In this document: piece after piece, positions 1 through 64,000 of the stretch | Numbering within the stretch: position 1 is the first letter of the stretch | Layout of the letters: each line of letters opens with the position of its first letter | NCBI RefSeq assembly: GCF_025502585.1 | Contig: NZ_CP106679.1 | Location: forward strand, 2,325,501-2,389,500 | Source: Reichenbachiella agarivorans | GTDB taxonomy: Bacteria; Bacteroidota; Bacteroidia; Cytophagales; Cyclobacteriaceae | DNA: 64,000 bases | Direction of reading: 5' to 3' | Translations under genes and position numbers: made by a program | Notes under the pieces: model-generated | The model's input: only the letters and a program-made list of their open reading frames with translations | Databases searched by the model: none | What the model was told of the DNA's origin: nothing

Positions 1-1
1 G

Positions 2-1249
2 ACAGGAGTTGATCTTTCACGCAGCAAATATTTGCACGAAATAATTGTAGAACTGATATCCAAAACCTCTGACATCAACTGGTACTCATTTGCTATTGGG
101 GTTTCCGGCGTATTATTGACGTTAGTGTTGCGAAAAATCAGCCCCAAAGTCCCTGCGAGTTTGGTGTTGGTAGTCTTGGGCTCTCTTGTCGTTTATTTCT
201 TTCACTTAGAAACAATAGGGGTGAGCATCATAGGTTTCGTCCCAAAGGGAATCCCATCCGTGCAAGTCCCTACTTGGACTTGGTATCAAATACAGAGTTT
301 ACTTCCTACCGCCATTACACTGGCAATCATTGGTTTCATAGAGGCCTATTCTTTGGCGCAAGCTGTTCAGGTTAATCACAAGAACGAATATGAAGTCAAA
401 TCCAACCGAGAACTTATTGCATTGGGGATGGGGAATATGATAGGGTCTATGTTTAGCAGTTTTACTACGACAGGTGGCTTTAGTCGTACAGCCGTCAATG
501 ATGCAGCTGGAGCGAAAACCACTCTTGCTTTGATTTTTAGTGCGATGGTTGTCTTGTCTGTGCTGATGTTTATGACGGGACTGTTCTATTATTTGCCTCA
601 CGCTGCCTTGGCTGCTATTATTATTATGGCAGTGGCTGGATTGATCAAAGTCGAAGAAGTCAAGCGATTGTGGAAAACGGATCGCTATGATTTTGTGATG
701 ATGCTGGTAGCATTGGGAGGTACGATTATGCTAGGGATTGAATGGGGAATCGGATTGGGAGTGGTGATTTCACTTATTGTATTGATCTACAAGACATCTA
801 CCCCGCACATAGCAGAATTGGGTCAAATAGAAGGGACACATACCTTTAGGAATCTGGAGCGCTTCAAAAATGCTCAGGATAGACCAGAAATTGGGATTTT
901 GAGATTTGATGCCCGTTTGTATTTTGCCAATACGGTCGCACTACGAGAAAAAATCGACGAGATGCTTGCTAAAAAGACCGAAATGAAACTTTTTGTTTTG
1001 GATGCACAGAGCATAGGAGATGTAGATTCTAGTGGGATGGAGACGCTTCACCGCATCTACGAAAATTTGAACCAAAGAGGAATCCAATTCAAATTGGCAG
1101 CAGTAATTGGTCCTGTGAGGGACAAACTATATCGATCAGGATTAGTGAGTCAGATAGGCCTACACAACTTTCATGAATCTATTGAATCTGCTATTGGAAT
1201 CATACCCAAAGAAGAAATTCCCTTTCAGACGAATGTCTCTGGAGTTTAG
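2..1249 (+). CDS. SulP family anion permease, 3' part
   Basis: This is the C-terminal part of a SulP/SLC26-type anion (sulfate, bicarbonate) permease of the inner membrane. The frame is open from base 2, so the start lies before the window; the TTG at 32 is internal. The visible part has several hydrophobic segments and the family motif GGFSRTAVN around residue 150. It ends in a soluble STAS domain (roughly the last 115 residues, with the LDAQSIGDVDSSG stretch) that usually regulates these carriers. The substrate cannot be read from the sequence. No neighbour gives a pathway hint; the next gene starts 95 bases later on the same strand. Confidence 0.93.
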   Translation, partial: TGVDLSRSKYLHEIIVELISKTSDINWYSFAIGVSGVLLTLVLRKISPKVPASLVLVVLGSLVVYFFHLETIGVSIIGFVPKGIPSVQVPTWTWYQIQSLLPTAITLAIIGFIEAYSLAQAVQVNHKNEYEVKSNRELIALGMGNMIGSMFSSFTTTGGFSRTAVNDAAGAKTTLALIFSAMVVLSVLMFMTGLFYYLPHAALAAIIIMAVAGLIKVEEVKRLWKTDRYDFVMMLVALGGTIMLGIEWGIGLGVVISLIVLIYKTSTPHIAELGQIEGTHTFRNLERFKNAQDRPEIGILRFDARLYFANTVALREKIDEMLAKKTEMKLFVLDAQSIGDVDSSGMETLHRIYENLNQRGIQFKLAAVIGPVRDKLYRSGLVSQIGLHNFHESIESAIGIIPKEEIPFQTNVSGV

Positions 1250-1343
1250 AGCCATTTTTTGAAGTGCAAAGCCATCAGCACAGTGCACTGCATTTTTTTT
1301 TGATTTCTGGCAAAGTATTTGTTTTCTCTCTCATAACTATAGA

Positions 1344-1877
1344 ATGAAGATGATGAAAAGTTTAGTGATGATATTGATGTTCTTGTTTTTGACTATCGTA
1401 GCGGTATTTGGTCAGGACAAAATGTCGAAAAGAGAGTTGAAAATGCAGGCCAAACAGGAAGCGTATTCAGAGACGAAGGAGTTGGTCAAGTCTGGCGCTT
1501 TTTCTTTTACTGCAGATTGGGCGAGTACACAGAGAGGTCGCCGAATCAATTTGATTGGTAATCCCAATAGCTTCATATTGAAAGATTCTACAGTGACAGG
1601 AGACTTGCCCTATTTTGGAGAAGTACAGATGTATGACATGAGCGGTGACGGTGGAATTAATTTTGATGGTACTGCCATGGGATTGACAGCCATTGCCAAT
1701 GATAAGAAAATGAAAGGACTTGTGATGTTTAGTGTCAAGTCAAAGGCTGGGAATGAGGTGTACAATTGTACTTTGACTATAGTAGGTAGTAGGAGTGCTT
1801 CACTGAGTATCACCAGCAGTGCTAGAAATCGCATCACTTATGATGGGACAATTAAGCCACTGGAAACAAAACTTTAG
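1344..1877 (+). CDS. DUF4251 domain exported protein
   Basis: A 177-residue protein with an N-terminal signal peptide (hydrophobic residues 5-22, then a short charged stretch) and a C-terminal DUF4251 domain, beginning near FTADWASTQRGRRINL and ending YDGTIKPL. DUF4251 proteins are common in Bacteroidota and have no known function; they are expected in the periplasm or at the envelope. The ATG at 1344 puts the signal peptide at the very N terminus. The gene ends 18 bases before a strong symmetrical terminator shared with the opposing gene, so it is probably transcribed alone. Confidence 0.85.
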   Translation: MKMMKSLVMILMFLFLTIVAVFGQDKMSKRELKMQAKQEAYSETKELVKSGAFSFTADWASTQRGRRINLIGNPNSFILKDSTVTGDLPYFGEVQMYDMSGDGGINFDGTAMGLTAIANDKKMKGLVMFSVKSKAGNEVYNCTLTIVGSRSASLSITSSARNRITYDGTIKPLETKL

Positions 1878-1895
1878 ATTCTTAAAAACAGGCGT

Positions 1896-1935
1896 AAAAA
1901 AGGGGTAGTGCAATTAATTGCACTACCCCTTTTTT
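1896..1935. terminator. Bidirectional palindromic terminator
   Basis: A perfect 40-bp palindrome. The arms start with A6 and GGGGTAG and meet at AATT/AATT, so both strands give a stable hairpin followed by six T. It lies between convergent genes (stops at 1877 and 1951) and can end transcription from both sides. A second palindrome with the same GGGGTAG outer stem and AATTAATT centre lies at 29772-29811. Confidence 0.9.
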
Positions 1936-1950
1936 GGTATTCTCTAGTAT

Positions 1951-2187
1951 CTATTTGCAATTAGCAATTGCCTCTTCTGCCAATTGCAGTGCCTTTCTGG
2001 CTTCTTCTGCTTTTTGAGTCGCGATTTCTTCTTGTTCGAGGGCTTTGATTTCCATCACGCGAGCTAGCTCCATATTGGCTTCAGCGATTTCTTTTTGTTT
2101 CTTGACTTCTTTGGAGCGGCTGTTGGATATAAATCCAAAATATACCGAGATGATCAATAAAGTAGCGAGTAAAACATTCTTGCCCAT
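1951..2187 (-). CDS. Small membrane-anchored coiled-coil protein
   Basis: A 78-residue protein of unknown function. Residues 5-22 form one hydrophobic segment (signal anchor or uncleaved signal). The remainder, residues 26-75, is a charged, Ala/Glu/Lys-rich helix that is very probably a coiled coil. No catalytic motif is visible. It lies 7 bases after the stop of the aldose-epimerase-like gene on the same strand, so the two are probably co-transcribed, but nothing links them functionally. It ends next to the shared palindromic terminator. Confidence 0.7.
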   Translation of the reverse strand: MGKNVLLATLLIISVYFGFISNSRSKEVKKQKEIAEANMELARVMEIKALEQEEIATQKAEEARKALQLAEEAIANCK

Positions 2188-2194
2188 GGCGGTA

Positions 2195-3079
2195 TTATTT
2201 AGGTTCTATGATTTGAATTTGATATGAGGCATAGTGTGTATTACCAGCCTTTAGTTTGAGGTTGCCTATCTTGGCAGTCCATTCTTGTGTGGTGTCTTCA
2301 TAATCAGGCAATCCGTCCCAAGGCTCCAGACATACATATGGTGCTTTGGGTTTGGACCAGATTCCCAAAAACGGAAAGTCTGCAAAATTCATTTTAATCT
2401 GAATTTTGTTCTTTTTTGATTTAAGCGAAATTTCAGATGAATGCAATTCGGTAAAGATCAATGCGTCCTTGTCAAATAGTTTTTCTGATAGATATAGTTT
2501 TTTGCTTTCCTTCAAAAAGGGGATTTCTTCTTTCATCAATAATCCACCAGGGGTTAGTTGAGAAATAGAGGCCGTTTCATCTTCTTCAAATTCAATGTAA
2601 TAATCAGACAATGACTCTCCTTCGTTCCACAAACAATTGAAAGCAGGATGTCCACCAATCGAAAAATACATTGGGTTTTTGCCAGTATTAACGACTTCAT
2701 GAAAGACCTGAAGTCTATTGTCCATAAGCAGGAAGTTGATCTTGAATTCAAATTCAAAGGGAAAAACTTTCATGGTTTCTTCGCTATGAGAGAGAGAAAA
2801 TGAAAGTCTGCTCGGGGAGCGATTGATCAATTTGACAGCTGCATTGTTTCGGATGATTCCGTGTTTGGGCAATTGGTAGGTTTTACCTTCAAACTTGTAG
2901 CTGCCGTCTTTGAGCAAACCGATATTGGGGAATAGTACAGGTGCAGAACTTGCCCAAATTTTAGGGTCTGCTTGCCAGATGTATTCTCGCTCACTTTTTA
3001 GGGATTTGATACTGCACAGTTCTGCGCCCAACTCCTCTACCTCTACTCTAAACTGACTATTCTCAATGCTATATTTCAC
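2195..3079 (-). CDS. Aldose 1-epimerase (galactose mutarotase)-like protein
   Basis: A soluble beta-sandwich protein of the galactose-mutarotase-like superfamily, probably binding or epimerising the anomeric carbon of sugars or hexose-6-phosphates. Family hallmarks are the N-terminal GAELCSIKS and WQADPKIWASSAPVLFPNIG region, the central GGHPAFN motif (catalytic-type histidine) and the late CLEPWDGLPD segment. The open frame extends to a TTG at 3124, but the GTG at 3079 gives the usual family N terminus (VKYSIENSQF) and 294 residues, so I prefer it. The exact sugar substrate is unknown. Co-directional with the small coiled-coil gene downstream. Confidence 0.85.
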   Translation of the reverse strand: MKYSIENSQFRVEVEELGAELCSIKSLKSEREYIWQADPKIWASSAPVLFPNIGLLKDGSYKFEGKTYQLPKHGIIRNNAAVKLINRSPSRLSFSLSHSEETMKVFPFEFEFKINFLLMDNRLQVFHEVVNTGKNPMYFSIGGHPAFNCLWNEGESLSDYYIEFEEDETASISQLTPGGLLMKEEIPFLKESKKLYLSEKLFDKDALIFTELHSSEISLKSKKNKIQIKMNFADFPFLGIWSKPKAPYVCLEPWDGLPDYEDTTQEWTAKIGNLKLKAGNTHYASYQIQIIEPK

Positions 3080-3175
3080 TGGACTGTATTTCGGTGGTGC
3101 GCTAAAATTAACGAATAATGTCAATCTACAAGTGGCAATTCATAAAATCGCCTAAAATCCTCAAATTTTTTTGTG

Positions 3176-3183
3176 CAAATGTA
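3176..3183 (-). promoter_or_regulatory. Bacteroidota -7 box (TACATTTG)
   Basis: On the minus strand TACATTTG matches the Bacteroidota -7 consensus TAnnTTTG. It lies about 100 bases upstream of the preferred GTG start of the aldose-epimerase-like gene. No clear -33 TTTG is seen at the expected spacing. Confidence 0.45.
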
Positions 3184-3466
3184 GAGTGTAATATTAGAGC
3201 CTAGGGAATACTTTAATAAGGTATAACCCTCTTTATAGTGTCAGTGTATAACTGCCCTTGGCATGAGGTTGACAGAATTTTGAAGTTTTTTGACAGGAAT
3301 TTGTTGTTGAGGTTTTTTCCTAGCCCCTTTATTAGGAAAACTAACCTAAATCTAGGTAAATCCTATACCATAGGTACAGGTAAATTGATGTTAGATCAGG
3401 AGAAATTGCTTTTGTGATTCCCAAGTCCCAAGGGAGAATATAAGTTACTTTAATCGATTTTGTAAA
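3184..3466. other. Intergenic region upstream of surface-protein operon
   Basis: About 280 AT-rich bases between divergent genes. No open frame of note and no strong hairpin. It must hold the promoter of the 3467-10056 operon, but I find no clean TTTG-N19-TAnnTTTG match; TACTTTAA at 3446-3453 is the nearest -7-like sequence. Confidence 0.4.
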
Positions 3467-6400
3467 ATGAAAAACCTCTATCTAACCACATCAATGGGTT
3501 TGTTTATTTTGCTTGTACTTACTTATCGTGTTTCTGCACAATCAGTGGGTATAGGTGTAAACCAACCTAACCCCAATGCTGTACTCGAACTAGTAAGCCC
3601 TACCAATAATCAGGGTTTGATGATACCTAAGGTATCAACCGCTCAACGTAATGCCAATTCCTTTGTCTCTAAACTAAGCAATAAGGAAAATGGTTTGATG
3701 GTATTTGACAGTGATGAAAATGCTTTTTACTATTGGCAAAATGGAAGTTGGCAATCTATTGCCTCCAACGTGATTCTAACTGCAGGTGATGGAATCCAAA
3801 TCAATGGAAATCTAATTACCAACATAGGAGATTTGGACCAAACGAATGAACTACAGCAAATCAGTCTTACCGGTACTGTCTTGACTTTGAGTGATGGAGG
3901 TAGCGTTGACTTAAACTCAATCAATACAGATAATCAGTTGACGGAACAGCAAATTGCTGCTTTTGGATTTGTAAAATTAAATGACCTCAGTATTTCAGAT
4001 AATCAAAATATTAGCTTGACTGGAATGAGTTTGACGATCGAAAGAGGGAATACAATTGATTTATCTTCTTTGGATACGAATACACAACTGACTGATTCGG
4101 ACATTGCAGCGATGGGTTATCTTAAAACTGCCAGTGATGATCAAACAGCAGGAGAAGTAGGAGTGATGCCATCAGGAGACTTGACTTCCACAGATGTTCA
4201 ATCCGCACTCGAAGAATTGCAAGGAGAAATAACGACTGCTGCCTCAGCATCTCTACCAGATGGAGCGGTCACAACTGTGAAAATCAGCAATGGAGCAGTA
4301 ACCAATGCGAAGATCACAGGGATGGATTTTGCGAAACTAACGAATGTGCCTGCAGGTTTGGCAGACGGAGATGACAATACACAGTTGACCGAAAGCGAGG
4401 TGGATGGATATGTGTCCAACAATGGCTACCTCACTACAGAGACGGATCCTAGTGTACCAGCAAGTATCAAAGACGGTATAGATTGGTCAGAGTTGAGTGG
4501 TATTCCTGCAGACATAGCAGACGGAGATGCCAATACACAGCTCACTGATTCGGACATTGCAGCGATGGGTTACCTTAAAACTGCCAGTGATGATCAAACA
4601 GCAGGAGAAGTAGGAGTGTTGCCATCAGGAGACTTGACTTCTACAGATGTTCAATCCGCACTCGAAGAATTGCAAGGAGAAATAACGACTGCTGCCTCAG
4701 CATCTCTACCAGATGGAGCGGTCACAACTGTGAAAATCAGCAATGGAGCAGTAACCAATGCGAAGATCACAGGGATGGATTTTGCGAAACTAACGAATGT
4801 GCCTGCAGGTTTGGCAGACGGAGATGACAATACACAGTTGACCGAAAGCGAGGTGGATGGATATGTGTCCAACAATGGCTACCTCACTACAGAGACGGAT
4901 CCTAGTGTACCAGCAAGTATCAAAGACGGTATAGATTGGTCAGAGTTGAGTGGTATTCCTGCAGACATAGCAGACGGAGATGCCAATACACAGCTCACTG
5001 ATTCGGACATTGCAGCGATGGGTTACCTTAAAACTGCCAGTGATGATCAAACAGCAGGAGAAGTAGGAGTGTTGCCATCAGGAGACTTGACTTCTACAGA
5101 TGTTCAATCCGCACTCGAAGAATTGCAAGGAGAAATAACGACTGCTGCCTCAGCATCTCTACCAGATGGAGCGGTCACAACTGTGAAAATCAGCAATGGA
5201 GCAGTAACCAATGCGAAGATCACAGGGATGGATTTTGCGAAACTAACGAATGTGCCTGCAGGTTTGGCAGACGGAGATGACAATACACAGTTGACCGAAA
5301 GCGAGGTGGATGGATATGTGTCCAACAATGGCTACCTCACTACAGAGACGGATCCTAGTGTACCAGCAAGTATCAAAGACGGTATAGATTGGTCAGAGTT
5401 GAGTGGTATTCCTGCAGACATAGCAGACGGAGATGCCAATACACAGCTCACTGATTCGGACATTGCAGCGATGGGTTACCTTAAAACTGCCAGTGATGAT
5501 CAAACAGCAGGAGAAGTAGGAGTGTTGCCATCAGGAGACTTGACTTCTACAGATGTTCAATCCGCACTCGAAGAATTGCAAGGAGAAATAACGACTGCTG
5601 CCTCAGCATCTCTACCAGATGGAGCGGTCACAACTGTGAAAATCAGCAATGGAGCAGTAACCAATGCGAAGATCACAGGGATGGATTTTGCGAAATTAAC
5701 GAATGTGCCTGCAGGTTTGGCAGACGGAGATGACAATACACAGTTGACCGAAAGCGAGGTGGATGGATATGTGTCCAACAATGGCTACCTCACTACAGAG
5801 ACGGATCCTAGTGTACCAGCAAGTATCAAAGACGGTATAGATTGGTCAGAGTTGAGTGGTATTCCTGCAGACATAGCAGACGGAGATGACAATACACAAC
5901 TGACTGATTCGGACATTGCAGCGATGGGTTACCTTAAAACTGCCAGTGATGACCAAACAGCAGGAGAAGTAGGAGTGATGCCATCAGGAGACTTGACTTC
6001 TACAGATGTTCAATCCGCACTCGAAGAATTGCAAGGAGAAATAACGACTGCTGCCTCAGCATCTCTACCAGATGGAGCGGTCACAACTGTGAAAATCAGC
6101 AATGGAGCAGTAACCAATGCGAAGATCACAGGGATGGATTTTGCGAAATTAACGAATGTGCCTGCAGGTTTGGCAGACGGAGATGACAATACACAGTTGA
6201 CCGAAAGCGAGGTGGATGGATATGTGTCCAACAATGGCTACCTCACTACAGAGACGGATCCTAGTGTACCAGCAAGTATCAAAGACGGTATAGATTGGTC
6301 AGAGTTGAGTGGTATTCCTACAGACATAGCAGACGGAGATGACAACACACAACTGAGCATGGTTGAAATAGCTGCTCTTGGATTTATTACTTCTCCAAAT

Positions 6401-7762
6401 GATGCTGATGCTAGTAGCAGCAACGAGTTAATTACATCCGCAGTGATGAGTGGCAATGTATTGAGAATAACTGAAGCTGCCACAACAACTAATGTAGATC
6501 TTAGTCAGTTTGCAGAGTTGCCAAGTCAATCTAGTCAAGGAGGTAAATACCTTACTACCAATGGTGTTTCTGCGTCTTGGGCAACTGTACCATCCAGTTT
6601 ATGGAATCTCGCGGGTTCGTCAATTAACTATACAGCGGGGAATGTTTCTATTGGTACTGCGTTGGGATCATCGAGACTGAATGTTCAGACCAGTACAGCT
6701 AACTCAACTACACCACAGATTAGTATAAGCGATGGGAACGGTACAGGCGATGCTTCTATCAATTTTCTACAAACCTCTGGAGGCAGTTATGCTATTGGAC
6801 TGGATGCAAGTGATGCAGATAAGTTTAAAATCAGTGCAAGTGGCATTGTTGGCACTAATGACGTCCTTACCGCACTCTCTACTGGCCAAGTGGGGATAGG
6901 AGTCACTGCTAGCACTGATACCCAATTGGAAGTGCTTACATCCAACGCTTATGGAATACAGCTCAACAATAATGCAAATGCAGGTACAGTCAATGGTTTG
7001 AGAACAAACATCACTGGAGGCACATCAGGTACTGTTTATGGTGTGTACAGTGATATTACTGCTTTGGGGTCTGGTCAAAGACATGCCTTTTATGGATATA
7101 CACGGACTGAAGCTTCTAATAGCAATTTGTCTTATGGAATGCGTCTCAACGTAGATGCCGACGGCAATGGTGCAGCATATGGAGCGTATATATCCATGCT
7201 TGGCTCGGGTACGGGTAATAATTTCGGGTTGTTTATCAATAATGGTTCTGCTGGAATTAATGAATATGGAATATATACCACTGGTGAAGGAAGAAATTTT
7301 TTTAGTGGTGATCTTGGTATAGGGACAACTACTCCTAGTGAAAAATTGGATGTCATTGGCAATGTAGAAATCACAGGTACAATTGTTACTCCTGTCAGAG
7401 CAAGTGTGTACAATATAAATACAACCAACTATACATTGACCGTTCCAGTAGGGGCGAGGATCATAAAGGTTCAAAATACTGCCAACAATGGTACACCAGT
7501 GAGAATAGCAGGAATTACTCCTGGGATTGATGGACAGGAACTCATCATTGTCAATGTAGATCCTGATGCTCAAACCATCAATGGTAGGGTAGATTTTTTG
7601 ACTTCATACGATTTTGATACCAATAAGCTCTATTTAGATACAAACAGTGGGAATGTACTGATTGGTCCAGATACTTCAATGCTCAAGTTGATATACATAG
7701 ATGCCTTGAGCGCATGGGTACAAGAATCATTTAGTAGCAATAGTAAAGCTGTAATCTTCTAA
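3467..7762 (+). CDS. Exported repeat protein with tail-fibre-like architecture
   Basis: A 1431-residue exported protein. Residues 1-24 are a signal peptide (cleavage near VSAQS). Residues 25-200 resemble the head region common in Bacteroidota fibre-like proteins. Residues about 205-959 are five near-identical 151-residue repeats with the elements TQLTDSDIAAMGYL, SALEELQGEI and IDWSELSGIPADIADGD. The C-terminal 470 residues are Gly/Thr/Asn-rich and include GIGTTTPSEKLDVIGNVEI, also typical of fibre-like proteins. No T9SS C-terminal sorting domain is visible at its own end. It is first in an operon with a CHU_C-type cargo gene (4-base gap) and a PorP/SprF gene, so a surface filament or adhesin is a reasonable inference. 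Function unproven. Confidence 0.85.
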   Translation: MKNLYLTTSMGLFILLVLTYRVSAQSVGIGVNQPNPNAVLELVSPTNNQGLMIPKVSTAQRNANSFVSKLSNKENGLMVFDSDENAFYYWQNGSWQSIASNVILTAGDGIQINGNLITNIGDLDQTNELQQISLTGTVLTLSDGGSVDLNSINTDNQLTEQQIAAFGFVKLNDLSISDNQNISLTGMSLTIERGNTIDLSSLDTNTQLTDSDIAAMGYLKTASDDQTAGEVGVMPSGDLTSTDVQSALEELQGEITTAASASLPDGAVTTVKISNGAVTNAKITGMDFAKLTNVPAGLADGDDNTQLTESEVDGYVSNNGYLTTETDPSVPASIKDGIDWSELSGIPADIADGDANTQLTDSDIAAMGYLKTASDDQTAGEVGVLPSGDLTSTDVQSALEELQGEITTAASASLPDGAVTTVKISNGAVTNAKITGMDFAKLTNVPAGLADGDDNTQLTESEVDGYVSNNGYLTTETDPSVPASIKDGIDWSELSGIPADIADGDANTQLTDSDIAAMGYLKTASDDQTAGEVGVLPSGDLTSTDVQSALEELQGEITTAASASLPDGAVTTVKISNGAVTNAKITGMDFAKLTNVPAGLADGDDNTQLTESEVDGYVSNNGYLTTETDPSVPASIKDGIDWSELSGIPADIADGDANTQLTDSDIAAMGYLKTASDDQTAGEVGVLPSGDLTSTDVQSALEELQGEITTAASASLPDGAVTTVKISNGAVTNAKITGMDFAKLTNVPAGLADGDDNTQLTESEVDGYVSNNGYLTTETDPSVPASIKDGIDWSELSGIPADIADGDDNTQLTDSDIAAMGYLKTASDDQTAGEVGVMPSGDLTSTDVQSALEELQGEITTAASASLPDGAVTTVKISNGAVTNAKITGMDFAKLTNVPAGLADGDDNTQLTESEVDGYVSNNGYLTTETDPSVPASIKDGIDWSELSGIPTDIADGDDNTQLSMVEIAALGFITSPNDADASSSNELITSAVMSGNVLRITEAATTTNVDLSQFAELPSQSSQGGKYLTTNGVSASWATVPSSLWNLAGSSINYTAGNVSIGTALGSSRLNVQTSTANSTTPQISISDGNGTGDASINFLQTSGGSYAIGLDASDADKFKISASGIVGTNDVLTALSTGQVGIGVTASTDTQLEVLTSNAYGIQLNNNANAGTVNGLRTNITGGTSGTVYGVYSDITALGSGQRHAFYGYTRTEASNSNLSYGMRLNVDADGNGAAYGAYISMLGSGTGNNFGLFINNGSAGINEYGIYTTGEGRNFFSGDLGIGTTTPSEKLDVIGNVEITGTIVTPVRASVYNINTTNYTLTVPVGARIIKVQNTANNGTPVRIAGITPGIDGQELIIVNVDPDAQTINGRVDFLTSYDFDTNKLYLDTNSGNVLIGPDTSMLKLIYIDALSAWVQESFSSNSKAVIF
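4079..6343 (+). repeat. Five tandem 453-bp in-frame repeats
   Basis: Units start at 4079, 4532, 4985, 5438 and 5891, each exactly 453 bp (151 codons), so changes in copy number keep the frame. The copies are almost identical in DNA. They differ in a mosaic way: units 1 and 5 encode VMPSG where 2-4 encode VLPSG, units 4 and 5 share a silent change (aaattaacg for aaactaacg), and units 1-3 end in GDAN while 4-5 end in GDDN. A degenerate sixth start follows at 6344. Confidence 0.97.
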
Positions 7763-7766
7763 TGTT

Positions 7767-9143
7767 ATGAAAGACAAATCATCTATCATGGATTTTTGCT
7801 CTTTCAAGGAAGGAGAGAAAATGGCATTGAAGTCGTTCAAGATTTTTAATTATAGTGATGAGAAGGAGGGATACTCCACAGGTTTCTTTGGCCTATCTGT
7901 ACTATTGATAGCTGGTGACTATTCAATCCTTGGGACGAAGGGAAGATTCACCTCTCTATTTGCTATCGTAGAATCAAGGAGACCCTCCTTTATTTTTATC
8001 TCTACTCTATGTTTGAGCTTGTTCATCAGTAGTCTTTGGTTACCACTTGCTGCTCAGGGATTAGTCAATGATGATGCGATGCTGAGTATCACTTCAAAGA
8101 CACTGGTGACTATCAACACACACTTCAATAACCAAGGAAACCTAATTAACAGAGGACAAATCGATTTGTCAGGAAGTTTTGTCAATACAGGTTTATTTGA
8201 TAATCATGAGGGTCTATTGAAAATGGTAGGCGAACAACAGTATTTGAGTAGCAATTCTACTACATTGGACAATCTCATCATAGATAATCATGGTTGGACT
8301 TATATAACCACCGATTTGGTCCTCAAAGGCAATCTGGAGATGAGAAGAGGTTTAATCAAAATAGATCAAGGGGTTAAATTAGTTCTTGATTCAACTCTCA
8401 AACTTACAGGAGTGGGAGAAAAATCATACTTCGTGGGTAGATTGTTTAGATCAGGCAAAGGCAGTTTGCAGTACCCAATAGGGACTGAATCCGAATATTT
8501 ACCAGTATGGTTGGATGAAGTGGAGGGGTTGAATCCTCTCATAGGTATGGAAGCATACACCATGTCTGCGCATCAGGAATTGGGCGAAGAGTTGGTCGCA
8601 ATCTCAAATCTGAACTATTGGCGCATGACGAGAGATCAAGGATACCGATCTGGCACAATTACGCTGCCTTACAAAGACGAAATATCCAATCAAAATAGAG
8701 ACTATTTGGTGATAGCACAGGCTAAATCATCCGATAGCAAATTTCATTCATTGGGTATGTCAAAGATCAATGGAGGTGATTATTCTGGGTTTATTACCAG
8801 TGAAGGGATTGCCAATGGGAGTTTGTTTGCAGTGGGATATGTTGGAGAGGAGAACAAACTGCCACCTCTGAAAGTAATCAATGTTTTGACACCTTATTTA
8901 GATGGTAAACATGATTTTCTTAGAATCGAAAACATAGAATTGTACGAAGAAAATGAAGTCGAAATATTCAATCGCAATGGAGACATGGTTTTCAAAATGA
9001 GCGAATATGACAACCGAGAGAGAGTTTTTCTTGGATTTTCAAACGTGGGGAGAAAAGGGGAGTTGGTAGACGGTACATATTTCTATACCATCACAAAAGG
9101 TAGCAAGGCTATCACATCAGGTTTTATATTCTTAAAGAGATAA
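7767..9143 (+). CDS. T9SS cargo-like protein with CHU_C-type C-terminal domain
   Basis: A 458-residue exported protein. The last 85 residues (VEIFNRNGDMVFKMSEYDN ... DGTYFYTITKGSKAITSGFIFLKR) have the form of the gliding-motility-associated C-terminal domain (CHU_C, type B), which directs secretion through the type IX system. The middle is beta-rich and contains LVNDDAML near its start. The hydrophobic export segment (about residues 78-100, ending LAAQG) comes after an unusually long N-terminal stretch; other starts are ATG 7788 and ATG 7821. The gene sits between the repeat-protein gene and sprF-like gene with 4-base gaps, the usual order for a type B cargo and its PorP/SprF partner. Confidence 0.8.
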   Translation: MKDKSSIMDFCSFKEGEKMALKSFKIFNYSDEKEGYSTGFFGLSVLLIAGDYSILGTKGRFTSLFAIVESRRPSFIFISTLCLSLFISSLWLPLAAQGLVNDDAMLSITSKTLVTINTHFNNQGNLINRGQIDLSGSFVNTGLFDNHEGLLKMVGEQQYLSSNSTTLDNLIIDNHGWTYITTDLVLKGNLEMRRGLIKIDQGVKLVLDSTLKLTGVGEKSYFVGRLFRSGKGSLQYPIGTESEYLPVWLDEVEGLNPLIGMEAYTMSAHQELGEELVAISNLNYWRMTRDQGYRSGTITLPYKDEISNQNRDYLVIAQAKSSDSKFHSLGMSKINGGDYSGFITSEGIANGSLFAVGYVGEENKLPPLKVINVLTPYLDGKHDFLRIENIELYEENEVEIFNRNGDMVFKMSEYDNRERVFLGFSNVGRKGELVDGTYFYTITKGSKAITSGFIFLKR

Positions 9144-9147
9144 TATC

Positions 9148-10056
9148 ATGAAGAGAATCTTTATTATCATCGTCGCTCTCATGATTGAATCAAACTTGAT
9201 GGCGCAACTTGACCCGCTCTACAAACAGTATCATTTTAATCAGCTGATGATCAATCCTGCTTACGCAGGTATCTACAATCGCTTCTCTACGTCATTTATT
9301 ACGGGTCTGCAGTGGGTAGGTTTAGAGGGCGCTCCAGTGACTAATACATTGACCCTGCAATCCGCATTGAAGGATGGTCAGATCGGATTGGGAACAGTGC
9401 TTGTCAATGATCGCTTGGGAATAAACAATAATTTAGAAGCACAGCTTTCTGCATCATACAATCTCAAATTGGGAGATGCAAAGCTTGGGATGGGGATTCA
9501 AGGAGGACTAATTAATTATAGCTATGATCTTTCCAAATTGACTCTGGACTATGTGGATGATGAAAGGCTATATAGTGGTTTAGACAATGTCACACAGCCC
9601 AACTTTGGTGTAGGCTTTATGCTCCTGTCCAAAAAATATTTTGTAGGATTGTCCGTCCCAAGGATATTGGATGTCAAGGTGGAGGATGGTGTCGCCACAA
9701 GCACACGTTATCAAAGGCATTATTACCTAGGAGGTGGATATGTCCATGAAGGATACTTCTCTAACAGTTTCAAATTCAGTGCTATGGGTAGGTATGTAGA
9801 AGGGGGTACCCCCTCATTGGATCTGAGCGTCAGTGCATTTATGGAGGGGTATATTTGGTTTGGTATCAATGCAAGAGACCTAAGATACTATGGATTGTTT
9901 TTTATTTTAGACATGGGAAAGAATTTGAGATTAGGTTACTCTTTTGAATTGCCAACCAATTCTCTTATTCAAAGCAATTATGGTACTCATGAAATCAGTA
10001 TTGCCTTTGACGCGACTCTTGGTAAGGGACAGACTTTAAGAAACAGATATTTTTGA
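9148..10056 (+). CDS. PorP/SprF family type IX secretion membrane protein
   Basis: A 302-residue outer-membrane beta-barrel of the PorP/SprF family. Residues 1-19 are a signal peptide (ending LMAQL). The family hallmark DPLYKQYHFNQLMINPAYAG follows directly. The rest alternates short beta strands and ends LRNRYF. PorP/SprF proteins anchor or help export particular type B T9SS cargoes and are usually encoded next to them, which fits the CHU_C-type gene 4 bases upstream. This supports the view that the operon builds a surface-attached structure. A terminator lies just downstream. Confidence 0.92.
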   Translation: MKRIFIIIVALMIESNLMAQLDPLYKQYHFNQLMINPAYAGIYNRFSTSFITGLQWVGLEGAPVTNTLTLQSALKDGQIGLGTVLVNDRLGINNNLEAQLSASYNLKLGDAKLGMGIQGGLINYSYDLSKLTLDYVDDERLYSGLDNVTQPNFGVGFMLLSKKYFVGLSVPRILDVKVEDGVATSTRYQRHYYLGGGYVHEGYFSNSFKFSAMGRYVEGGTPSLDLSVSAFMEGYIWFGINARDLRYYGLFFILDMGKNLRLGYSFELPTNSLIQSNYGTHEISIAFDATLGKGQTLRNRYF

Positions 10057-10089
10057 TCTCAATCTAATAAATTCAATCCCTGTTTCAGC

Positions 10090-10121
10090 AAGGAGTCAAT
10101 TGTTGGATTGACTCCTTTTTT
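10090..10121 (+). terminator. Terminator of the repeat-protein operon
   Basis: An 11-bp stem (AAGGAGTCAAT with its complement), 6-nt loop and T6 on the plus strand. The opposing histidine-kinase gene ends inside the stem: its TGA stop is at 10098-10096. Confidence 0.85.
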
Positions 10122-12591
10122 CTTTTTTATTATGAATGAGGTACTGGCCTATCATGGTCAATAGGAGTGGCGGATTGAATGGTTTGGAGATAAAGTTATC
10201 AATTTGAGCCTTTTCTATTTTTTTGCACACATTTTCATAGGTGTCTGCCGAAATAGCGATGATGGGTATATTCTTCAGATTGTCACTGTCCAGAGACCGA
10301 ATGGTTTCTGCGGTTTGATAACCATCCATTTCTGGCATTTGGAGATCCAACAAGATCAAGTCATAGTCATGGTCAAAAATGGCCTTCAGAGCTTCTTTGC
10401 CAGAGCGTACAATGTCACAATACATGCCCCATTTTTTGATGAATTGCTGGGTCATCAGTAGGTTGATGTCATTGTCATCGACAATCAGAATGCTCTTGTC
10501 TCGGAGTTGTGGAGTCAAATCCTCAGGATCTATGTCTACGATCTCAGGCATGATCTTTTCTTCTTTGAGTACTAGAGTGAAGAAGAATTTGCTGCCCTGA
10601 CCTAATTCACTTTCGACATAAACTTGACTATCGAAAAGTGTCAAGAGGTGTTTCGTAATAGCCAGACCCAACCCTGTACCCCCAAACTTCCTCGAAGTGT
10701 CCGTATGCGCTTGGGTAAAACTCTCAAAGATCATTTCCTTCTTGTCCTTGGAGATACCAATACCTGTGTCCTCTACTATGAATTGGAGTTTTACCTTTCC
10801 TTTTGATTTGCCTTTGAAGTTGATGAGCAGTCGTACTTCTCCTTTTGGTGTGAACTTGAGTGCATTTCCGATCAGGTTGTTGAGGATCTGCGTGATGCGT
10901 GCGGGATCTCCTTTGAGTGAGGCCGGGATACGATGGTCAATCAGGATGTTGAACGAGATACCATTGTCTGCTGCTTTGATCTCATGAGCATTCCCAATGC
11001 CCTTGGTGAGCTCTCTCAGGTCAAAAGGGATATTTTCTAATTTGATTTTTCCAGCTTCCACCTTGCTGTAGTCCAATATGTCGTTGATCAGGATCAAAAG
11101 ATTCTCTGCCGAAAATTTCAGCGTTTTGAGGTTGTCCATCTGTGATTTTTTTGGATTTTCGGCTAGGAGCAAGTGGATCATACCAATCACCGCATTCATA
11201 GGTGTTCTGATTTCGTGGCTCATCACTGATAGAAATTCAGACTTGACACTGGCAGCTTTTTCTGCTCGTTTGATGGCTTCTTTGAGGATTTTGTTTTTCT
11301 CTTCGATCTTTTCTGTTCTGTTGTCGATGATCTTTTCTAGCTCTTCTTTTTGCCATTCGGAGAGGCTCTCCTTGACTTTTAATTCCTTTATCTCTCGATC
11401 GAGTATGTCTTTCTTTTCCTGCTCATTCAATTTTCTTTTTTGTGTCAACCCGATAGAAAACACCACGACCTCAAACAAAACCCCATATTTGACGAGATAG
11501 GCAGTGGAGGTATTGGGATCCCAAGTGATGCCCTCGATCAGACAAAACACGACCAGTAGAAAAGTGCCTAGTGCGTAATATTTGACTAATGGTAATTTGG
11601 ATTTTCGGATCAGGAATATAAAAGCCATCACTACAAGGGCATTGAAGAGAACCTGATAGCGGATCGTCACGGCAGGTAGTCCTGGTTCTCCTGTGAATAC
11701 AATGTACACAATGATGATCACGGCTAGAAGCGCATTGAGGTACATGTAGGGTTTAAGGATGCGATAGGCTTTTGGGAAGTTTTTTTCAAAGTCTAGAAAA
11801 TTAAACACAAACTGCCAGTAGAATACATGTGTGAGACAGATGGCTGGCATGAAATAGGGGGTGAGCCAAGGAACTGAGGTCAGTACCATTTCTCTCAATA
11901 GGTCGGATAAGAAAAGGTAAGAGAGGGATACAAAAAACAAATACACCGAATAGCTCAAATAAGCCATCTCCTTGGAATTGAAATACAAAAAAAGGTTGTA
12001 CAGTAATATGACCCAAAAGATGCATTGGAAGATCAAGTCCGACAGTTGTTTGTTCACAATTTTGTGATTCCACTTATCAGGAGAGTAGAGTTGCAGTTCG
12101 AACTCTGGATCATGGTGAATCTGCTCTTCTATTCTGATATAAATGTCCATGGTTGATTCTGGACCAATATTGATAGGGATGTAATAGCTTCCCTTTACGA
12201 TTTGTTTTTCTTGCCCCTGATAGAGATAGCCACTTTTGGCGTGATCGATGACATGACCATTTCTGACATAGTATGCATCGATAAAATCATTTTTCCCAAC
12301 ATAGAGGAAATAGAAGCGCACCTTTTCGTCCAGATTGGTTACTGATATTTTGCCCCAATGAGCAGATTGATCATCTAGGTGTTTGTGTTTTTTGGAAAAC
12401 TGCTGCTGATAGATGGGTAACAGTATCTGATCAATGGTCAGTGTACGGCTACTGTCCGAAATGATACTAAGGTGTTGATTGAGAGATAGTTCTTTGGTGA
12501 GTGCTTCTTCTAAATCCATAGGTTTTTGTGCATAGGATGATAAAGATATCCCTAGCCAAAAAGCAAAAAATATGAAAAAATGCCGACTCAT
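10096..12591 (-). CDS. 7TMR-DISM hybrid sensor histidine kinase
   Basis: An 831-residue inner-membrane hybrid kinase. In order: signal peptide (1-21), periplasmic 7TMR-DISMED2-type sensor domain (about 35-170), seven-helix 7TMR-DISM membrane region (about 180-385), coiled coil (390-450), HisKA with phospho-acceptor His near 459 (MSHEIRTPMN), HATPase with N box (NLIGNALKF) and G boxes (DTGIGIS, GGTGLGL), and a receiver domain with acceptor Asp near 748 (LLDLQMPEMDG). DISMED2 domains are thought to bind carbohydrates or related ligands; the actual ligand is unknown. No separate response regulator is adjacent. It is convergent with the sprF-like gene and its stop lies in that gene's terminator. 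Confidence 0.93.
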   Translation of the reverse strand: MSRHFFIFFAFWLGISLSSYAQKPMDLEEALTKELSLNQHLSIISDSSRTLTIDQILLPIYQQQFSKKHKHLDDQSAHWGKISVTNLDEKVRFYFLYVGKNDFIDAYYVRNGHVIDHAKSGYLYQGQEKQIVKGSYYIPINIGPESTMDIYIRIEEQIHHDPEFELQLYSPDKWNHKIVNKQLSDLIFQCIFWVILLYNLFLYFNSKEMAYLSYSVYLFFVSLSYLFLSDLLREMVLTSVPWLTPYFMPAICLTHVFYWQFVFNFLDFEKNFPKAYRILKPYMYLNALLAVIIIVYIVFTGEPGLPAVTIRYQVLFNALVVMAFIFLIRKSKLPLVKYYALGTFLLVVFCLIEGITWDPNTSTAYLVKYGVLFEVVVFSIGLTQKRKLNEQEKKDILDREIKELKVKESLSEWQKEELEKIIDNRTEKIEEKNKILKEAIKRAEKAASVKSEFLSVMSHEIRTPMNAVIGMIHLLLAENPKKSQMDNLKTLKFSAENLLILINDILDYSKVEAGKIKLENIPFDLRELTKGIGNAHEIKAADNGISFNILIDHRIPASLKGDPARITQILNNLIGNALKFTPKGEVRLLINFKGKSKGKVKLQFIVEDTGIGISKDKKEMIFESFTQAHTDTSRKFGGTGLGLAITKHLLTLFDSQVYVESELGQGSKFFFTLVLKEEKIMPEIVDIDPEDLTPQLRDKSILIVDDNDINLLMTQQFIKKWGMYCDIVRSGKEALKAIFDHDYDLILLDLQMPEMDGYQTAETIRSLDSDNLKNIPIIAISADTYENVCKKIEKAQIDNFISKPFNPPLLLTMIGQYLIHNKKEKRSQSNN

Positions 12592-12702
12592 TAATTTTTC
12601 TCAATTGTAATACGCTGCGATAAGATAGCTATTTTAATACATATCAGGGATTGCGTCTGTATAATTATGTACATATATTAGCTGAAAAACACCTAATATC
12701 GT

Positions 12703-13191
12703 ATGAAACGGTTTGCCTTCCTGTTCTTAATGCTTTTATTTCCTGTTTTAGTACAAAATGCTTTTGCTCAAGAAGGCTGGAAGGAGTACAGTTGGGATTA
12801 CTACAATATTGAATTTGAACTGCCTGTCGATTTCGAAGTGACAACCAATACAGAGGTCGCATTGGAAGCAGTCGGGGACGGGATCAGATTTGCGCTTTAT
12901 CCATTTGACAAAAAAGACATGGATACGTCAGAGTTGCCAGCCTTTATCGTCAACCTTGCAGAGACTGAGCTCAACCTGAGTGAGATAGATGATTTGCAAC
13001 TCATGGAGATCGAAGGGATGTCTGCAGGATACATCTCAGGACAAAAGGATGGCCTCATGTACCTTGTATTGGGACTGATGGATCCTGAGTCCAATTATAA
13101 TTTTTATGCTTTTGTGGCCTTTGAAGAGGACAAGGCAGGCGTGATCGAAGATGCCATGGGTGTGTTTGAAAGCTTTAGTAAAATCGATTAG
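12703..13191 (+). CDS. Exported protein of unknown function
   Basis: A 162-residue protein with a clear signal peptide (residues 1-22, ending AFAQ). The mature part begins GWKEYSWDYYNIEFELPVDFEV, a beta-rich start seen in many small exported Bacteroidota proteins, and has many acidic residues. No family recognised and no catalytic motif seen. It is divergent from the sensor kinase (111 bases apart) and followed 47 bases later by the CPBP-like gene on the same strand. Residues 30-160 could be a PsbP/MOG1-like fold, but that is only an impression. Confidence 0.75.
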   Translation: MKRFAFLFLMLLFPVLVQNAFAQEGWKEYSWDYYNIEFELPVDFEVTTNTEVALEAVGDGIRFALYPFDKKDMDTSELPAFIVNLAETELNLSEIDDLQLMEIEGMSAGYISGQKDGLMYLVLGLMDPESNYNFYAFVAFEEDKAGVIEDAMGVFESFSKID

Positions 13192-13238
13192 GGATAGTTG
13201 TTTGTTTCTCATCCAAACTTTACTGGTTCTGATATACC

Positions 13239-14228
13239 ATGTTTCAATACATTGGGTCATCTTCTTCTCCTTGGATGAATAAGTTGCTGCATTATTTCAA
13301 ACGCTACATCGGCGAGTATTTTCATCCGAAACTCTACCTCACAACCCTTTTGTTTTTGGTGGCTTGTCTGGCATTCAATTTCTTAGTTGATTTTGAGAAT
13401 ACTTATGTTGATCACTATTATGGTTCGTCGTTTCGGTGGCTGCTGTATTTTGGGATGATGGCATTTCCTTTCTTGTTTGTCTGTGGTTTGCTCTACGTGT
13501 TTGATATCAACAGGACTTGGGTGTATTCTCGGGAGTTTTGGTTGTTGTTTTTCGTGGGGTTTGTGGTGATCTCGTTGGAGCGATCATTTACTTACCACGA
13601 TGGATTGTTGGCAGAATTGGACTATGTGGACCGCAAATTTGTACGTCGCTTGATTGCCAAATTCAAGCCTATATTTATTACCCTATTTTCTTTATTGGTG
13701 TTTTATTATTGTTATGAGAGGCCAAGGGATCAGAACCGATCGTGGTACGGACTCCATATCAAAGCGTTTGATTTCAAACCTTATGCATTTTTGATATTGC
13801 TTGTGTTTTTGGGGATTGGGGTAGCCTCTTTTTTAGGTGATTTGACACAGTACTATCCTCGGTACCTCAAGGTAGGAGGGATCAATTTTGCTGGAAAACA
13901 TGAGTTGTCTGCATGGGTACCTATGGTGACTTATGAGATGGTATATGGACTTTCGTTTTTGGGCGTTGAATTCTTTTTTAGAGGTTTTTTGGTGATTGGG
14001 TTTGCAAGAGTACTGGGAGGGTATACCGTGTTGGCTATGGTAGGACCGTACATGTTTTTGCATTTTGGTAAGCCCATCACAGAATGTGTTTCGTCGATAT
14101 TTGGAGGCTATTTGATAGGAATATTAGCCTACTATTCTAGACACATCTGGGGAGGTGTGATTCTGCATGTGTCCTTGGCTTGGTTCATGGAGTTTTTCGC
14201 ATGGCTACAGAAGCTTTATAATGACTGA
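13239..14228 (+). CDS. CPBP-family intramembrane protease-like protein
   Basis: A 329-residue multi-pass membrane protein. The C-terminal third looks like a CPBP (CAAX protease and bacteriocin-processing, Abi) domain: motif 1 region GVEFFFRGFL, motif 2 region FLHFGKP, and motif 3 region HVSLAWFME. The first glutamate of the usual EExxxR motif is Val here, so catalytic activity is uncertain. Hydrophobic segments occur near residues 28-47, 65-87, 95-112, 135-155 and through the C-terminal part. ATG 13239 is the longest start; ATG 13275 (MNKLLHYFKRY) gives a more usual N terminus. Role unknown. Confidence 0.75.
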   Translation: MFQYIGSSSSPWMNKLLHYFKRYIGEYFHPKLYLTTLLFLVACLAFNFLVDFENTYVDHYYGSSFRWLLYFGMMAFPFLFVCGLLYVFDINRTWVYSREFWLLFFVGFVVISLERSFTYHDGLLAELDYVDRKFVRRLIAKFKPIFITLFSLLVFYYCYERPRDQNRSWYGLHIKAFDFKPYAFLILLVFLGIGVASFLGDLTQYYPRYLKVGGINFAGKHELSAWVPMVTYEMVYGLSFLGVEFFFRGFLVIGFARVLGGYTVLAMVGPYMFLHFGKPITECVSSIFGGYLIGILAYYSRHIWGGVILHVSLAWFMEFFAWLQKLYND

Positions 14229-14314
14229 GTATCTTGGCTAGCATGCAGTAAGGGGAGGTGAGAGGATCGCCGTGAACACTTACGACAGTCCTCTCTACTA
14301 GACACAGTGTTTTC

Positions 14315-15616
14315 TTACATGATATGATCGTGCCTATGGCTATGGTGACTAAATATTCCTTTAACTGTATAGTCAAACTTCATGATACTCTCGTTGTGGT
14401 GGTCAGCTAGTGCATAATGCTCGTAAAGGGTTTTTACTCCATTGTCATTTATGATTTGAGCAAAAATACCATAATCACCGCCGTTATCAGTTGCAGGATT
14501 ATTAGGTATTCGTGTAATTGTATGAATGTGGTTGTAATCTGCAATTGTTCCAGAATTAGCGCCTGTAGAACCTTCTGTATTGAATTCGACCCATAGATAC
14601 GGATTGTATATTCTATAGTAGAACTCGGATGTTGCAGTGGGTGTTGTCTCTGAGTCGTTGATCCAAACCAAATAAGTATCATCTATATGAATCATTATGT
14701 CTGCCCACCAAACATCAGCAAAATTGGTAGATAAATTGTAAACATATTCTTTCATCACTAGGAGTAAATTTGCTTGTACTGTAGCGGACATGTCAGAATA
14801 TTTTAAACCTGTTTCAAATCCAGAATAATCATAAGTACCTCTGTAAGGGTCTACATCACCATTCATATCTGCAGGACCTACTTCTAAAGAATGTGAAGCA
14901 GAAGTAGAAGAAACCGTTGTGAGTTCTGTACTAGAAAAGCTATTATAAAGGGTTAGGGCTAGGTCTCTTTCATCAGAAAAAATGTCGAAAGCTTCGCCAT
15001 TATAGGTTTCGGCTGCTGGTTCACCACCCAAAAATGCTGGGACAATTGAAACATTGTCTCCGTGGACTAAAAAGTTGACTACACAATGGTGTCCATCCAA
15101 CTGAAAGCCCCAAGAACCACTTGTCTCTGGATCTCCAAACATATCAATTAAGTAATAATCTGGACTCCAAACATTGCTCATAATATCATTTAACCAGCCC
15201 TCTGATAACTCTGTGATCTCATAGACTTTTTGATAACCTTCAGCACTTAAAAATAGTTGTAATATGCCTTTGAATGCCTTCAATTGCGAATCACTCAGGT
15301 CGCCGTAGGTTATTCCATCTCGGTTGTTATTGTTTGCAGGTGTGTTATGCCACAAATAAAATCTTTCATCATCTAAACAGACAGAACCTATAGACAATAA
15401 TGTCGAGGACAAGGAGTTTCTAAAATCCACCATGGCTTGACGCATAGTTTCAATTTCAGTATTTGTAGATTGACTGGCTGTGGCAGTAGTTGTACAGTCT
15501 GTTGTTACCGTGGTATCATCATTCCCATCAACTGTGGTGTCATCATTACTCTTACAAGCCGATAATATTATTAGGAGTGATGTTAGTGCTATTAAACTCA
15601 GTTTTTGGATTTTCAT
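14315..15616 (-). CDS. DUF3500 domain lipoprotein
   Basis: A 433-residue lipoprotein: signal peptide with lipobox (LLIILSAC, Cys 21), then an Asp/Thr-rich linker, then a DUF3500 domain over most of the protein. Family-like stretches are FRNSLSSTLLSIG, LDDERFYLWHNTPA, WGFQLDGHHCVVNFLVHGD and PAFLGGEPAAET. The extreme C terminus is histidine-rich (HHSHRHDHIM) and the paired His of GHHC is conserved in the family, suggesting metal binding. DUF3500 function is unknown. It is followed by the convergent CPBP-like gene 86 bases away. Confidence 0.85.
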   Translation of the reverse strand: MKIQKLSLIALTSLLIILSACKSNDDTTVDGNDDTTVTTDCTTTATASQSTNTEIETMRQAMVDFRNSLSSTLLSIGSVCLDDERFYLWHNTPANNNNRDGITYGDLSDSQLKAFKGILQLFLSAEGYQKVYEITELSEGWLNDIMSNVWSPDYYLIDMFGDPETSGSWGFQLDGHHCVVNFLVHGDNVSIVPAFLGGEPAAETYNGEAFDIFSDERDLALTLYNSFSSTELTTVSSTSASHSLEVGPADMNGDVDPYRGTYDYSGFETGLKYSDMSATVQANLLLVMKEYVYNLSTNFADVWWADIMIHIDDTYLVWINDSETTPTATSEFYYRIYNPYLWVEFNTEGSTGANSGTIADYNHIHTITRIPNNPATDNGGDYGIFAQIINDNGVKTLYEHYALADHHNESIMKFDYTVKGIFSHHSHRHDHIM

Positions 15617-16211
15617 TTTGTTATTAGTTGTGTTTATTAATCTTAGACGCTATTTGTAAAATGATCCCTCGTTTTAAAGTATATCCTTTTTTTGAATAAC
15701 CATCACTAGATTTAAAAAGTGACTAAAACCAAAGGAGCTTTTACGATATGTTCTTGCAAAAACTGGAGTGTCTCGCTACTAGGAATATTGAAAAATATGT
15801 ATATCACCTCTGCAAACTAAGACTTGACCGTACAACAATTAGCTATTAAATTTAGAGGTAGTTCCCACTACTCCCGCCAAGTTTTTTCTGGTGTCAATAC
15901 ATTCAGCTCTACCTCGAACTTGCCAATAGCACATCCTCAATAGTTGTTGCTCCTCTACAGTTATAGCTTCTTGCTATTGTGCTATCCCTGCTCAAGTGTA
16001 ATTGCTAAGTATGATTTGATTTTTTTGACGGGCAAACACTACAGTCTGTGGAAAATCTCCAACACTGCATCCACAGTGTTCAAAACCATATAGTGCTCAA
16101 ATATGCGTTGGTGAGTAATTGAGAGCTTATTTTTCCCGAAAGCCCACTTTGGTATCAATTTCTCAATAGGGCAGATACATTCACTAATATGTTTAACGAA
16201 ACAGAAGAAAA
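15617..16211. other. 595-bp intergenic region, no gene found
   Basis: Between two divergent lipoprotein genes. No intact open frame. A minus-strand reading between about 15960 and 15700 shows short protein-like pieces broken by stops, which could be a decayed gene, but I do not recognise it. No strong hairpins, no tRNA, no clear promoter match. Confidence 0.4.
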
Positions 16212-16625
16212 ATGAAGAATTTAAAAGTAAACCATATTGTACTAAGCGTGTTGGCCTTGTTTTTGGTCTTTGGATTTACCTCTTGCAAAGATGAGTCAGA
16301 GCTAGAAGTCAAGCTATTTATCCAAGGGACTTGGCAGGCTACCTCAGTTACTGGCGAAATCAGTGATGATGAAGGAGACGGCGTGTCAGGTACGGAGGGA
16401 GATCCAGATTGGTCTATTACCTTCAATGATGACACCTATACAGTAGAAGGTGACGCTGTGATTGATAGTGATGGTACCTATACCGTAGAGGGCGATGATA
16501 TTACCTTGAAGCCTGATAACGGAATAGAGACTACTTGGAAAGTCAAAGACATCAGTTTGGATTACATGAGAGCGACCTACGAATCAGGCTCTGCTTCCGT
16601 TGAGATAGAATTTGACAAGGACTAA
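16212..16625 (+). CDS. Lipocalin-like lipoprotein
   Basis: A 137-residue lipoprotein: signal peptide with lipobox FTSC (Cys 25), then a small beta-rich domain. The start of the domain (LFIQGTWQATSVTGE), the repeated TYTVEGD strands and the C-terminal Y..GSASVEIEFDKD follow the pattern of lipocalin-like (DUF4923/lipocalin_4 type) Bacteroidota lipoproteins. The ligand is unknown. The middle is strongly acidic (DDEGDGVSGTEGD). Probably transcribed alone: 595 bases upstream are empty and a terminator follows. Confidence 0.75.
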   Translation: MKNLKVNHIVLSVLALFLVFGFTSCKDESELEVKLFIQGTWQATSVTGEISDDEGDGVSGTEGDPDWSITFNDDTYTVEGDAVIDSDGTYTVEGDDITLKPDNGIETTWKVKDISLDYMRATYESGSASVEIEFDKD

Positions 16626-16710
16626 TTCGCACGTAGTAATTCAGGAGTAAAGAGGACAAAGACTAAAAGTATATCATTGGATTTGGACTATTGTTTGCTC
16701 CCTACAATGA

Positions 16711-16748
16711 AAAAAGCGTCAGGAGGATATCCTGACGCTTTTGCATTT
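16711..16748. terminator. Bidirectional terminator between lipoprotein gene and mdh
   Basis: A stem of AAAAGCGTCAGGA and its complement closed by a short loop, with T-runs on both strands (six T on the minus strand for mdh). It lies between convergent stops at 16625 and 16768. Confidence 0.88.
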
Positions 16749-16767
16749 TTTCAAATTGTCGAAACGA

Positions 16768-17694
16768 TTAGAGTTCTAACGCGTCGTTCATTTTTCTTAC
16801 GGCATCAGCACTTGCTTCGAACTTGGCCTTTTCTTCGTCGTTGAGTTTAAAGTCGATGACTTTTTCCCATCCGTCTTTGCCGACGATGACAGGTACGCCT
16901 ACACAGATGTCGTTTTGTCCGTACTCACCTTCTAGGTAGACAGATGCGGTCATCAATTTCTTTTGGTCTCTGACGATGGCTTCTACCATCGCTGCACCTG
17001 CTGCTCCTGGAGCATACCATGCAGAAGTACCCAACAGGCCTGTCAATGTAGCACCACCTACCATCGTAGCTTTAGATACTTCCTCCAGCTTTTCAGCAGA
17101 TAGGTAGTTCGTCACGGGTGTAGAGTTGTATGTCGCCAATCTGGTCAATGGAATCATGGTGGTATCACCATGTCCGCCGATCACGACACCTTGGATATCA
17201 TTGGGATTACAATCTAGTGCTTCAGACAGTCTGTATCTGAATCTTGCACTGTCGAGCATACCGCCCATGCCGATTACTCTGTTTTTTGGAAGACCGCTTG
17301 ACTTGGCAGACAAGTAAGTCATCGTATCCATAGGGTTAGAGATCACGATCAAAATCGCATCTGGAGAATGTTTGATCAAGTTTTCTGTTACGTTTTTGAC
17401 GATACCAGCATTGGTTCCGATCAACTCTTCTCTGGTCATACCTGGTTTTCTAGGGATACCAGATGTGATTACTACCACTTTAGAGCCTGCAGTTTTGCTG
17501 TAGTCTCCTGTAGTGCCAGTTATTTTGGTGTTGAATCCGTTCAAGGTTGCGCACTGGTTTAGATCCATGGCCTTGCCTTCAGCAAATCCTTCTTTGATGT
17601 CGAGAAGTACTACTTCGTCCGCCAATTCTTTCATGGCACAGTATTCAGCTACGCTAGCACCTACGTTACCAGCTCCTACTACGGTTACTTTCAT
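16768..17694 (-). CDS. mdh: Malate dehydrogenase
   Basis: Oxidises malate to oxaloacetate with NAD in the TCA cycle; cytoplasmic. The 308-residue protein is of the lactate-dehydrogenase-like type. The Rossmann motif GAGNVG is at residues 7-12 and Asp in VVLLDI ends strand 2 as in NAD-specific members. The mobile loop has GIPRKPGMTREEL with the substrate-binding arginines. NPMD and the catalytic GGHGDTTMIP histidine (near 175) are present. Length matches the family. It ends at a shared terminator; TACTTTCG at 17745-17738 on the minus strand is a near match to the -7 box. Confidence 0.97.
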   Translation of the reverse strand: MKVTVVGAGNVGASVAEYCAMKELADEVVLLDIKEGFAEGKAMDLNQCATLNGFNTKITGTTGDYSKTAGSKVVVITSGIPRKPGMTREELIGTNAGIVKNVTENLIKHSPDAILIVISNPMDTMTYLSAKSSGLPKNRVIGMGGMLDSARFRYRLSEALDCNPNDIQGVVIGGHGDTTMIPLTRLATYNSTPVTNYLSAEKLEEVSKATMVGGATLTGLLGTSAWYAPGAAGAAMVEAIVRDQKKLMTASVYLEGEYGQNDICVGVPVIVGKDGWEKVIDFKLNDEEKAKFEASADAVRKMNDALEL

Positions 17695-17797
17695 TTTGAT
17701 ATTGATTTAAAATTTCAGAATATATTTGATGCCCTCACGGCGAAAGTAGTTAAAAAAAGACCTAATACGCCAAGGAATCAGCCATTATTGACAAAAA

Positions 17798-18322
17798 TCA
17801 TGCGTTATTGTCATATACTCTGCCTAGTTGGAAAAATCCAAAATTGGATTTATATTCTTTGAAGACATTTTTGGTGTACTGATTGTAGAGCTCTGCAAAG
17901 GCGTACATCACCTTGGCTTTGATTTCTGGGTGGTTTTCCATGATGTCGAGTAGATTGATCTGTGGGATGACATACAGCTCGGCAGACTCGCTCACGACTA
18001 GGGCATTGTAGATGCGCTTGGCGCCATCCAAGAAGGCATTGTCTCCAAACAAATCGCCACCTTCTACCAGTGATAGCTCCTCCATGTTGTCTTTGATGTT
18101 GATAGACAGAGATACCCTTCCTTTTTTGACCAAGTACAAGGCGTGACTAGGATCACCATTGAAGAAGACCACTTCGTTTTGTTTGTATTTGCGCAAGTAC
18201 ATGCAGGGTATAAACAATGAAAGTTCGTCCTCGGTTAGTGTTTCGAAATGTTTGATATAAGAAAGAAATTTGAAGAGTTTTTGTTCTTCGGGACTATACC
18301 TTTTCTTAAAGGGATTATACAT
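17798..18322 (-). CDS. Cyclic nucleotide-binding domain protein without HTH
   Basis: A 174-residue cytoplasmic protein with one cAMP-binding/CRP-like beta-roll (about residues 28-140: FFNGDPSHALYLVKKGRVSLSI, GDLFGDNAFLDG). The PBC arginine position reads AKRIYNALV, so nucleotide binding is possible but not certain. Unlike Crp/Fnr regulators there is no C-terminal helix-turn-helix; the end is a short helix. It overlaps the end of tilS by 8 bases and is probably translationally coupled to it. Role unknown; a sensor or scaffold rather than a DNA-binding regulator is likely. Confidence 0.82.
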   Translation of the reverse strand: MYNPFKKRYSPEEQKLFKFLSYIKHFETLTEDELSLFIPCMYLRKYKQNEVVFFNGDPSHALYLVKKGRVSLSINIKDNMEELSLVEGGDLFGDNAFLDGAKRIYNALVVSESAELYVIPQINLLDIMENHPEIKAKVMYAFAELYNQYTKNVFKEYKSNFGFFQLGRVYDNNA

Positions 18323-19652
18323 TTCTCTCTTGTTTTATAATGAATACTTTTTTTGTTTGATCAGTGATCTTGAAGCGATCATCTATGCGCTTTCCGGCGA
18401 TCCAGATGATGTTTTGATTAGATTCGAAAATCAGTAATCTCTCTTTCAAGTTTACTGGAATTTTCTCATCAATCATAAAATCACTTAGCTTTTTTTGAGA
18501 CTTCATACCCAATGGAACGAAACGATCTCCTTCTTGCCAATTCCTGACCTGAATAGGGAATTCTATCTTGTCAGCATCCAAAAAAGCATATTCTGGAGAT
18601 TTGATGATTTCTACAGGCATGTCCTGTATATGGAATACATACCTGTGATCCAAAATTGTCAAGGCTTCTTGATCTGCATCTAGGGACAGATTGATACTTG
18701 GATGGTCTTCATCGTGGGTAATGATTAGTTTTTTTCTATCCACCACCAGAGTCCAATACTGAGAAAAAAACTGCTTACCAGATAGCCCATAGAGACTGGT
18801 GATGATGGCTTGACACTGTTGTAGGCTGAACCCATATGGACGCAAAATATCTTCCAAGATGACCAGCCCACCTTTTTCAAGTTCGAACCAGGTCATGTTG
18901 AGGGTCGTGATGTTCTTCTTGCGCACCATGTACTTGTTTCGGATGGTTTTGCTGGTGTTGGTGAGGAGCGATTCTAGTGACTCCAGTCTTTCTTGGGTGT
19001 GGAGGTAGGTACTTTCCAGCGATGGATTGATTTTCTTGAGCTGGTTGATGATTTTGTGACGAATCCTGTTGCGGTGGTATTTGTTGCAGGAGTTGGAGGC
19101 GTCCTCTCTCCATGTCAGTTGCTGAGCTTGGGCATAGGCGATGATATCGTCTTTAGTGGCAAAAGACAGGGGCCTGACGAGTTTGCCGTTTTTTTTCTGA
19201 ATACCCCTGAGTCCTGCGACCCCTGTACCCTTGCTGAAATTGAAAATACTCGTTTCGATCAGGTCATTGGCATGATGTGCTGTGAGTATCAAGTCCAGTT
19301 CATGGTTAGCCAACAACTCATTGAACCAGGCATAGCGGAGGTCTCTGGCCGCCATTTGTGTAGATATTTTTTGACTTGCAGCATACTCGCTGGTTTCAAA
19401 TTTTTTGACATAAACTGTCACGCCGAGTTGACTGCCGAGATCTTCCACCAGTTTTTGATCTAAATCAGATTCCTTACCTCTCAGTCCAAAATTGCAATGA
19501 GCAATCGAAAAGTTGTAGCCAAGTCCTTTGAGAAGGTGACACAATACAATGGAATCAATGCCACCACTGACTGTGGCAAGGAGTTTGTCTTCTCTGGAAA
19601 AAAGACCATGTTTGGTGATGTAAGCGTCGAATTTTTCTATAAGATTAGCCAC
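18315..19652 (-). CDS. tilS: tRNA(Ile)-lysidine synthase
   Basis: Adds lysine to C34 of the CAU anticodon of a tRNA-Ile using ATP, allowing AUA decoding; cytoplasmic and essential in most bacteria. The N-terminal ATP pyrophosphatase loop SGGIDS is at residues 29-34. HCNFGLRGKESD and LTAHHANDLIET follow as in the TilS catalytic domain. The C-terminal domain has the WQEGDRFVPLGMKSQKKLSDFMID signature of TilS (written here across its conserved WQEGDRF and KLSDFM parts). 445 residues, the usual length. A -7 box lies just upstream and the cyclic-nucleotide-binding gene overlaps its end. Confidence 0.96.
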   Translation of the reverse strand: MANLIEKFDAYITKHGLFSREDKLLATVSGGIDSIVLCHLLKGLGYNFSIAHCNFGLRGKESDLDQKLVEDLGSQLGVTVYVKKFETSEYAASQKISTQMAARDLRYAWFNELLANHELDLILTAHHANDLIETSIFNFSKGTGVAGLRGIQKKNGKLVRPLSFATKDDIIAYAQAQQLTWREDASNSCNKYHRNRIRHKIINQLKKINPSLESTYLHTQERLESLESLLTNTSKTIRNKYMVRKKNITTLNMTWFELEKGGLVILEDILRPYGFSLQQCQAIITSLYGLSGKQFFSQYWTLVVDRKKLIITHDEDHPSINLSLDADQEALTILDHRYVFHIQDMPVEIIKSPEYAFLDADKIEFPIQVRNWQEGDRFVPLGMKSQKKLSDFMIDEKIPVNLKERLLIFESNQNIIWIAGKRIDDRFKITDQTKKVFIIKQERNV

Positions 19653-19668
19653 TGACTTAATTTTAGAT

Positions 19669-19676
19669 CAAACTTA
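19669..19676 (-). promoter_or_regulatory. tilS -7 box (TAAGTTTG)
   Basis: TAAGTTTG on the minus strand matches TAnnTTTG and lies 17 bases before the tilS ATG, so the transcript would have a very short leader. It is back-to-back with the box of the next gene at 19702. Confidence 0.6.
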
Positions 19677-19701
19677 GGTTTTTTTCGTTATTCATACGAA
19701 T

Positions 19702-19709
19702 TAGCTTTG
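19702..19709 (+). promoter_or_regulatory. -7 box (TAGCTTTG) of the OstA-like gene
   Basis: TAGCTTTG matches TAnnTTTG. It contains the TTG at 19707 that would otherwise extend the reading frame. This argues that translation starts at the ATG at 19728, about 12 bases after the expected transcription start. Confidence 0.65.
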
Positions 19710-19727
19710 CCCCCGATACACAAGAAT

Positions 19728-21383
19728 ATGCGCAGAATCATTTTTATTTTTATTGCTTTGATCCTTATGATGGGGATTCATCATGCGGATGCCCAGCGCA
19801 AAAGCAAAATCAAATACAAAGCGCAGAAACTCACCAATGCTAAAGAGGACAATAAGAAATTTAAGAAGTTGATTGGGAAGGTGGTTTTTACTCAGAATGA
19901 AACCATTGTCTATTGTGACTCAGCTTATTTTTTTTCGGATGAAAACATCATGGAAGCATATGGTAGAGTGCGAATCAAAGACGGAGACTCTGTAACCATC
20001 ACAGCCAAAAAATTGATCTACGAGGGAGACAGTGAGAAAGCTCTCTTGAGAGAAGATGTCGTTTACCGAAGAGGAAAAAAGCGGTTGTACACCGATTTTT
20101 TGGATTATCACATGAAGACAGAGGTGGCAGAGTTTTCTAATGATGGCAAATTGGTGGATGAGCATAATACTCTGACAAGTAGCTATGGTATTTATTATTC
20201 ACTGACAGAGAAGGCCTATTTTTACAATGATGTATTGTTGGTTTCGCCAGATTTCAATTTGCGAAGTGATACTTTAGAATATTCATCCAAATCCAAGATC
20301 GCTATTTCTACAGGACCCACTTTTGTAGACGATAGGAAAGGTACCACAGTGGATTCCAAAGGCGGGACCTATCGCACGCTCAAAGAGCAAACGACCTTTG
20401 CCAAAGGAACCATCGAAACAAGGAACTACGTCTTGGTAGGTGACGATATATTCATCGACGAACAGAAAAAATTCTACAAAGCCAAAGGCAATGTGGTGAT
20501 GACTTCCAAGAAGGACAACATCGTGATATATGGTCAGGAGGCATTGTACAACAAGGTCACAGGTGTCAGTAAAGTGTATGGTATGCCTGTCATGAAGAAG
20601 TTTATGGAGGATGAGGATACGCTGTTTCTATCAGCAGACACCTTGGTTGCCATCGAAAATGTAGACAAGGACAAAGAAAGGGTACTAGGCTACTACAAAG
20701 TTCTGATGTACCAAGATGCATTGCAGGGTAAATGTGACTCGATAGCGTACTTCTTGTCAGACTCTACAATTCACATGTACCATGATCCGATTCTATGGAA
20801 CGAAAAGAGCCAAATGTCGGCAGATTCCATTGACCTCACATTTAAAAATGACCTACTATACAAGATGACCTTGACTAGACAGTCATTTTTGTCCTCACTT
20901 GACACCATGGGACAGTACAACCAGATCAAGGGTAGAAATATGGTCGGACATTTTGATGATTTGGGCAACATCAATGCAATGGACGTGGAAGGCAATGGAG
21001 AGAGTCATTACTTTGTATTGGAGGGGGATAGCCTTTTCTTGGGGATGAATAAGATTTTTTGTAGCAGGATGCATATTGTGTTTGACAACAACCAAATGCA
21101 GAATATTACTTTTTATAATCAACCCGAGGCAAAATTTATCCCGCCCATTGAACTGTTGGTGTCACAGCATCATTTGGAAGGTTTCACTTGGAGAGTGAGC
21201 GAAAAACCAACCAAAGAGGATGTGCTGACTCGCAATCACAAGGAGAAATCAAAGGATATTGTGACTGATTTGCCTGCGTCCAAAAAGATGCCACAGACAC
21301 TCAAAAATGAAGTCGACAAACGTGTTCCTCCTGATCAGAGGAAGGGATTAGAGAATACGCCTTTGCAACGTCCTGCTAGATAA
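19728..21383 (+). CDS. OstA/LptA-like outer-membrane assembly protein
   Basis: A 551-residue exported protein (signal peptide MRRIIFIFIALILMMGIHHADAQ, shown here as residues 1-23 ending ADAQ). The N-terminal half is an OstA-like (LptA/LptD N-terminal) beta-jellyroll: repeated strands such as NETIVYCDSAYFFSDENIMEAYG and GNVVMTSKKDNIVIYG. Such proteins bridge lipopolysaccharide from the inner to the outer membrane; this long single-gene form is usual in Bacteroidota and its exact role there is inferred. The start is ATG 19728, because the upstream in-frame TTG lies in the promoter. It is 87 bases before bamD, in an envelope-assembly neighbourhood. Confidence 0.85.
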   Translation: MRRIIFIFIALILMMGIHHADAQRKSKIKYKAQKLTNAKEDNKKFKKLIGKVVFTQNETIVYCDSAYFFSDENIMEAYGRVRIKDGDSVTITAKKLIYEGDSEKALLREDVVYRRGKKRLYTDFLDYHMKTEVAEFSNDGKLVDEHNTLTSSYGIYYSLTEKAYFYNDVLLVSPDFNLRSDTLEYSSKSKIAISTGPTFVDDRKGTTVDSKGGTYRTLKEQTTFAKGTIETRNYVLVGDDIFIDEQKKFYKAKGNVVMTSKKDNIVIYGQEALYNKVTGVSKVYGMPVMKKFMEDEDTLFLSADTLVAIENVDKDKERVLGYYKVLMYQDALQGKCDSIAYFLSDSTIHMYHDPILWNEKSQMSADSIDLTFKNDLLYKMTLTRQSFLSSLDTMGQYNQIKGRNMVGHFDDLGNINAMDVEGNGESHYFVLEGDSLFLGMNKIFCSRMHIVFDNNQMQNITFYNQPEAKFIPPIELLVSQHHLEGFTWRVSEKPTKEDVLTRNHKEKSKDIVTDLPASKKMPQTLKNEVDKRVPPDQRKGLENTPLQRPAR

Positions 21384-21455
21384 TTGCATTACATGGCTAG
21401 GTAAGATTCGTTTTGCTGAGAATAAATTAATTAAGGATATTATTTTAAAGCATAC

Positions 21456-21463
21456 TATATTTG
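21456..21463 (+). promoter_or_regulatory. bamD -7 box (TATATTTG)
   Basis: TATATTTG matches TAnnTTTG and ends 7 bases before the bamD ATG, predicting an almost leaderless mRNA for the bamD-rpoZ-coaBC-porD operon. Confidence 0.6.
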
Positions 21464-21470
21464 CAGGCTT

Positions 21471-22286
21471 ATGCGAAAAGTGAGGTTTTTCAGGGTTTTT
21501 GTCATTGTTTTGAGTGTTGTATTGGCTACTTCATGTAGCGAATTCAGGAAACTTCAAAAAAGTACTGATTGGCAAGCAAAGTATCAGGCTGCTCTGGCAT
21601 ACTACAATGTGGGGGAATATTACAAGGCCAGTGTGCTGTTGGATCAGGTATTGCCAGTTATCAAAGGTACTGTTGATGGTGAAAAGGCGAGTTATTACAG
21701 AGCTTACGCATATTATCACCAAAAGCAATACATCCTGAGTGCCAGTTATTTCAAAGATTTTTCGCGTGTCTATTCTAGAAGTGAATGGGCCATCGAGTCA
21801 TCCTATATGGAGGCATATTCTTTGTACCTACAGTCGCCAGATTACAATTTGGATCAATCAAGTACCTACAAGGCAATTGATGCTTTTCAAATCTTTTTGA
21901 ATAGAAATCCTTATACGGACTATACTCAAAAGGCCAACGACATGATCAATGAAATGCAGGTCAAGTTGGAGACGAAAGCATTTGAAAATGCCAAACATTA
22001 CCACAAGTTGGAGAGATGGGAAGCGGCAAGGGTAGCTTTTGAGACCTTCGAAAATGAATTTCCAGATTCGAAGCTGAATGAGAAAGTGGCATTTTTGGCA
22101 ATTGATGCCGAGTTTAGTTATGCTGAGCAGAGTATCAGAGCTAAGCAAAAGGAAAGGTATGAAAAGACCATAGAGCTCTACCAGGTGTTCTTGGACAAAT
22201 ATCCCAATAGCACCATGCTCAGGGATGCAGAAAAATATTACATAGATTCAGTGAATCAAATAGATAAATTATCAAACAGATCATAA
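21471..22286 (+). CDS. bamD: Outer-membrane assembly lipoprotein BamD
   Basis: A 271-residue lipoprotein of the BAM complex that inserts beta-barrel proteins into the outer membrane. Signal peptide with lipobox (VVLATSC, Cys 22), then TPR-like helical repeats (AKYQAALAYYNVGEYYKASVLLDQ and AIDAFQIFLNRNPYTDYTQKA regions) through to residue 260. Length matches family. It is one base upstream of rpoZ and starts a run of tightly spaced genes, an arrangement widely kept in Bacteroidota. Confidence 0.95.
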   Translation: MRKVRFFRVFVIVLSVVLATSCSEFRKLQKSTDWQAKYQAALAYYNVGEYYKASVLLDQVLPVIKGTVDGEKASYYRAYAYYHQKQYILSASYFKDFSRVYSRSEWAIESSYMEAYSLYLQSPDYNLDQSSTYKAIDAFQIFLNRNPYTDYTQKANDMINEMQVKLETKAFENAKHYHKLERWEAARVAFETFENEFPDSKLNEKVAFLAIDAEFSYAEQSIRAKQKERYEKTIELYQVFLDKYPNSTMLRDAEKYYIDSVNQIDKLSNRS

Positions 22287-22287
22287 A

Positions 22288-22611
22288 ATGGCAATAAATC
22301 CTTCAATCGAAACAAGAGATGTAGCAGCACTGTCTAACGGTACCGAAAATGTGTACAAGACGATTGCAGTTATTTCTAAAAGAGCGAGACAAATCTCAGC
22401 AAACGTTAAGGAAGAGTTGAGTGGCAAGCTAGCAGAATTTGCATCTACAGTAGATAACTTGGAAGAGATCTTTGAAAACAGAGAGCAAATCGAGATTTCA
22501 AAATTCTATGAAAGAATGCCAAAGCCAAGTAAAGTTGCTATTGAGGAGTTTCTAGAGGACAAAATCATGTTCAGAGACCCAGAAAGCGAAGAAGGCGGTA
22601 TCAACGTATAA
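22288..22611 (+). CDS. rpoZ: RNA polymerase omega subunit (Rpb6-like)
   Basis: A 107-residue omega subunit that helps assemble and stabilise RNA polymerase. It carries the core Rpb6/omega pattern NVYKTIAVISKRARQI (residues 20-35) followed by an acidic helix (EFASTVDNLEEIFENREQIEI) and the Bacteroidota-specific C-terminal tail with FYERMPKPSKVAIEEFLEDKI. It follows bamD by one base and precedes coaBC by nine, so it is expressed from the bamD operon. Confidence 0.92.
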   Translation: MAINPSIETRDVAALSNGTENVYKTIAVISKRARQISANVKEELSGKLAEFASTVDNLEEIFENREQIEISKFYERMPKPSKVAIEEFLEDKIMFRDPESEEGGINV

Positions 22612-22620
22612 TAGACCCTC

Positions 22621-23814
22621 ATGGAGGGAAAAAAAATTTTGATTGGTGTATGTGGCAGTATTGCCGCATACAAATCAGCTCACTTGGTCAGGTTGCTGGT
22701 CAAAGCAGGAGCTGAGGTGAAGGTCATCATGACTGAGACCGCTCAAACTTTCATTACTCCTCTTACACTTTCTACGCTTTCAAAGCACCCAGTTGCCACC
22801 CAATTCGTGAAGAATGAAGCAGGTGAATGGGAGAATCATGTCGAATTGGGTCTATGGGCTGATTTGATCATCGTGGCACCCGCTACAGCCAACACCCTGG
22901 CACAGTTTACTCACGGCAATTGCGACAATCTATTAGCAGCGACCTATCTCTCAGCGAGATGTCCTGTAGCCGTGGCTCCCGCGATGGACTTAGATATGTA
23001 CACGCATCCTTCTACACAAGCCAATCTGTCTCAGTTGAGGTCATATGGTGTAGAGATCATCGATGCAGAACACGGCGAACTCGCCAGTGGATTGGTGGGG
23101 ACAGGTAGGATGGCCGAACCAGAACACATATATGAATATGCACTGCGACATTTTGCAGTTCAAAGGAGATTTGATGGCACGAAAGTGCTGATTACAGCTG
23201 GCCCCACCTATGAAAAAATTGATCCAGTTAGATTCATTGGCAACCACTCATCAGGAAAAATGGGTTTGGCCATTGCAAATGAGTTGGCTGCACAAGGAGC
23301 CTCTGTAGAGTTGATCGCTGGGCCAGGCAACTACGATATTCGGTCGCAAAACATTCGTTTGACTCGCGTCACTACTGCCGACGAAATGTTTGAGGCTACA
23401 GCTGTTCGCTATAGAGATATGGATGTGGCGATATTTGCTGCAGCAGTGGCAGATTACAAGCCCGCACAGATGGCAAGTCAGAAAATCAAAAAATCATCCG
23501 AATCGATGAGTATCGAGTTGGTCAAAAATCGAGACATCGCGGGTGAAATGGGTAAACTGAAGGCTGCACATCAACTCAACATTGGTTTTGCATTGGAGAC
23601 AGAAAACGAGCAAAGTCATGCCCAACAAAAACTCGAAAAGAAAAACTTTGATTTGGTCGTCTTGAATTCTTTGAACGACAAAGGAGCTGGATTTTCGCTT
23701 GATACCAACAAAATCACTATCTTCAACCGAGAAGGAAAAAGCACCAGCTTTGACCTCAAAACCAAAAAAGAAGTTGCCATTGATCTAGTCCAAGCCATTT
23801 ATGAATTACGCTAG
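22621..23814 (+). CDS. coaBC: Bifunctional CoaBC (PPC synthetase/decarboxylase)
   Basis: Makes 4'-phosphopantetheine from phosphopantothenate and cysteine in coenzyme A synthesis. The N-terminal flavoprotein decarboxylase has GSIAAYKSAHLVRLL, the catalytic HVELGLWADL His, and PAMDLDMYTHP (PAMN variant). The C-terminal synthetase has ITAGPTYEKIDPVRFIGN, SSGKMG and AAAVADYKP with KNRDIAGEMG. 397 residues, full length. Its last 14 bases overlap the porD-type gene, indicating translational coupling. Confidence 0.97.
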   Translation: MEGKKILIGVCGSIAAYKSAHLVRLLVKAGAEVKVIMTETAQTFITPLTLSTLSKHPVATQFVKNEAGEWENHVELGLWADLIIVAPATANTLAQFTHGNCDNLLAATYLSARCPVAVAPAMDLDMYTHPSTQANLSQLRSYGVEIIDAEHGELASGLVGTGRMAEPEHIYEYALRHFAVQRRFDGTKVLITAGPTYEKIDPVRFIGNHSSGKMGLAIANELAAQGASVELIAGPGNYDIRSQNIRLTRVTTADEMFEATAVRYRDMDVAIFAAAVADYKPAQMASQKIKKSSESMSIELVKNRDIAGEMGKLKAAHQLNIGFALETENEQSHAQQKLEKKNFDLVVLNSLNDKGAGFSLDTNKITIFNREGKSTSFDLKTKKEVAIDLVQAIYELR

Positions 23815-24706
23815 AATCCTCCTTTGTTTAACCCTATTGTTCGGTTTTTCTATCAAGTCCTTTGCTCAGGAGTTGGATTGCAGGGTGGTCATCAATGCAC
23901 AGCTGATACAAAGTACCGAGCGCAGAGTCTTTCAGGAGATGGAGTCAGAGTTTTCTCGGTTCATCAACGAACGAAAATGGACGGATGGGGAGTTTCAAAA
24001 CAATGAAAAGATCAAGTGCGCCATCATGATCAACCTAGAAGAGCAACCCAATGTGTCAAATTTTAACGCTACAGTACAGATCATCTCTATCAGACCTGTA
24101 TATGGTACTACATACGAGACTTCATTGATCAATTTTGCAGATCGAAATTTTGATTTTGAGTATACGCAGTCTCAGCCCATGAACTACACGGAAAACTCTT
24201 ATACTTCCAACATTACTTCTTTGCTGGCCTATTACGCCTACATGGTTTTGGCTTATGACTATGATTCATTCTCCAACTTAGGAGGTGATAGAATGTTTAC
24301 CAAAGCATGGGAGGTGGTGAATACAGCACAACAAAGTGGCTACACAGGTTGGGATCAATTTAGTAGTGTCAGAAACCGATACTGGTGGTCCGAAAATGCC
24401 ATAGATCAGTTCATGAAGAGTTTTCGCGAATCGATGTATCTCTATCATATCAAAGGGCTAGATATCATGGCAGACAAGCCTGAGGAGGCACGTGCCAATA
24501 TCTTGGAGGTATTGAAAAAAATCGCAGTGGTCAACAAGTCAAAACCAAGGTCTATCATGGTGATTACTTTCCTCGATACCAAGGCAGAAGAGTTGATTAG
24601 CATTTTTTCTGAAGGGAATATGAATGTAAGGAGGGAAGCCTACGATTTACTTAAAACAATGGATCCAGCCAGAAATGAGGAATTCAAAAAGATTTTGACC
24701 AACTAG
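23801..24706 (+). CDS. porD: Type IX secretion protein PorD (DUF4835)
   Basis: A 301-residue exported protein (signal peptide 1-22, ending SFAQE) of the DUF4835 family, known in T9SS work as PorD. The mature start LDCRVVINAQLIQSTERRVF and the late NRYWWSENAIDQF region are family-typical. PorD-type proteins are linked to type IX secretion, but their exact step is not well defined. It overlaps coaBC by 14 bases and sits 60 bases before recN, the standard Bacteroidota order. Together with the PorP/SprF and CHU_C genes it shows that this organism runs a T9SS. Confidence 0.9.
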   Translation: MNYARILLCLTLLFGFSIKSFAQELDCRVVINAQLIQSTERRVFQEMESEFSRFINERKWTDGEFQNNEKIKCAIMINLEEQPNVSNFNATVQIISIRPVYGTTYETSLINFADRNFDFEYTQSQPMNYTENSYTSNITSLLAYYAYMVLAYDYDSFSNLGGDRMFTKAWEVVNTAQQSGYTGWDQFSSVRNRYWWSENAIDQFMKSFRESMYLYHIKGLDIMADKPEEARANILEVLKKIAVVNKSKPRSIMVITFLDTKAEELISIFSEGNMNVRREAYDLLKTMDPARNEEFKKILTN

Positions 24707-24766
24707 AGTCAATTATTTTTTAGATTCGCCTCTTAATTGTTGTCATCTTTCCAATAAGATTTACTC

Positions 24767-26422
24767 ATGATTTCTAATCTATCCATCAGTAATTATGCGC
24801 TCATCCGTGAGCTCAATATTGAGCCACACAGTGGGCTAAATATGATCACTGGCGAAACAGGAGCTGGTAAATCTATCATGCTGGGGGCCGTTGGGTTGTT
24901 GCTAGGCAAGCGTGCAGATGTCAAAGCGCTCTTGGATCAGGAGACCAAATGTGTCGTGGAGGCAGAGTTTTCAATTGGAGAATTGGGTCTACAAGACCTG
25001 TTTGAGGAAAATGACCTGGACTATGATGATCATACGATTATTCGTAGAGAAATCAGCCCCAAGGGCAAGTCTCGTGCATTTGTCAATGATGTGCCTGTGA
25101 CTTTGGATGTACTCAAGGTTTTGGGACTCAAACTCATCGACATTCATTCCCAAAACGAGAGTTTACAACTGAGCAAAAAGGAAGTGAAGTTAGAAGTGAT
25201 TGATGACTTTGCACAATCCAAAAAACAACTAAAGACGTATCAAACTTGCTTTGTTCAATACAACAAGACGTTCAAAAAACTGGAAGAACTGCTCTCTCGA
25301 TCCAAAAGTGCCCAAGAGGATGAGGAATACAAAAGTTATTTGCTGGATGAGCTAGTCAAAGCAGAACTACAAGCCACAGAACAGGAGGACTTAGAGGAAG
25401 AGTTGGGTTTGCTATCCAATGCTGAAGAGATCAAGTTGCAGTTGGTGCAGATCACCAACGAATTTGATGTGCAGGATTTTTCTTTGAATGATAGATTGAG
25501 GAATGCTGTCAATACACTGCGCAAACTCGCCAAATTCAGTCATGAGCTGGAGAAATTGGGAGAAAGGTTAGATTCGGCAACCACCGAAATCGCAGATGTT
25601 GTTTCAGAACTATCTACAGTTCAGGAAGGTGTAGAGCACAACCCAGAACGCATGATGCAGGTACAGCAGCGATTGGATTTGATCTTTCAACTCCAACAAA
25701 AACACCACGTCAATACGGTCCAAGGTTTACTTGATATTCAATCCAAAATGGAAGAAGAGGCAAGTAATAGACTGGACTTGGTAGAAGAAATAGCTTTGGC
25801 CAAAGCTGCTTTGGAGAGTGATAAGAAGAAATTGATACAAGAGGCAGAAGGGTTGTCCGAAATACGAAGACAACACATAGATCAGTTTTGCAATCAACTC
25901 ACGGCTATGCTCAAAGAGCTCGGTATGCCAGATGGATTTGTGGAGGTAGCTTACAAGCGTGTCGATCCTTGGAAAATGGGAATCGATGAGGTGGAGTTCT
26001 TGTTTACTGCCAACAAAGGGATCAAACCTGAGCCGCTAGGAGATGTAGCGTCTGGTGGCGAGTTTTCGCGGGTGATGTTTTGTGTCAAATACATTTTGGC
26101 GACCAAGACCTCTATGCCTACTGTGATTTTTGATGAGATAGATACGGGCGTTTCTGGGGAAATTGCCATCAAACTGGCGATGATGATGAAAAAGATGGCT
26201 GTCAAGCATCAGTTGATTGCGATCAGTCATTTGCCACAAGTAGCAGCCAAAGGTGATCAGCATTATTTTGTGTACAAGGACAATCAATCAGACAAAACCC
26301 AGAGTGCGATCAGGAAGCTGGATGCAAAATCGAGACTGGAAGAGATCGCTAAAATGATCGGTGGAGACAATCCATCCGAAGTTGCCATCAGCAATGCAAA
26401 AGAGCTGATTGGGGAAAATTAG
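24767..26422 (+). CDS. recN: DNA repair protein RecN
   Basis: An SMC-like ATPase acting early in recombinational repair of double-strand breaks. It has the N-terminal Walker A (GETGAGKS near residue 30), a long central coiled coil (about 160-360), the ABC signature VASGGEFSRVMF and Walker B PTVIFDEIDTGVSG with HLPQVAA near the end. 551 residues, full length. Co-directional with porD but separated by 60 bases. Confidence 0.97.
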   Translation: MISNLSISNYALIRELNIEPHSGLNMITGETGAGKSIMLGAVGLLLGKRADVKALLDQETKCVVEAEFSIGELGLQDLFEENDLDYDDHTIIRREISPKGKSRAFVNDVPVTLDVLKVLGLKLIDIHSQNESLQLSKKEVKLEVIDDFAQSKKQLKTYQTCFVQYNKTFKKLEELLSRSKSAQEDEEYKSYLLDELVKAELQATEQEDLEEELGLLSNAEEIKLQLVQITNEFDVQDFSLNDRLRNAVNTLRKLAKFSHELEKLGERLDSATTEIADVVSELSTVQEGVEHNPERMMQVQQRLDLIFQLQQKHHVNTVQGLLDIQSKMEEEASNRLDLVEEIALAKAALESDKKKLIQEAEGLSEIRRQHIDQFCNQLTAMLKELGMPDGFVEVAYKRVDPWKMGIDEVEFLFTANKGIKPEPLGDVASGGEFSRVMFCVKYILATKTSMPTVIFDEIDTGVSGEIAIKLAMMMKKMAVKHQLIAISHLPQVAAKGDQHYFVYKDNQSDKTQSAIRKLDAKSRLEEIAKMIGGDNPSEVAISNAKELIGEN

Positions 26423-26445
26423 AAATACAAAGTCAAAGAATCTAA

Positions 26446-26453
26446 TATCTTTG
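26446..26453 (+). promoter_or_regulatory. fabI -7 box (TATCTTTG)
   Basis: TATCTTTG matches TAnnTTTG and lies 49 bases upstream of the fabI ATG. No -33 TTTG at standard spacing is evident. Confidence 0.55.
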
Positions 26454-26502
26454 CGACTCGATAATCAAATACGAACAATCAATTATTTAAAATATTAATC
26501 AA

Positions 26503-27315
26503 ATGGCTAACAATCTTTTAGAAGGAAAAAGAGGAATCATATCAGGAGCATTAGATCAAAACTCTATTGCATGGAAAGTCGCTCTGAAAGCCAAGGAGCA
26601 AGGTGCTTCTTTTGTATTGACCAATGCACCTATCGCCATGAGAATGGGCGCTATCAACGATCTCGCTGCTCAGTGTGGGGCTGAAATCGTGCCAGCAGAT
26701 GCTACTTCTGTAGAGGACATCGAAAACCTATTTTCGAAATCTACCGAAATTCTAGGGGGTAAATTGGATTTCGTCCTTCACTCGATCGGCATGAGTCCAA
26801 ACGTGCGCAAAGGCAAGGACTATGGTGATCTCAACTATGATTGGATGCTCAAGTCGATTGATATCTCTGCGATATCTTTCCACAAAATGATGGCAGTAGC
26901 CGAAAAACAAGACGCGATGAACGAATGGGGTTCTATCGTGGCATTGTCGTACATCGCTGCACAGCGTACATTCCCAGACTACTCTGATATGGCACAGGCC
27001 AAAGCAATGCTAGAATCTATCGCACGTAGCTATGGTGAGCGATTTGCTAGATTGAAAAAAGTAAGAGTCAACACCATCTCTCAATCACCTACCATGACCA
27101 CTGCTGGTTCTGGCGTAGGAGGATTTGATGTGTTCATAGATTATGCAGACAAGATGTCTCCGCTGGGCAATGCTACGGCTGATGCTTGTGCAGACTACTG
27201 TGTATCGATGTTCTCAGATTTGACTAGAATGGTGACCATGCAAAACTTGATGCACGATGGTGGATTCTCTTCGTCAGGGATCACTGAGCGTCTTGTGGAG
27301 CAATTAAAAAAGTAA
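26503..27315 (+). CDS. fabI: Enoyl-ACP reductase (NADH) FabI
   Basis: Catalyses the last reduction step of fatty-acid elongation (FASII). A 270-residue SDR-type reductase. The N-terminal nucleotide-binding stretch GIISGALDQNSIAWKVA replaces the classic TGxxxGxG as in FabI. Catalytic Tyr 160 and Lys 167 fit the FabI spacing Y-x6-K (DYSDMAQAK), and LHSIGMSP and RVNTISQSP are present. It has its own promoter and is followed by a repeat-bearing gap before ispE. Confidence 0.96.
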   Translation: MANNLLEGKRGIISGALDQNSIAWKVALKAKEQGASFVLTNAPIAMRMGAINDLAAQCGAEIVPADATSVEDIENLFSKSTEILGGKLDFVLHSIGMSPNVRKGKDYGDLNYDWMLKSIDISAISFHKMMAVAEKQDAMNEWGSIVALSYIAAQRTFPDYSDMAQAKAMLESIARSYGERFARLKKVRVNTISQSPTMTTAGSGVGGFDVFIDYADKMSPLGNATADACADYCVSMFSDLTRMVTMQNLMHDGGFSSSGITERLVEQLKK

Positions 27316-27325
27316 CAAGTGAGCT

Positions 27326-27438
27326 ATGGTCGATGGTCAATTGTCCATCGACCATGCTTAATAACAATCCCCTTGTTGAGCAGTTGAGAATGTAATCAAA
27401 AAGGAGTCCATCGACTATCTACTATTGACCATCGACTT
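27326..27438 (+). repeat. Short CCATCGAC repeats with hairpin
   Basis: An 11-bp inverted repeat (ATGGTCGATGG at 27326-27336, complement at 27345-27355, 8-nt loop) followed by further copies of the CCATCGAC core at about 27408 and 27428. Lies between fabI and ispE; there is no T-run, so it is not a typical terminator. Confidence 0.7.
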
Positions 27439-27447
27439 TAGCAAACA

Positions 27448-28257
27448 ATGATCGCCTTCCCAAACGCCAAAATCAATCTCGGTCTCAACATCCTGTCCCG
27501 AAGACCAGACGGATATCACAATATTTCTTCTTGCTTTTTGCCAGTCTCTTGGCGAGATATTCTCGAAATCATACCCTCAGACACCTTTTCATTCCACTCA
27601 TCTGGCTTGTCCATTCCTGGAGATTTTCATTCCAATCTGGTGGTGAAAGCATACGAAATGCTTCGTGCAGATTTTGATTTGTCTCCTGTGGAGATTCACT
27701 TGCACAAGGTGATTCCTATGGGGGCCGGTATGGGTGGAGGCTCATCTGACGGTGCGTTTGCGCTGAAGTTGCTCAATGAGCTGTTTGCATTGAATCTGGA
27801 TCACGGACAGTTAGAAGCATATGCCAAAAAACTTGGAGCAGATTGTCCATTCTTTATCCAAAATAAACCAAGAATGGTAGGAGGGATTGGAGATGTCTTT
27901 GAGGATATAGATTTGGATTTGAAAGGATACCAGTTATTGATTGTGTATCCAGAGATTCATATCAATACGAAACTAGCATTTCAGTCCATCACTCCTCAGA
28001 TACCCAAGATGATGCCCCAGGAGGTGCTTCAATTGCCTATTTTAGATTGGAAGGACCATTTGGTCAATGATTTTGAAAGGCCTGTATTTGCTCAGCACCC
28101 CAGTCTGGCGACATTAAAAGAGGAACTGTATCAGCATGGAGCTCTCTATGCATCCATGTCTGGTAGTGGGTCTTCTGTTTTTGGGATTTTTGATTCAAAG
28201 CAAAGTGTAAATATGACCATATTTGACTGGAAAAGCTGTTTTATCACCTCTCTTTAA
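27448..28257 (+). CDS. ispE: 4-diphosphocytidyl-2-C-methyl-D-erythritol kinase
   Basis: GHMP-family kinase of the non-mevalonate isoprenoid pathway; phosphorylates CDP-methylerythritol. The N terminus (FPNAKINLGLNILSRRPDGYH) has the family's substrate and lysine residues, PMGAGMGGGSSDGA (about residues 91-104) is the ATP loop, and SMSGSGSSVFGIF is the C-terminal motif. 269 residues, full length. It is the only isoprenoid gene in the window and begins right after the repeat-bearing gap. Confidence 0.96.
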   Translation: MIAFPNAKINLGLNILSRRPDGYHNISSCFLPVSWRDILEIIPSDTFSFHSSGLSIPGDFHSNLVVKAYEMLRADFDLSPVEIHLHKVIPMGAGMGGGSSDGAFALKLLNELFALNLDHGQLEAYAKKLGADCPFFIQNKPRMVGGIGDVFEDIDLDLKGYQLLIVYPEIHINTKLAFQSITPQIPKMMPQEVLQLPILDWKDHLVNDFERPVFAQHPSLATLKEELYQHGALYASMSGSGSSVFGIFDSKQSVNMTIFDWKSCFITSL

Positions 28258-28340
28258 GTATAAATTGTAGGGACATTCTCCTGTTCATTCATTTTCACAT
28301 ATCTTAGTTCTTGTTTAATTAACCATCTAATTTAAAATTA

Positions 28341-29753
28341 ATGAGAAGTTTAATCTTGATTTTATGCGTATTGGTCTCGTCAGAAATCTGGGGGCAAAAT
28401 AATTCCCTCGGAGACAAAATAGGGGCAGCTACTTTGGAGGAAGTGAAACGAACCATGGGAATTTATGAAGATGATGAACTGCTTGCCTTTGTCCAAGGTG
28501 TGGGAGAAAAATTGGAATCCGCCATGCCAGAAAATAAGTATGAATTCAAATATTATTTGGTGGATACAGAAGAGCCCAATGCATTTGCTACGGCTGGAGG
28601 TTATGTTTTTGTGACACGAGGATTGTTGGCGATTATAGATACTGAAGATGAGTTGGCAGGTGTGCTTGGTCATGAGTTTAACCATGTGTTGCTCAAGCAC
28701 AGCGAAAAGAAAATCGGGAGAAATATAGCTCCGATGGTTTTGGAGATTCCTGGGAATCTGGTCGGAACGCTATTCAGCAAAACACTTGGTGAATTGATGA
28801 ACAACCCTATCAAACTAGGCGCTAAGACAGTGAATGCAGCATTTGACAGAGGACAGGAAAATCAGGCTGATGAGCATGGGGTGCAATTGGCAGCAGCTGC
28901 GGGTTATGATCCCGTAGCTCTTGTATCTGCACTGAACAAGCTAGAGTATTTTGTCAACAAAGTAAATGCTAAAGGAGGAGGGACTCACCTTTTCGATGAT
29001 CACCCGATGACAGACAAAAGGGTGGAGAAACTAGATGAGATTATCAAGTCGATGACTATGGACTCAGTATATGATCAACGATCAATTTTGTCAAATTTGG
29101 AAGGGATGATTGTAGGTCAAAACCCGAAGAATGGGGTGGTGCTAAAGGGTAATAAATTCTTGCATCCAGATATGCAGGTATCCTATCAACTGCCAAGTGA
29201 TTGGTCGGTGAGAAATACTCCTCAGACACTGACGGCATCCAATAGCAAGAAAGGTGCAGCTGTGGTGTTGGCCATTGATGCTGAGAGTGAGATGCCACTA
29301 GATGCGTATAAAGCCTATACCAAAAAACTTAACAAAAAGGGTTTGGGTCTGACTGTAGATAAGAAAGTTGAGATCAATGGCTATCAGGCAGTAGAGCTCT
29401 TGATAGATCAATATAATGGCAAAGGCGAAAGATCTATCGTTGTTTGGTTGAAAATGGAGGGGGTGCCTGGTGTTTTACAGTTTGTAGGATCAGGTCGGGA
29501 TGAGGAGGTTTTGGAAGAGATCAAATCCTCCATATATTCTTTCCAAGCGATTACAGAAGAAGAAAGGAGCATGATACTTTCTATGACTTTCAATTCTGAA
29601 GTAGCACAAGAGGAAACAGTCACAGAACTAGCTGAGCGCATGGGATTAAGTGATCAAATTAAGTGGTTAGAAGTGATGAATGTGACCGATGCAGATCAAA
29701 AGGTGACATCTCCAAACGTAAAATATTTGGATATTGAAGTTTATACACCTTGA
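28341..29753 (+). CDS. M48 family zinc metalloprotease, exported
   Basis: A 470-residue exported peptidase. Signal peptide 1-18 (ending IWGQN); zinc motif HEFNH at residues 111-115 with third ligand in ENQADEHG near 170, the order of BepA/YfgC-like M48B proteases that clear misfolded outer-membrane proteins. Unlike BepA there are no obvious TPRs; instead residues 270-420 form a PsbP/MOG1-like region (SYQLPSDWSVRNTPQTL ... VLQFVGSGRDEEVLEEI). Residues 420-470 look like a LysM-like tail (AERMGLSDQIKWLEVMN). Substrate unknown; envelope quality control is an inference. Ends at a palindromic terminator. Confidence 0.88.
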   Translation: MRSLILILCVLVSSEIWGQNNSLGDKIGAATLEEVKRTMGIYEDDELLAFVQGVGEKLESAMPENKYEFKYYLVDTEEPNAFATAGGYVFVTRGLLAIIDTEDELAGVLGHEFNHVLLKHSEKKIGRNIAPMVLEIPGNLVGTLFSKTLGELMNNPIKLGAKTVNAAFDRGQENQADEHGVQLAAAAGYDPVALVSALNKLEYFVNKVNAKGGGTHLFDDHPMTDKRVEKLDEIIKSMTMDSVYDQRSILSNLEGMIVGQNPKNGVVLKGNKFLHPDMQVSYQLPSDWSVRNTPQTLTASNSKKGAAVVLAIDAESEMPLDAYKAYTKKLNKKGLGLTVDKKVEINGYQAVELLIDQYNGKGERSIVVWLKMEGVPGVLQFVGSGRDEEVLEEIKSSIYSFQAITEEERSMILSMTFNSEVAQEETVTELAERMGLSDQIKWLEVMNVTDADQKVTSPNVKYLDIEVYTP

Positions 29754-29771
29754 TAGAATCCTGCGATAAGA

Positions 29772-29811
29772 AAACAAAGAGGGGTAGAATTAATTCTACC
29801 CCTCTTTGTTT
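29772..29811. terminator. Bidirectional palindromic terminator
   Basis: A perfect 40-bp palindrome between the convergent M48 and hemF genes. Each arm contains GGGGTAG and the centre is AATT/AATT, as in the palindrome at 1896-1935. T-rich tails on both sides. Confidence 0.88.
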
Positions 29812-29820
29812 CATCACGTC

Positions 29821-30714
29821 CTATATCCAGTCAATTCCTTTTTTTAACAGTGCAAGTGTTTTTTCTTCCTCTGATTGAGGTTGTACTTCGTAATTGTATT
29901 CCCAATTGGCCTGTGGAGGGAGACTCATCAATATGGACTCAGTCCTGCCATCCGTATCAAGACCAAACTTGGTTCCCTTATCCAAGACCAGATTGAACTC
30001 CACGTAGCGACCTCTTCTGAGGTACTGCCACGCTTTTTCGTTCTCTCCGTAGGGTAGGCCTTTGTTTTTGGACATGAAATGACTGTACAGAGGGGCAAAT
30101 AGACTCCCGACACTTTTGACGAACTCCCATCTATCAGCAAGTGAAAACTCAGTGGTCTCAGTGAGTCGGTCAAAGAAAATACCACCTATTCCTCTCGTCT
30201 CTTTGCGGTGCTGGATGTAGAAGTAATCATCTGCCCATTTTTTGAATTCAGGATAATAACTCGTATGATGTTGATCACAGATAGTTTTGATTTGATTGTG
30301 AAAATATTTTGCATCAATTTTATCCACATAGTGAGGGGTGAGATCGATTCCTCCACCGAACCATTTCGTGCCGTTACTCATCTCAAAATAGCGAACATTC
30401 ATGTGGATGATAGGTACTCTTGGAGATTGAGGATGCATCACAATAGAGACGCCAGTTGCGAAAAAGTCTGCCGTATCTAAATTCAGTGCTTTGAGGATTT
30501 TAGGAGGAGTAGGCCCACTGACTGCTGAGAAGTTGACCCCACCTTTTTCTATGATTTTTCCATTTCTGATTATGCGTGTTCTGCCACCGCCTCCTGCCTC
30601 TCTAGTCCACAGATCTTCTTCAAACTTGCCCTTCTGATCGGTATTTTCTATCGTTTGGCAAATATTGTCTTGAAGTTCCCTGAACCAATTTTCTACTATC
30701 TCTTTGTTCATCAT
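29821..30714 (-). CDS. hemF: Oxygen-dependent coproporphyrinogen III oxidase
   Basis: Converts coproporphyrinogen III to protoporphyrinogen IX in haem synthesis using O2; cytoplasmic. 297 residues with family motifs: EAGGGGRTRI, the GVNFSAVSG segment, VPIIHMNVRYFE, WFGGGIDLTPHYV (substrate and His residues), RGIGGIFFD and the C-terminal RRGRYVEFNLVLDKGTKFGL. The presence of HemF implies aerobic growth. It starts 8 bases after the stop of the TamA-like gene and is probably co-transcribed with it. Confidence 0.96.
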   Translation of the reverse strand: MMNKEIVENWFRELQDNICQTIENTDQKGKFEEDLWTREAGGGGRTRIIRNGKIIEKGGVNFSAVSGPTPPKILKALNLDTADFFATGVSIVMHPQSPRVPIIHMNVRYFEMSNGTKWFGGGIDLTPHYVDKIDAKYFHNQIKTICDQHHTSYYPEFKKWADDYFYIQHRKETRGIGGIFFDRLTETTEFSLADRWEFVKSVGSLFAPLYSHFMSKNKGLPYGENEKAWQYLRRGRYVEFNLVLDKGTKFGLDTDGRTESILMSLPPQANWEYNYEVQPQSEEEKTLALLKKGIDWI

Positions 30715-30722
30715 TGCTCGCT

Positions 30723-33122
30723 TTAAAATGGGTACCCGATTCCCAGATTCCAGACCAGACGTTTGTAGTCAGGAAGATAATCGGGGATTTCAAATGTATT
30801 GTGTTCGTAGCTGTCAGTTTGGCTAGTTTGACCTGGCTCGCTTAGCTTCCATGCGGCATCAAGTCGTAGGATGAGAAAAGAAAAGTCAACCCTCAGACCA
30901 TAGCCTGCACCAATTGCGATTTCCTTGTAGAAGTCATTGACCTCAAACTGGCTCCCTGGTCTAGATGGGTCGTCATATAGCGTCCATACATTGCCCGCAT
31001 CTACAAACATGGCACCATGAATTGGCCCAAAAAGTCTGTGCCTGAACTCCATACTGGCTTCCAATAGTATCTCTCCTGGTTGCTCAAAGCTATTGTTGTA
31101 TTTGCCAGTTTCTGCATTGACAGGTAGGAATGACCCAGGTCCTAATCGACGAGGCTCCCATGCACGTATGCTGTTGCTGCCTCCCGCAAAATAGAATTTT
31201 TCGTAGGGCAGGGTTTTGTTGTCGCCGTATGGGACAGCCAACCCCGTATTGATACGGTAGGCTATGGTGATGACAGAGTTGAGAGGAGTGGTGCGTCTAA
31301 AGTCTACATTGAATTTGGCGAATTTGAAGTATTGGATACTATCACTATCATTGAATGCCGTGCGACCGACTGATTTGATAAAGTTGCCACCTGTTTCGAT
31401 TTTGTACCGGAGGTAAGAGGAAGTGCTTTTCTTGTTGCCATACTCATTGATGTTGTGGGTGGCCGTATATGATGTGCTGCTCACAAATGATGGGCTAAAT
31501 GATCGAATCAGGTTGTTGCCCTGTGCTTCCAAATCTTCCAAAAAATCTCTGTAGTCATCGGTGATGTCCGAATTGATGTAATTGATTTCAGATAGGTTGA
31601 GAATATGGCTGATTCGTTTTTCGTAATTCTGCCAAGTGTAGGACCAAGTGGCGTTGATATTGTTTCTCAAATATTCTAGTCTTGAGTTATAATTGAGACC
31701 AAAGGCAACTCTGGTTTTCGGGTTGTATCGACCCAGTTTGGATTTGATTTTGTCTCCTGCAGGAATAATGAATTGAGGGAAAGTAAAGGATAGGTTGGCG
31801 CCATAGTCCAAACTTGAATAAGGTTTATCGGTCTCTGTCGCACCTGTAAGACCTTCAAATCCAATTCTTCCACTTAGTTCTGTGATTTCCAATCCTTTAA
31901 AAGTATTTCTGTTCTTGATCGAGGCATTAAAAAAGGGGCCTGGCAGACCTTGGCTTACGCTGAGTCCTGTCTCAGTGGATGTCTGGTATTTTTTGAGTCT
32001 ACTAGTGAATACATTGGCGATAAACTTGCCTCCTGTTGTGTCATAGTTGACATTGATGAATTTGAAGATATCCATGTTGGATAGCTGTTTTTGTGTCTCC
32101 AGAGTGTTGGATCGACTGTACACACTATCGGGATATAAAAACAATCTCCAATCCAGTATTTTTTCGTGGTATCGTCTGTGGTGAAAGCGATAGGTGACAT
32201 CCTTGTATTCGTTGAAGGAGCGAGGTTGGGTGATGTTGTTGACATCAGAATCTGTTGTAAAAATCACCGAATCTATTCTAAATATCTTGTGTGCATCCAG
32301 TCCGGTTGGGTTTTCAATTTGTACCCCGATCGCCACTTTTTTGTCTCCAAGTGAGGATGAATCGACTTTAAAATGGACATAACTGCGGAGGAAATTGTAG
32401 TAACCATTGTCCAGCATGAGTAGGTTGATGCGATCACGCTCTTTAGTGAGGTTCTCTTGCTCATAGTTATCTCCCTTTATAATCAATGACTCGTCTATTT
32501 GATTGAACAATATCTTGCTGATGACACTGTCTTGAATCACATAGAATATAGAGTCAATGACGTAGGGTTGTTTTCTGTCGATGGTGTATGTCGAGGTGAC
32601 TAGTTTGAAAGTTTCCTCATCTTCATACGAGACTTCTGCATTGAAATACCCCTTAGAATGTAGGTATTGTTTGATTTTTCTGACGGTTTCGTTTTCTTTG
32701 GCAGTGTCGTATATGGCGAGGGGCTCCCCTAGGCGCATGCCGAGGTTTCCTTCTTTGATATTGATGTTTTGTTTGTCTATTTTTTTGCCGAGTTTTTCTC
32801 TTAGTTTCTTCTCTTTCTTAGTCTTATTTGCAGCAACGGCTTTCTGAATTTTTGGACTGTATTTTAAATTCAGCTTTCTCTTTTTTTGTTCGTATTTGCT
32901 TGTGTCGTATGATTTTTTGCCCAACTGGTAGAGATCTACATAAGGAGACCAAGTGAGGAAAAGAATTTTTTCATTGGGTTTATTGGCATACAAGTTTTGG
33001 ATGGCTTCTTTGTCCAATTTTTGGGCTCCTTGCAGTTTTTGATCCACCAGCAGTTTCTGATCTCCTTTGAGGTACCGTCGACCCATACAGGCAGACAGCA
33101 AGAATGCCACCAGCAATACCAA
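30723..33122 (-). CDS. TamA/BamA-family outer-membrane lipoprotein
   Basis: An approximately 800-residue outer-membrane protein with N-terminal POTRA-like domains (about 140-370) and a C-terminal BamA/TamA (surface antigen D15) barrel ending in aromatic LGIGYPF. The motif FYFAGGSNSIRAWEPRRLGPGS matches the conserved barrel GGxxxIRG region. A lipobox (LLSAC) is close to the start. The N terminus is problematic: the only usual start codon is TTG 33122, which leaves a 12-residue signal without positive charge. The frame stays open upstream (ATT at 33173 would give a normal signal with K and R). Likely helps insert outer-membrane proteins or lipids. hemF follows by 8 bases. Confidence 0.85.
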   Translation of the reverse strand: MVLLVAFLLSACMGRRYLKGDQKLLVDQKLQGAQKLDKEAIQNLYANKPNEKILFLTWSPYVDLYQLGKKSYDTSKYEQKKRKLNLKYSPKIQKAVAANKTKKEKKLREKLGKKIDKQNINIKEGNLGMRLGEPLAIYDTAKENETVRKIKQYLHSKGYFNAEVSYEDEETFKLVTSTYTIDRKQPYVIDSIFYVIQDSVISKILFNQIDESLIIKGDNYEQENLTKERDRINLLMLDNGYYNFLRSYVHFKVDSSSLGDKKVAIGVQIENPTGLDAHKIFRIDSVIFTTDSDVNNITQPRSFNEYKDVTYRFHHRRYHEKILDWRLFLYPDSVYSRSNTLETQKQLSNMDIFKFINVNYDTTGGKFIANVFTSRLKKYQTSTETGLSVSQGLPGPFFNASIKNRNTFKGLEITELSGRIGFEGLTGATETDKPYSSLDYGANLSFTFPQFIIPAGDKIKSKLGRYNPKTRVAFGLNYNSRLEYLRNNINATWSYTWQNYEKRISHILNLSEINYINSDITDDYRDFLEDLEAQGNNLIRSFSPSFVSSTSYTATHNINEYGNKKSTSSYLRYKIETGGNFIKSVGRTAFNDSDSIQYFKFAKFNVDFRRTTPLNSVITIAYRINTGLAVPYGDNKTLPYEKFYFAGGSNSIRAWEPRRLGPGSFLPVNAETGKYNNSFEQPGEILLEASMEFRHRLFGPIHGAMFVDAGNVWTLYDDPSRPGSQFEVNDFYKEIAIGAGYGLRVDFSFLILRLDAAWKLSEPGQTSQTDSYEHNTFEIPDYLPDYKRLVWNLGIGYPF

Positions 33123-33325
33123 TGCGATACTCTGAAAGCCGCGTGTGGCGATATGATTCTTATGGGACGAAATACTAGTAGCTGCTATGTGTGAGTAGGT
33201 ATTGGGTGTAATCGTATGTCCTGTATGCTATCATCAATAATATATGTAAGTTTGAACTTGATTACAATTACTTTTAAGACGGAATCTAATCAAAGGAAAC
33301 GATCTGCCAACAAGCCATTATTTGA

Positions 33326-34069
33326 ATGATATCAATCAGAGAATCAAAATTCATCAAATCATTACAATTAAAAAAATTTAGAAAACTCGAAAACAGATTC
33401 ATTGTAGAAGGAGCAAAGAATGTGCTAGAGTTGATCCAGTCTGATTTGATCATTGACAAGGTGTTCGCAACGGATGTTTTTGTCAATACACACCGTCATG
33501 AATTGGCAAACCCTCGATTTGCATTAGAGCTGGTGACCGAAAGGGAACTGAATAAAGTTGGGGTTTTTACCAATAACAATGCAGTGATAGCCATTGCACA
33601 GATTCCCGCAAGCAAACCTTTGGATTACAGTCAATCGATATTGGGTTTTGACAGAGTCAAAGATCCAGGAAATCTTGGTACCATCATTCGTATAGCAGAC
33701 TGGTACGGTTTTGAGACGATTGTTTGTTCTCCAGATTCGGTCGATTGTTACAATCCCAAAGTGATCTCAGCGACCATGGGTTCTTTTACCAGGGTACAAG
33801 TGATCTACATGGATTTGACGGCTATCATTGGAAAGGTGAGTCATTCTTATGGAGCGACCTTACAGGGTAGTGACATCCATGAGACGGAATTTCAAGAGCC
33901 AGCATTGCTATTGTTTGGTAACGAATCCACTGGCATAGCACCTGAATTGATCACCCAACTAGACCGTGAAGTAACAATCCCCGCCTATGGTGCCGCAGAA
34001 TCTTTGAATGTGGCCGTATCTACTGCGGTATTTTGTGATAACTTTAGGAGGGTATTGAAACAAAAATGA
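33326..34069 (+). CDS. SpoU/TrmH family RNA methyltransferase
   Basis: A 247-residue SAM-dependent 2'-O-ribose methyltransferase of the SPOUT class acting on rRNA or tRNA. The N-terminal 75 residues form an L30e-like RNA-binding domain (IVEGAKNVLELI). The knotted catalytic domain carries motif 1 DRVKDPGNLGTIIRIADWYG, motif 2 LLLFGNESTGI and motif 3 IPAYGAAESLNVAVSTAVF. The exact RNA target cannot be told. The SDR gene follows after one base. Confidence 0.93.
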   Translation: MISIRESKFIKSLQLKKFRKLENRFIVEGAKNVLELIQSDLIIDKVFATDVFVNTHRHELANPRFALELVTERELNKVGVFTNNNAVIAIAQIPASKPLDYSQSILGFDRVKDPGNLGTIIRIADWYGFETIVCSPDSVDCYNPKVISATMGSFTRVQVIYMDLTAIIGKVSHSYGATLQGSDIHETEFQEPALLLFGNESTGIAPELITQLDREVTIPAYGAAESLNVAVSTAVFCDNFRRVLKQK

Positions 34070-34070
34070 C

Positions 34071-34925
34071 ATGAGCCAAGGCAATGTATTGATTACAGGT
34101 GTTTCTACTGGGATAGGCTATTTCGCTGCACAAAAGTTTGTTCGAGAGGGCTATCAAGTGTACGGTAGTGTCAGACGTCAGGCAGATGCTGATCGGTTGG
34201 TAGAGGATTTTGGAGTCAATTTTCATCCCTTGATTTTTGATGTGACAGATGAGGGAGCCATTCATGCCACAGCGGACCTTTTGATGAGTACAATTGGAGG
34301 AGAAGGCCTGCAATTGTTGGTCAACAATTCTGGACTGGCTATTACAGGGCCTGTGCAGTGCTTGTCCACGGACGAGTTTCGTCAGCAGTTCGAAGTGAAT
34401 TTCTTTGGTCTGATCGCTGTGACGAATGCGTTTTTGCCATTGTTAGGTGCAAGAGATAAGTGCCCTCATGCCCCGGGGAAAATAATTAATATTAGCTCAG
34501 TAGCCAGCAGCAGCGGCATGCCTTTTATGACGCCTTATGGTAGTTCCAAAGCAGCAGTGGATGCATTGTCTGAGGGGTTGAGGAGAGAATTGATGATCTA
34601 TGGAATAGACGTGATAGTTTTTAATCCTGGCCCAATCAAAACACCCATTTGGGACAAAATAGTAGAGCCTAATGCTTTGGTACGACAAACTGTCTATGGG
34701 AAATCATTGATGATTTTTCATAAATTGTCTCTCAAACAAGCGGAAGGCGCTATGCCTGTGGAGCGATTTGTGGAGAAACTTTTCAAAGCATTTAGAAAGA
34801 AAAAATACAAGACTTTTGAAGTCATTATGAGGAAGAAGTTTTTGAGATATACCATGGCTCGAATGTTAGTCTCAGACAGATCTTTAGATAAAATCCTTTA
34901 CAAAGTATTAAAAATGAAGCCATGA
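34071..34925 (+). CDS. Short-chain dehydrogenase/reductase
   Basis: A 284-residue classical SDR oxidoreductase. The nucleotide motif TGVSTGIGYF is at the N terminus, with SVRR after strand 2 suggesting NADP preference. NNSG, SSVASSSG and the catalytic YGSSK follow. The C-terminal 60 residues (KAFRKKKYKTFEVIMRKKF) are basic and match retinol/steroid-dehydrogenase-like SDRs. Substrate unknown. It starts one base after the methyltransferase stop and overlaps the NTF2-like gene by 4 bases (ATGA), so the last two are coupled. Confidence 0.93.
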   Translation: MSQGNVLITGVSTGIGYFAAQKFVREGYQVYGSVRRQADADRLVEDFGVNFHPLIFDVTDEGAIHATADLLMSTIGGEGLQLLVNNSGLAITGPVQCLSTDEFRQQFEVNFFGLIAVTNAFLPLLGARDKCPHAPGKIINISSVASSSGMPFMTPYGSSKAAVDALSEGLRRELMIYGIDVIVFNPGPIKTPIWDKIVEPNALVRQTVYGKSLMIFHKLSLKQAEGAMPVERFVEKLFKAFRKKKYKTFEVIMRKKFLRYTMARMLVSDRSLDKILYKVLKMKP

Positions 34926-35389
34926 GTCAACACGACGCTTTAATCGAAAAATTTTACCACGCGTTTTCTTCCAAAGATTACAAGAGGATGACAGAATGTT
35001 ACCACAAGGAACTGGTTTTTCAGGATCCTGTTTTTGGCCCACTCAATTATGAAGAAACCTGCGCCATGTGGAAGATGCTCATCAAGGCAGGCTCAGACTT
35101 GAAAATTTATTTTGACAAGGTGGATTCTAATGCTCAGCAGGGCAGTGTCAACTGGATTGCAGTCTATTCGTTTTCCAAAACAGGGAGAAAAGTGCAAAAC
35201 AAGATAAGTGCCCAGTTTCGTTTCAAAGATGGTCTCATTGTTTCTCATCACGACCATTTTGATCTCTACAAATGGACGAGAATGGCATTTGGACCTATTG
35301 GTTATTCACTAGGATGGACTCCTTACTTCCAAAACAAACTCAGGACACAAGCAAGAGGGAACTTGGATAAATTTATGACCAAGTCATAA
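34922..35389 (+). CDS. NTF2-like (SnoaL-type) protein
   Basis: A 155-residue NTF2/SnoaL-fold protein: N-terminal helix ALIEKFYHAFSSKDYKRMTECYHKE, strand VFQDPVFGPLNYEE, and the SAQFRFKDGLIVSHHDHFDLYKW strand with the pocket residues. Such proteins act as small isomerases, hydrolases or binding modules. Its overlap with the SDR gene suggests that the two act on the same small molecule. The gene ends 3 bases before the convergent AI-2E gene; there is no room for a separate terminator. Confidence 0.88.
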   Translation: MSQHDALIEKFYHAFSSKDYKRMTECYHKELVFQDPVFGPLNYEETCAMWKMLIKAGSDLKIYFDKVDSNAQQGSVNWIAVYSFSKTGRKVQNKISAQFRFKDGLIVSHHDHFDLYKWTRMAFGPIGYSLGWTPYFQNKLRTQARGNLDKFMTKS

Positions 35390-35392
35390 ATT

Positions 35393-36484
35393 TCATGATC
35401 CCCTAGTCACATCCTGTGTATTCTTCTCTTTGCCTACTATTCCGATTTCCCCATTTTTGGTTAGAAGTATGGCAATGGGCTTAGTGTTTTCAAATTGACC
35501 GAATACGATGATAAGCGCTGCTGTGATAGGTACTGAGAGTAGCATGCCTGCTACGCCCCAAATAAATCCCCATAATGTGAGTCCCAGAAGTACTACTAGT
35601 GGACTGATGTTGAGACGATCTCCCATGATCCGTGGTTCTACCAGATTGGCCACCAATATTTGGACTGCTCCTACCAGTGCCAATACCAAAAAGAAGGTAT
35701 TCGTGGATCCATTTTGAACCAAAGCAAATAAGGCAGGAAAAGCAGTGGCAACTACAGACCCGATCATAGGAATAAAATTAAAGAGGAAGATCAGAAAGGC
35801 CCAAAGTGCGGCCAACTCTACACCCAGCAATAATAAAATCACATAACTCAAGAGGCCTGTCAAAAAACTAGTAAATATTTTAACTGAGAGATAATTGTCA
35901 AACAGCAGGGTGATAGCGGTTCCTATTTTTTCGATGTTTTTCCCTTGAGTTGTGGTGGCCAATATTTTATTGAATTTGTGGTTGAACAAACTTTCCTCCA
36001 TCAGCATGAAAATCACGTAAATTACAACCATCAGGGATTTACCTATGACGCCTGCAAAGGAGCCTGCAAAAACGAGAACCTCTTGCTGGTGTTCATCGAA
36101 AAGCCCCGAGAATGAGGTCTCTATGTCATCTATTTCTAATAGTTGTTCTAAATTTTTGAGTGCTAAGCTGATGTTTCCTTTGTACGAATCCATGTCTTCA
36201 GCTAGTTTTTGGAAATTGGAGGAAATAATCTTAATAATTAGAAATATGACCAAGAAAACAATTACTGCACTAGTGATTGTAATCAACCATTTGGGGAATT
36301 TGAAGTTGCCCAACTTGACCAAAGCAATCAAGTCACGCAATTTTTTGATCAAATACCAAATCAATACTGCAATAGCCAGCGCCTTGAGAAAATTGTTGAA
36401 ATAGATCAAAGTGGCTATAGTAGCCACAGATAAAATAATCCAATTTACTGCATTTGCCAACGAGTTGTTAAGTTCAGTTTTCAT
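35393..36484 (-). CDS. AI-2E family permease (PerM-like), copy 1
   Basis: A 363-residue polytopic membrane protein of the AI-2 exporter/PerM (UPF0118) family. Hydrophobic pairs at about 15-50 and 65-85, a soluble segment (about 90-145), then further helices with the family signature LWAFLIFLFNFIPMIGSVVA and NLVEPRIMGDRLNISPLVVLLGL. Substrates vary across the family (AI-2, ions, others), so transport of AI-2 should not be assumed. It follows the DUF58 gene by 9 bases. A second, distantly related copy is at 38063-39157. Confidence 0.9.
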   Translation of the reverse strand: MKTELNNSLANAVNWIILSVATIATLIYFNNFLKALAIAVLIWYLIKKLRDLIALVKLGNFKFPKWLITITSAVIVFLVIFLIIKIISSNFQKLAEDMDSYKGNISLALKNLEQLLEIDDIETSFSGLFDEHQQEVLVFAGSFAGVIGKSLMVVIYVIFMLMEESLFNHKFNKILATTTQGKNIEKIGTAITLLFDNYLSVKIFTSFLTGLLSYVILLLLGVELAALWAFLIFLFNFIPMIGSVVATAFPALFALVQNGSTNTFFLVLALVGAVQILVANLVEPRIMGDRLNISPLVVLLGLTLWGFIWGVAGMLLSVPITAALIIVFGQFENTKPIAILLTKNGEIGIVGKEKNTQDVTRGS

Positions 36485-36493
36485 CTTTAAAGG

Positions 36494-37405
36494 TTAACGC
36501 ATTTTTGATCTTTTGACTAAATAAGATGAAAGTACAGTATCGAATCCATTTTGTATGCCACAGGGAATGAAATCTATCTTCAATTGTGCACACTTTAAAG
36601 TAAGCTCGTCGAGGTGTGACTTCATCTGTCCATGATATTGAGACCGGACTTCCGAAGGAGTCAGTTTGACAATTTCACCACTTTCCAAATCTTGAAACTT
36701 ATATGGACGATCATCAAACTCAAAGTCCAACTCAGTTTGACTATCATGAATATGGAATATCAGCACTTCATGTTTGTTATGTTTGAGATGTTGCAGAGCT
36801 GAGAATACTTCATCTGCATTTTCCTGATTATGGAACATATCGGACAGTACGATCACCAGTGATCGGCGTGGTATTTTGTCTGCTATTTCATGTAGTACCT
36901 GCGTCACTCCTGTAGTCTGCAGTTCGGGTTTCTCGTCAAAGAGTTTTTGAAAGTGAGTGAATAAATTATGAACATGTCCAGAGGTGGATTTGACTTCTGA
37001 TTGGAAGGTGATGCGATCAGTAAATGTGAAAAGCCCCACAGCATCCCGTTGTTTGTGTAGTAGATACGACAGTGATGCACTCGCCAGCGTGGCAAACTTG
37101 ATCTTGCCCAAGGTGGTTTCAGGATAATACATTGAGGAAGAAGTATCCAATACGATGTGGCATCTAAGGTTAGTTTCTTCCTCAAATTTTTTGGTGTAGA
37201 GTCTGTCTGTTTTAGCATAGACCTTCCAGTCGATGTTTTTGGTACTGTCACCGTAGTTGTAGAGGCTGTGCTCTGCAAATTCTACAGAGAAACCATGGTA
37301 GGGGGATTTATGCAAGCCTGTGATAAAACCCTCCACCATTTGCTTAGCGAGGAGTTCTATGTTGGCAGATTCCTTGATGGAGTTGATGTCTAAGTCTAAC
37401 TTCAA
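36494..37405 (-). CDS. DUF58 domain protein (vWA-like)
   Basis: A 303-residue cytoplasmic DUF58 protein. The typical run HKSPYHGFSVEFAEHSLYNY followed by GDSTKNIDWKVYAKTDRLYTK is complete, then a von Willebrand A-like domain with metal site DTSSSM and later SDMFHNQ. DUF58 proteins usually work with a MoxR AAA+ ATPase and membrane vWA proteins in a chaperone-like system, but no MoxR gene is adjacent; the partner may lie elsewhere. It is co-directional with the AI-2E gene. Confidence 0.92.
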   Translation of the reverse strand: MKLDLDINSIKESANIELLAKQMVEGFITGLHKSPYHGFSVEFAEHSLYNYGDSTKNIDWKVYAKTDRLYTKKFEEETNLRCHIVLDTSSSMYYPETTLGKIKFATLASASLSYLLHKQRDAVGLFTFTDRITFQSEVKSTSGHVHNLFTHFQKLFDEKPELQTTGVTQVLHEIADKIPRRSLVIVLSDMFHNQENADEVFSALQHLKHNKHEVLIFHIHDSQTELDFEFDDRPYKFQDLESGEIVKLTPSEVRSQYHGQMKSHLDELTLKCAQLKIDFIPCGIQNGFDTVLSSYLVKRSKMR

Positions 37406-37614
37406 AACTGTCGTTATTTTCGTTCGGTTAAAATTTACAAACTTGCTACTAAGGTGCGTAGAAATATTTGATTTGTTGCAAATAGGGCTGTTTTTGACAC
37501 TATTTATTGAACACTTTGCATATCACTTTAGATTATGGTTCGCTATTTGGATTTCTAAAATAATTTCCTTTATATTGAATGTTTTACAAAAGCTAACTCA
37601 ACGATAAAGCCGAC

Positions 37615-38001
37615 TTGTCGGGAACCAAAACAAACTGGAAAGTGGAAGAGAATAAAGACAACGAAAGAACTGAGATATTCTCAGAGAGAGTACGAGCGGG
37701 GAAAAGAACCTACTTTTTTGATGTCAAGGCAACTAGGTCTAATGATTATTACTTGACGATTACAGAGAGCAAGAGACGGTACAAAGACGATGGATTCTTC
37801 TACGAAAAGCATAAAATTTTCTTGTACAAGGAGGATTTTAACAAGTTCGTAAAGGCATTGAATGAAACTGTGGGGTATGTCAAGGACGAATTGATGCCAG
37901 ATGTGGATTTTGATTCATTTGACAGAGAGGATGAGGAAGATGATGAAAAAGAAGATACAATTATCGTTTCAAGCGCAGATTCAGACCTTAAATGGGATTA
38001 A
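37615..38001 (+). CDS. PUR-alpha-like nucleic-acid-binding protein (DUF3276)
   Basis: A 128-residue DUF3276/PurA-type protein that binds single-stranded nucleic acid. The core EIFSERVRAGKRTYFFDVKATR and NDYYLTITESKRR matches bacterial PUR-alpha proteins; the C-terminal 35 residues are strongly acidic. The only usable start is TTG 37615; a TAA lies eight codons before it in frame and no ATG precedes the PUR domain. Its cellular role is unknown. A terminator follows before the AI-2E copy 2 gene. Confidence 0.88.
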   Translation: MSGTKTNWKVEENKDNERTEIFSERVRAGKRTYFFDVKATRSNDYYLTITESKRRYKDDGFFYEKHKIFLYKEDFNKFVKALNETVGYVKDELMPDVDFDSFDREDEEDDEKEDTIIVSSADSDLKWD

Positions 38002-38020
38002 ATTCACCTAAAGAAATTGT

Positions 38021-38053
38021 AAAGCTCTTGGATACCACCAAGAGCTTTTTTTA
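38021..38053 (+). terminator. Terminator of the PUR-domain gene
   Basis: An 11-bp perfect stem (AAAGCTCTTGG and complement), 6-nt loop and a T-rich tail, ending just before the AI-2E gene start. Confidence 0.88.
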
Positions 38054-38062
38054 TTTTTGATT

Positions 38063-39157
38063 ATGATCAATCGTACCTTGCTGACCATCCTGCTCATTAC
38101 AGTTACATTTGTATTTGGAGCTTGGATTTTTTCGGATATATTCATGTATGTCTGCGTTTCAATAGTCCTAGCGACCATCCTGAGACCTTTGACCAATTTT
38201 ATCAGCCGTACTTATATTTTTCGGGTGAAGATTCCCAGAGTAGTAGCAATTTTGGTTTCATTCTGCACGATTTTGGGTGTAGTAGCATTGTTTATGCTCT
38301 TATTTATTCCCTTGATTATCGAGCAGATCAATGTCATCTCCAGCATCAGTTTTACTGAGGTATATACACATCTGTCTACCCCCATTGTAGCTACCGAAAA
38401 CTTCCTAATCGAATACAATCTCATCAGTATTGAGGATCATAGTTTGACAGAGACTATAGAATCTTCTACGCTTGAGGTACTGAAGAATATCAAATTCAAG
38501 AACATCTTGAATAACCTTGTCACACTTACAGGAGGAGTTTTTGTGACATTGATGGCTTTGGCATTTATTACCTTTTTTCTCTTGTTAGAAAATGGCATCA
38601 TCAGTCGTCTCATGATCTCGGTAATTCCCAACCAATATTTTGAGTTGTTTATTTCTGCGATTTACAAAATAGAGCATTTGTTGTCCAACTACCTGATAGG
38701 TTTGTTGTTGCAAATGTTGGCGATATTCTCGATTGCAGGGATTGGTCTTTCCATTTTTGGGGTCAACTATGCATTGACTATTGCTGTATTTGCTGCATTG
38801 GCCAATCTGATTCCATATTTAGGGCCAATACTAGGAGCGTCTTTTGGGATTTTGGTAGGAATCTCTACGGGAGGACATTTTACCTTGGATCACGAAAATT
38901 TGATACTCATCATCAAGATCCTCTCGGTATTTGCAGTAGTGCAGGTCACTGACAATGTGATCCTGCAGCCCATGATATTTTCTAAAAGCGTCAAAGCACA
39001 TCCTTTAGAGATATTTGTTGTTATCTTTGCGGCCGCTAGTTTAGCAGGGATTCCGGGTATGATTGCAGCCATTCCAGTTTACACGATTCTTCGTGTTTCG
39101 GTGATGGAGATCAGGGATGGATTCAACAGTTATCAAGTTTTTCAAGTATCAAAATAA
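38063..39157 (+). CDS. AI-2E family permease (PerM-like), copy 2
   Basis: A 364-residue membrane protein of the same family as 35393-36484. Signature region VNYALTIAVFAALANLIPYLGPILGA and DNVILQPMIFSKSVKAHPLEIF are present. The open frame begins at a TTG at 38057, but the ATG at 38063 is preferred. The two copies differ greatly in sequence, so they are old paralogues with different substrates rather than a recent duplication. ychF follows 8 bases later on the same strand and may be co-transcribed. Confidence 0.9.
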   Translation: MINRTLLTILLITVTFVFGAWIFSDIFMYVCVSIVLATILRPLTNFISRTYIFRVKIPRVVAILVSFCTILGVVALFMLLFIPLIIEQINVISSISFTEVYTHLSTPIVATENFLIEYNLISIEDHSLTETIESSTLEVLKNIKFKNILNNLVTLTGGVFVTLMALAFITFFLLLENGIISRLMISVIPNQYFELFISAIYKIEHLLSNYLIGLLLQMLAIFSIAGIGLSIFGVNYALTIAVFAALANLIPYLGPILGASFGILVGISTGGHFTLDHENLILIIKILSVFAVVQVTDNVILQPMIFSKSVKAHPLEIFVVIFAAASLAGIPGMIAAIPVYTILRVSVMEIRDGFNSYQVFQVSK

Positions 39158-39165
39158 TAAAATAA

Positions 39166-40263
39166 ATGGGGTTGAAATGTGGGATCGTAGGGCTACCAAA
39201 TGTTGGCAAGTCTACTCTTTTCAATGCGCTATCGAATGCTAAAGCCGAGGCAGCTAACTTTCCTTTTTGTACTATCGAGCCAAACGTAGGGGTCATCACA
39301 GTGCCAGATGAGCGACTCAAAATCCTTTCTGATTTGGTCAATCCACAGAAGGTACTCCCTACCGTGATAGAATTCGTAGATATTGCTGGATTGGTCAAAG
39401 GCGCCAGCAAAGGAGAAGGACTTGGAAATAAATTCCTTGCCAATATCCGCGAAGTAGATGCCATTGTCCATGTAATCAGATGCTTCAATGATGACAACAT
39501 CGTCCACGTAGATGGAGTGGTCAACCCTGTGTCTGACAAAGAAGTAATTGATACGGAATTGCAGATCAAAGACTTGGAATCTGTCGACAAGAAAATTGAT
39601 AAAAACATAAAGTTGGCAAAATCAGGCGATGCGAAAGTGAAAAACCTGATAGCAGTTTTGCAGGAATACAAAGCACTGTTGGAGTCTGGCAAAAATGCCC
39701 GTGAGTTGGAATTGACTGAGGAACGAAAAGCTGCCATCAGTGATATGCAACTACTCACTGTCAAGCCAGTGATCTATGCCGCCAATGTGGAAGAAAGCGC
39801 GATTTTGACAGGCAACTCCCATGTGGAGGCACTCAAGGCTGCTGTTGCAGATGAGAATGCACAAGTAGTGATGGTCAGTGCGGCCATCGAATCTCAGATC
39901 GCCGAACTAGAAGACTTGGAAGAAAAGGAGATGTTCCTAGGAGAATATGGGTTGAAAGAATCAGGGCTGGATAAGCTGATTAGAGCGGCTTATGAACTGC
40001 TAGATTTGATCACATATTTCACTGCAGGGGTAACAGAGGTACGTGCCTGGACTATCAAAAAAGGATGGAAGGCACCACAAGCAGCAGGCGTGATTCATAC
40101 TGATTTTGAGAAAGGTTTTATCAAGGCAGAAGTGATTAAAATCCCGGATTATCAAAAATATGGGTCTGAAAATGGCTGCAAGGACGCAGGTAAGCTGTCT
40201 ATCGAAGGCAAAGAATATGTCGTACAAGATGGCGATGTAATGCACTTTAGATTCAACGTCTAA
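39166..40263 (+). CDS. ychF: Ribosome-associated GTPase/ATPase YchF
   Basis: A 365-residue Obg-family P-loop protein, universally conserved, that binds ribosomes and prefers ATP over GTP in studied members. G1 GLPNVGKS is at residues 9-16, G3 DIAGLVKGASKGEG near 68, a coiled-coil insertion about 130-200, and a C-terminal TGS domain (TAGVTEVRAWTI, FIKAEVI, HFRFNV). The NVEE segment stands where NKxD is altered in YchF. Full length. Terminator follows. Confidence 0.96.
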   Translation: MGLKCGIVGLPNVGKSTLFNALSNAKAEAANFPFCTIEPNVGVITVPDERLKILSDLVNPQKVLPTVIEFVDIAGLVKGASKGEGLGNKFLANIREVDAIVHVIRCFNDDNIVHVDGVVNPVSDKEVIDTELQIKDLESVDKKIDKNIKLAKSGDAKVKNLIAVLQEYKALLESGKNARELELTEERKAAISDMQLLTVKPVIYAANVEESAILTGNSHVEALKAAVADENAQVVMVSAAIESQIAELEDLEEKEMFLGEYGLKESGLDKLIRAAYELLDLITYFTAGVTEVRAWTIKKGWKAPQAAGVIHTDFEKGFIKAEVIKIPDYQKYGSENGCKDAGKLSIEGKEYVVQDGDVMHFRFNV

Positions 40264-40287
40264 GGACAAACTGAAACGAAATTGAAA

Positions 40288-40316
40288 AGGCGCAGGAGAA
40301 TCTCTTGCGCTTTTTT
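40288..40316. terminator. Terminator between ychF and lipoprotein gene
   Basis: Stem of GCGCAGGAGA with its complement (one G-U pair), T6 on the plus strand and T4 on the minus strand, between convergent stops at 40263 and 40320. Confidence 0.85.
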
Positions 40317-40319
40317 GTT

Positions 40320-40853
40320 TTACTGTCCTAGAATCTTAGCATCCACAAAAAATACCGAATAGATTTCTATTTGATGATCTGATGCTATGGTTTCGTCAGT
40401 ACTGGATTTCATTCTTAATTGGAAGCTATCTTGAAGCAAATACTCTTTGAGATCAACACCAGTTACGTCTAAACTTATTGATGAACCAGCGTCTTCTGGC
40501 ACTTCTTCTAGATAGGCAATTTCGATTTCGTCCAACCCATCTGCTGAAATATACAAGGTGGCAGATTCCAGAAAGCTGAATGTACCATCAGCGGGTGAAG
40601 TGACAGTCAAATCCATTTGATCCAACCTTATCTCCTCAATCAATTCTTTTTTGGTGTTATTGCCTGCAAAAGTTGATTCAGAATTAGATTCAATACTGGG
40701 TGTATTGAGACTGATGGGAATTCCTATGATAGTGGAAGACTGTATGGTTACTGATTCCGTGTACTTCATGTTAAACTGAGTCAGTTTGTCCAGTTTATCA
40801 CAAGCAATGAGTAGGATTGAGAAAATGGTAAGAGATAAAATGCTGTTTTTCAT
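40320..40853 (-). CDS. Lipoprotein of unknown function
   Basis: A 177-residue lipoprotein: signal peptide with lipobox LLIAC (Cys 18), followed by a beta-rich mature domain. The residues DSFQLRMKSSTDETIASDHQIEIYSVFFVDAKIL at the end (quoted here in part: QLRMKSSTDETI) resemble a pattern seen in other uncharacterised Bacteroidota lipoproteins, but no named family is recognised. It sits at the edge of the accessory segment and is convergent with ychF. Confidence 0.75.
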   Translation of the reverse strand: MKNSILSLTIFSILLIACDKLDKLTQFNMKYTESVTIQSSTIIGIPISLNTPSIESNSESTFAGNNTKKELIEEIRLDQMDLTVTSPADGTFSFLESATLYISADGLDEIEIAYLEEVPEDAGSSISLDVTGVDLKEYLLQDSFQLRMKSSTDETIASDHQIEIYSVFFVDAKILGQ

Positions 40854-40946
40854 TCTAATGTTTGCTAAGATAACGGGAGGTAATGACAGCTTATTGCTTT
40901 ACTGGAGACCTTTTTTAAAGTGCAATTTTTCTGTCAAGGGATGAAT

Positions 40947-40979
40947 AATCAATCAAATCACAAATTGATCGTGTACGAA
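40947..40979 (+). repeat. 33-bp direct repeat, left copy
   Basis: Matches 42414-42446 at 31 of 33 positions, same orientation. Begins AATCAATCAAAT and ends TTGATCGTGTACGAA. Internally it has ATCAAT/ATTGAT and TCGT/ACGA inverted pairs. The two copies bracket a membrane-protein gene and a toxin-antitoxin pair. Confidence 0.9.
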
Positions 40980-41042
40980 TACCCCACTTTGGAAAGTAGC
41001 ACCAATTATTGTAGGGTTTTAATCTAACTCAACATCATTAGA

Positions 41043-41699
41043 TCACAATGGGTATGCTTTCAGTTCAGTTTCTCGTTTTTTGATTGCTGCAACGGTTTTT
41101 TCAGCGAAGTAAAGTATTCCTAGCAGAGACAAAAAGAATATCATTGATCTTCCGAACTGTTCGATTAGCATAGATATTATCCATGTAAACAACCTCTCTT
41201 TGCCACCACCTGAAGAGGAGTCGTCAAACTCGAACCCTGTGTACACCAAGATAGCTATAACAGAGAACAAGATTACCCCAATCAACTTTTCTGCTACCTT
41301 GTTATGATTTATTTTTTCTTTAGTAACGAACTTGTAATTAGCCTTAGATGTGATTGACTGGATGAAATCTAACAAGGAGTCCTTAGCTATCTTAGTATGA
41401 ATGGAATAATCTTTGTTGTCCTGTTTGGAGTAGCCTTTTACTTCCATGTCCAGACCAAACAGGCGTATGGACAGGATATCCTTATGATATAGCCTTATAA
41501 TAGAAATGTACTTTTCGGGATCCTTGTATGCCTCAACGAAATCAATGTTTTTTTTCAATTTACGTTTACTGATATAGAAGTACTGATCATCCAAATACAT
41601 GGTTTCCACGCGGATGTCTCCACCTTTTGTTTTTTCACATTTGATCACTTGATCCATACCTATATTGGAGTTGTAGATACTTTTATCCAAAAATAACAT
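41043..41699 (-). CDS. Two-TM membrane protein of unknown function
   Basis: A 218-residue protein. Residues 1-130 form a soluble, probably beta-rich domain (DDQYFYISKRKLKKNIDF). Residues 137-155 and 180-200 are hydrophobic, with a Gly/Ser-rich loop between them; the tail is basic. No family recognised. It lies, on the minus strand, inside the segment between the 33-bp direct repeats, next to a toxin-antitoxin pair on the other strand. Its base composition is AT-rich compared with the core genes. Confidence 0.65.
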   Translation of the reverse strand: MLFLDKSIYNSNIGMDQVIKCEKTKGGDIRVETMYLDDQYFYISKRKLKKNIDFVEAYKDPEKYISIIRLYHKDILSIRLFGLDMEVKGYSKQDNKDYSIHTKIAKDSLLDFIQSITSKANYKFVTKEKINHNKVAEKLIGVILFSVIAILVYTGFEFDDSSSGGGKERLFTWIISMLIEQFGRSMIFFLSLLGILYFAEKTVAAIKKRETELKAYPL

Positions 41700-41820
41700 C
41701 TTCTCTACACTTCTATTAATTTAGTGAGCAGGGAATCCAGTCATATCACTTTTCTGGTTTTTAACCGAAAGCGAAATGAAATCATTACCTTTACACAAGG
41801 TCTTATTAGAACAAGATACT

Positions 41821-42036
41821 ATGAATGTAGAAACACTGAAACTAGGTCTTATTGAGCGATTGATGCGGATGCATAATACGTCTACCTTGCAACGAATGGA
41901 TCAATTGCTCACTCAGGTAGAAATGGAAACCAGAGCAGAAGAGTCTCGTCAAGCTATCAGCGAAGGAGATGTAATGTCCATAGAGGAGTTTAGACAAGAG
42001 AATCTAAAATGGGCGAAGGACAATTATACAAAATAG
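41821..42036 (+). CDS. Antitoxin of a ParE-type module
   Basis: A 71-residue acidic, helical protein (MNVETLKLGLIERLMRMHN, with MSIEEFRQENLKWAKDNYTK at its end). Bacteroidota antitoxins of this kind pair with ParE/RelE toxins: the N-terminal helices dimerise or bind DNA and the C-terminal helix wraps the toxin. The ATG at 41821 fits the usual family start; an upstream ATG at 41776 would add 15 residues. The end overlaps the toxin gene by 28 bases, a strong sign of a toxin-antitoxin operon. Confidence 0.75.
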   Translation: MNVETLKLGLIERLMRMHNTSTLQRMDQLLTQVEMETRAEESRQAISEGDVMSIEEFRQENLKWAKDNYTK

Positions 42037-42356
42037 TAATTGCCAAACCAGCCATCATCCGCTACCAAGAGACTGTTCTACTTTATCTCTACGATAACTT
42101 TACTTTTGATCGAGCTGCCGAGATAGATAAAAATATTATAGATAGGGCAGGTACATTATCCCACAAACCAGCTCGTGGCAGACGTGAAAAATATCTTTCA
42201 GAGGCCAAGGAAGATTTCAGATTCATCCTATACAAGGAAGCCAAGCATTTTGAAGTCAAGATCATATATTACATCAATGAAGAAGAATCCATAGTTTATA
42301 TCACTGACTTCTTCCCTACCAAAATGCACCCCCAAAGAATAAGCGATCATCATTAA
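42009..42356 (+). CDS. ParE/RelE-family toxin
   Basis: A 115-residue basic protein with a ParE/RelE-like fold: N-terminal KIVIAKPAIIRYQETVLLYLYDNF, the GRREKYLSEAKEDFRFILYKEAKHFEVKIIYYI core of strands (quoted in parts EDFRFILYKE and FEVKIIYYI), and a C-terminal VYITDFFPTK strand. Members of the family inhibit DNA gyrase (ParE) or cleave mRNA on the ribosome (RelE); which applies here is not visible. It overlaps the antitoxin gene by 28 bases. Confidence 0.8.
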   Translation: MGEGQLYKIVIAKPAIIRYQETVLLYLYDNFTFDRAAEIDKNIIDRAGTLSHKPARGRREKYLSEAKEDFRFILYKEAKHFEVKIIYYINEEESIVYITDFFPTKMHPQRISDHH

Positions 42357-42413
42357 AGGTAAATTGCAACTAGCTTGTTCAGAATGTTAAAATCCAAACC
42401 CAAGCGCATTAAA

Positions 42414-42446
42414 ATCAATCAAATTATAAATTGATCGTGTACGAAC
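42414..42446 (+). repeat. 33-bp direct repeat, right copy
   Basis: Right partner of 40947-40979; differs by two C-to-T changes. It lies 57 bases after the toxin stop. Confidence 0.9.
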
Positions 42447-42588
42447 ACTCTCTTAAATTGAAGCATATTTGTTACAATTGCACTTTACAATATTGCCGAA
42501 CTATTTGGAATCGTTCTAATTTCAATATTTGAATTTGTTCTACGTAGTTATTTGTAGGTATTTGGAATCAAATGCCTTGATATTTTTT

Positions 42589-42596
42589 TAGTTTTG
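42589..42596 (+). promoter_or_regulatory. -7 box (TAGTTTTG) upstream of acnB
   Basis: TAGTTTTG matches TAnnTTTG. Transcription from here would begin near 42603, run through the acnA relic and give acnB a leader of about 210 bases. Confidence 0.5.
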
Positions 42597-42664
42597 CGTC
42601 CCTTAATTAGACAACTGACAACCCATTTTTGAAGGTAAATTAATAAACGTAAATCACATACGTT

Positions 42665-42730
42665 TTGGCATTTGATCTCGATATGCTGAATACACACTGT
42701 TCTCATCTGGAGAATGGAGCCATATCAAGA
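42665..42730 (+). pseudogene. Decayed 5' end of a second acnA copy
   Basis: Twenty bases from 42666 (TGGCATTTGATCTCGATATG) are identical to the start of acnA at 49068. The ATG has become TTG; the reading MAFDLDM is kept and then diverges to about 60% DNA identity over the next 33 bases. The 24 bases before it also resemble the acnA upstream region. Downstream the reading frame no longer encodes aconitase. It is followed by acnB. Confidence 0.75.
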
Positions 42731-42815
42731 AGTAACAGCCAAGGGGTATTGTTTAATTTTTTGCAGGTAAATAGAAAAAGCATTCCTGCTTTTAACATTG
42801 ATAAGACATCAATAT

Positions 42816-45593
42816 ATGAACACTTACAACGATTACATCAAGGAGATCGAAGAACGAAAAGTTCAAGGACTTCATCCGAAACCAATTGAAGGAGCAGAAT
42901 TGCTCAGTGAAATTATTGCGCAAATCAAAGATTCAGGGAATCCATACAGAGAGGACTCTCTTCAATTCTTTATTTACAACACTATTCCTGGTACCACAAG
43001 TGCTGCTAGTGTAAAGGCAGAATTCCTGAAGGAGATTATTCTAGGTGAATCGGAGGTGGCTGAAATCACCCCAGCTTTTGCATTTGAGCAATTGTCTCAC
43101 ATGAAAGGTGGGCCGTCGATTGAGGTGTTGCTCGATCTGGCACTCGGCAGTGATGCAGCTATTGCCAAACAAGCTGCTGAGGTACTCAAGACGCAGGTGT
43201 TCCTATACGATGCGGACATGGGACGTTTGGAGGACGCTTTCAAAGCAGGAAATGCAATCGCCAAAGAACTGTTGGAGAGCTATGCGAAAGCTGAGTTCTT
43301 TACCCAACTACCAGAAGTAGAAGAGAAAATAGACATCGTCACTTTCATCGCAGGTGAGGGAGATATTTCTACGGATTTGCTATCTCCAGGTGCAGATGCA
43401 CACTCTCGATCTGATCGTGAGTTGCACGGTCAGTGCATCTTCGAACACAACAAAGAAAAGCAAAAAGAGCTTGCTGCGCTAAAAGCACAGCACCCTGACA
43501 AACGTGTCATGCTCATCGCTGAAAAAGGCACCATGGGCGTGGGTTCTTCCAGAATGTCAGGCGTCAACAACGTCGCTTTATGGACAGGTGTTCAGGCGAG
43601 TCCTTATGTTCCCTTTATCAATATTGCTCCGGTCATTGCAGGTACTAACGGCGTTTCTCCGATTTTCTTGACGACTGTGGGCGTAACTGGCGGTATCGGG
43701 ATTGATTTGAAAAACTGGGTCAAAAAGACAGATGCAGCAGGCAATGTCGTAGTAGATGCCAACGGGGAGCCAGTATTGGAGCAGGCGTATTCTGTACAAA
43801 CAGGTACGGTCTTTACAATCAATACGAAAGACAAAAAATTATACAAAGACGGCAAAGAAGTGATTGATATTTCAGCTTCGTTGACCCCTCAAAAAGTGGA
43901 GTTTATCAAAGCGGGTGGCTCTTACGCCATCGTATTTGGTAAGAAACTACAAACTGTTGCTGCTAAAACTTTAGGCATTGAAGCGCCTACGGTTTTTGCT
44001 CCGTCCAAAGAAATCTCTGTGGAAGGACAAGGTTTGACAGCAGTAGAGAAGATATTCAACAAAAACGCGGTTGGAACTACACCAGGTAAGATTTTGCATG
44101 CGGGTTCTGATGTACGTGTAGAGGTCAACATCGTAGGTTCTCAGGATACCACAGGTTTGATGACTTCTCAGGAATTAGAAGCGATGGCAGCTACCACCAT
44201 TTCACCGATTGTGGATGGCGCTTACCAATCAGGTTGTCATACGGCCTCAGTTTGGGACAATAAGTCTAAGGCCAACATCCCGAGATTGATGAAATTTATG
44301 AACGATTTCGGTTTGATCACAGCGCGTGACCCGAAAGACGTGTACCCAGCCATGACAGACGTGATTCACAAAGTGTTGAATGACATCACAGTCAGTGATT
44401 GGGACATTATCATTGGTGGTGACTCACACACACGTATGTCAAAGGGCGTTGCCTTTGGTGCAGATTCAGGGACAGTTGCTTTGGCCTTGGCTACGGGGGA
44501 GGCGACTATGCCCATCCCACAGTCAGTGAAAGTGACCTTCAAAGGGGAGATGAAGAGCTACATGGACTTCCGCGATGTGGTACATGCGACTCAACAGCAA
44601 ATGTTGAAGCAATTCGGTGGAGAGAACGTATTCCAAGGCAGAGTGATCGAGGTGCATCTCGGGACCTTGACTGCTGATCAGGCATTTACCTTCACGGATT
44701 GGACGGCAGAGATGAAAGCCAAAGCTTCTATCTGTATTTCGGAGGATGAGACTTTGATCGAGTCATTGGAGATTGCCAAGTCTAGAATCCAAATCATGAT
44801 CGACAAAGGAATGGACAACAAGGGGGCTGTTCTTCAAGGATTGATCGACAAAGCAAACAAGAGAATCAAGGAGATCAGATCGGGTGAGAAACCAGCATTG
44901 ACGCCTGATGCCAATGCAAAATATTTTGCAGATGTAGTGGTTGATTTGAATGAAATCATCGAGCCAATGATCGCCGATCCAGATGTCAACAACGCGGATG
45001 TGTCTAAGCGCTATACCCACGATACCATCCGACCACTGTCATACTACGGTGGAGACAAAAAGGTAGATCTAGGATTCATCGGATCTTGTATGGTTCACAA
45101 AGGGGACATGAAGATTTTGGCGCAAATGTTGAAAAACATTGAGTCGCAGCAAGGAAAAGTTGAGTTCAAAGCGCCTTTGGTGGTAGCGCCTCCTACTTAC
45201 AACATCGTAGACGAATTGAAAGCGGAAGGCGACTGGGAAGTATTGCAAAAATACTCAGGTTTCGAGTTTGACGACAATGCACCGAAAGGCGCAGCGCGTA
45301 CCAAATACGAAAAAATGCTGTACCTAGAGCGTCCGGGCTGTAACCTCTGCATGGGCAACCAAGAAAAGGCAGAGCCAGGTGATACCGTGATGGCGACTTC
45401 TACGCGACTATTCCAAGGACGAGTGGTGAAGGATTCTACGGAGAAAAAAGGAGAATCATTGCTGTCTTCTACACCCGTGGTAGTGCTATCAACCGTGCTG
45501 GGCCGTACGCCTAATTTGGCAGAATACGAAGCAGCAGTACAAGGCATCAACTTGACCAAGTTCAAGCCTTCGCACAAGCTATTGGCCAACTAA
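42816..45593 (+). CDS. acnB: Aconitate hydratase B
   Basis: Iron-sulfur enzyme of the TCA cycle interconverting citrate and isocitrate; AcnB enzymes also act in the 2-methylcitrate pathway. A 925-residue protein with the N-terminal HEAT-like domain (PIEGAELLSEIIAQIKDSGN), swivel domain (EKGTMGVGSSRMSGVNNVAL) and catalytic core. The [4Fe-4S] cysteines are in GSCMVHKGD (near 757) and RPGCNLCMGNQ (near 842 and 845). The open frame begins with TTG 42798, but ATG 42816 (MNTYNDYIKEI) is the natural start. Terminator follows. The window also has acnA 3.5 kb downstream. Confidence 0.96.
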   Translation: MNTYNDYIKEIEERKVQGLHPKPIEGAELLSEIIAQIKDSGNPYREDSLQFFIYNTIPGTTSAASVKAEFLKEIILGESEVAEITPAFAFEQLSHMKGGPSIEVLLDLALGSDAAIAKQAAEVLKTQVFLYDADMGRLEDAFKAGNAIAKELLESYAKAEFFTQLPEVEEKIDIVTFIAGEGDISTDLLSPGADAHSRSDRELHGQCIFEHNKEKQKELAALKAQHPDKRVMLIAEKGTMGVGSSRMSGVNNVALWTGVQASPYVPFINIAPVIAGTNGVSPIFLTTVGVTGGIGIDLKNWVKKTDAAGNVVVDANGEPVLEQAYSVQTGTVFTINTKDKKLYKDGKEVIDISASLTPQKVEFIKAGGSYAIVFGKKLQTVAAKTLGIEAPTVFAPSKEISVEGQGLTAVEKIFNKNAVGTTPGKILHAGSDVRVEVNIVGSQDTTGLMTSQELEAMAATTISPIVDGAYQSGCHTASVWDNKSKANIPRLMKFMNDFGLITARDPKDVYPAMTDVIHKVLNDITVSDWDIIIGGDSHTRMSKGVAFGADSGTVALALATGEATMPIPQSVKVTFKGEMKSYMDFRDVVHATQQQMLKQFGGENVFQGRVIEVHLGTLTADQAFTFTDWTAEMKAKASICISEDETLIESLEIAKSRIQIMIDKGMDNKGAVLQGLIDKANKRIKEIRSGEKPALTPDANAKYFADVVVDLNEIIEPMIADPDVNNADVSKRYTHDTIRPLSYYGGDKKVDLGFIGSCMVHKGDMKILAQMLKNIESQQGKVEFKAPLVVAPPTYNIVDELKAEGDWEVLQKYSGFEFDDNAPKGAARTKYEKMLYLERPGCNLCMGNQEKAEPGDTVMATSTRLFQGRVVKDSTEKKGESLLSSTPVVVLSTVLGRTPNLAEYEAAVQGINLTKFKPSHKLLAN

Positions 45594-45617
45594 TTCGCGG
45601 ATTCACGAAACAATAAT

Positions 45618-45650
45618 AAAGAGACTGCTCGATTCGGGCGGTCTTTTTTG
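45618..45650 (+). terminator. acnB terminator
   Basis: A roughly 10-bp stem (AGACTGCTCG pairing with CGGGCGGTCT, two G-U pairs) with a 3-nt loop and T6. Confidence 0.8.
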
Positions 45651-45674
45651 TTTTGGTGTGTTTTGATAGAATAA

Positions 45675-45691
45675 CTAAGTTACAAACTTAG
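45675..45691. repeat. Hairpin CTAAGTT-ACA-AACTTAG
   Basis: A perfect 7-bp stem with an ACA loop. It shares the apical GTTACAAAC with the hairpin at 46556-46578; read on the minus strand both have the apex TTTGTAA, as do those at 47170 and 47204 on the plus strand. Confidence 0.75.
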
Positions 45692-45696
45692 AACCA

Positions 45697-45795
45697 GTGC
45701 ATCCTCGTCACAGACCAGGACGATTGGGGGAATTTGTGGAGGAATTAGTCTTACTTGATATTCCATATAAAAGTATTCCAGCAAGTTTTAAATGA
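45697..45795 (+). other. Possible C-terminal gene fragment
   Basis: An open frame of 38 codons from 45679, preceded by a stop, with GTG 45697 as its only start candidate. It ends RPGRLGEFVEELVLLDIPYK and then SIPASFK, and looks like the tail of a real protein (codon use is protein-like), perhaps a cut-off end of a larger gene. I do not recognise the family. Confidence 0.35.
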
Positions 45796-45918
45796 ATGGA
45801 ATCAATTGATATTATTGACAATTTAATTGGGCTATACACAACTAAATCAGAAGCAGAAGACGCCATTCTAGAACTAGAATTGTTGAAATCAAAGATAGAA
45901 GATGAACTGGACAAATAA
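45796..45918 (+). CDS. Very small acidic helical protein
   Basis: A 40-residue frame: ATG at 45796, TAA at 45916-45918. The product is acidic and helical (NLIGLYTTKSEAEDAILELE region). It begins directly after the stop of the 45697 fragment and overlaps the start of the next gene at 45902 by 17 bases, as in translationally coupled small genes. Function unknown; it may be real or a leftover. Confidence 0.45.
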   Translation: MESIDIIDNLIGLYTTKSEAEDAILELELLKSKIEDELDK

Positions 45919-46384
45919 ATATAATAAAAGCAATCACATAAGTAGATTTATAGACTTGATACTTTTATTTATAATTTATACTATAATTCTTGAAGTTATA
46001 TTGTGGACACTGTCAGATAGTCTTATATCTAGTATATTCAAAATACTAATTCCAATAATTGTGTTGACACCAAGGATATTTGGAGCTATGAAGCGTGCTA
46101 AAAGTTATATACAATCTATAAGAATAGGAGAGGAATTTATTGAAATTAAGTACTATCAAAATAGTACAATGAAACAAATTAATTGCAGGAAGATTGATTT
46201 AGTGATTGTTTTTTATCCCGAATTTAAAAGTAAGGGCTATTGGGAAATATATGAACATGGTAAACTCAAATTATTACAACATGAAGCTTTTTTTGATTCT
46301 GATACTGATATAATTGAATTATTTGATGCTATTTCAAAGTATATGCCAAGTGATTCAATGGTGGACAAGTCAAGAATCCACTAG
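45902..46384 (+). CDS. Small membrane protein of unknown function
   Basis: A 160-residue protein. Two hydrophobic segments (about residues 16-36 and 43-61) are followed by a soluble C-terminal domain with beta-rich stretches (IRIGEEFIEIKYYQNSTMKQ) and FFDSDTDIIELFDAI. Residues 1-12 are polar. The gene is very AT-rich compared with acnB and acnA on either side, which suggests recent gain. No family recognised. It overlaps the preceding 40-codon frame. Confidence 0.65.
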   Translation: MNWTNKYNKSNHISRFIDLILLFIIYTIILEVILWTLSDSLISSIFKILIPIIVLTPRIFGAMKRAKSYIQSIRIGEEFIEIKYYQNSTMKQINCRKIDLVIVFYPEFKSKGYWEIYEHGKLKLLQHEAFFDSDTDIIELFDAISKYMPSDSMVDKSRIH

Positions 46385-46763
46385 GAGTAGTGCCCCATTT
46401 GAGCGTAGAATAGAAAATCACTAGGCGTAGTATTCACTACGCCTTCTTATCATTGGGAGGCAGAAAGTAGCATTTCCCTCCTGCGGCGGACATGTGCAAA
46501 TGCGTTTTTCATCAAAGAGACTATACTTGTTTTGCAGCAGAAGAAATGATATGAAAGGTGTAGTTACAAACTACACCTAGGTGGGGAAATCGGCGAGCTA
46601 GATATCAGCTATTTGTAATCGAGCGGATGCTCTTCTGATGGATGGGTCTTAGCGGACGCTACGACCAGGGGGGGTTGATTTTTATGGGTAAGTTTCAAGT
46701 AAGGAATAGCGCTACCATGCAAAGCATGGCGGGAACTGGGGTAAGAATATTAGATATTTAAGT
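46385..46763. other. 379-bp hairpin-rich noncoding region
   Basis: No gene found. It contains perfect short hairpins: AGGCGTAGT (46423-46444, ATTC loop), AGGTGTAGTT (46556-46578, ACA loop), GAGC/GCTC near 46622, TAGCG/CGCTA near 46652, and CCATGC (46715-46729, AAA loop). Such a dense set is unusual for a plain spacer and suggests repeated mobile hairpin elements or a structured RNA. Confidence 0.6.
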
Positions 46764-47117
46764 ATGAGAAGTACAAAGAATTTGTTTTTGATGTTGGTAA
46801 TTATAGTATTTAGTTCATGTGATTGGTTAATGAATAATCATCGATGTGATTATACAAAGGAGGTTTTTGAGAAGTCTATTAATTTTAGAATTGCTGATAA
46901 ATTTATTGACTCAACCAATCATTATTCAAAGACCGTAATTTATCTTCAGAAAGATGAGGTGAAAAAGTCTTATATTTTTGTTTTTGAGTACACAGATTTT
47001 TATTCAAGTTTAGAAGTTGGGGATAGTTTATTTAAAGAATCGGGGAGTTTAATTTTGAATCTTATAAGGGATAATAATGTTGTTCTTTCTAGAAAGCTAT
47101 ATTATGGCTGTGAATAG
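46764..47117 (+). CDS. Small lipoprotein of unknown function
   Basis: A 117-residue lipoprotein: signal peptide with lipobox VFSSC (Cys 19). The mature part is AT-rich in coding and contains two further cysteines (CDYTKEVFEKSI and the C-terminal YYGCE), which could form a disulfide. No family recognised. It is preceded by the hairpin-rich spacer and followed by repeat debris; such orphan lipoproteins are typical cargo of accessory islands. Confidence 0.65.
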   Translation: MRSTKNLFLMLVIIVFSSCDWLMNNHRCDYTKEVFEKSINFRIADKFIDSTNHYSKTVIYLQKDEVKKSYIFVFEYTDFYSSLEVGDSLFKESGSLILNLIRDNNVVLSRKLYYGCE

Positions 47118-47354
47118 TAAGATTGAATTGTTCTCCGCTTTGTAGTTCATGCCTCTACTATACCCCGCTGTTCGACTTTTGTAAAGTCGAACCTGCTATC
47201 ATAGGCTTTGTAAGCCGACTTTTCAAACTTGCTTTCATGGCACTGACCTACCCACAGGATCAGCCTATCAAATCCCTAACTGACCTATCGCCAACTTCAT
47301 CTCCGATACCAAGTCACCACCTACCGACACATTCTGTACATTCTCAAATTAAGA

Positions 47355-47394
47355 AAATTCTGATTCAGACAATTATTCGTCAGAATCAGAATTT
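47355..47394. repeat. Inverted repeat AAATTCTGATTC
   Basis: A 12-bp perfect stem (47355-47366 with 47383-47394) that continues after one mismatch with GAC/GTC and an 8-nt loop. To the right follow related heptamers AGAATTT, AGGATTT and AGAATTT. Confidence 0.75.
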
Positions 47395-47531
47395 ACAGGA
47401 TTTTAGAATTTGCTCAATGGTTAGATTCCCTCGTTTATCAGATTATACACCCGCATGGAGAACACATGATTCGCACTGTACCCCACTACCGAAGTGGGGG
47501 TAGCCACTTCACAAGTACCCCTCCCCACTTC

Positions 47532-47595
47532 AAAGATGAACCAGTTCGCCAAAAAGGCGAACTGTCGGACCTTTTTGGCGAACTGGTTCATCTTT
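47532..47595. repeat. 26-bp perfect inverted repeat
   Basis: Arms 47532-47557 and 47570-47595 are perfect complements, with a 12-nt loop. The arm contains GAACCAGTTCGCC and ends in AAAAAGG. Partial copies (CGGACCTTTTTG at about 47608; GGCGAACTCGTTCACC at about 48861) lie on both sides of the IS. Confidence 0.9.
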
Positions 47596-47682
47596 TTGGT
47601 GACTCGTCGGACCTTTTTGCTGAACTTGTAAGCTTCCCCAAAAACAGGACAGTTTAAAAATGAATAGATTTAAACTGTAGAA

Positions 47683-47949
47683 ATGAAGAAGAGTACATTT
47701 AGTCCCCAGCAAATCGTTAAGATTCTCAAGGAATTTGAACAAGGTAAATCGGCACAAGAGGTATGCCGCCATCATGGTATAAGCCAAGGCACGCTATATA
47801 ATTGGCGCAAGAAGTATGGCGGCATGGAAGCCTCAGACCTGAAGCGTTTGAAGGCTCTGGAGGAGGAGAATGCCAAACTAAAGCGTATGTATGCTGAGCT
47901 GGCATTGGATCACCAGATGGCCAAAGAGATCATAGAAAAAAAGCTCTAA
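47683..47949 (+). CDS. IS3-family OrfA (transposase HTH part)
   Basis: An 88-residue protein with an N-terminal helix-turn-helix of the transposase_8 type ([20 protein letters not shown], then [20 protein letters not shown]) and a C-terminal leucine-zipper-like helix ([18 protein letters not shown]). It binds the IS ends. Just before its stop lies A_AAA_AAG at 47937-47943, placed exactly in frame for -1 slippage into the orfB frame. Slippage would make a 381-residue OrfAB transposase, the active form in the IS3 family. Confidence 0.93.
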
Positions 47950-48017
47950 AGCCCTGTGATAAGCGTAGGATTAGTAAAGAGCTGCCTAAATACGGTATCA
48001 ACAGGGCGTGCCGTGTA

Positions 48018-48827
48018 ATGGATGTGTCTAGGTCGGTGATGTATTATAAACCCCAAAAGGATGACACCCCGATTGAAGTGGCTTTGAATGATAAGGCTGC
48101 ACAATTTCCCAGAGAAGGTTTTTGGAAGGCTTATGGCCGCCTTAGACTAGAGGGCAAGCATTGGAATCATAAAAGGGTATATAGGGTTTACAAAGCTCTG
48201 GGGCTATCCTTAAGGGTCAAGAAGAAGAAACGTCTCCCCGCTAGGTCCAAGCAGCATCTTGAGGCTCCGAATCACCTTAATCATACATGGTCAATAGACT
48301 TTATGCAGGATAGATTGGTAAATGGTCGAAAAATCAGAAGTTTCAACGTAATGGATGATGCAAACAGAGAGGCATTGCATATAGAAGTAGATTTTTCACT
48401 AAAAAGCAGTCGAGTGATCTGGGTACTGAACCACCTGATCAATAGGAGAGGAAAACCAAAGCGCATCAGGATGGATAATGGGCCAGAATTCATAGCCTTA
48501 ATGACCCAAACATGGAGTTATGCGCAAGAAATTGAGTTTTGTTACATCCAACCAGGCAAGCCCACGCAGAATGCTTACATCGAAAGGTTCAATGGCTCTC
48601 TGCGCCGGGGCGTGTTTGATGCGTTTGTATTTGAGCACATCGACCAGGCCAGAGAAGAAGTAGATAAGTGGATGGAAGATTACAATAACCATCGCCCGCA
48701 TGATAGCCTTGGTAGGATTACTCCAAAAATGTTCGGAGAAAACCTTCAGAGAGTCCAAGAGGGTACCCTCTTGGACTCTCTGAAGGTTGAAGTATTAGAC
48801 AATAATTATAAATTACAGCTGTCCTAA
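48018..48827 (+). CDS. IS3-family OrfB (DDE transposase part)
   Basis: A 269-residue catalytic part with the rve-type DDE domain: first Asp in WSIDFMQD, second in [10 protein letters not shown], Glu in [13 protein letters not shown], then [15 protein letters not shown]. The frame is in -1 relative to orfA and stays open upstream of ATG 48018 back to the A7 slip run, as expected for an OrfAB fusion. Its stop lies inside the right terminal repeat. A perfect 48-bp palindrome spans its last codons (48741-48788). Confidence 0.95.
48741..48788. repeat. Perfect 48-bp palindrome inside orfB
   Basis: Two 24-bp perfect arms meet at GGGT/ACCC with no loop, within the coding sequence just upstream of the transposase stop. 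No T-run follows. Confidence 0.95.
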
Positions 48828-48843
48828 AAATGGGAAGCTTACA

Positions 48844-49066
48844 AACTGACTCGCCTCTGAGGCGAACTCGTTCACCTTTTTGGTAGGTGTACTCATCTAT
48901 GAAGTGGGGGGATGAAGTTAAAAGCGTAACTTGAAAGAAATTCCTCAGAAACAAGTCGTCAGCTGGGTTTGTTGACAATATCCTCGTGCTTATATTCATA
49001 ACTACTTTAATAAGTACTCGTTTAATCTTAACTTAGAGTATTAACAGAAAGCAAAACACACATTCT
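48844..49066. other. Spacer between IS and acnA
   Basis: Starts with repeat-island remnants (CGCCTCTGAGGCG hairpin near 48854; GAACTCGTTCACC), then the inverted CCCCACTTC at 48901, then 150 bases leading to acnA. The 24 bases before the acnA ATG resemble those before the acnA relic at 42665. No gene. Confidence 0.6.
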
Positions 49067-51334
49067 ATGGCATTTGATCTCGATATGATAAAAAAAGTCT
49101 ATTCTCAAATCGGGGATAGAATCAACAAAGCGAAAAAATTGACAGGGAAACCATTGACCCTTTCGGAGAAAATCCTCTATTCTCACCTCTATGATGGAGG
49201 GCCGACTGAGATCTACAAGAGAGGAGAGTCTTATGTAGATTTTGCACCAGACCGGATCGCCTGTCAGGACGCCACCGCACAGATGGCACTCTTGCAGTTC
49301 ATGCAAGCAGGCAAGCCTCAAGTAGCGGTCCCCACTACCGTACACTGTGACCACTTGATCCAAGCCAAAGTAGGTGCAGACGTCGATTTGCAAAATGCAC
49401 TCAATACCTCCAATGAAGTGTTCAATTTCTTGGATTCCGTGTCTAGCAAGTATGGAATAGGCTTCTGGAAACCAGGAGCAGGGATTATTCACCAAGTGGT
49501 GTTAGAAAATTATGCATTCCCGGGAGGGATGATGATCGGGACAGATTCACACACCGTCAATGCTGGCGGTCTAGGGATGATCGCGGTAGGAGTCGGCGGA
49601 GCGGATGCAGTGGACGTCATGGCTGGTATGGCTTGGGAGTTGAAATTCCCTAAGTTGATCGGAGTGAAATTGACTGGCAAACTCAACGGATGGACATCTG
49701 CCAAAGATGTGATCTTGAAAGTAGCAGGCATCTTGACTGTCAAAGGCGGTACGGGAGCAGTCGTAGAATACTTCGGCGAGGGAGCTAAAAACCTGTCTTG
49801 TACGGGCAAAGGCACCATCTGCAACATGGGCGCAGAGATTGGCGCGACCACTTCTACATTTGGTTACGATGAGTCAATGGAGAGATACCTCAGAGCGACT
49901 GACCGAGCGGAGGTAGCCGATCTAGCCAACACGATCAAAGAACATTTGACAGGGGATGACGAGGTCTATGCTAATCCAGAAAAATATTTTGATCAAGTGA
50001 TAGAAATCGACCTGTCTACTTTGTCTCCACACGTCAACGGTCCGTTCACGCCAGACTTGGCAACACCAGTTGCAGAAATGAGAGAAAAGGCCACCGCCAA
50101 TGGATGGCCAACCAAAGTGGAATGGGGATTGATTGGATCATGTACCAACTCTTCGTACGAAGACATGTCTAGAGCGGCATCCATCGTAGAGCAGGCTGTA
50201 GCGCATGGCATCAAACCCAAAGCTGAGTTTGGGATCAACCCAGGCTCTGAGCAAGTGAGATACACCATCGAAAGAGACGGAATCATCAGGACCTTTGAGA
50301 AAATGGGAACCAAGGTATTTACCAATGCATGTGGACCCTGTATTGGTCAGTGGGCGAGAGCAGGTGCAGACAAACAAGAGAAAAACACCATCGTTCACTC
50401 TTTCAACCGAAATTTTGCCAAGAGAGCGGATGGCAATCCCAATACGCATGCGTTTGTGACCTCACCAGAGATGGTAGCAGCCATCGCCATTTCAGGAGAT
50501 TTGGGTTTCAATCCTATCACAGATACCTTGACCAATGCCGCAGGTGAGCAGGTAAAATTGCACCCTCCTAAAGGGGACGAGTTGCCCAGCAAGGGATTTG
50601 CAGTGGAGGACGCTGGGTACAAAGAACCAGCTGCCGATGGATCCAAAATCCAAGTAGCCGTAGACCCAGATTCAAAGAGATTGCAGTTATTGGAGCCCTT
50701 CCAACCTTGGAATGGAGAGAATATCACGGGAGCCAAATTGCTGATCAAAGCGCAAGGCAAATGCACCACCGATCACATTTCTATGGCGGGTCCATGGTTG
50801 AGATTCCGAGGGCATTTGGACAACATTGCCAACAATACCCTGACAGGAGCGGTCAACGCCTTCAATGGTCAGACGGACAAGGTAAAAAGCCAATTGGATG
50901 GTTCTTATGGCGGTGTGCCTGATGTACAAAGAAAGTACAAAGCGGCAGGTATTCCGACCATAGTGGTGGGGGATCAAAATTACGGTGAAGGTTCTTCTAG
51001 AGAGCACGCAGCGATGCAGCCACGACATTTGGGTGTGATTGCTGTTTTGGTGAAGTCTTTTGCCAGAATACACGAGACCAATTTGAAGAAGCAAGGCATG
51101 TTGGGTTTGACCTTTGCCAACGAAGCAGACTATGACAAAATCCAAGAAGATGACACATTTGATTTTGTGGATTTGAAAGATTTTGCTCCAGGTAAGCCTT
51201 TGACAATCATTGCAAAACATGCTGATGGATCACAAGATACCATCATGGCAAATCATACATACAATGCGGGACAAATCGGTTGGTTCAAAGCTGGCTCAGC
51301 CTTGAATCTTATCAAATTGGAAAACAACGCTTAA
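49067..51334 (+). CDS. acnA: Aconitate hydratase, mitochondrial-type (AcnA class)
   Basis: A 755-residue aconitase of the mitochondrial type (shorter than AcnA/IRP of E. coli, unlike AcnB in domain order). Key parts: HCDHLIQA near 104, [13 protein letters not shown] near 163, the Fe-S cysteines in [10 protein letters not shown] (near 358) and [10 protein letters not shown] (near 421 and 424), and the C-terminal swivel with [22 protein letters not shown]. It catalyses the same citrate-isocitrate step as AcnB 3.5 kb upstream. In other bacteria such pairs differ in oxygen sensitivity and expression; which applies here is not visible. Confidence 0.95.
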
Positions 51335-51368
51335 TAAGAGAAGAACTGGTCACGAATCAATCCAATAA

Positions 51369-51399
51369 TTTGATTGGTGACCGATTTTCCCTAGCTTTG
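51369..51399 (+). promoter_or_regulatory. greA promoter, full -33/-7 match
   Basis: TTTG at 51369-51372, exactly 19 bases, then TAGCTTTG at 51392-51399: the best match to the Bacteroidota consensus (TTTG-N19-21-TAnnTTTG) in the window. Transcription should start near 51406, upstream of the leader hairpin at 51422. Confidence 0.75.
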
Positions 51400-51421
51400 T
51401 AAAATCAATATCAAGAAATAC

Positions 51422-51457
51422 AAGAAACGGTTTCAGGAATGAGACCGTTCTTTTTTA
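51422..51457 (+). terminator. Hairpin with T-run in the greA leader
   Basis: A 12-bp stem (one bulged A, one G-U pair; GAAACGGTTTC pairing with GAGACCGTTC), 6-nt loop and T6. It may end acnA transcripts. It also lies between the greA promoter and its ATG, so it could act as an attenuator. Confidence 0.75.
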
Positions 51458-51475
51458 TTTATAAACATACTAAAA

Positions 51476-51946
51476 ATGGGAGTTTCATATTACACAGAGG
51501 AAGGTCTTCAAAAATTGAAGGCTGAGTTGAACGATCTCAGAACGAAGGGGAGAACTGACATTGCCAAGCAAATTGCGGAAGCAAGAGACAAGGGAGATTT
51601 GAGTGAAAACGCTGAGTACGATGCTGCTAAGGATGCTCAAGGTCTACTTGAGTTGAAGATTGCCAAGTTGGAAGCAGTGGTAGGAAATGCGCGTGTCATT
51701 GATGAATCTCAAATTGACACATCTAAAGTTTCGATCCTATCCAAAGTGAAAATTAAGAATGTCAAAAATGGCATGGAGGTGAAGTACATGCTCGTAGCAG
51801 AAGAGGAGGCAGATTTGAAATCAGGAAAAATCTCTATCAAATCACCCATAGGCAAGGGATTGCTAGGCTTGAAAATTGGTGACATAGCTACAGTACAAGC
51901 ACCGGCAGGCAACATTGACTTTGAAATATTAGAAATAGGGCTTTAA
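51476..51946 (+). CDS. greA: Transcription elongation factor GreA
   Basis: A 156-residue factor that enters the RNA polymerase channel and stimulates cleavage of backtracked RNA. N-terminal coiled coil (YYTEEGLQKLKAELNDLRT, then GDLSENAEYDAAKDAQ with the acidic tip residues) and C-terminal FKBP-like domain (SILSKVKIKN, ISIKSPIGKGLLGLKIGD). Full length. HIT follows after one base. The leader holds a terminator-like hairpin (see 51422). Confidence 0.97.
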   Translation: MGVSYYTEEGLQKLKAELNDLRTKGRTDIAKQIAEARDKGDLSENAEYDAAKDAQGLLELKIAKLEAVVGNARVIDESQIDTSKVSILSKVKIKNVKNGMEVKYMLVAEEEADLKSGKISIKSPIGKGLLGLKIGDIATVQAPAGNIDFEILEIGL

Positions 51947-51947
51947 G

Positions 51948-52346
51948 ATGGCAAGTATATTCACGAAAATCATCAACCGAGAGATACCTGCCCATATAGT
52001 TGCCGAAACAGAAGATTACATTGCATTTTTAGATATCAATCCTTTGGTAGAAGGGCATTGTCTTGCCGTCCCGAAAAAGGAAGTTGATTATATCTTTGAT
52101 TTAGAGGATGACGTTCTTTTAGGTCTGCATCGTTTTGCAAAAAAAGTCGCATTGGGTATTCAAGCTGTAGTGCCATGCCTGAGAGTAGGTGTGACAGTGA
52201 TCGGATTGGAAGTACCCCATGCCCATGTGCATTTGATACCCATGCAGTCGATGGATGATATGAATTTTTCTAAACCCAAATTGTGTTTGGGAAAAGAAGA
52301 GCTGTCCTTGATGGCTAAGAATATCAAAGGAGCCATCTTGCTATAA
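51948..52346 (+). CDS. HIT family hydrolase/transferase
   Basis: A 132-residue histidine-triad protein of the Hint branch. Catalytic motif HAHVHLIPM with histidines 91, 93 and 95. N-terminal SIFTKIINREIPAHIVAET and FLDINPLVEGHCLAVPKK are typical. Such proteins hydrolyse AMP-linked amines or related nucleotides; the physiological substrate here is unknown. It begins one base after the greA stop, so it belongs to the greA transcript. Confidence 0.93.
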   Translation: MASIFTKIINREIPAHIVAETEDYIAFLDINPLVEGHCLAVPKKEVDYIFDLEDDVLLGLHRFAKKVALGIQAVVPCLRVGVTVIGLEVPHAHVHLIPMQSMDDMNFSKPKLCLGKEELSLMAKNIKGAILL

Positions 52347-52353
52347 AAACCCC

Positions 52354-53280
52354 ATGCCAGCAGTACCAAAAGTAGAAATAAGAAAAGTTCATACCTATAC
52401 AGGACATCAGGACGCCGTCTATACGGTGGTGTCCGGAGGCAAGGATGAACTGTTTTATTCGGCGGGTGGAGATGGCTATGTGATTGAGTGGGATCTCAAC
52501 CAACATGAAAACGGCAGACTCATTGCCAAAGTCCCTGCATCCGTCTATGCGCTCTGCTATGTGCCCGAGATCGATGTGCTGATTGTAGGACAAAACTATG
52601 AAGGTCTCCACCTGATCCAGCTCTCTGATAGGACTGAAGTAGGATCCTTGAAACTGAATACCCTAGCTATTTATGACATCAAAGTCTACAATGGGTTGAT
52701 TCTAGTAGCTACAGCAGGAGGAGAGTTTTTTATCATTGATTTGAAAACGCTGAAGATTCTTAAGAAGTCTATCATTTCAGATCAGAACTTGAGGACTATT
52801 TTGGTGGTCAACGATCATGAGTGTCTGGTAGGAACAAGTGATGGTCATATTGTATCCATTGATTTGTATTCTTATGAGATTCAAGATCAGACGCATGCAC
52901 ATGACAAGTCTGTTTTTTCCTTGGCTCACCAGGCACAAGACCATGTGTTGATCTCAGGAGGACGAGATGCCCGACTCAAATATTGGTCAGTCGTAGGTGC
53001 TGAGCTGACGCTACTAGAGAGTATCAACGCTCACATGTACGCGATCAATGAAGTGGTTTTTAGTCCCGATTCACAATTGTTGGCGACAGCCAGCATGGAC
53101 AAAACGATCAAAATATGGCAGTACAAAGAACGCCGATTGATCAAGGTCATAGACAAAGCAAGACATGGTGGGCATCTAACCTCTGTGAATAAACTGTTGT
53201 GGACAAGGTTTAATAATTTTTTGATTTCGTGTAGCGACGACCGTTCAATATCCGTATGGGATATTAATATTGCAGAATAA
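52354..53280 (+). CDS. WD40 repeat protein
   Basis: A 308-residue beta-propeller of about seven WD40 blades. Clear blades are GHQDAVYTVVSGGKDELFYS with GDGYVIEWDL, the DKSVFSLAHQ blade with GGRDARLKYW, AINEVVFSPDSQLLATASMD with TIKIWQY, and the final SCSDDRSISVWDI. WD40 propellers are scaffolds for protein contacts; no catalytic role is expected. No signal peptide, so cytoplasmic. It starts 7 bases after the HIT gene and may be in the same operon; function unknown. Confidence 0.9.
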   Translation: MPAVPKVEIRKVHTYTGHQDAVYTVVSGGKDELFYSAGGDGYVIEWDLNQHENGRLIAKVPASVYALCYVPEIDVLIVGQNYEGLHLIQLSDRTEVGSLKLNTLAIYDIKVYNGLILVATAGGEFFIIDLKTLKILKKSIISDQNLRTILVVNDHECLVGTSDGHIVSIDLYSYEIQDQTHAHDKSVFSLAHQAQDHVLISGGRDARLKYWSVVGAELTLLESINAHMYAINEVVFSPDSQLLATASMDKTIKIWQYKERRLIKVIDKARHGGHLTSVNKLLWTRFNNFLISCSDDRSISVWDINIAE

Positions 53281-53442
53281 TGCGTATTATTGCGTAAGGA
53301 AGCCGCCCTTAGAATAAATAAACTACCAAATTTTACGTGCTAATTATGTAATTTTAATTAGATGAGACCTGTTTTATCGATGGTTTTGTTTGGTTGAGCA
53401 AACTCTCAGTGACTACTGTGAGTATGGTTAAAAGTTTAAGTT

Positions 53443-54279
53443 ATGAAAATCACACCTCTAGAAATTAGGCAAAAATCTTTTGAAAAGGCCTTTCGCGGTA
53501 TCAACAAAGAAGAAGTTCATGCGTTTTTATTGTCCCTGTCTCACGAATGGGAGCGCTTGCTCGATGAAAAAAAGGGACTTAGTACACAAGTAGAAAAGCT
53601 GGAAAAGGAGGTTCAAAAACTGCGAGAGGTAGAAAATACCTTATTCAAAACCCTCAAAACCGCAGAAGATACTGGCGCTAGTGTGGTGGATCAGGCCAAC
53701 AAAATGGCTGAACTACACATGAGAGAGACGCAGATCAATGCAGAAGCCTTGATGAATGATGCCAAAAACAAAGCCAGAGCCATGATAGACAGAGCCGAGG
53801 ATCAGGCCAAAGAAATCATCAATGAAATGACCAATGAGGTCAAAGAACTAGAGGAAGACTACCGAATCATCGAGAACCAAAGAGACAATGTGATTTCTCA
53901 ACTCCGAGTTTTGTCTGGCGATATGATGAACAAGGTCGAAAAAATCAAGCATCAAGAATCAGGCATAGAAACACACTTGAAGAAGGTGAAGCGCATGCTT
54001 CGTGAAACCAGTGAGCGTGTAGAGCACAAAGCTGAGTCTATCAATTTTGATTCAGAAGAATTTGCCAAGCCGACACCAGTGGTGGTCCCCAAGGCAAAAT
54101 TGGAAGTAGCCACGGATGAATTTGGGATTTCTGAGAATGACAAACGTCAAGTGAAGAAGAATTACATCATGGATAGCAATCCTATCTCACGAGAGCCAGC
54201 GACCAAACCCAAAGCACTTTCTGTAGAGAAGAAAGTCTCCAACAAAGACCTGTCTTTTTTTGATCAGTTAGAAGATTAA
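53443..54279 (+). CDS. DivIVA-domain coiled-coil protein
   Basis: A 278-residue cytoplasmic protein. The DivIVA/GpsB-like N-terminal domain is residues 1-60 (MKITPLEIRQKSFEKAFRGI, then VHAFLLSLSHEWERLL). A long coiled coil covers about 35-200 (DRAEDQAKEIINEMTNEVKE). The last 80 residues look unstructured. In Gram-positive bacteria such proteins mark curved membranes and organise growth or division; the role in Bacteroidota is not defined. folB follows after 4 bases. There is no obvious division gene immediately adjacent. Confidence 0.88.
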   Translation: MKITPLEIRQKSFEKAFRGINKEEVHAFLLSLSHEWERLLDEKKGLSTQVEKLEKEVQKLREVENTLFKTLKTAEDTGASVVDQANKMAELHMRETQINAEALMNDAKNKARAMIDRAEDQAKEIINEMTNEVKELEEDYRIIENQRDNVISQLRVLSGDMMNKVEKIKHQESGIETHLKKVKRMLRETSERVEHKAESINFDSEEFAKPTPVVVPKAKLEVATDEFGISENDKRQVKKNYIMDSNPISREPATKPKALSVEKKVSNKDLSFFDQLED

Positions 54280-54283
54280 TCAC

Positions 54284-54637
54284 ATGCTAGTAAAGCTGGA
54301 AGGCCTAGATTTCTTTTCACATCATGGGTTCTATGATCAGGAGAGAGAAATTGGAAACAAGTACACCATCGATGTAGAAGTAGAGTTGGCTGATCCCATC
54401 GAGATCAATGATGACAATCTTTATGCTACGGTAAACTATGAGGTGATCTATAGTATCGTTGACGAGGTAATGAAGATTTCTACCAAACTATTGGAGACCC
54501 TGGCCATTACTATCAATCAAAGAGTCATTCGCAGTTTTCCTGCGATTATTTCTGTACAAACGACAGTCAGCAAACACAATCCCCCCATCAAAGGCGTTTG
54601 TCACAAGGCTTCTGTGACATTGAAGACTGTGCTTTAA
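54284..54637 (+). CDS. folB: Dihydroneopterin aldolase
   Basis: Cleaves dihydroneopterin to 6-hydroxymethyl-dihydropterin and glycolaldehyde in folate synthesis. A 117-residue tunnelling-fold enzyme with the N-terminal LVKLEGLDFFSHHGFYDQER (catalytic region), the VNYEVIYSIVDEV helix with Glu/Tyr, LLETLAITI and the late VSKHNPPIKG with catalytic-type Lys. Full length. Four bases after the DivIVA-like gene, hence probably co-transcribed. Confidence 0.95.
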   Translation: MLVKLEGLDFFSHHGFYDQEREIGNKYTIDVEVELADPIEINDDNLYATVNYEVIYSIVDEVMKISTKLLETLAITINQRVIRSFPAIISVQTTVSKHNPPIKGVCHKASVTLKTVL

Positions 54638-54649
54638 ATCAACTTTGAC

Positions 54650-54958
54650 TCAAGACACTTTCTCTCCGGGTTTGATAAAGCTAAAGCCACGGGCGTCTGA
54701 CTCTTCTATAAAATCCACTTCTAGACCTATCAAATACATGACGTGCTTTTTGTCAATCACGATGGGAATGTCTTGTTGTGAGTAGGTGATGTCACCATCG
54801 TTGGCCTTGTCAAATCCTATGACATAGCCTAGAGCTCCACAACCACCTCCTTTGATTCCTATCCTCAACGAGTAATCTTTGGGAATTCCCTTGTTGTCCA
54901 TAATATTGCGGACTTCTGCGATGGCTTTGGTGGTAATGTTGACGGGTTCGATATCCAT
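54650..54958 (-). CDS. HesB/IscA-like protein lacking the C-terminal CxC
   Basis: A 102-residue iron-sulfur cluster assembly accessory-type protein. The HesB/IscA fold is recognised by ITTKAIAEVRNIM, LRIGIKGGGCGALGYVIGFD (first conserved Cys near residue 40), FIEESDARGFSFIKPG. The usual C-terminal CGCG motif is missing: the protein stops soon after FIKPGEKVS. Members without it exist in Bacteroidota; such a protein cannot bind a cluster in the classic three-Cys way. Convergent with folB. Confidence 0.88.
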   Translation of the reverse strand: MDIEPVNITTKAIAEVRNIMDNKGIPKDYSLRIGIKGGGCGALGYVIGFDKANDGDITYSQQDIPIVIDKKHVMYLIGLEVDFIEESDARGFSFIKPGEKVS

Positions 54959-55164
54959 GAATTGATTTGCTACGTTGCTAATGCAAAATTACTTATTTTT
55001 GATTTACACTTTAACCTGAATGATGCAATTCAGGCGTTAATGGTTATTTGATACATGGTTAATGGTATTGAAATCAATGATTTGAACATTCAATCCAACT
55101 ATTTGTGATAACCATTCATTATTCACACTTGAATGAAACCATTCAGGTATAAACGAAACTTTAG

Positions 55165-55686
55165 TTGGAAGCACTCATTGAATTTGGAAAAATAATCCTC
55201 CCTGCAGGATTGGTATTGTACGCCATGTATTTGGTCGCGCGTATGTTTATCAGAAAAGAATTTGACAGCAAGCTGATAGAGATCAAACTCAAGAATACAG
55301 AGATTGTTTTGCCGCTCAGATTGCAAGCCTATGAACGCATTTGTTTGTATCTCGAAAGGATCACCCCTAAAAACCTGATCGTCAGATTGAATGTTGGAGG
55401 GATGACAGCTATTGAATTTCAGCATGTGCTATTGCATGAGGTGAGAGAAGAATTCTCTCACAACCTATCACAGCAGGTGTACATGAGTGTACCTGCATGG
55501 GAAGTGGTCAAAAATGCCATGGATGAGATCGTTATGATCATCAATGAGGCTGCTGGGACGCTGGGCCAGGATGCCCAAAGCATAGATTTGGCAAGGAAAG
55601 TGTTTGAAAGAGTCATGGCTCAGGAATCTTTGCAGGTAGATCGTGCGTTAGTCTTTGTGAAGGAAGAAATCCAAAAGAATTTTTAA
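55165..55686 (+). CDS. Membrane-anchored protein of unknown function
   Basis: A 173-residue protein with one N-terminal hydrophobic segment (about residues 9-29), then a helical soluble domain (LRLQAYERICLYLERITPKN, EFQHVLLHEVREEFSHN, VPAWEVVKNAMDEIVMIINE). The start is TTG at 55165; a TAG codon lies immediately before it in frame, so no earlier start exists. The ATG codons further in would cut the membrane segment. The family is uncharacterised (a DUF seen in Bacteroidota). Eleven bases before the YkvA gene, so co-transcribed. Confidence 0.75.
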   Translation: MEALIEFGKIILPAGLVLYAMYLVARMFIRKEFDSKLIEIKLKNTEIVLPLRLQAYERICLYLERITPKNLIVRLNVGGMTAIEFQHVLLHEVREEFSHNLSQQVYMSVPAWEVVKNAMDEIVMIINEAAGTLGQDAQSIDLARKVFERVMAQESLQVDRALVFVKEEIQKNF

Positions 55687-55696
55687 CTCCAATGTT

Positions 55697-56110
55697 ATGA
55701 ACAAGGAAAAGGTATTTAAAAAGTATAAGGAAAAAGCAGAAGGCTTGTTGAGCGATAATCACAGGGTGAGCAACTTGATAAGTTCGGCTACCGAGAAACT
55801 CAAAGGAATCATGAGTAGCAACGAACAGCTCAAGGATTTCTCTTACAAGGTGATGGTAGTCTTGAGAATGCTCAAAGCGCAGGTCACTGGAGAATACCGC
55901 GAAATTCCTTGGAGAACACTCTTGTTGTCCGCTGGAGCGATGTTGTATTTTATTACACCACTGGATGTGATCCCTGACTTCATTCCAGCATTGGGATTGA
56001 CTGATGATATTGCCATTCTTTTTTGGGTGTACAACAGCGTCAAGGAGGACATTGAGCGATTTGAAATGTGGGAAAATACGCTTGAATTGGAGGTAGAGGA
56101 TGAATCCTAA
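55697..56110 (+). CDS. YkvA family protein (DUF1232)
   Basis: A 137-residue protein with the DUF1232 core WRTLLLSAGAMLYFITPLDV followed by IPDFIPALGLTDDIAILFW: two hydrophobic stretches with the conserved DxIPDxIPxxGxxDD signature. YkvA-type proteins are small membrane-associated proteins of unknown function. N-terminal 75 residues are basic and helical. Its last 11 bases overlap the next small gene, so translation of the two is probably coupled. Confidence 0.9.
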   Translation: MNKEKVFKKYKEKAEGLLSDNHRVSNLISSATEKLKGIMSSNEQLKDFSYKVMVVLRMLKAQVTGEYREIPWRTLLLSAGAMLYFITPLDVIPDFIPALGLTDDIAILFWVYNSVKEDIERFEMWENTLELEVEDES

Positions 56111-56279
56111 GAAGTTGCAGAAAATCGGGGTATTGGGAGGATTTCTCCTTTTATTCCTCGGGACAGCCGAATTTTTGAGGTCTTACAAGCTCGGTGAACC
56201 TAAGTGGAATTACCTGGTGATGGTATTTGGAATGGCCATTGTGCTTACCACCACTCTTTTCAGAAAAAGAAGAACCTAA
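56100..56279 (+). CDS. Small two-TM membrane protein, 59 residues
   Basis: ATG at 56100, TAA at 56277-56279. The start overlaps the end of the YkvA gene by 11 bases in another frame. Two hydrophobic segments (about residues 10-22 and 38-54), a basic N terminus (MNPKKLQKIG) and a basic C terminus (FRKRRT). Composition and overlap support a real gene. No family recognised. Confidence 0.65.
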   Translation: MNPKKLQKIGVLGGFLLLFLGTAEFLRSYKLGEPKWNYLVMVFGMAIVLTTTLFRKRRT

Positions 56280-56354
56280 TTCTAGGTCGAAGACTCCCTT
56301 ATTTTCTTAATTTTACCGCTTTGTTTTATCCAAAGCTAAATTGCTTATTTATAA

Positions 56355-58770
56355 ATGAAGATTTCACTTAATTGGTTAAAGGAATACATAGATCTGGAAG
56401 AAGGGATTGAGAAAATCTCACAAACTCTGACCAGTACGGGATTGGAAGTAGAAGGCTATGAAGAAGTAGAAGAAATCGAAGGAAGCTTAGCTGGTCTGGT
56501 GATAGGAGAAGTAATGACCTGTCAACCACATCCAGACGCTGATAAATTGAGCTTGACGACTGTGGACATAGGAGCGGATGAATTATCACCCATTGTTTGC
56601 GGCGCACCCAATGTCGCAGCAGGACAAAAGGTAGTGGTAGCGACAGTAGGAGCCACCCTGTATCCAGTGGGAGGAGAATCTTTTCAAAATCAAAAAGGCC
56701 AAAATCAGGGGGGCAGAATCGCTTGGGATGATTTGTGCTGAAGACGAGATAGGTTTAGGTAGCTCGCACGATGGTATCATGATATTGGATACGGATTTGC
56801 CAAACGGTACGCCAGCGGCAGATTATTTTAAGCCAAGTATAGATACAGTCATTGAGATAGGTCTTACGCCCAACAGAGCAGATGCTGCTTCGCATTTTGG
56901 GGTGGCTCGTGACTTGAAAGCCGCCTTTGGTCGTGCTGTCAAGTTCCCAGATTTGTCGGGTTTCAAGGTAGATAATAGCTCTCGCCCTGTACAAGTCGTC
57001 GTGGAGAATTTGGATGCGTGTCCTAGATACGCTGGATTGACGATGACGAATATCAAAGTTGAGGATTCTCCAAAGTGGCTCAAGGCAAAGTTGAATAGCA
57101 TAGGTCTAGCACCTATCAACAATGTGGTGGATGTGACCAATTTCGTGTTGCACTCGCTTGGGCAACCGATGCATGCTTTTGATTTGAGTGAGATCAAAGG
57201 AGACAAAGTGGTAGTTAAGACCTTGGCAGAAGGAACTACGTTTGTCACTTTGGATGAGAAAGAAAGAAAACTGTCAGCCAAAGATTTGATGATATGCAAT
57301 GAATCAGAAGGGATGTGCATTGCTGGGGTTTTCGGTGGAGTAAAATCTGGTGTAAAGGATACTACTACAGAGATATTTCTGGAGTCAGCATATTTCTCGT
57401 CAGATTATGTGCGCAACACTGCGACGAGACATGGCTTGAAGACCGATGCATCATTTAGATTTGAGCGAGGAACTGATCCGAGGATGGTCATCGATGCTTT
57501 GAAATGGGCCGCTCTGTTGATCAAGGAATTGACAGGAGGCCAGATCAGCTCGGAGATAGTTGATATTTACCCAACTGAAATCAAAGATCAGCAAGTAAAG
57601 ATGTCATACAAGAATATCGATCGACTCATAGGCGTGCAATTGCCCAAGGAGACTATCAAGACCATTTTGGAGGACTTGGATATTCAGGTGACAGAAGCTA
57701 CCGAAGCAGGATTTGTGGCGGTAGTGCCTCCTTATCGATTTGATGTTACAAGAGAAGCTGATGTGATCGAGGAGATTTTGCGTATCTATGGCTACAACAA
57801 TGTAGAGCTAGAGGAGTACTCCTCAGCTGGATATTTGGCTAATTTTCCCACACCAGACAAAGATAAAATACAAGAGAAGGCAGGTTTGTACCTGTCAGCA
57901 TTGGGGATGAACGAGATCATGAGCAACTCTCTATCCAATCCTGACTACTATGTCAAGGCGGGATTGTGGTCGATGGATGAAAATGTAGCAGTCCTCAATA
58001 AATTGAGTGAAGAGTTGGGTGTGATGCGTCAGACCTTGGTCTTTTCTGGTTTAGAGTCGCTCAAACACAATATCAACAGAAAGCAACCCAATCTTAAGTT
58101 TTTCGAATTCGGAAAAATCTATCAAAAAAAAGGAGATAAGTACAAAGAGCAGGAACAATTGGCTTTGTTTTTCACAGGACAACAATCAGAGGAAAGCTGG
58201 AGTGTAAATAAAAAGTCGGTTGATTTTCATGACATGTCTGCTGTGGTTCATAAATTATTAGATAAATTTAGTGTGACAGCTGTGGATTCTGTACCGACTG
58301 AAAATCAAGTGTTTGAGTACGGTCTTGATTTGAGCGTCGATGGCAAACTGTTGATGTCTTTTGGGAAACTCAAAAGTAAACTCTGCAAGATTGTGGGTGT
58401 GAGTCAGGAAGTGTTTTATGCAGAGGTACAGTGGGCAGCGTTGCTCAAGCAGTACGGAAAAAGCACACTTTACAAGGAGGTATCCAAGTTTCCAGAGGTG
58501 AGGAGAGATTTGTCACTGGTGATTGATAAAAAAGTTCAATTCAGCGAAATCATGAGTATTGCTCAAAAGGAGAGCAAACGACTGGTGAAACGAATCAATG
58601 TATTCAGCGTGTACGAAGGGGAGAATTTAGGAGAAGGAAAGAAATCTTATGCATTGAGTTTTATCCTCCAAGATGAAAACAAAACCTTGAATGACAAGTT
58701 GATTGACAAAACCATGCAAGCATTGATGAGTGGTTTTGAAAACGAATTGAATGCGATAATTAGAAAGTAA
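56355..58770 (+). CDS. pheT: Phenylalanyl-tRNA synthetase beta, apparent 1-nt insertion
   Basis: Charges tRNA-Phe together with PheS; essential. The gene appears as two frames: 56355-56741 (tRNA-binding EMAP-like start, MKISLNWLKEYIDLEEG to VATVGATLYPV) and 56728-58770 (GMICAEDEIGLG, B3/B4 and FDX-ACB domains, ending NELNAIIRK). An extra T in TTTT at 56681-56684 explains it: with TTT the reading becomes SFKIKKAKIRGAESLGMICAEDE, which is the family sequence (quoted in parts), giving an 804-residue protein of normal length. A sequencing error or a recent indel is the likely cause, since PheT cannot be lost. Confidence is in the identity. Confidence 0.95.
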
Positions 58771-58771
58771 A

Positions 58772-59068
58772 ATGGCAGATAACCTCTTAAGATCAGAGCT
58801 CAATCAGCTCGAAAGAAAATTGATTTTGTTGTTGAATGACTTCAAGAAAAAGGATTCAGAATTAGAGGTTTTGAAGGCTGAAAATTATAAATTGAAAGAA
58901 GTTTTGGAGGAAAAGAACCGACAAATCGAAGGCTTTCAAAATAAAGATAAAATTAGTAAAATTGTGAATGGCATGGTAGTGGACGAAAGGGACACTGAAG
59001 CGTTAGGCAACTTGCTAAATGAGTATATAATTGAAGTTGATAAGTGTATTGCTCAATTGAGCGAATAA
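58772..59068 (+). CDS. Small coiled-coil protein upstream of zapA
   Basis: A 98-residue cytoplasmic protein with a predicted coiled coil from residues 5 to 56 (LRSELNQLERKLILLLNDFK, DSELEVLKAENYKLKEVL) and a helical C-terminal part. Size and form resemble ZapB-type division proteins, and zapA follows 9 bases later. A ZapB-like role is an inference. It starts one base after pheT, so it is in the pheT-zapA transcript. Confidence 0.75.
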   Translation: MADNLLRSELNQLERKLILLLNDFKKKDSELEVLKAENYKLKEVLEEKNRQIEGFQNKDKISKIVNGMVVDERDTEALGNLLNEYIIEVDKCIAQLSE

Positions 59069-59077
59069 AAGATCTCA

Positions 59078-59362
59078 ATGGGAGAATTATCAATAAAAAT
59101 AAAGATTGGAAACAGAGAATACCCAATGAAGGTGCCGGCTCAAGAAGAGGCGACAATACGTGCTGCGGGTAAGAAAATAAATGAAAAGTTAAAGTTTTAT
59201 CAAGAGCAGTTTCATATTGATGACAAGCAAGATTTGCTGGCAATGGTAGCGATCGATAGTTATGTACAGCTACTGCAGTCATCGGAGACACGACAGATTA
59301 TTGATGAAACTGCTATGGAACAAATAAGCAAACTGAACCAACTGATCTCTGAATCTCTCTAA
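59078..59362 (+). CDS. zapA: Cell division protein ZapA
   Basis: A 94-residue FtsZ-ring-associated protein. The N-terminal beta-containing domain (LSIKIKIGNREYPMKVPAQE, AAGKKINEKLKFY) and the C-terminal coiled-coil helix (TAMEQISKLNQLISESL) fit ZapA. It bundles FtsZ filaments. The gene follows a small coiled-coil gene and precedes rny by 58 bases, all on the same strand. Confidence 0.9.
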   Translation: MGELSIKIKIGNREYPMKVPAQEEATIRAAGKKINEKLKFYQEQFHIDDKQDLLAMVAIDSYVQLLQSSETRQIIDETAMEQISKLNQLISESL

Positions 59363-59420
59363 TTATATTCATCAGAATAGAGTCTAATTGACCTTGCCAT
59401 GATCATCATATATATACATC

Positions 59421-60983
59421 ATGGAAAGTACAATTTATATTATCATCGCGATTGCTGGGATATCCATTGGATTTGCAATCAATAAAATTTTGGTCAAAAG
59501 GGCTGAAGGCAAAAAGATCAACGAAGCAGAAAGTAGAGCAGAAATCATCTTGAAGGAAGCCACTATTGATGCGGAAAATATCAAAAAGGAACGGATCATT
59601 GAGGCAAAGGAGAAGTTCCTGAAAATGAAGTCTGAGTTCGAGGAAGAATCGAATCGCAAAAAGAATCAAATCATTGCCAACGAAAACAAGGTCAAGCAAC
59701 GGGAAAGTCAACTGTCCAAACAGTTTGAACAAAACAAACGAGCAGAGGCCGAACTAGAGAGTCAAAAGGAGAATCTAGAGGCACAATTGGAGATTCTGAA
59801 GCGTCGCAAAGAAGAACTGGACAAAAAGCAAGAAGAGCAAACCATGGCATTGGAGAAGATTTCTAATCTATCTGCTAGTGAAGCCATCGAGCAGCTCAAA
59901 GAGACACTCAAAGATGAGGCGCGAACCAAAGCATCATCTCATATCAAGGACATCATAGAGGAGGCAAAACTCACCGCTACCAAGGAAGCGAAGAAGATTG
60001 TCATTCAAACAATTCAACGTACAGCGACTGAGCATGCGATAGAGAATTGCGTATCTATCTTCAACATTGAGAGTGATGATGTCAAAGGAAAAATCATCGG
60101 TAGAGAAGGACGAAATATTCGTGCTTTGGAAGCCGCTACGGGTGTAGAAATCATAGTGGATGATACACCAGAGGCGATTATTATTTCAGGTTTTGATCCG
60201 GTCAGAAGAGAAGTGGCAAGACTGTCTCTACACAGGCTGGTGACGGACGGTAGAATTCACCCTGCACGTATCGAAGAGATTGTGGCCAAGACGACCAAAA
60301 ACATCGAAGAAGAAATCGTAGAGATCGGAGAAAGAACGGTGATTGATCTTGGAATCCACGGACTGCATCCTGAGTTGATCAAGATGGTAGGAAGAATGAG
60401 ATTCAGATCGTCATATGGTCAGAACCTGCTCCAACACTCTAGAGAGGTGGCCAAGCTTTGTGCGACACTCGCCGCAGAACTAGGCTTGAATGCAAAACTT
60501 GCTAAGAGAGCAGGATTGCTACATGATATTGGGAAAGTTTGGCCAGAGGAGCCAGAGCAACCACATGCTATCCTCGGGATGGAGTTGGCGATGAAATACA
60601 AGGAAAACAAAGAGGTATGCAATGCGATAGGTGCTCACCATGATGAGATTGAGATGACGTCTCTGATATCTCCGATTGTACAGACCTGTGATGCGATTTC
60701 TGGATCTAGACCTGGAGCCAGACGTGAGGTGATGGAGTCATACATCAAGCGATTGAAGGATCTAGAGGCCTTGGCACTTGGGTTCGAAGGGGTGCACAAA
60801 TGCTATGCAATCCAGGCTGGACGTGAATTGCGTGTACTGGTAGACGCAGACAATGTATCCGATAAGCAAGCGAGCGATTTGTCTTTTGGGATTTCATCCA
60901 AAATAGAAAATGATATGCAGTACCCAGGTCAGATCAAGGTGACGGTCATCCGTGAGATGCGATCAATCAGTTACGCAAAGTAA
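59421..60983 (+). CDS. rny: Ribonuclease Y
   Basis: A 520-residue membrane-anchored endoribonuclease that starts mRNA decay. N-terminal transmembrane helix ([20 protein letters not shown], residues 5-24), long coiled coil (25-200), KH domain ([22 protein letters not shown]), then the HD domain with metal-binding HDIGKV (near 368) and HDEIEM. Full length. A terminator follows. Confidence 0.96.
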
Positions 60984-61005
60984 AATCGCAAAAAGTATGA
61001 ATATA

Positions 61006-61040
61006 AATCCCTTCTTGACTAGTGTGAGAAGGGATTTTTT
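61006..61040 (+). terminator. rny terminator
   Basis: An 11-bp perfect stem (AAATCCCTTCT and complement), 10-nt loop and T6 tail. Confidence 0.88.
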
Positions 61041-61069
61041 GTTTGACCATTGCCGTAGTAGTTAATTGC

Positions 61070-61077
61070 TAACTTTG
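61070..61077 (+). promoter_or_regulatory. -7 box (TAACTTTG) of the PhzF-like gene
   Basis: TAACTTTG matches TAnnTTTG and ends 14 bases before the ATG at 61092, again predicting a very short leader. Confidence 0.6.
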
Positions 61078-61091
61078 ATTAAATTACAGAA

Positions 61092-61898
61092 ATGGGAATT
61101 AAAACTTATACTGTGGATGCGTTTACGGATCAGCCATTTACGGGCAACCCCGCAGCGATTTGTCTCCTGGAAGAACCATTGACGGAGGAGCTCATGCAGC
61201 AGATTGCTGTTGAGTACAATCTCTCCGAGACAGGTTTTATAATTAGGAAATCAGAAAATCATTTTGGTGTCAGGTACTTTTCTCCACGACAAGAAATTCC
61301 GCTCTGTGGACACGCCACTCTGTCTGCTGCCAAAATACTCTTCATGCTCGATGTGCAAATGAACCAGGTGATCTTCGATACGATTGGAGGGCTTAGGCTA
61401 TATTGTGAGAGGAGAGGAGATCAAATCATGATGAAGTTCCCGTTGTATGACTCTGTTGCGATCGATCTGCCTGAGCCCATGATGCAAGCTTTGGGAATCG
61501 ACAAGGCAATCGCTAGTCGATTGGCAAAGGATACAAAAATGCTGCTTTTAGAGATTGAGAGTGAAGCTGTTCTGCGAACAATTAAGCCAGATTTTAAAGC
61601 CTTGGTCAATAGCTACACCGGCATTGATGGGGTAATAGTGACTGCCAAGAGCGAGAGTGATTATGATTTTGTGTCACGGTATTTCTGGCCATGGGCTGGT
61701 AGTGATGAGGATCCCGTGACGGGAGCTGCCCATACGGTATTGGCTAAATACTGGTCAGACAAGTTGGGTAAGTCGCAGCTTCATGCCTACCAAGTTTCGC
61801 AAAGAGGAGGATTTATGTTTCTTGAGCTGGATGAGAAGGGGCATCTTGAGATCACCAGCTCTGCTGTAATAATGATGACGGGTGATCTTAGGATTTAA
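61092..61898 (+). CDS. PhzF family isomerase/epimerase-like protein
   Basis: A 268-residue PhzF-like protein (diaminopimelate-epimerase fold). N terminus YTVDAFTDQPFTGNPAAICLLE, the catalytic-type Glu in YNLSETGFI, LCGHATLSAAKIL, and late DEDPVTGAAHTVL are all family motifs. PhzF acts in phenazine synthesis, but most homologues, like this one with no phz neighbours, have unknown substrates. Do not read phenazine production from it. Own promoter; the S9 peptidase follows 60 bases later. Confidence 0.92.
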   Translation: MGIKTYTVDAFTDQPFTGNPAAICLLEEPLTEELMQQIAVEYNLSETGFIIRKSENHFGVRYFSPRQEIPLCGHATLSAAKILFMLDVQMNQVIFDTIGGLRLYCERRGDQIMMKFPLYDSVAIDLPEPMMQALGIDKAIASRLAKDTKMLLLEIESEAVLRTIKPDFKALVNSYTGIDGVIVTAKSESDYDFVSRYFWPWAGSDEDPVTGAAHTVLAKYWSDKLGKSQLHAYQVSQRGGFMFLELDEKGHLEITSSAVIMMTGDLRI

Positions 61899-61958
61899 AC
61901 TGGACATAGCCCTGACATTTTTGTATATTGCCTGCAAGCATTACAGATACATTCAACC

Positions 61959-63860
61959 ATGAAAAAGATCATTTTATACCTCTCACTTTCTCTACTAAGT
62001 TTTGTTGGTGCAGCACAAGGTACCATGACTGCCGAATTGCTTTGGCAATTGGGACGGGTCAGCCCTTTGGGTTTGTCTACTGACAAGACCAAGGTAGTTT
62101 ATGGGGTGACTTATTACAACAGCGAAGAAAATACCAAATCAACCAGTTACTATACCGTGCCATTGAAAGGCGGTACAGCTGTCTCGGTAGCAGATCCCAG
62201 CACCTTGATTGCGGACAAGAATGTCTCGCCAGACGGCAAATACAAATTGAGTCATCAAGCTGTCAAGATTCAAAATGTGGCAGGCAAGGACTACTATCCT
62301 GATCTCGATCGATCCGAAGCGATGATCTATGATGACTTGATGTATAGACATTGGGATACATGGGCTGATGGTAGCTACAACCACGTTTTTCTCACGGATT
62401 TGGAGAGTGGAGAAGAGACCGATATCATGAACAATAAAGTGTTTCACTGCCCTACCCAGCCATTTGGAGGAGATGAGGATTATATTTGGAACCCGAGGAG
62501 TCACCAGGTACTATATGTCACCAAGAGCAAAACAGGCGCAGCATACGCGACCAGTACCAATACAGATATTTTTGTTTATGACCTCAACAACCTGACTACT
62601 ACCAACCTGACCAAAGGGATGGAGGGCTATGATAACAGCCCTGCGTTTTCACCGACGGGGGTTCTAGCATGGTTGAGCATGAAGCGTGATGGCTATGAGT
62701 CGGACAAGAATGATATCGTGGTAGAATACCGCCAGACCAAGTACAACTTGACAGAGCATTGGGATGGTACGGTGGAGTCTTTCTTGTGGGGAGAGAAAGG
62801 TAAGAAAATTTATTTTGTGGCACCAGTGGGTGGCGCCAAGCATTTGTTTATGGTGGATTTCCCTGGCTCTGCAAGGAAGATGCCTGTCGTGCGTCAGATC
62901 ACCAAGGGTCAGTTTGATGTGGTCAACATAGTAGGACAATCTGGTACTACATTGGTCGTAGGTCGCAGTGATATGAATCATGCTACAGAACTTTATGCTG
63001 TCAATCTCAAAGACGGCTCGATGAAACAATTGACGCATGTCAATGATGTAAAGTACAAAGGCATTAGCATGAGCAAGGTAGAGAAAAGGATGGTCAGCAC
63101 TACAGATAATAAAAAAATGGTGACCTGGGTGATTTATCCTCCAGATTTTGATCCCAAAAAGAAATACCCAACGCTGTTGTACTGTCAGGGAGGTCCTCAG
63201 GGAGCATTGAGTCAGTTTTATTCATACAGATGGAATTTTCAACTCATGGCAGCCAAAGGCTATATCATCGTAGCACCCAACCGCAGAGGTATGCCTGGTC
63301 ACGGTGTGGAATGGAATGAGCAAATCAGTACCGATTACGGAGGGCAAAATATGCAAGATTATTTAGCTGCTATCGACGATGTGGCTAAAGAAGAATATGT
63401 AGACAAAGATCGCTTGGGAGCGGTGGGAGCAAGCTATGGAGGGTATTCTGTATTCTATTTGGCAGGAATGCATGAGGGACGTTTCAAGTCTTTTATCGCT
63501 CATGATGGGATATTCAATTGGCGTAGTATGTATGGGACTACGGAAGAAATGTTTTTTGTGAATTGGGATCTGGGAGGTGCGTATTGGGAAGAAGAAAATG
63601 AAAAAGCCCAGCGATCATTCGGTGAATTTAACCCGATCAACCAAGTCTCAAAGTGGGATACACCGATCATGATCGTGCAAGGAGGGAAGGATTACCGTGT
63701 GCCAATTGGTCAGGGATTGGAGGCATTTCAAGCGGCACAATTGCAAGGAATCAAGAGTCGATTGCTTTACTTGCCAGAGGAGAATCATTGGGTGCTTTCG
63801 GCGCAAAATGCGTTGGTATGGCAGAGAGAATTTTTCAGGTGGTTGTCTGAGACTTTGTAG
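61959..63860 (+). CDS. S9 family (prolyl oligopeptidase-type) peptidase, exported
   Basis: A 633-residue exported serine peptidase. Signal peptide 1-19 (ending GAAQG). N-terminal beta-propeller-like region (about 25-360), then an alpha/beta-hydrolase domain with the nucleophile in GASYGGYSVF (Ser near 491), Asp in VQGGKDYRVPIG (near 578) and His in EENHWVL (near 609). The pattern fits the DPP IV/acylaminoacyl-peptidase branch that removes short N-terminal peptides. Expected in periplasm or at the surface. Substrates unknown. Confidence 0.93.
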   Translation: MKKIILYLSLSLLSFVGAAQGTMTAELLWQLGRVSPLGLSTDKTKVVYGVTYYNSEENTKSTSYYTVPLKGGTAVSVADPSTLIADKNVSPDGKYKLSHQAVKIQNVAGKDYYPDLDRSEAMIYDDLMYRHWDTWADGSYNHVFLTDLESGEETDIMNNKVFHCPTQPFGGDEDYIWNPRSHQVLYVTKSKTGAAYATSTNTDIFVYDLNNLTTTNLTKGMEGYDNSPAFSPTGVLAWLSMKRDGYESDKNDIVVEYRQTKYNLTEHWDGTVESFLWGEKGKKIYFVAPVGGAKHLFMVDFPGSARKMPVVRQITKGQFDVVNIVGQSGTTLVVGRSDMNHATELYAVNLKDGSMKQLTHVNDVKYKGISMSKVEKRMVSTTDNKKMVTWVIYPPDFDPKKKYPTLLYCQGGPQGALSQFYSYRWNFQLMAAKGYIIVAPNRRGMPGHGVEWNEQISTDYGGQNMQDYLAAIDDVAKEEYVDKDRLGAVGASYGGYSVFYLAGMHEGRFKSFIAHDGIFNWRSMYGTTEEMFFVNWDLGGAYWEEENEKAQRSFGEFNPINQVSKWDTPIMIVQGGKDYRVPIGQGLEAFQAAQLQGIKSRLLYLPEENHWVLSAQNALVWQREFFRWLSETL

Positions 63861-64000
63861 TGAAATGAGGCAGACAAAGAATTATAAAACGACCGTTTGA
63901 TAAGTAGATTTACCTATTTTTCACTTTAGGTGGATACTTTTTTGAATGAAAGATTTTATTGATTCACTTTGTGGTCTCATAGTAAAATCCAGAAATGAAA
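63861..64000. other. End of window, possible start of a new gene
   Basis: From the ATG at 63946 a plus-strand frame stays open to the end of the window (18 codons, MKDFIDSLCGLIVKSRNE). Too short to name. No terminator was seen after the S9 gene. Confidence 0.25.

Follow-up and report, generated by a model that had tools for sequence, protein, structure and literature searches.

In the genome of Reichenbachiella agarivorans the gene acnB is preceded by a decayed copy of the first codons of acnA, and the complete acnA gene lies further downstream in the same orientation. We studied this locus in a window of 64,000 nucleotides (the whole stretch of DNA that was analysed) and compared it with the aconitase loci of other Bacteroidota. 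In the reading that we consider quite likely, acnB and a spacer have become lodged between the promoter and first codons of acnA on one side and the complete acnA on the other, and the relic before acnB is the scar of this arrangement. The promoter-acnA arrangement with a lodged acnB is well supported; the route by which acnB would have entered or left is one that we infer.

The 20 nucleotides at 42666-42685 are identical to those at 49068-49087, the first codons of acnA, and a TTG codon (42665-42667) stands where acnA has its ATG (49067). Local alignment of positions 42639-42718 with 49040-49120 gave a score of 67 with a single 1-nt gap, and none of 2000 dinucleotide shuffles reached this score (maximum 39). 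A profile of acnA 5' ends from the genus carries the match, which covers acnA nt 2-83, to 42742, and a looser alignment pushes its limit to about 42772. The match is firm in its downstream flank; the upstream flank (42639-42664), rich in A and T, matches weakly. The whole genome (one contig, 4,474,154 nt) was then searched with the acnB leader and with the 20-mer. Besides itself, the leader matched the 5' end of acnA only (E 7.5e-5, 75%), and the 20-mer, with up to 3 mismatches allowed, gave four sites, two exact and two with 3 mismatches. The original prediction is borne out in its description of the 20-base match, the TTG start, the acnA orientation, the position of acnB before an intact acnA and the inclusion of the relic in an acnB leader of roughly 210 bases, for which we predict about 215 nt. 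Many unrelated copies of the 20-base match had been named as the mark of a dispersed repeat, and the two exact sites are those already mentioned. By these comparisons the relic is a genuine remnant of the acnA 5' end, i.e. a pseudogene fragment, with a homology beyond chance. The features of the locus are listed in Table 1.

Table 1. Coordinates of the aconitase locus and its surroundings in the window
Feature	Position	Strand	Remarks
Predicted -7 promoter box TAGTTTTG	42589..42596	+	Transcription start predicted at about 42601; sole TAnnTTTG on the + strand of 42201-42850
acnA 5' relic, about 27 codons by profile	42665..42742	+	Firm core 42665-42718; loosest limit about 42772
Stretch like the pre-acnB DNA of other genera (putatively acnB's own untranslated stretch)	42780..42815	+	By profile and by eye
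acnB (aconitate hydratase B), start MNTYNDYIKEIEER	42816..45593	+	Aconitase_B_N, Aconitase_2_N and Aconitase domains
acnB-acnA interval	45594..49066	+	Holds other ORFs and an IS3-type element (ORFs, Pfam domains)
Intact acnA	49067..51334	+	No TAnnTTTG box in the preceding 200 nt
ychF	39166..40263	+	Precedes acnB in six genus members; in G003 directly followed by acnA

Some further elements were noted around these genes. Two small overlapping ORFs between ychF and acnB (41776-42356) are toxin-antitoxin-like by size and order only, and a Pfam search with them gave no matches. The IS3-type element between acnB and acnA (47683-48827) carries HTH_Tnp_1 and rve domains. A perfect inverted repeat with 26-nt arms forms a hairpin (47532-47595) before this element, and another with 24-nt arms (hairpin 48741-48788) lies within the 3' end of the second transposase ORF.

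Eight genomes of the genus were compared (G000-G007, G000 being that of the window). Seven of them share the gene order permease - ychF - (acnB) - acnA - greA - HIT - WD40 - divIVA - folB, with acnB between ychF and acnA in six; in the seventh, G003, acnB is absent and acnA directly follows ychF. The remaining genome, G006, has acnB about 144 kb away from ychF, and no long acnA match was found in it. The clade of the window genome (G000, G002, G004, G007) carries additional DNA between ychF and acnB, and its acnB-acnA gap measures 1.5-12.8 kb; the gap is 154 nt in G001 and G005. The acnB leaders of the six members share a promoter-like box, and the acnA remnants that follow it are in the same register. 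The remnants are strong in G000 and G001 and weak, when taken singly, in G002, G004, G005 and G007. Since 2-98 of 500 shuffles reach the single relics of G002, G004 and G007, depending on the acnA used, support in these three comes from the shared register.

The acnB-less G003 permits a direct comparison of leaders. Its acnA leader aligns with the acnB leader of G001 (128 of 158 columns identical, score 162, ending at +29 of acnA) and with that of G005 (122 of 150, score 157, ending at +13), against shuffled maxima of 34 and 36, respectively. The acnA leaders of the six acnB-bearing members do not match the G003 leader when the coding part of the latter is left out (scores 16-23). In the window clade the match of the acnB leader to the G003 acnA leader is marginal for G000 (34 versus a shuffled maximum of 31) and G007 (37 versus 36), and lies under the shuffled maximum for G002 and G004. 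The acnB frame itself opens on the first codons of acnA in G001 and G005, whose acnB N-termini read MALDLDMLKK-HYNDYIEEIEER and MAIDPQ-YNDYIKEIEER.

Flavobacterium served as an independent test. Among 121 genomes, 75 contain acnB and 114 contain acnA, and the loci of 53 of the 75 acnB-bearing and 40 of the 46 acnB-less genomes were compared, 38 of the latter 40 having enough upstream DNA. A 317-aa upstream gene family, which we take to be MoxR-like, is shared by both kinds of locus: it precedes acnB in 41 of 60 acnB-bearing loci, a set that includes 7 from other genera, and in 24 of the 40 acnB-less loci it precedes acnA. When the acnB leaders were compared with the 38 acnA leaders of acnB-less species, 48 of 53 scored above the best of 53 shuffled leaders (54). 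For 44 of these 48 the alignment stops at -15 to +40 of the acnA ATG, limits which were chosen after inspection of earlier Flavobacterium results. The 230 nt before acnA in the same acnB-bearing genomes (52 tested) did not exceed 41 and so stayed below the 54 of the best shuffled leader. In locus L316 the leader and first four codons are almost identical to those of acnA in L233 and run straight into acnB. The open acnB frame starts with MA, acnA's own start, in 11 of the 53 loci; several of the 11 also have a downstream in-frame Met (MN..) that could be the actual start. Both in clade X of the window genus and, as a separate group, in Flavobacterium, the alignments show lone acnA and acnB to have the same leader.

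The Bacteroidota -7 promoter box has the consensus TANNTTTG/TAHHTTTG (PMC9723704, PMC6847099), and relative to that consensus the third base of the box in the window, a G, is disfavoured. The box is aligned in seven leaders of the genus (its G001 version is TTATTTTG). G003 has TAnnTTTG at -83 of acnA, and in the six acnB-bearing members the 200 nt preceding acnA lack it. In Flavobacterium, 45 of 53 acnB leaders of 180 nt carry TAHHTTTG, against 9.0 expected from shuffles, and 34 of 38 leaders of lone acnA (120 nt) do so, against 4.1 expected; the 120-nt stretches before acnA in acnB-bearing species contain it in 2 of 52 cases (5.4 expected). Among 80 named loci, 61 have acnA within 500 nt after acnB, and the box is found in 47 of the 61 leaders of these tight pairs (330 nt, 17.4 expected) and in 2 of their 61 spacers (8.0 expected). 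Thirty-eight of the 61 spacers contain a terminator-like simple hairpin, a count made without control. The box in the window is predicted to be the former promoter of acnA, now that of acnB. According to this reading acnB would have taken over the acnA promoter, and the displaced acnA may now depend on read-through or on a promoter of another kind.

Traces of acnA before acnB were also found beyond the window genus. An acnA start profile reached at least 4 bits in 11 of 91 acnB leaders, versus 0 of 910 shuffles, 0 of 91 reverse complements and 0 of 89 stretches further upstream. With a profile of acnA codons 1-115, 15 of the 91 leaders scored above 0 bits in the forward direction, versus 1, 1 and 4 in three controls; this difference vanished at lower scores. 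When a control segment of acnA was used instead, 3 forward hits stood against 6, 1 and 0. Two Aquimarina species retain about 190-260 nt of acnA before acnB, the leader scores being 350 for L132 and 309 for L147, against 92 and 104 for the next best segment of their own acnA. Fainter traces, each weak alone, were seen in Formosa, Tenacibaculum, Sporocytophaga, Olivibacter, Chryseobacterium and G052. In these and in the Aquimarina remnants, acnA codon 95 falls about 26-61 nt before acnB residue 8, which was the origin of leader measurements (in the window an I at 42837, 21 nt 3' of the acnB ATG at 42816). Other registers are found in the window genus, in L105, L163 and L099 and in several Flavobacterium leaders. 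When each leader was compared with its own acnA, the first 300 nt ranked first of 7 segments in 20 of 74 loci (10.6 expected), a modest excess. By eye, several families share a stretch like TGCCTTTAACATTGAAAANACTTCTATT at about 10-40 nt 5' of the acnB start; this recurring stretch, TGCCTTTAACATTGAAAA, resembles the acnA start, through ancestry or chance.

A class-wide replication with 25 new leaders gave 5 with acnA traces by eye, namely fused starts in L209, L213 and L217 and remnants in L204 and L211. The start profile reached 4 bits in 1 of the 25. The longer acnA profile was not above controls at 0 bits (1 forward versus 2 reverse-complement hits), and above -1 bit it gave 7 versus 2, 2 and 0, an unrelated acnA segment giving 4 forward versus 1, 1 and 1; as a replication these profile results fail to convince. 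When up to 3 kb of DNA before acnB were searched by tblastn with acnA proteins, the sensitivity was low: one match was credible (L132, E 0.072), and four others, with E values of 0.07-0.38, were chance-like.

The remnants decay quickly. The relics of L132 and L147 are 76% identical (75, 77 and 76% by codon position), and the acnA genes of these two species are 97% identical. The even distribution of differences over codon positions indicates decay without coding constraint, as tested in Aquimarina. A refreshing of relics by gene conversion was also considered and is not supported in Aquimarina by the same two values. The relic of a third Aquimarina, L131, is near noise (42% to its own acnA). 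At such a rate of decay the relics should no longer be recognized in different families, which argues for repeated events or renewal. A fresh, intact long repeat was not found in 129 leader-acnA comparisons, the best being 115 of 165 (L132).

In a class-wide search acnB was found in 26 of 296 genomes (E 1e-150, own genome included), and its distribution is thus patchy. Trees were built from 39 acnB and 41 acnA rows and, separately, from 32 loci with both genes. On the acnB tree of the 32 loci, the AU test rejects the 17 Flavobacteriaceae, a taxonomic family but one picked after the 39/41-row trees had been seen, as a single clade (p-AU 3.6e-8). On the acnA tree of the same loci the 17 form one side of a branch (support 93, not starred). 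Mapped on a tree of the upstream gene, which covers 64 loci and has 11 starred ones among its 61 inner branches, acnB presence requires at least 7 changes. The acnB of the window genome groups with that of G001, a member of the other clade (100/100). The flanking genes disagree with this grouping, and an exchange of acnB inside the genus is thus indicated. In L084 (Aestuariibaculum), a candidate for transfer, acnB is closest by identity to that of G052, of the window's order (90%), and acnA to that of Mariniflexile (93%); unlike the identity ranking, the acnB tree puts L084 beside a MAG of the Flavobacteriales (support 87).

Flavobacterium and G003 offer clean acnA loci that lack acnB, and the direction of the change can be argued both ways. 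A tree of seven flanking genes places G003 as sister to G005 (99/99) inside an otherwise acnB-bearing clade, so that the simplest account is a loss of acnB in G003 that restored the promoter-acnA order. The acnB-less Flavobacterium loci L226 and L238 are likewise nested among acnB-bearing ones (support 86). Such placements favour an alternative in which each genus started from an old acnB-acnA pair and lone acnA arose only through deletion of acnB between relic and acnA; in the clade of G003 one loss is more economical than several gains. This alternative is a matter of direction and is compatible with a lodged acnB. It is opposed by the conflict between the acnB tree and family taxonomy, which makes gains by transfer probable too, and by the fast decay of the remnants, which makes their survival from one very old event hard to explain. 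We take it as a serious possibility that nevertheless falls short of being probable.

Another explanation lets acnB come with a donor acnA and replace part of the resident gene, by homologous recombination on one side and illegitimate recombination on the other. Such insertions have been proposed for other genes, as homology-facilitated illegitimate recombination in type VI effector displacement in Vibrio (PMC5361080). The close succession of acnB and acnA in the 61 tight pairs also agrees with it, as does the lower identity of the acnA 5' end in L278/L255 (67-70% versus 80% overall) and in G005 versus G003 (66% versus 79%), which could be a hint of foreign 5' ends. However, a crossover inside acnA was looked for in the genus and in 11 acnB-bearing/acnB-less Flavobacterium pairs, and no clear mosaic was seen; most of the 11 pairs have no identity step along acnA, and acnA retains its family grouping. 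We regard a donor acnA as unlikely.

The original prediction had attributed the relic to a tandem duplication of the acnB-acnA pair followed by deletion, which would have removed the first acnB together with most of the first acnA. This, too, would place a correctly oriented acnA 5' end ahead of acnB, but it needs extra deletions and does not predict that the acnB leader equals the lone-acnA leader of acnB-less relatives in both the genus and Flavobacterium. The remnant in the acnB leader stands; pair duplication as its cause is disfavoured as highly improbable. A regulatory role for the relic, also put forward at that time, fared no better. A conserved regulatory leader or leader peptide of acnB might be seen in the TTG-started frame, which runs open from the relic beyond the acnB start, in a 45-codon ATG frame ending 5' of acnB in G004, and in the short MAF frames upstream of acnB in some Flavobacterium. 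Yet the short frames before acnB vary in length and register among relatives, with no conserved leader-peptide frame, the Aquimarina relics differ evenly over codon positions, and an Rfam covariance-model search found no family above threshold (single match 17.9 bits, threshold 40). Such a role is very improbable, and for regulation it is probably the captured promoter that matters, not the relic. Chance or a dispersed repeat can be practically dismissed given the two exact 20-mer sites, the shuffle tests, the start-profile controls and the Flavobacterium leaders.

For the lodged acnB we propose the following course. From a starting arrangement of promoter and acnA, a unit of acnB and a short spacer would end up between the promoter with the first acnA codons and the complete acnA, leaving the acnA 5' end in two copies, the relic upstream of acnB and the intact gene. 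The unit is flanked by these two copies as direct repeats on the same strand, now decayed. With less certainty, homologous recombination through the two copies may account for both gain and loss of the unit; it would plausibly allow acnB to enter an acnA locus under the promoter of that locus and to leave again without a scar. A more tentative extension, which we think doubtful, is that acnB and its spacer are an integrase-free mobile unit with the duplicated acnA 5' end as attachment site. Recombination between the two copies would loop out the unit, and the circle, or a linear fragment, would enter the acnA of another bacterium by ordinary homologous recombination, capturing the host acnA promoter and rebuilding the flanking repeat. 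If true, this would account for the patchy and transferred occurrence of acnB among Bacteroidota, beside an acnA that keeps to the family, and for remnants that stop close to one and the same acnA codon (about 95) in several distant lineages.

Unconventional circularizable structures are segments flanked by direct repeats that leave as circles without a recombinase of their own. The acnB locus resembles them in that acnB and a spacer lie between two copies of one sequence and that clean acnB-less loci occur; it differs in that the 5' end of a neighbouring gene serves as the repeat and that this repeat is decayed in the cases seen. Promoter capture by gene insertion is a general evolutionary process, and here, too, the inserted acnB comes behind a resident promoter; unlike the general case, the same gene meets the same target gene in several families of one phylum. 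In the process proposed for Vibrio effector displacement (PMC5361080), a new gene is likewise added at a resident homologous anchor, the old gene is shifted downstream and traces are left, whereas acnB is a housekeeping gene that seems to have taken over the promoter of the resident gene, in some species together with its start codon, while acnA stays intact. Among the titles searched in an open-access library of papers, none concerned acnA remnants before acnB.

The locus would be a readable fossil of a second isoenzyme entering central metabolism. Its entry point would be the start codon of the first isoenzyme, behind the promoter of the latter, which is itself pushed to a promoter-poor position. 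It is predicted that acnB is expressed from the old promoter of acnA and that acnA expression is changed. There is also a warning, since some acnB start codons in Bacteroidota would be those of acnA. Finally, the arrangement suggests a possible way for a core metabolic gene to spread without the machinery of mobile elements.
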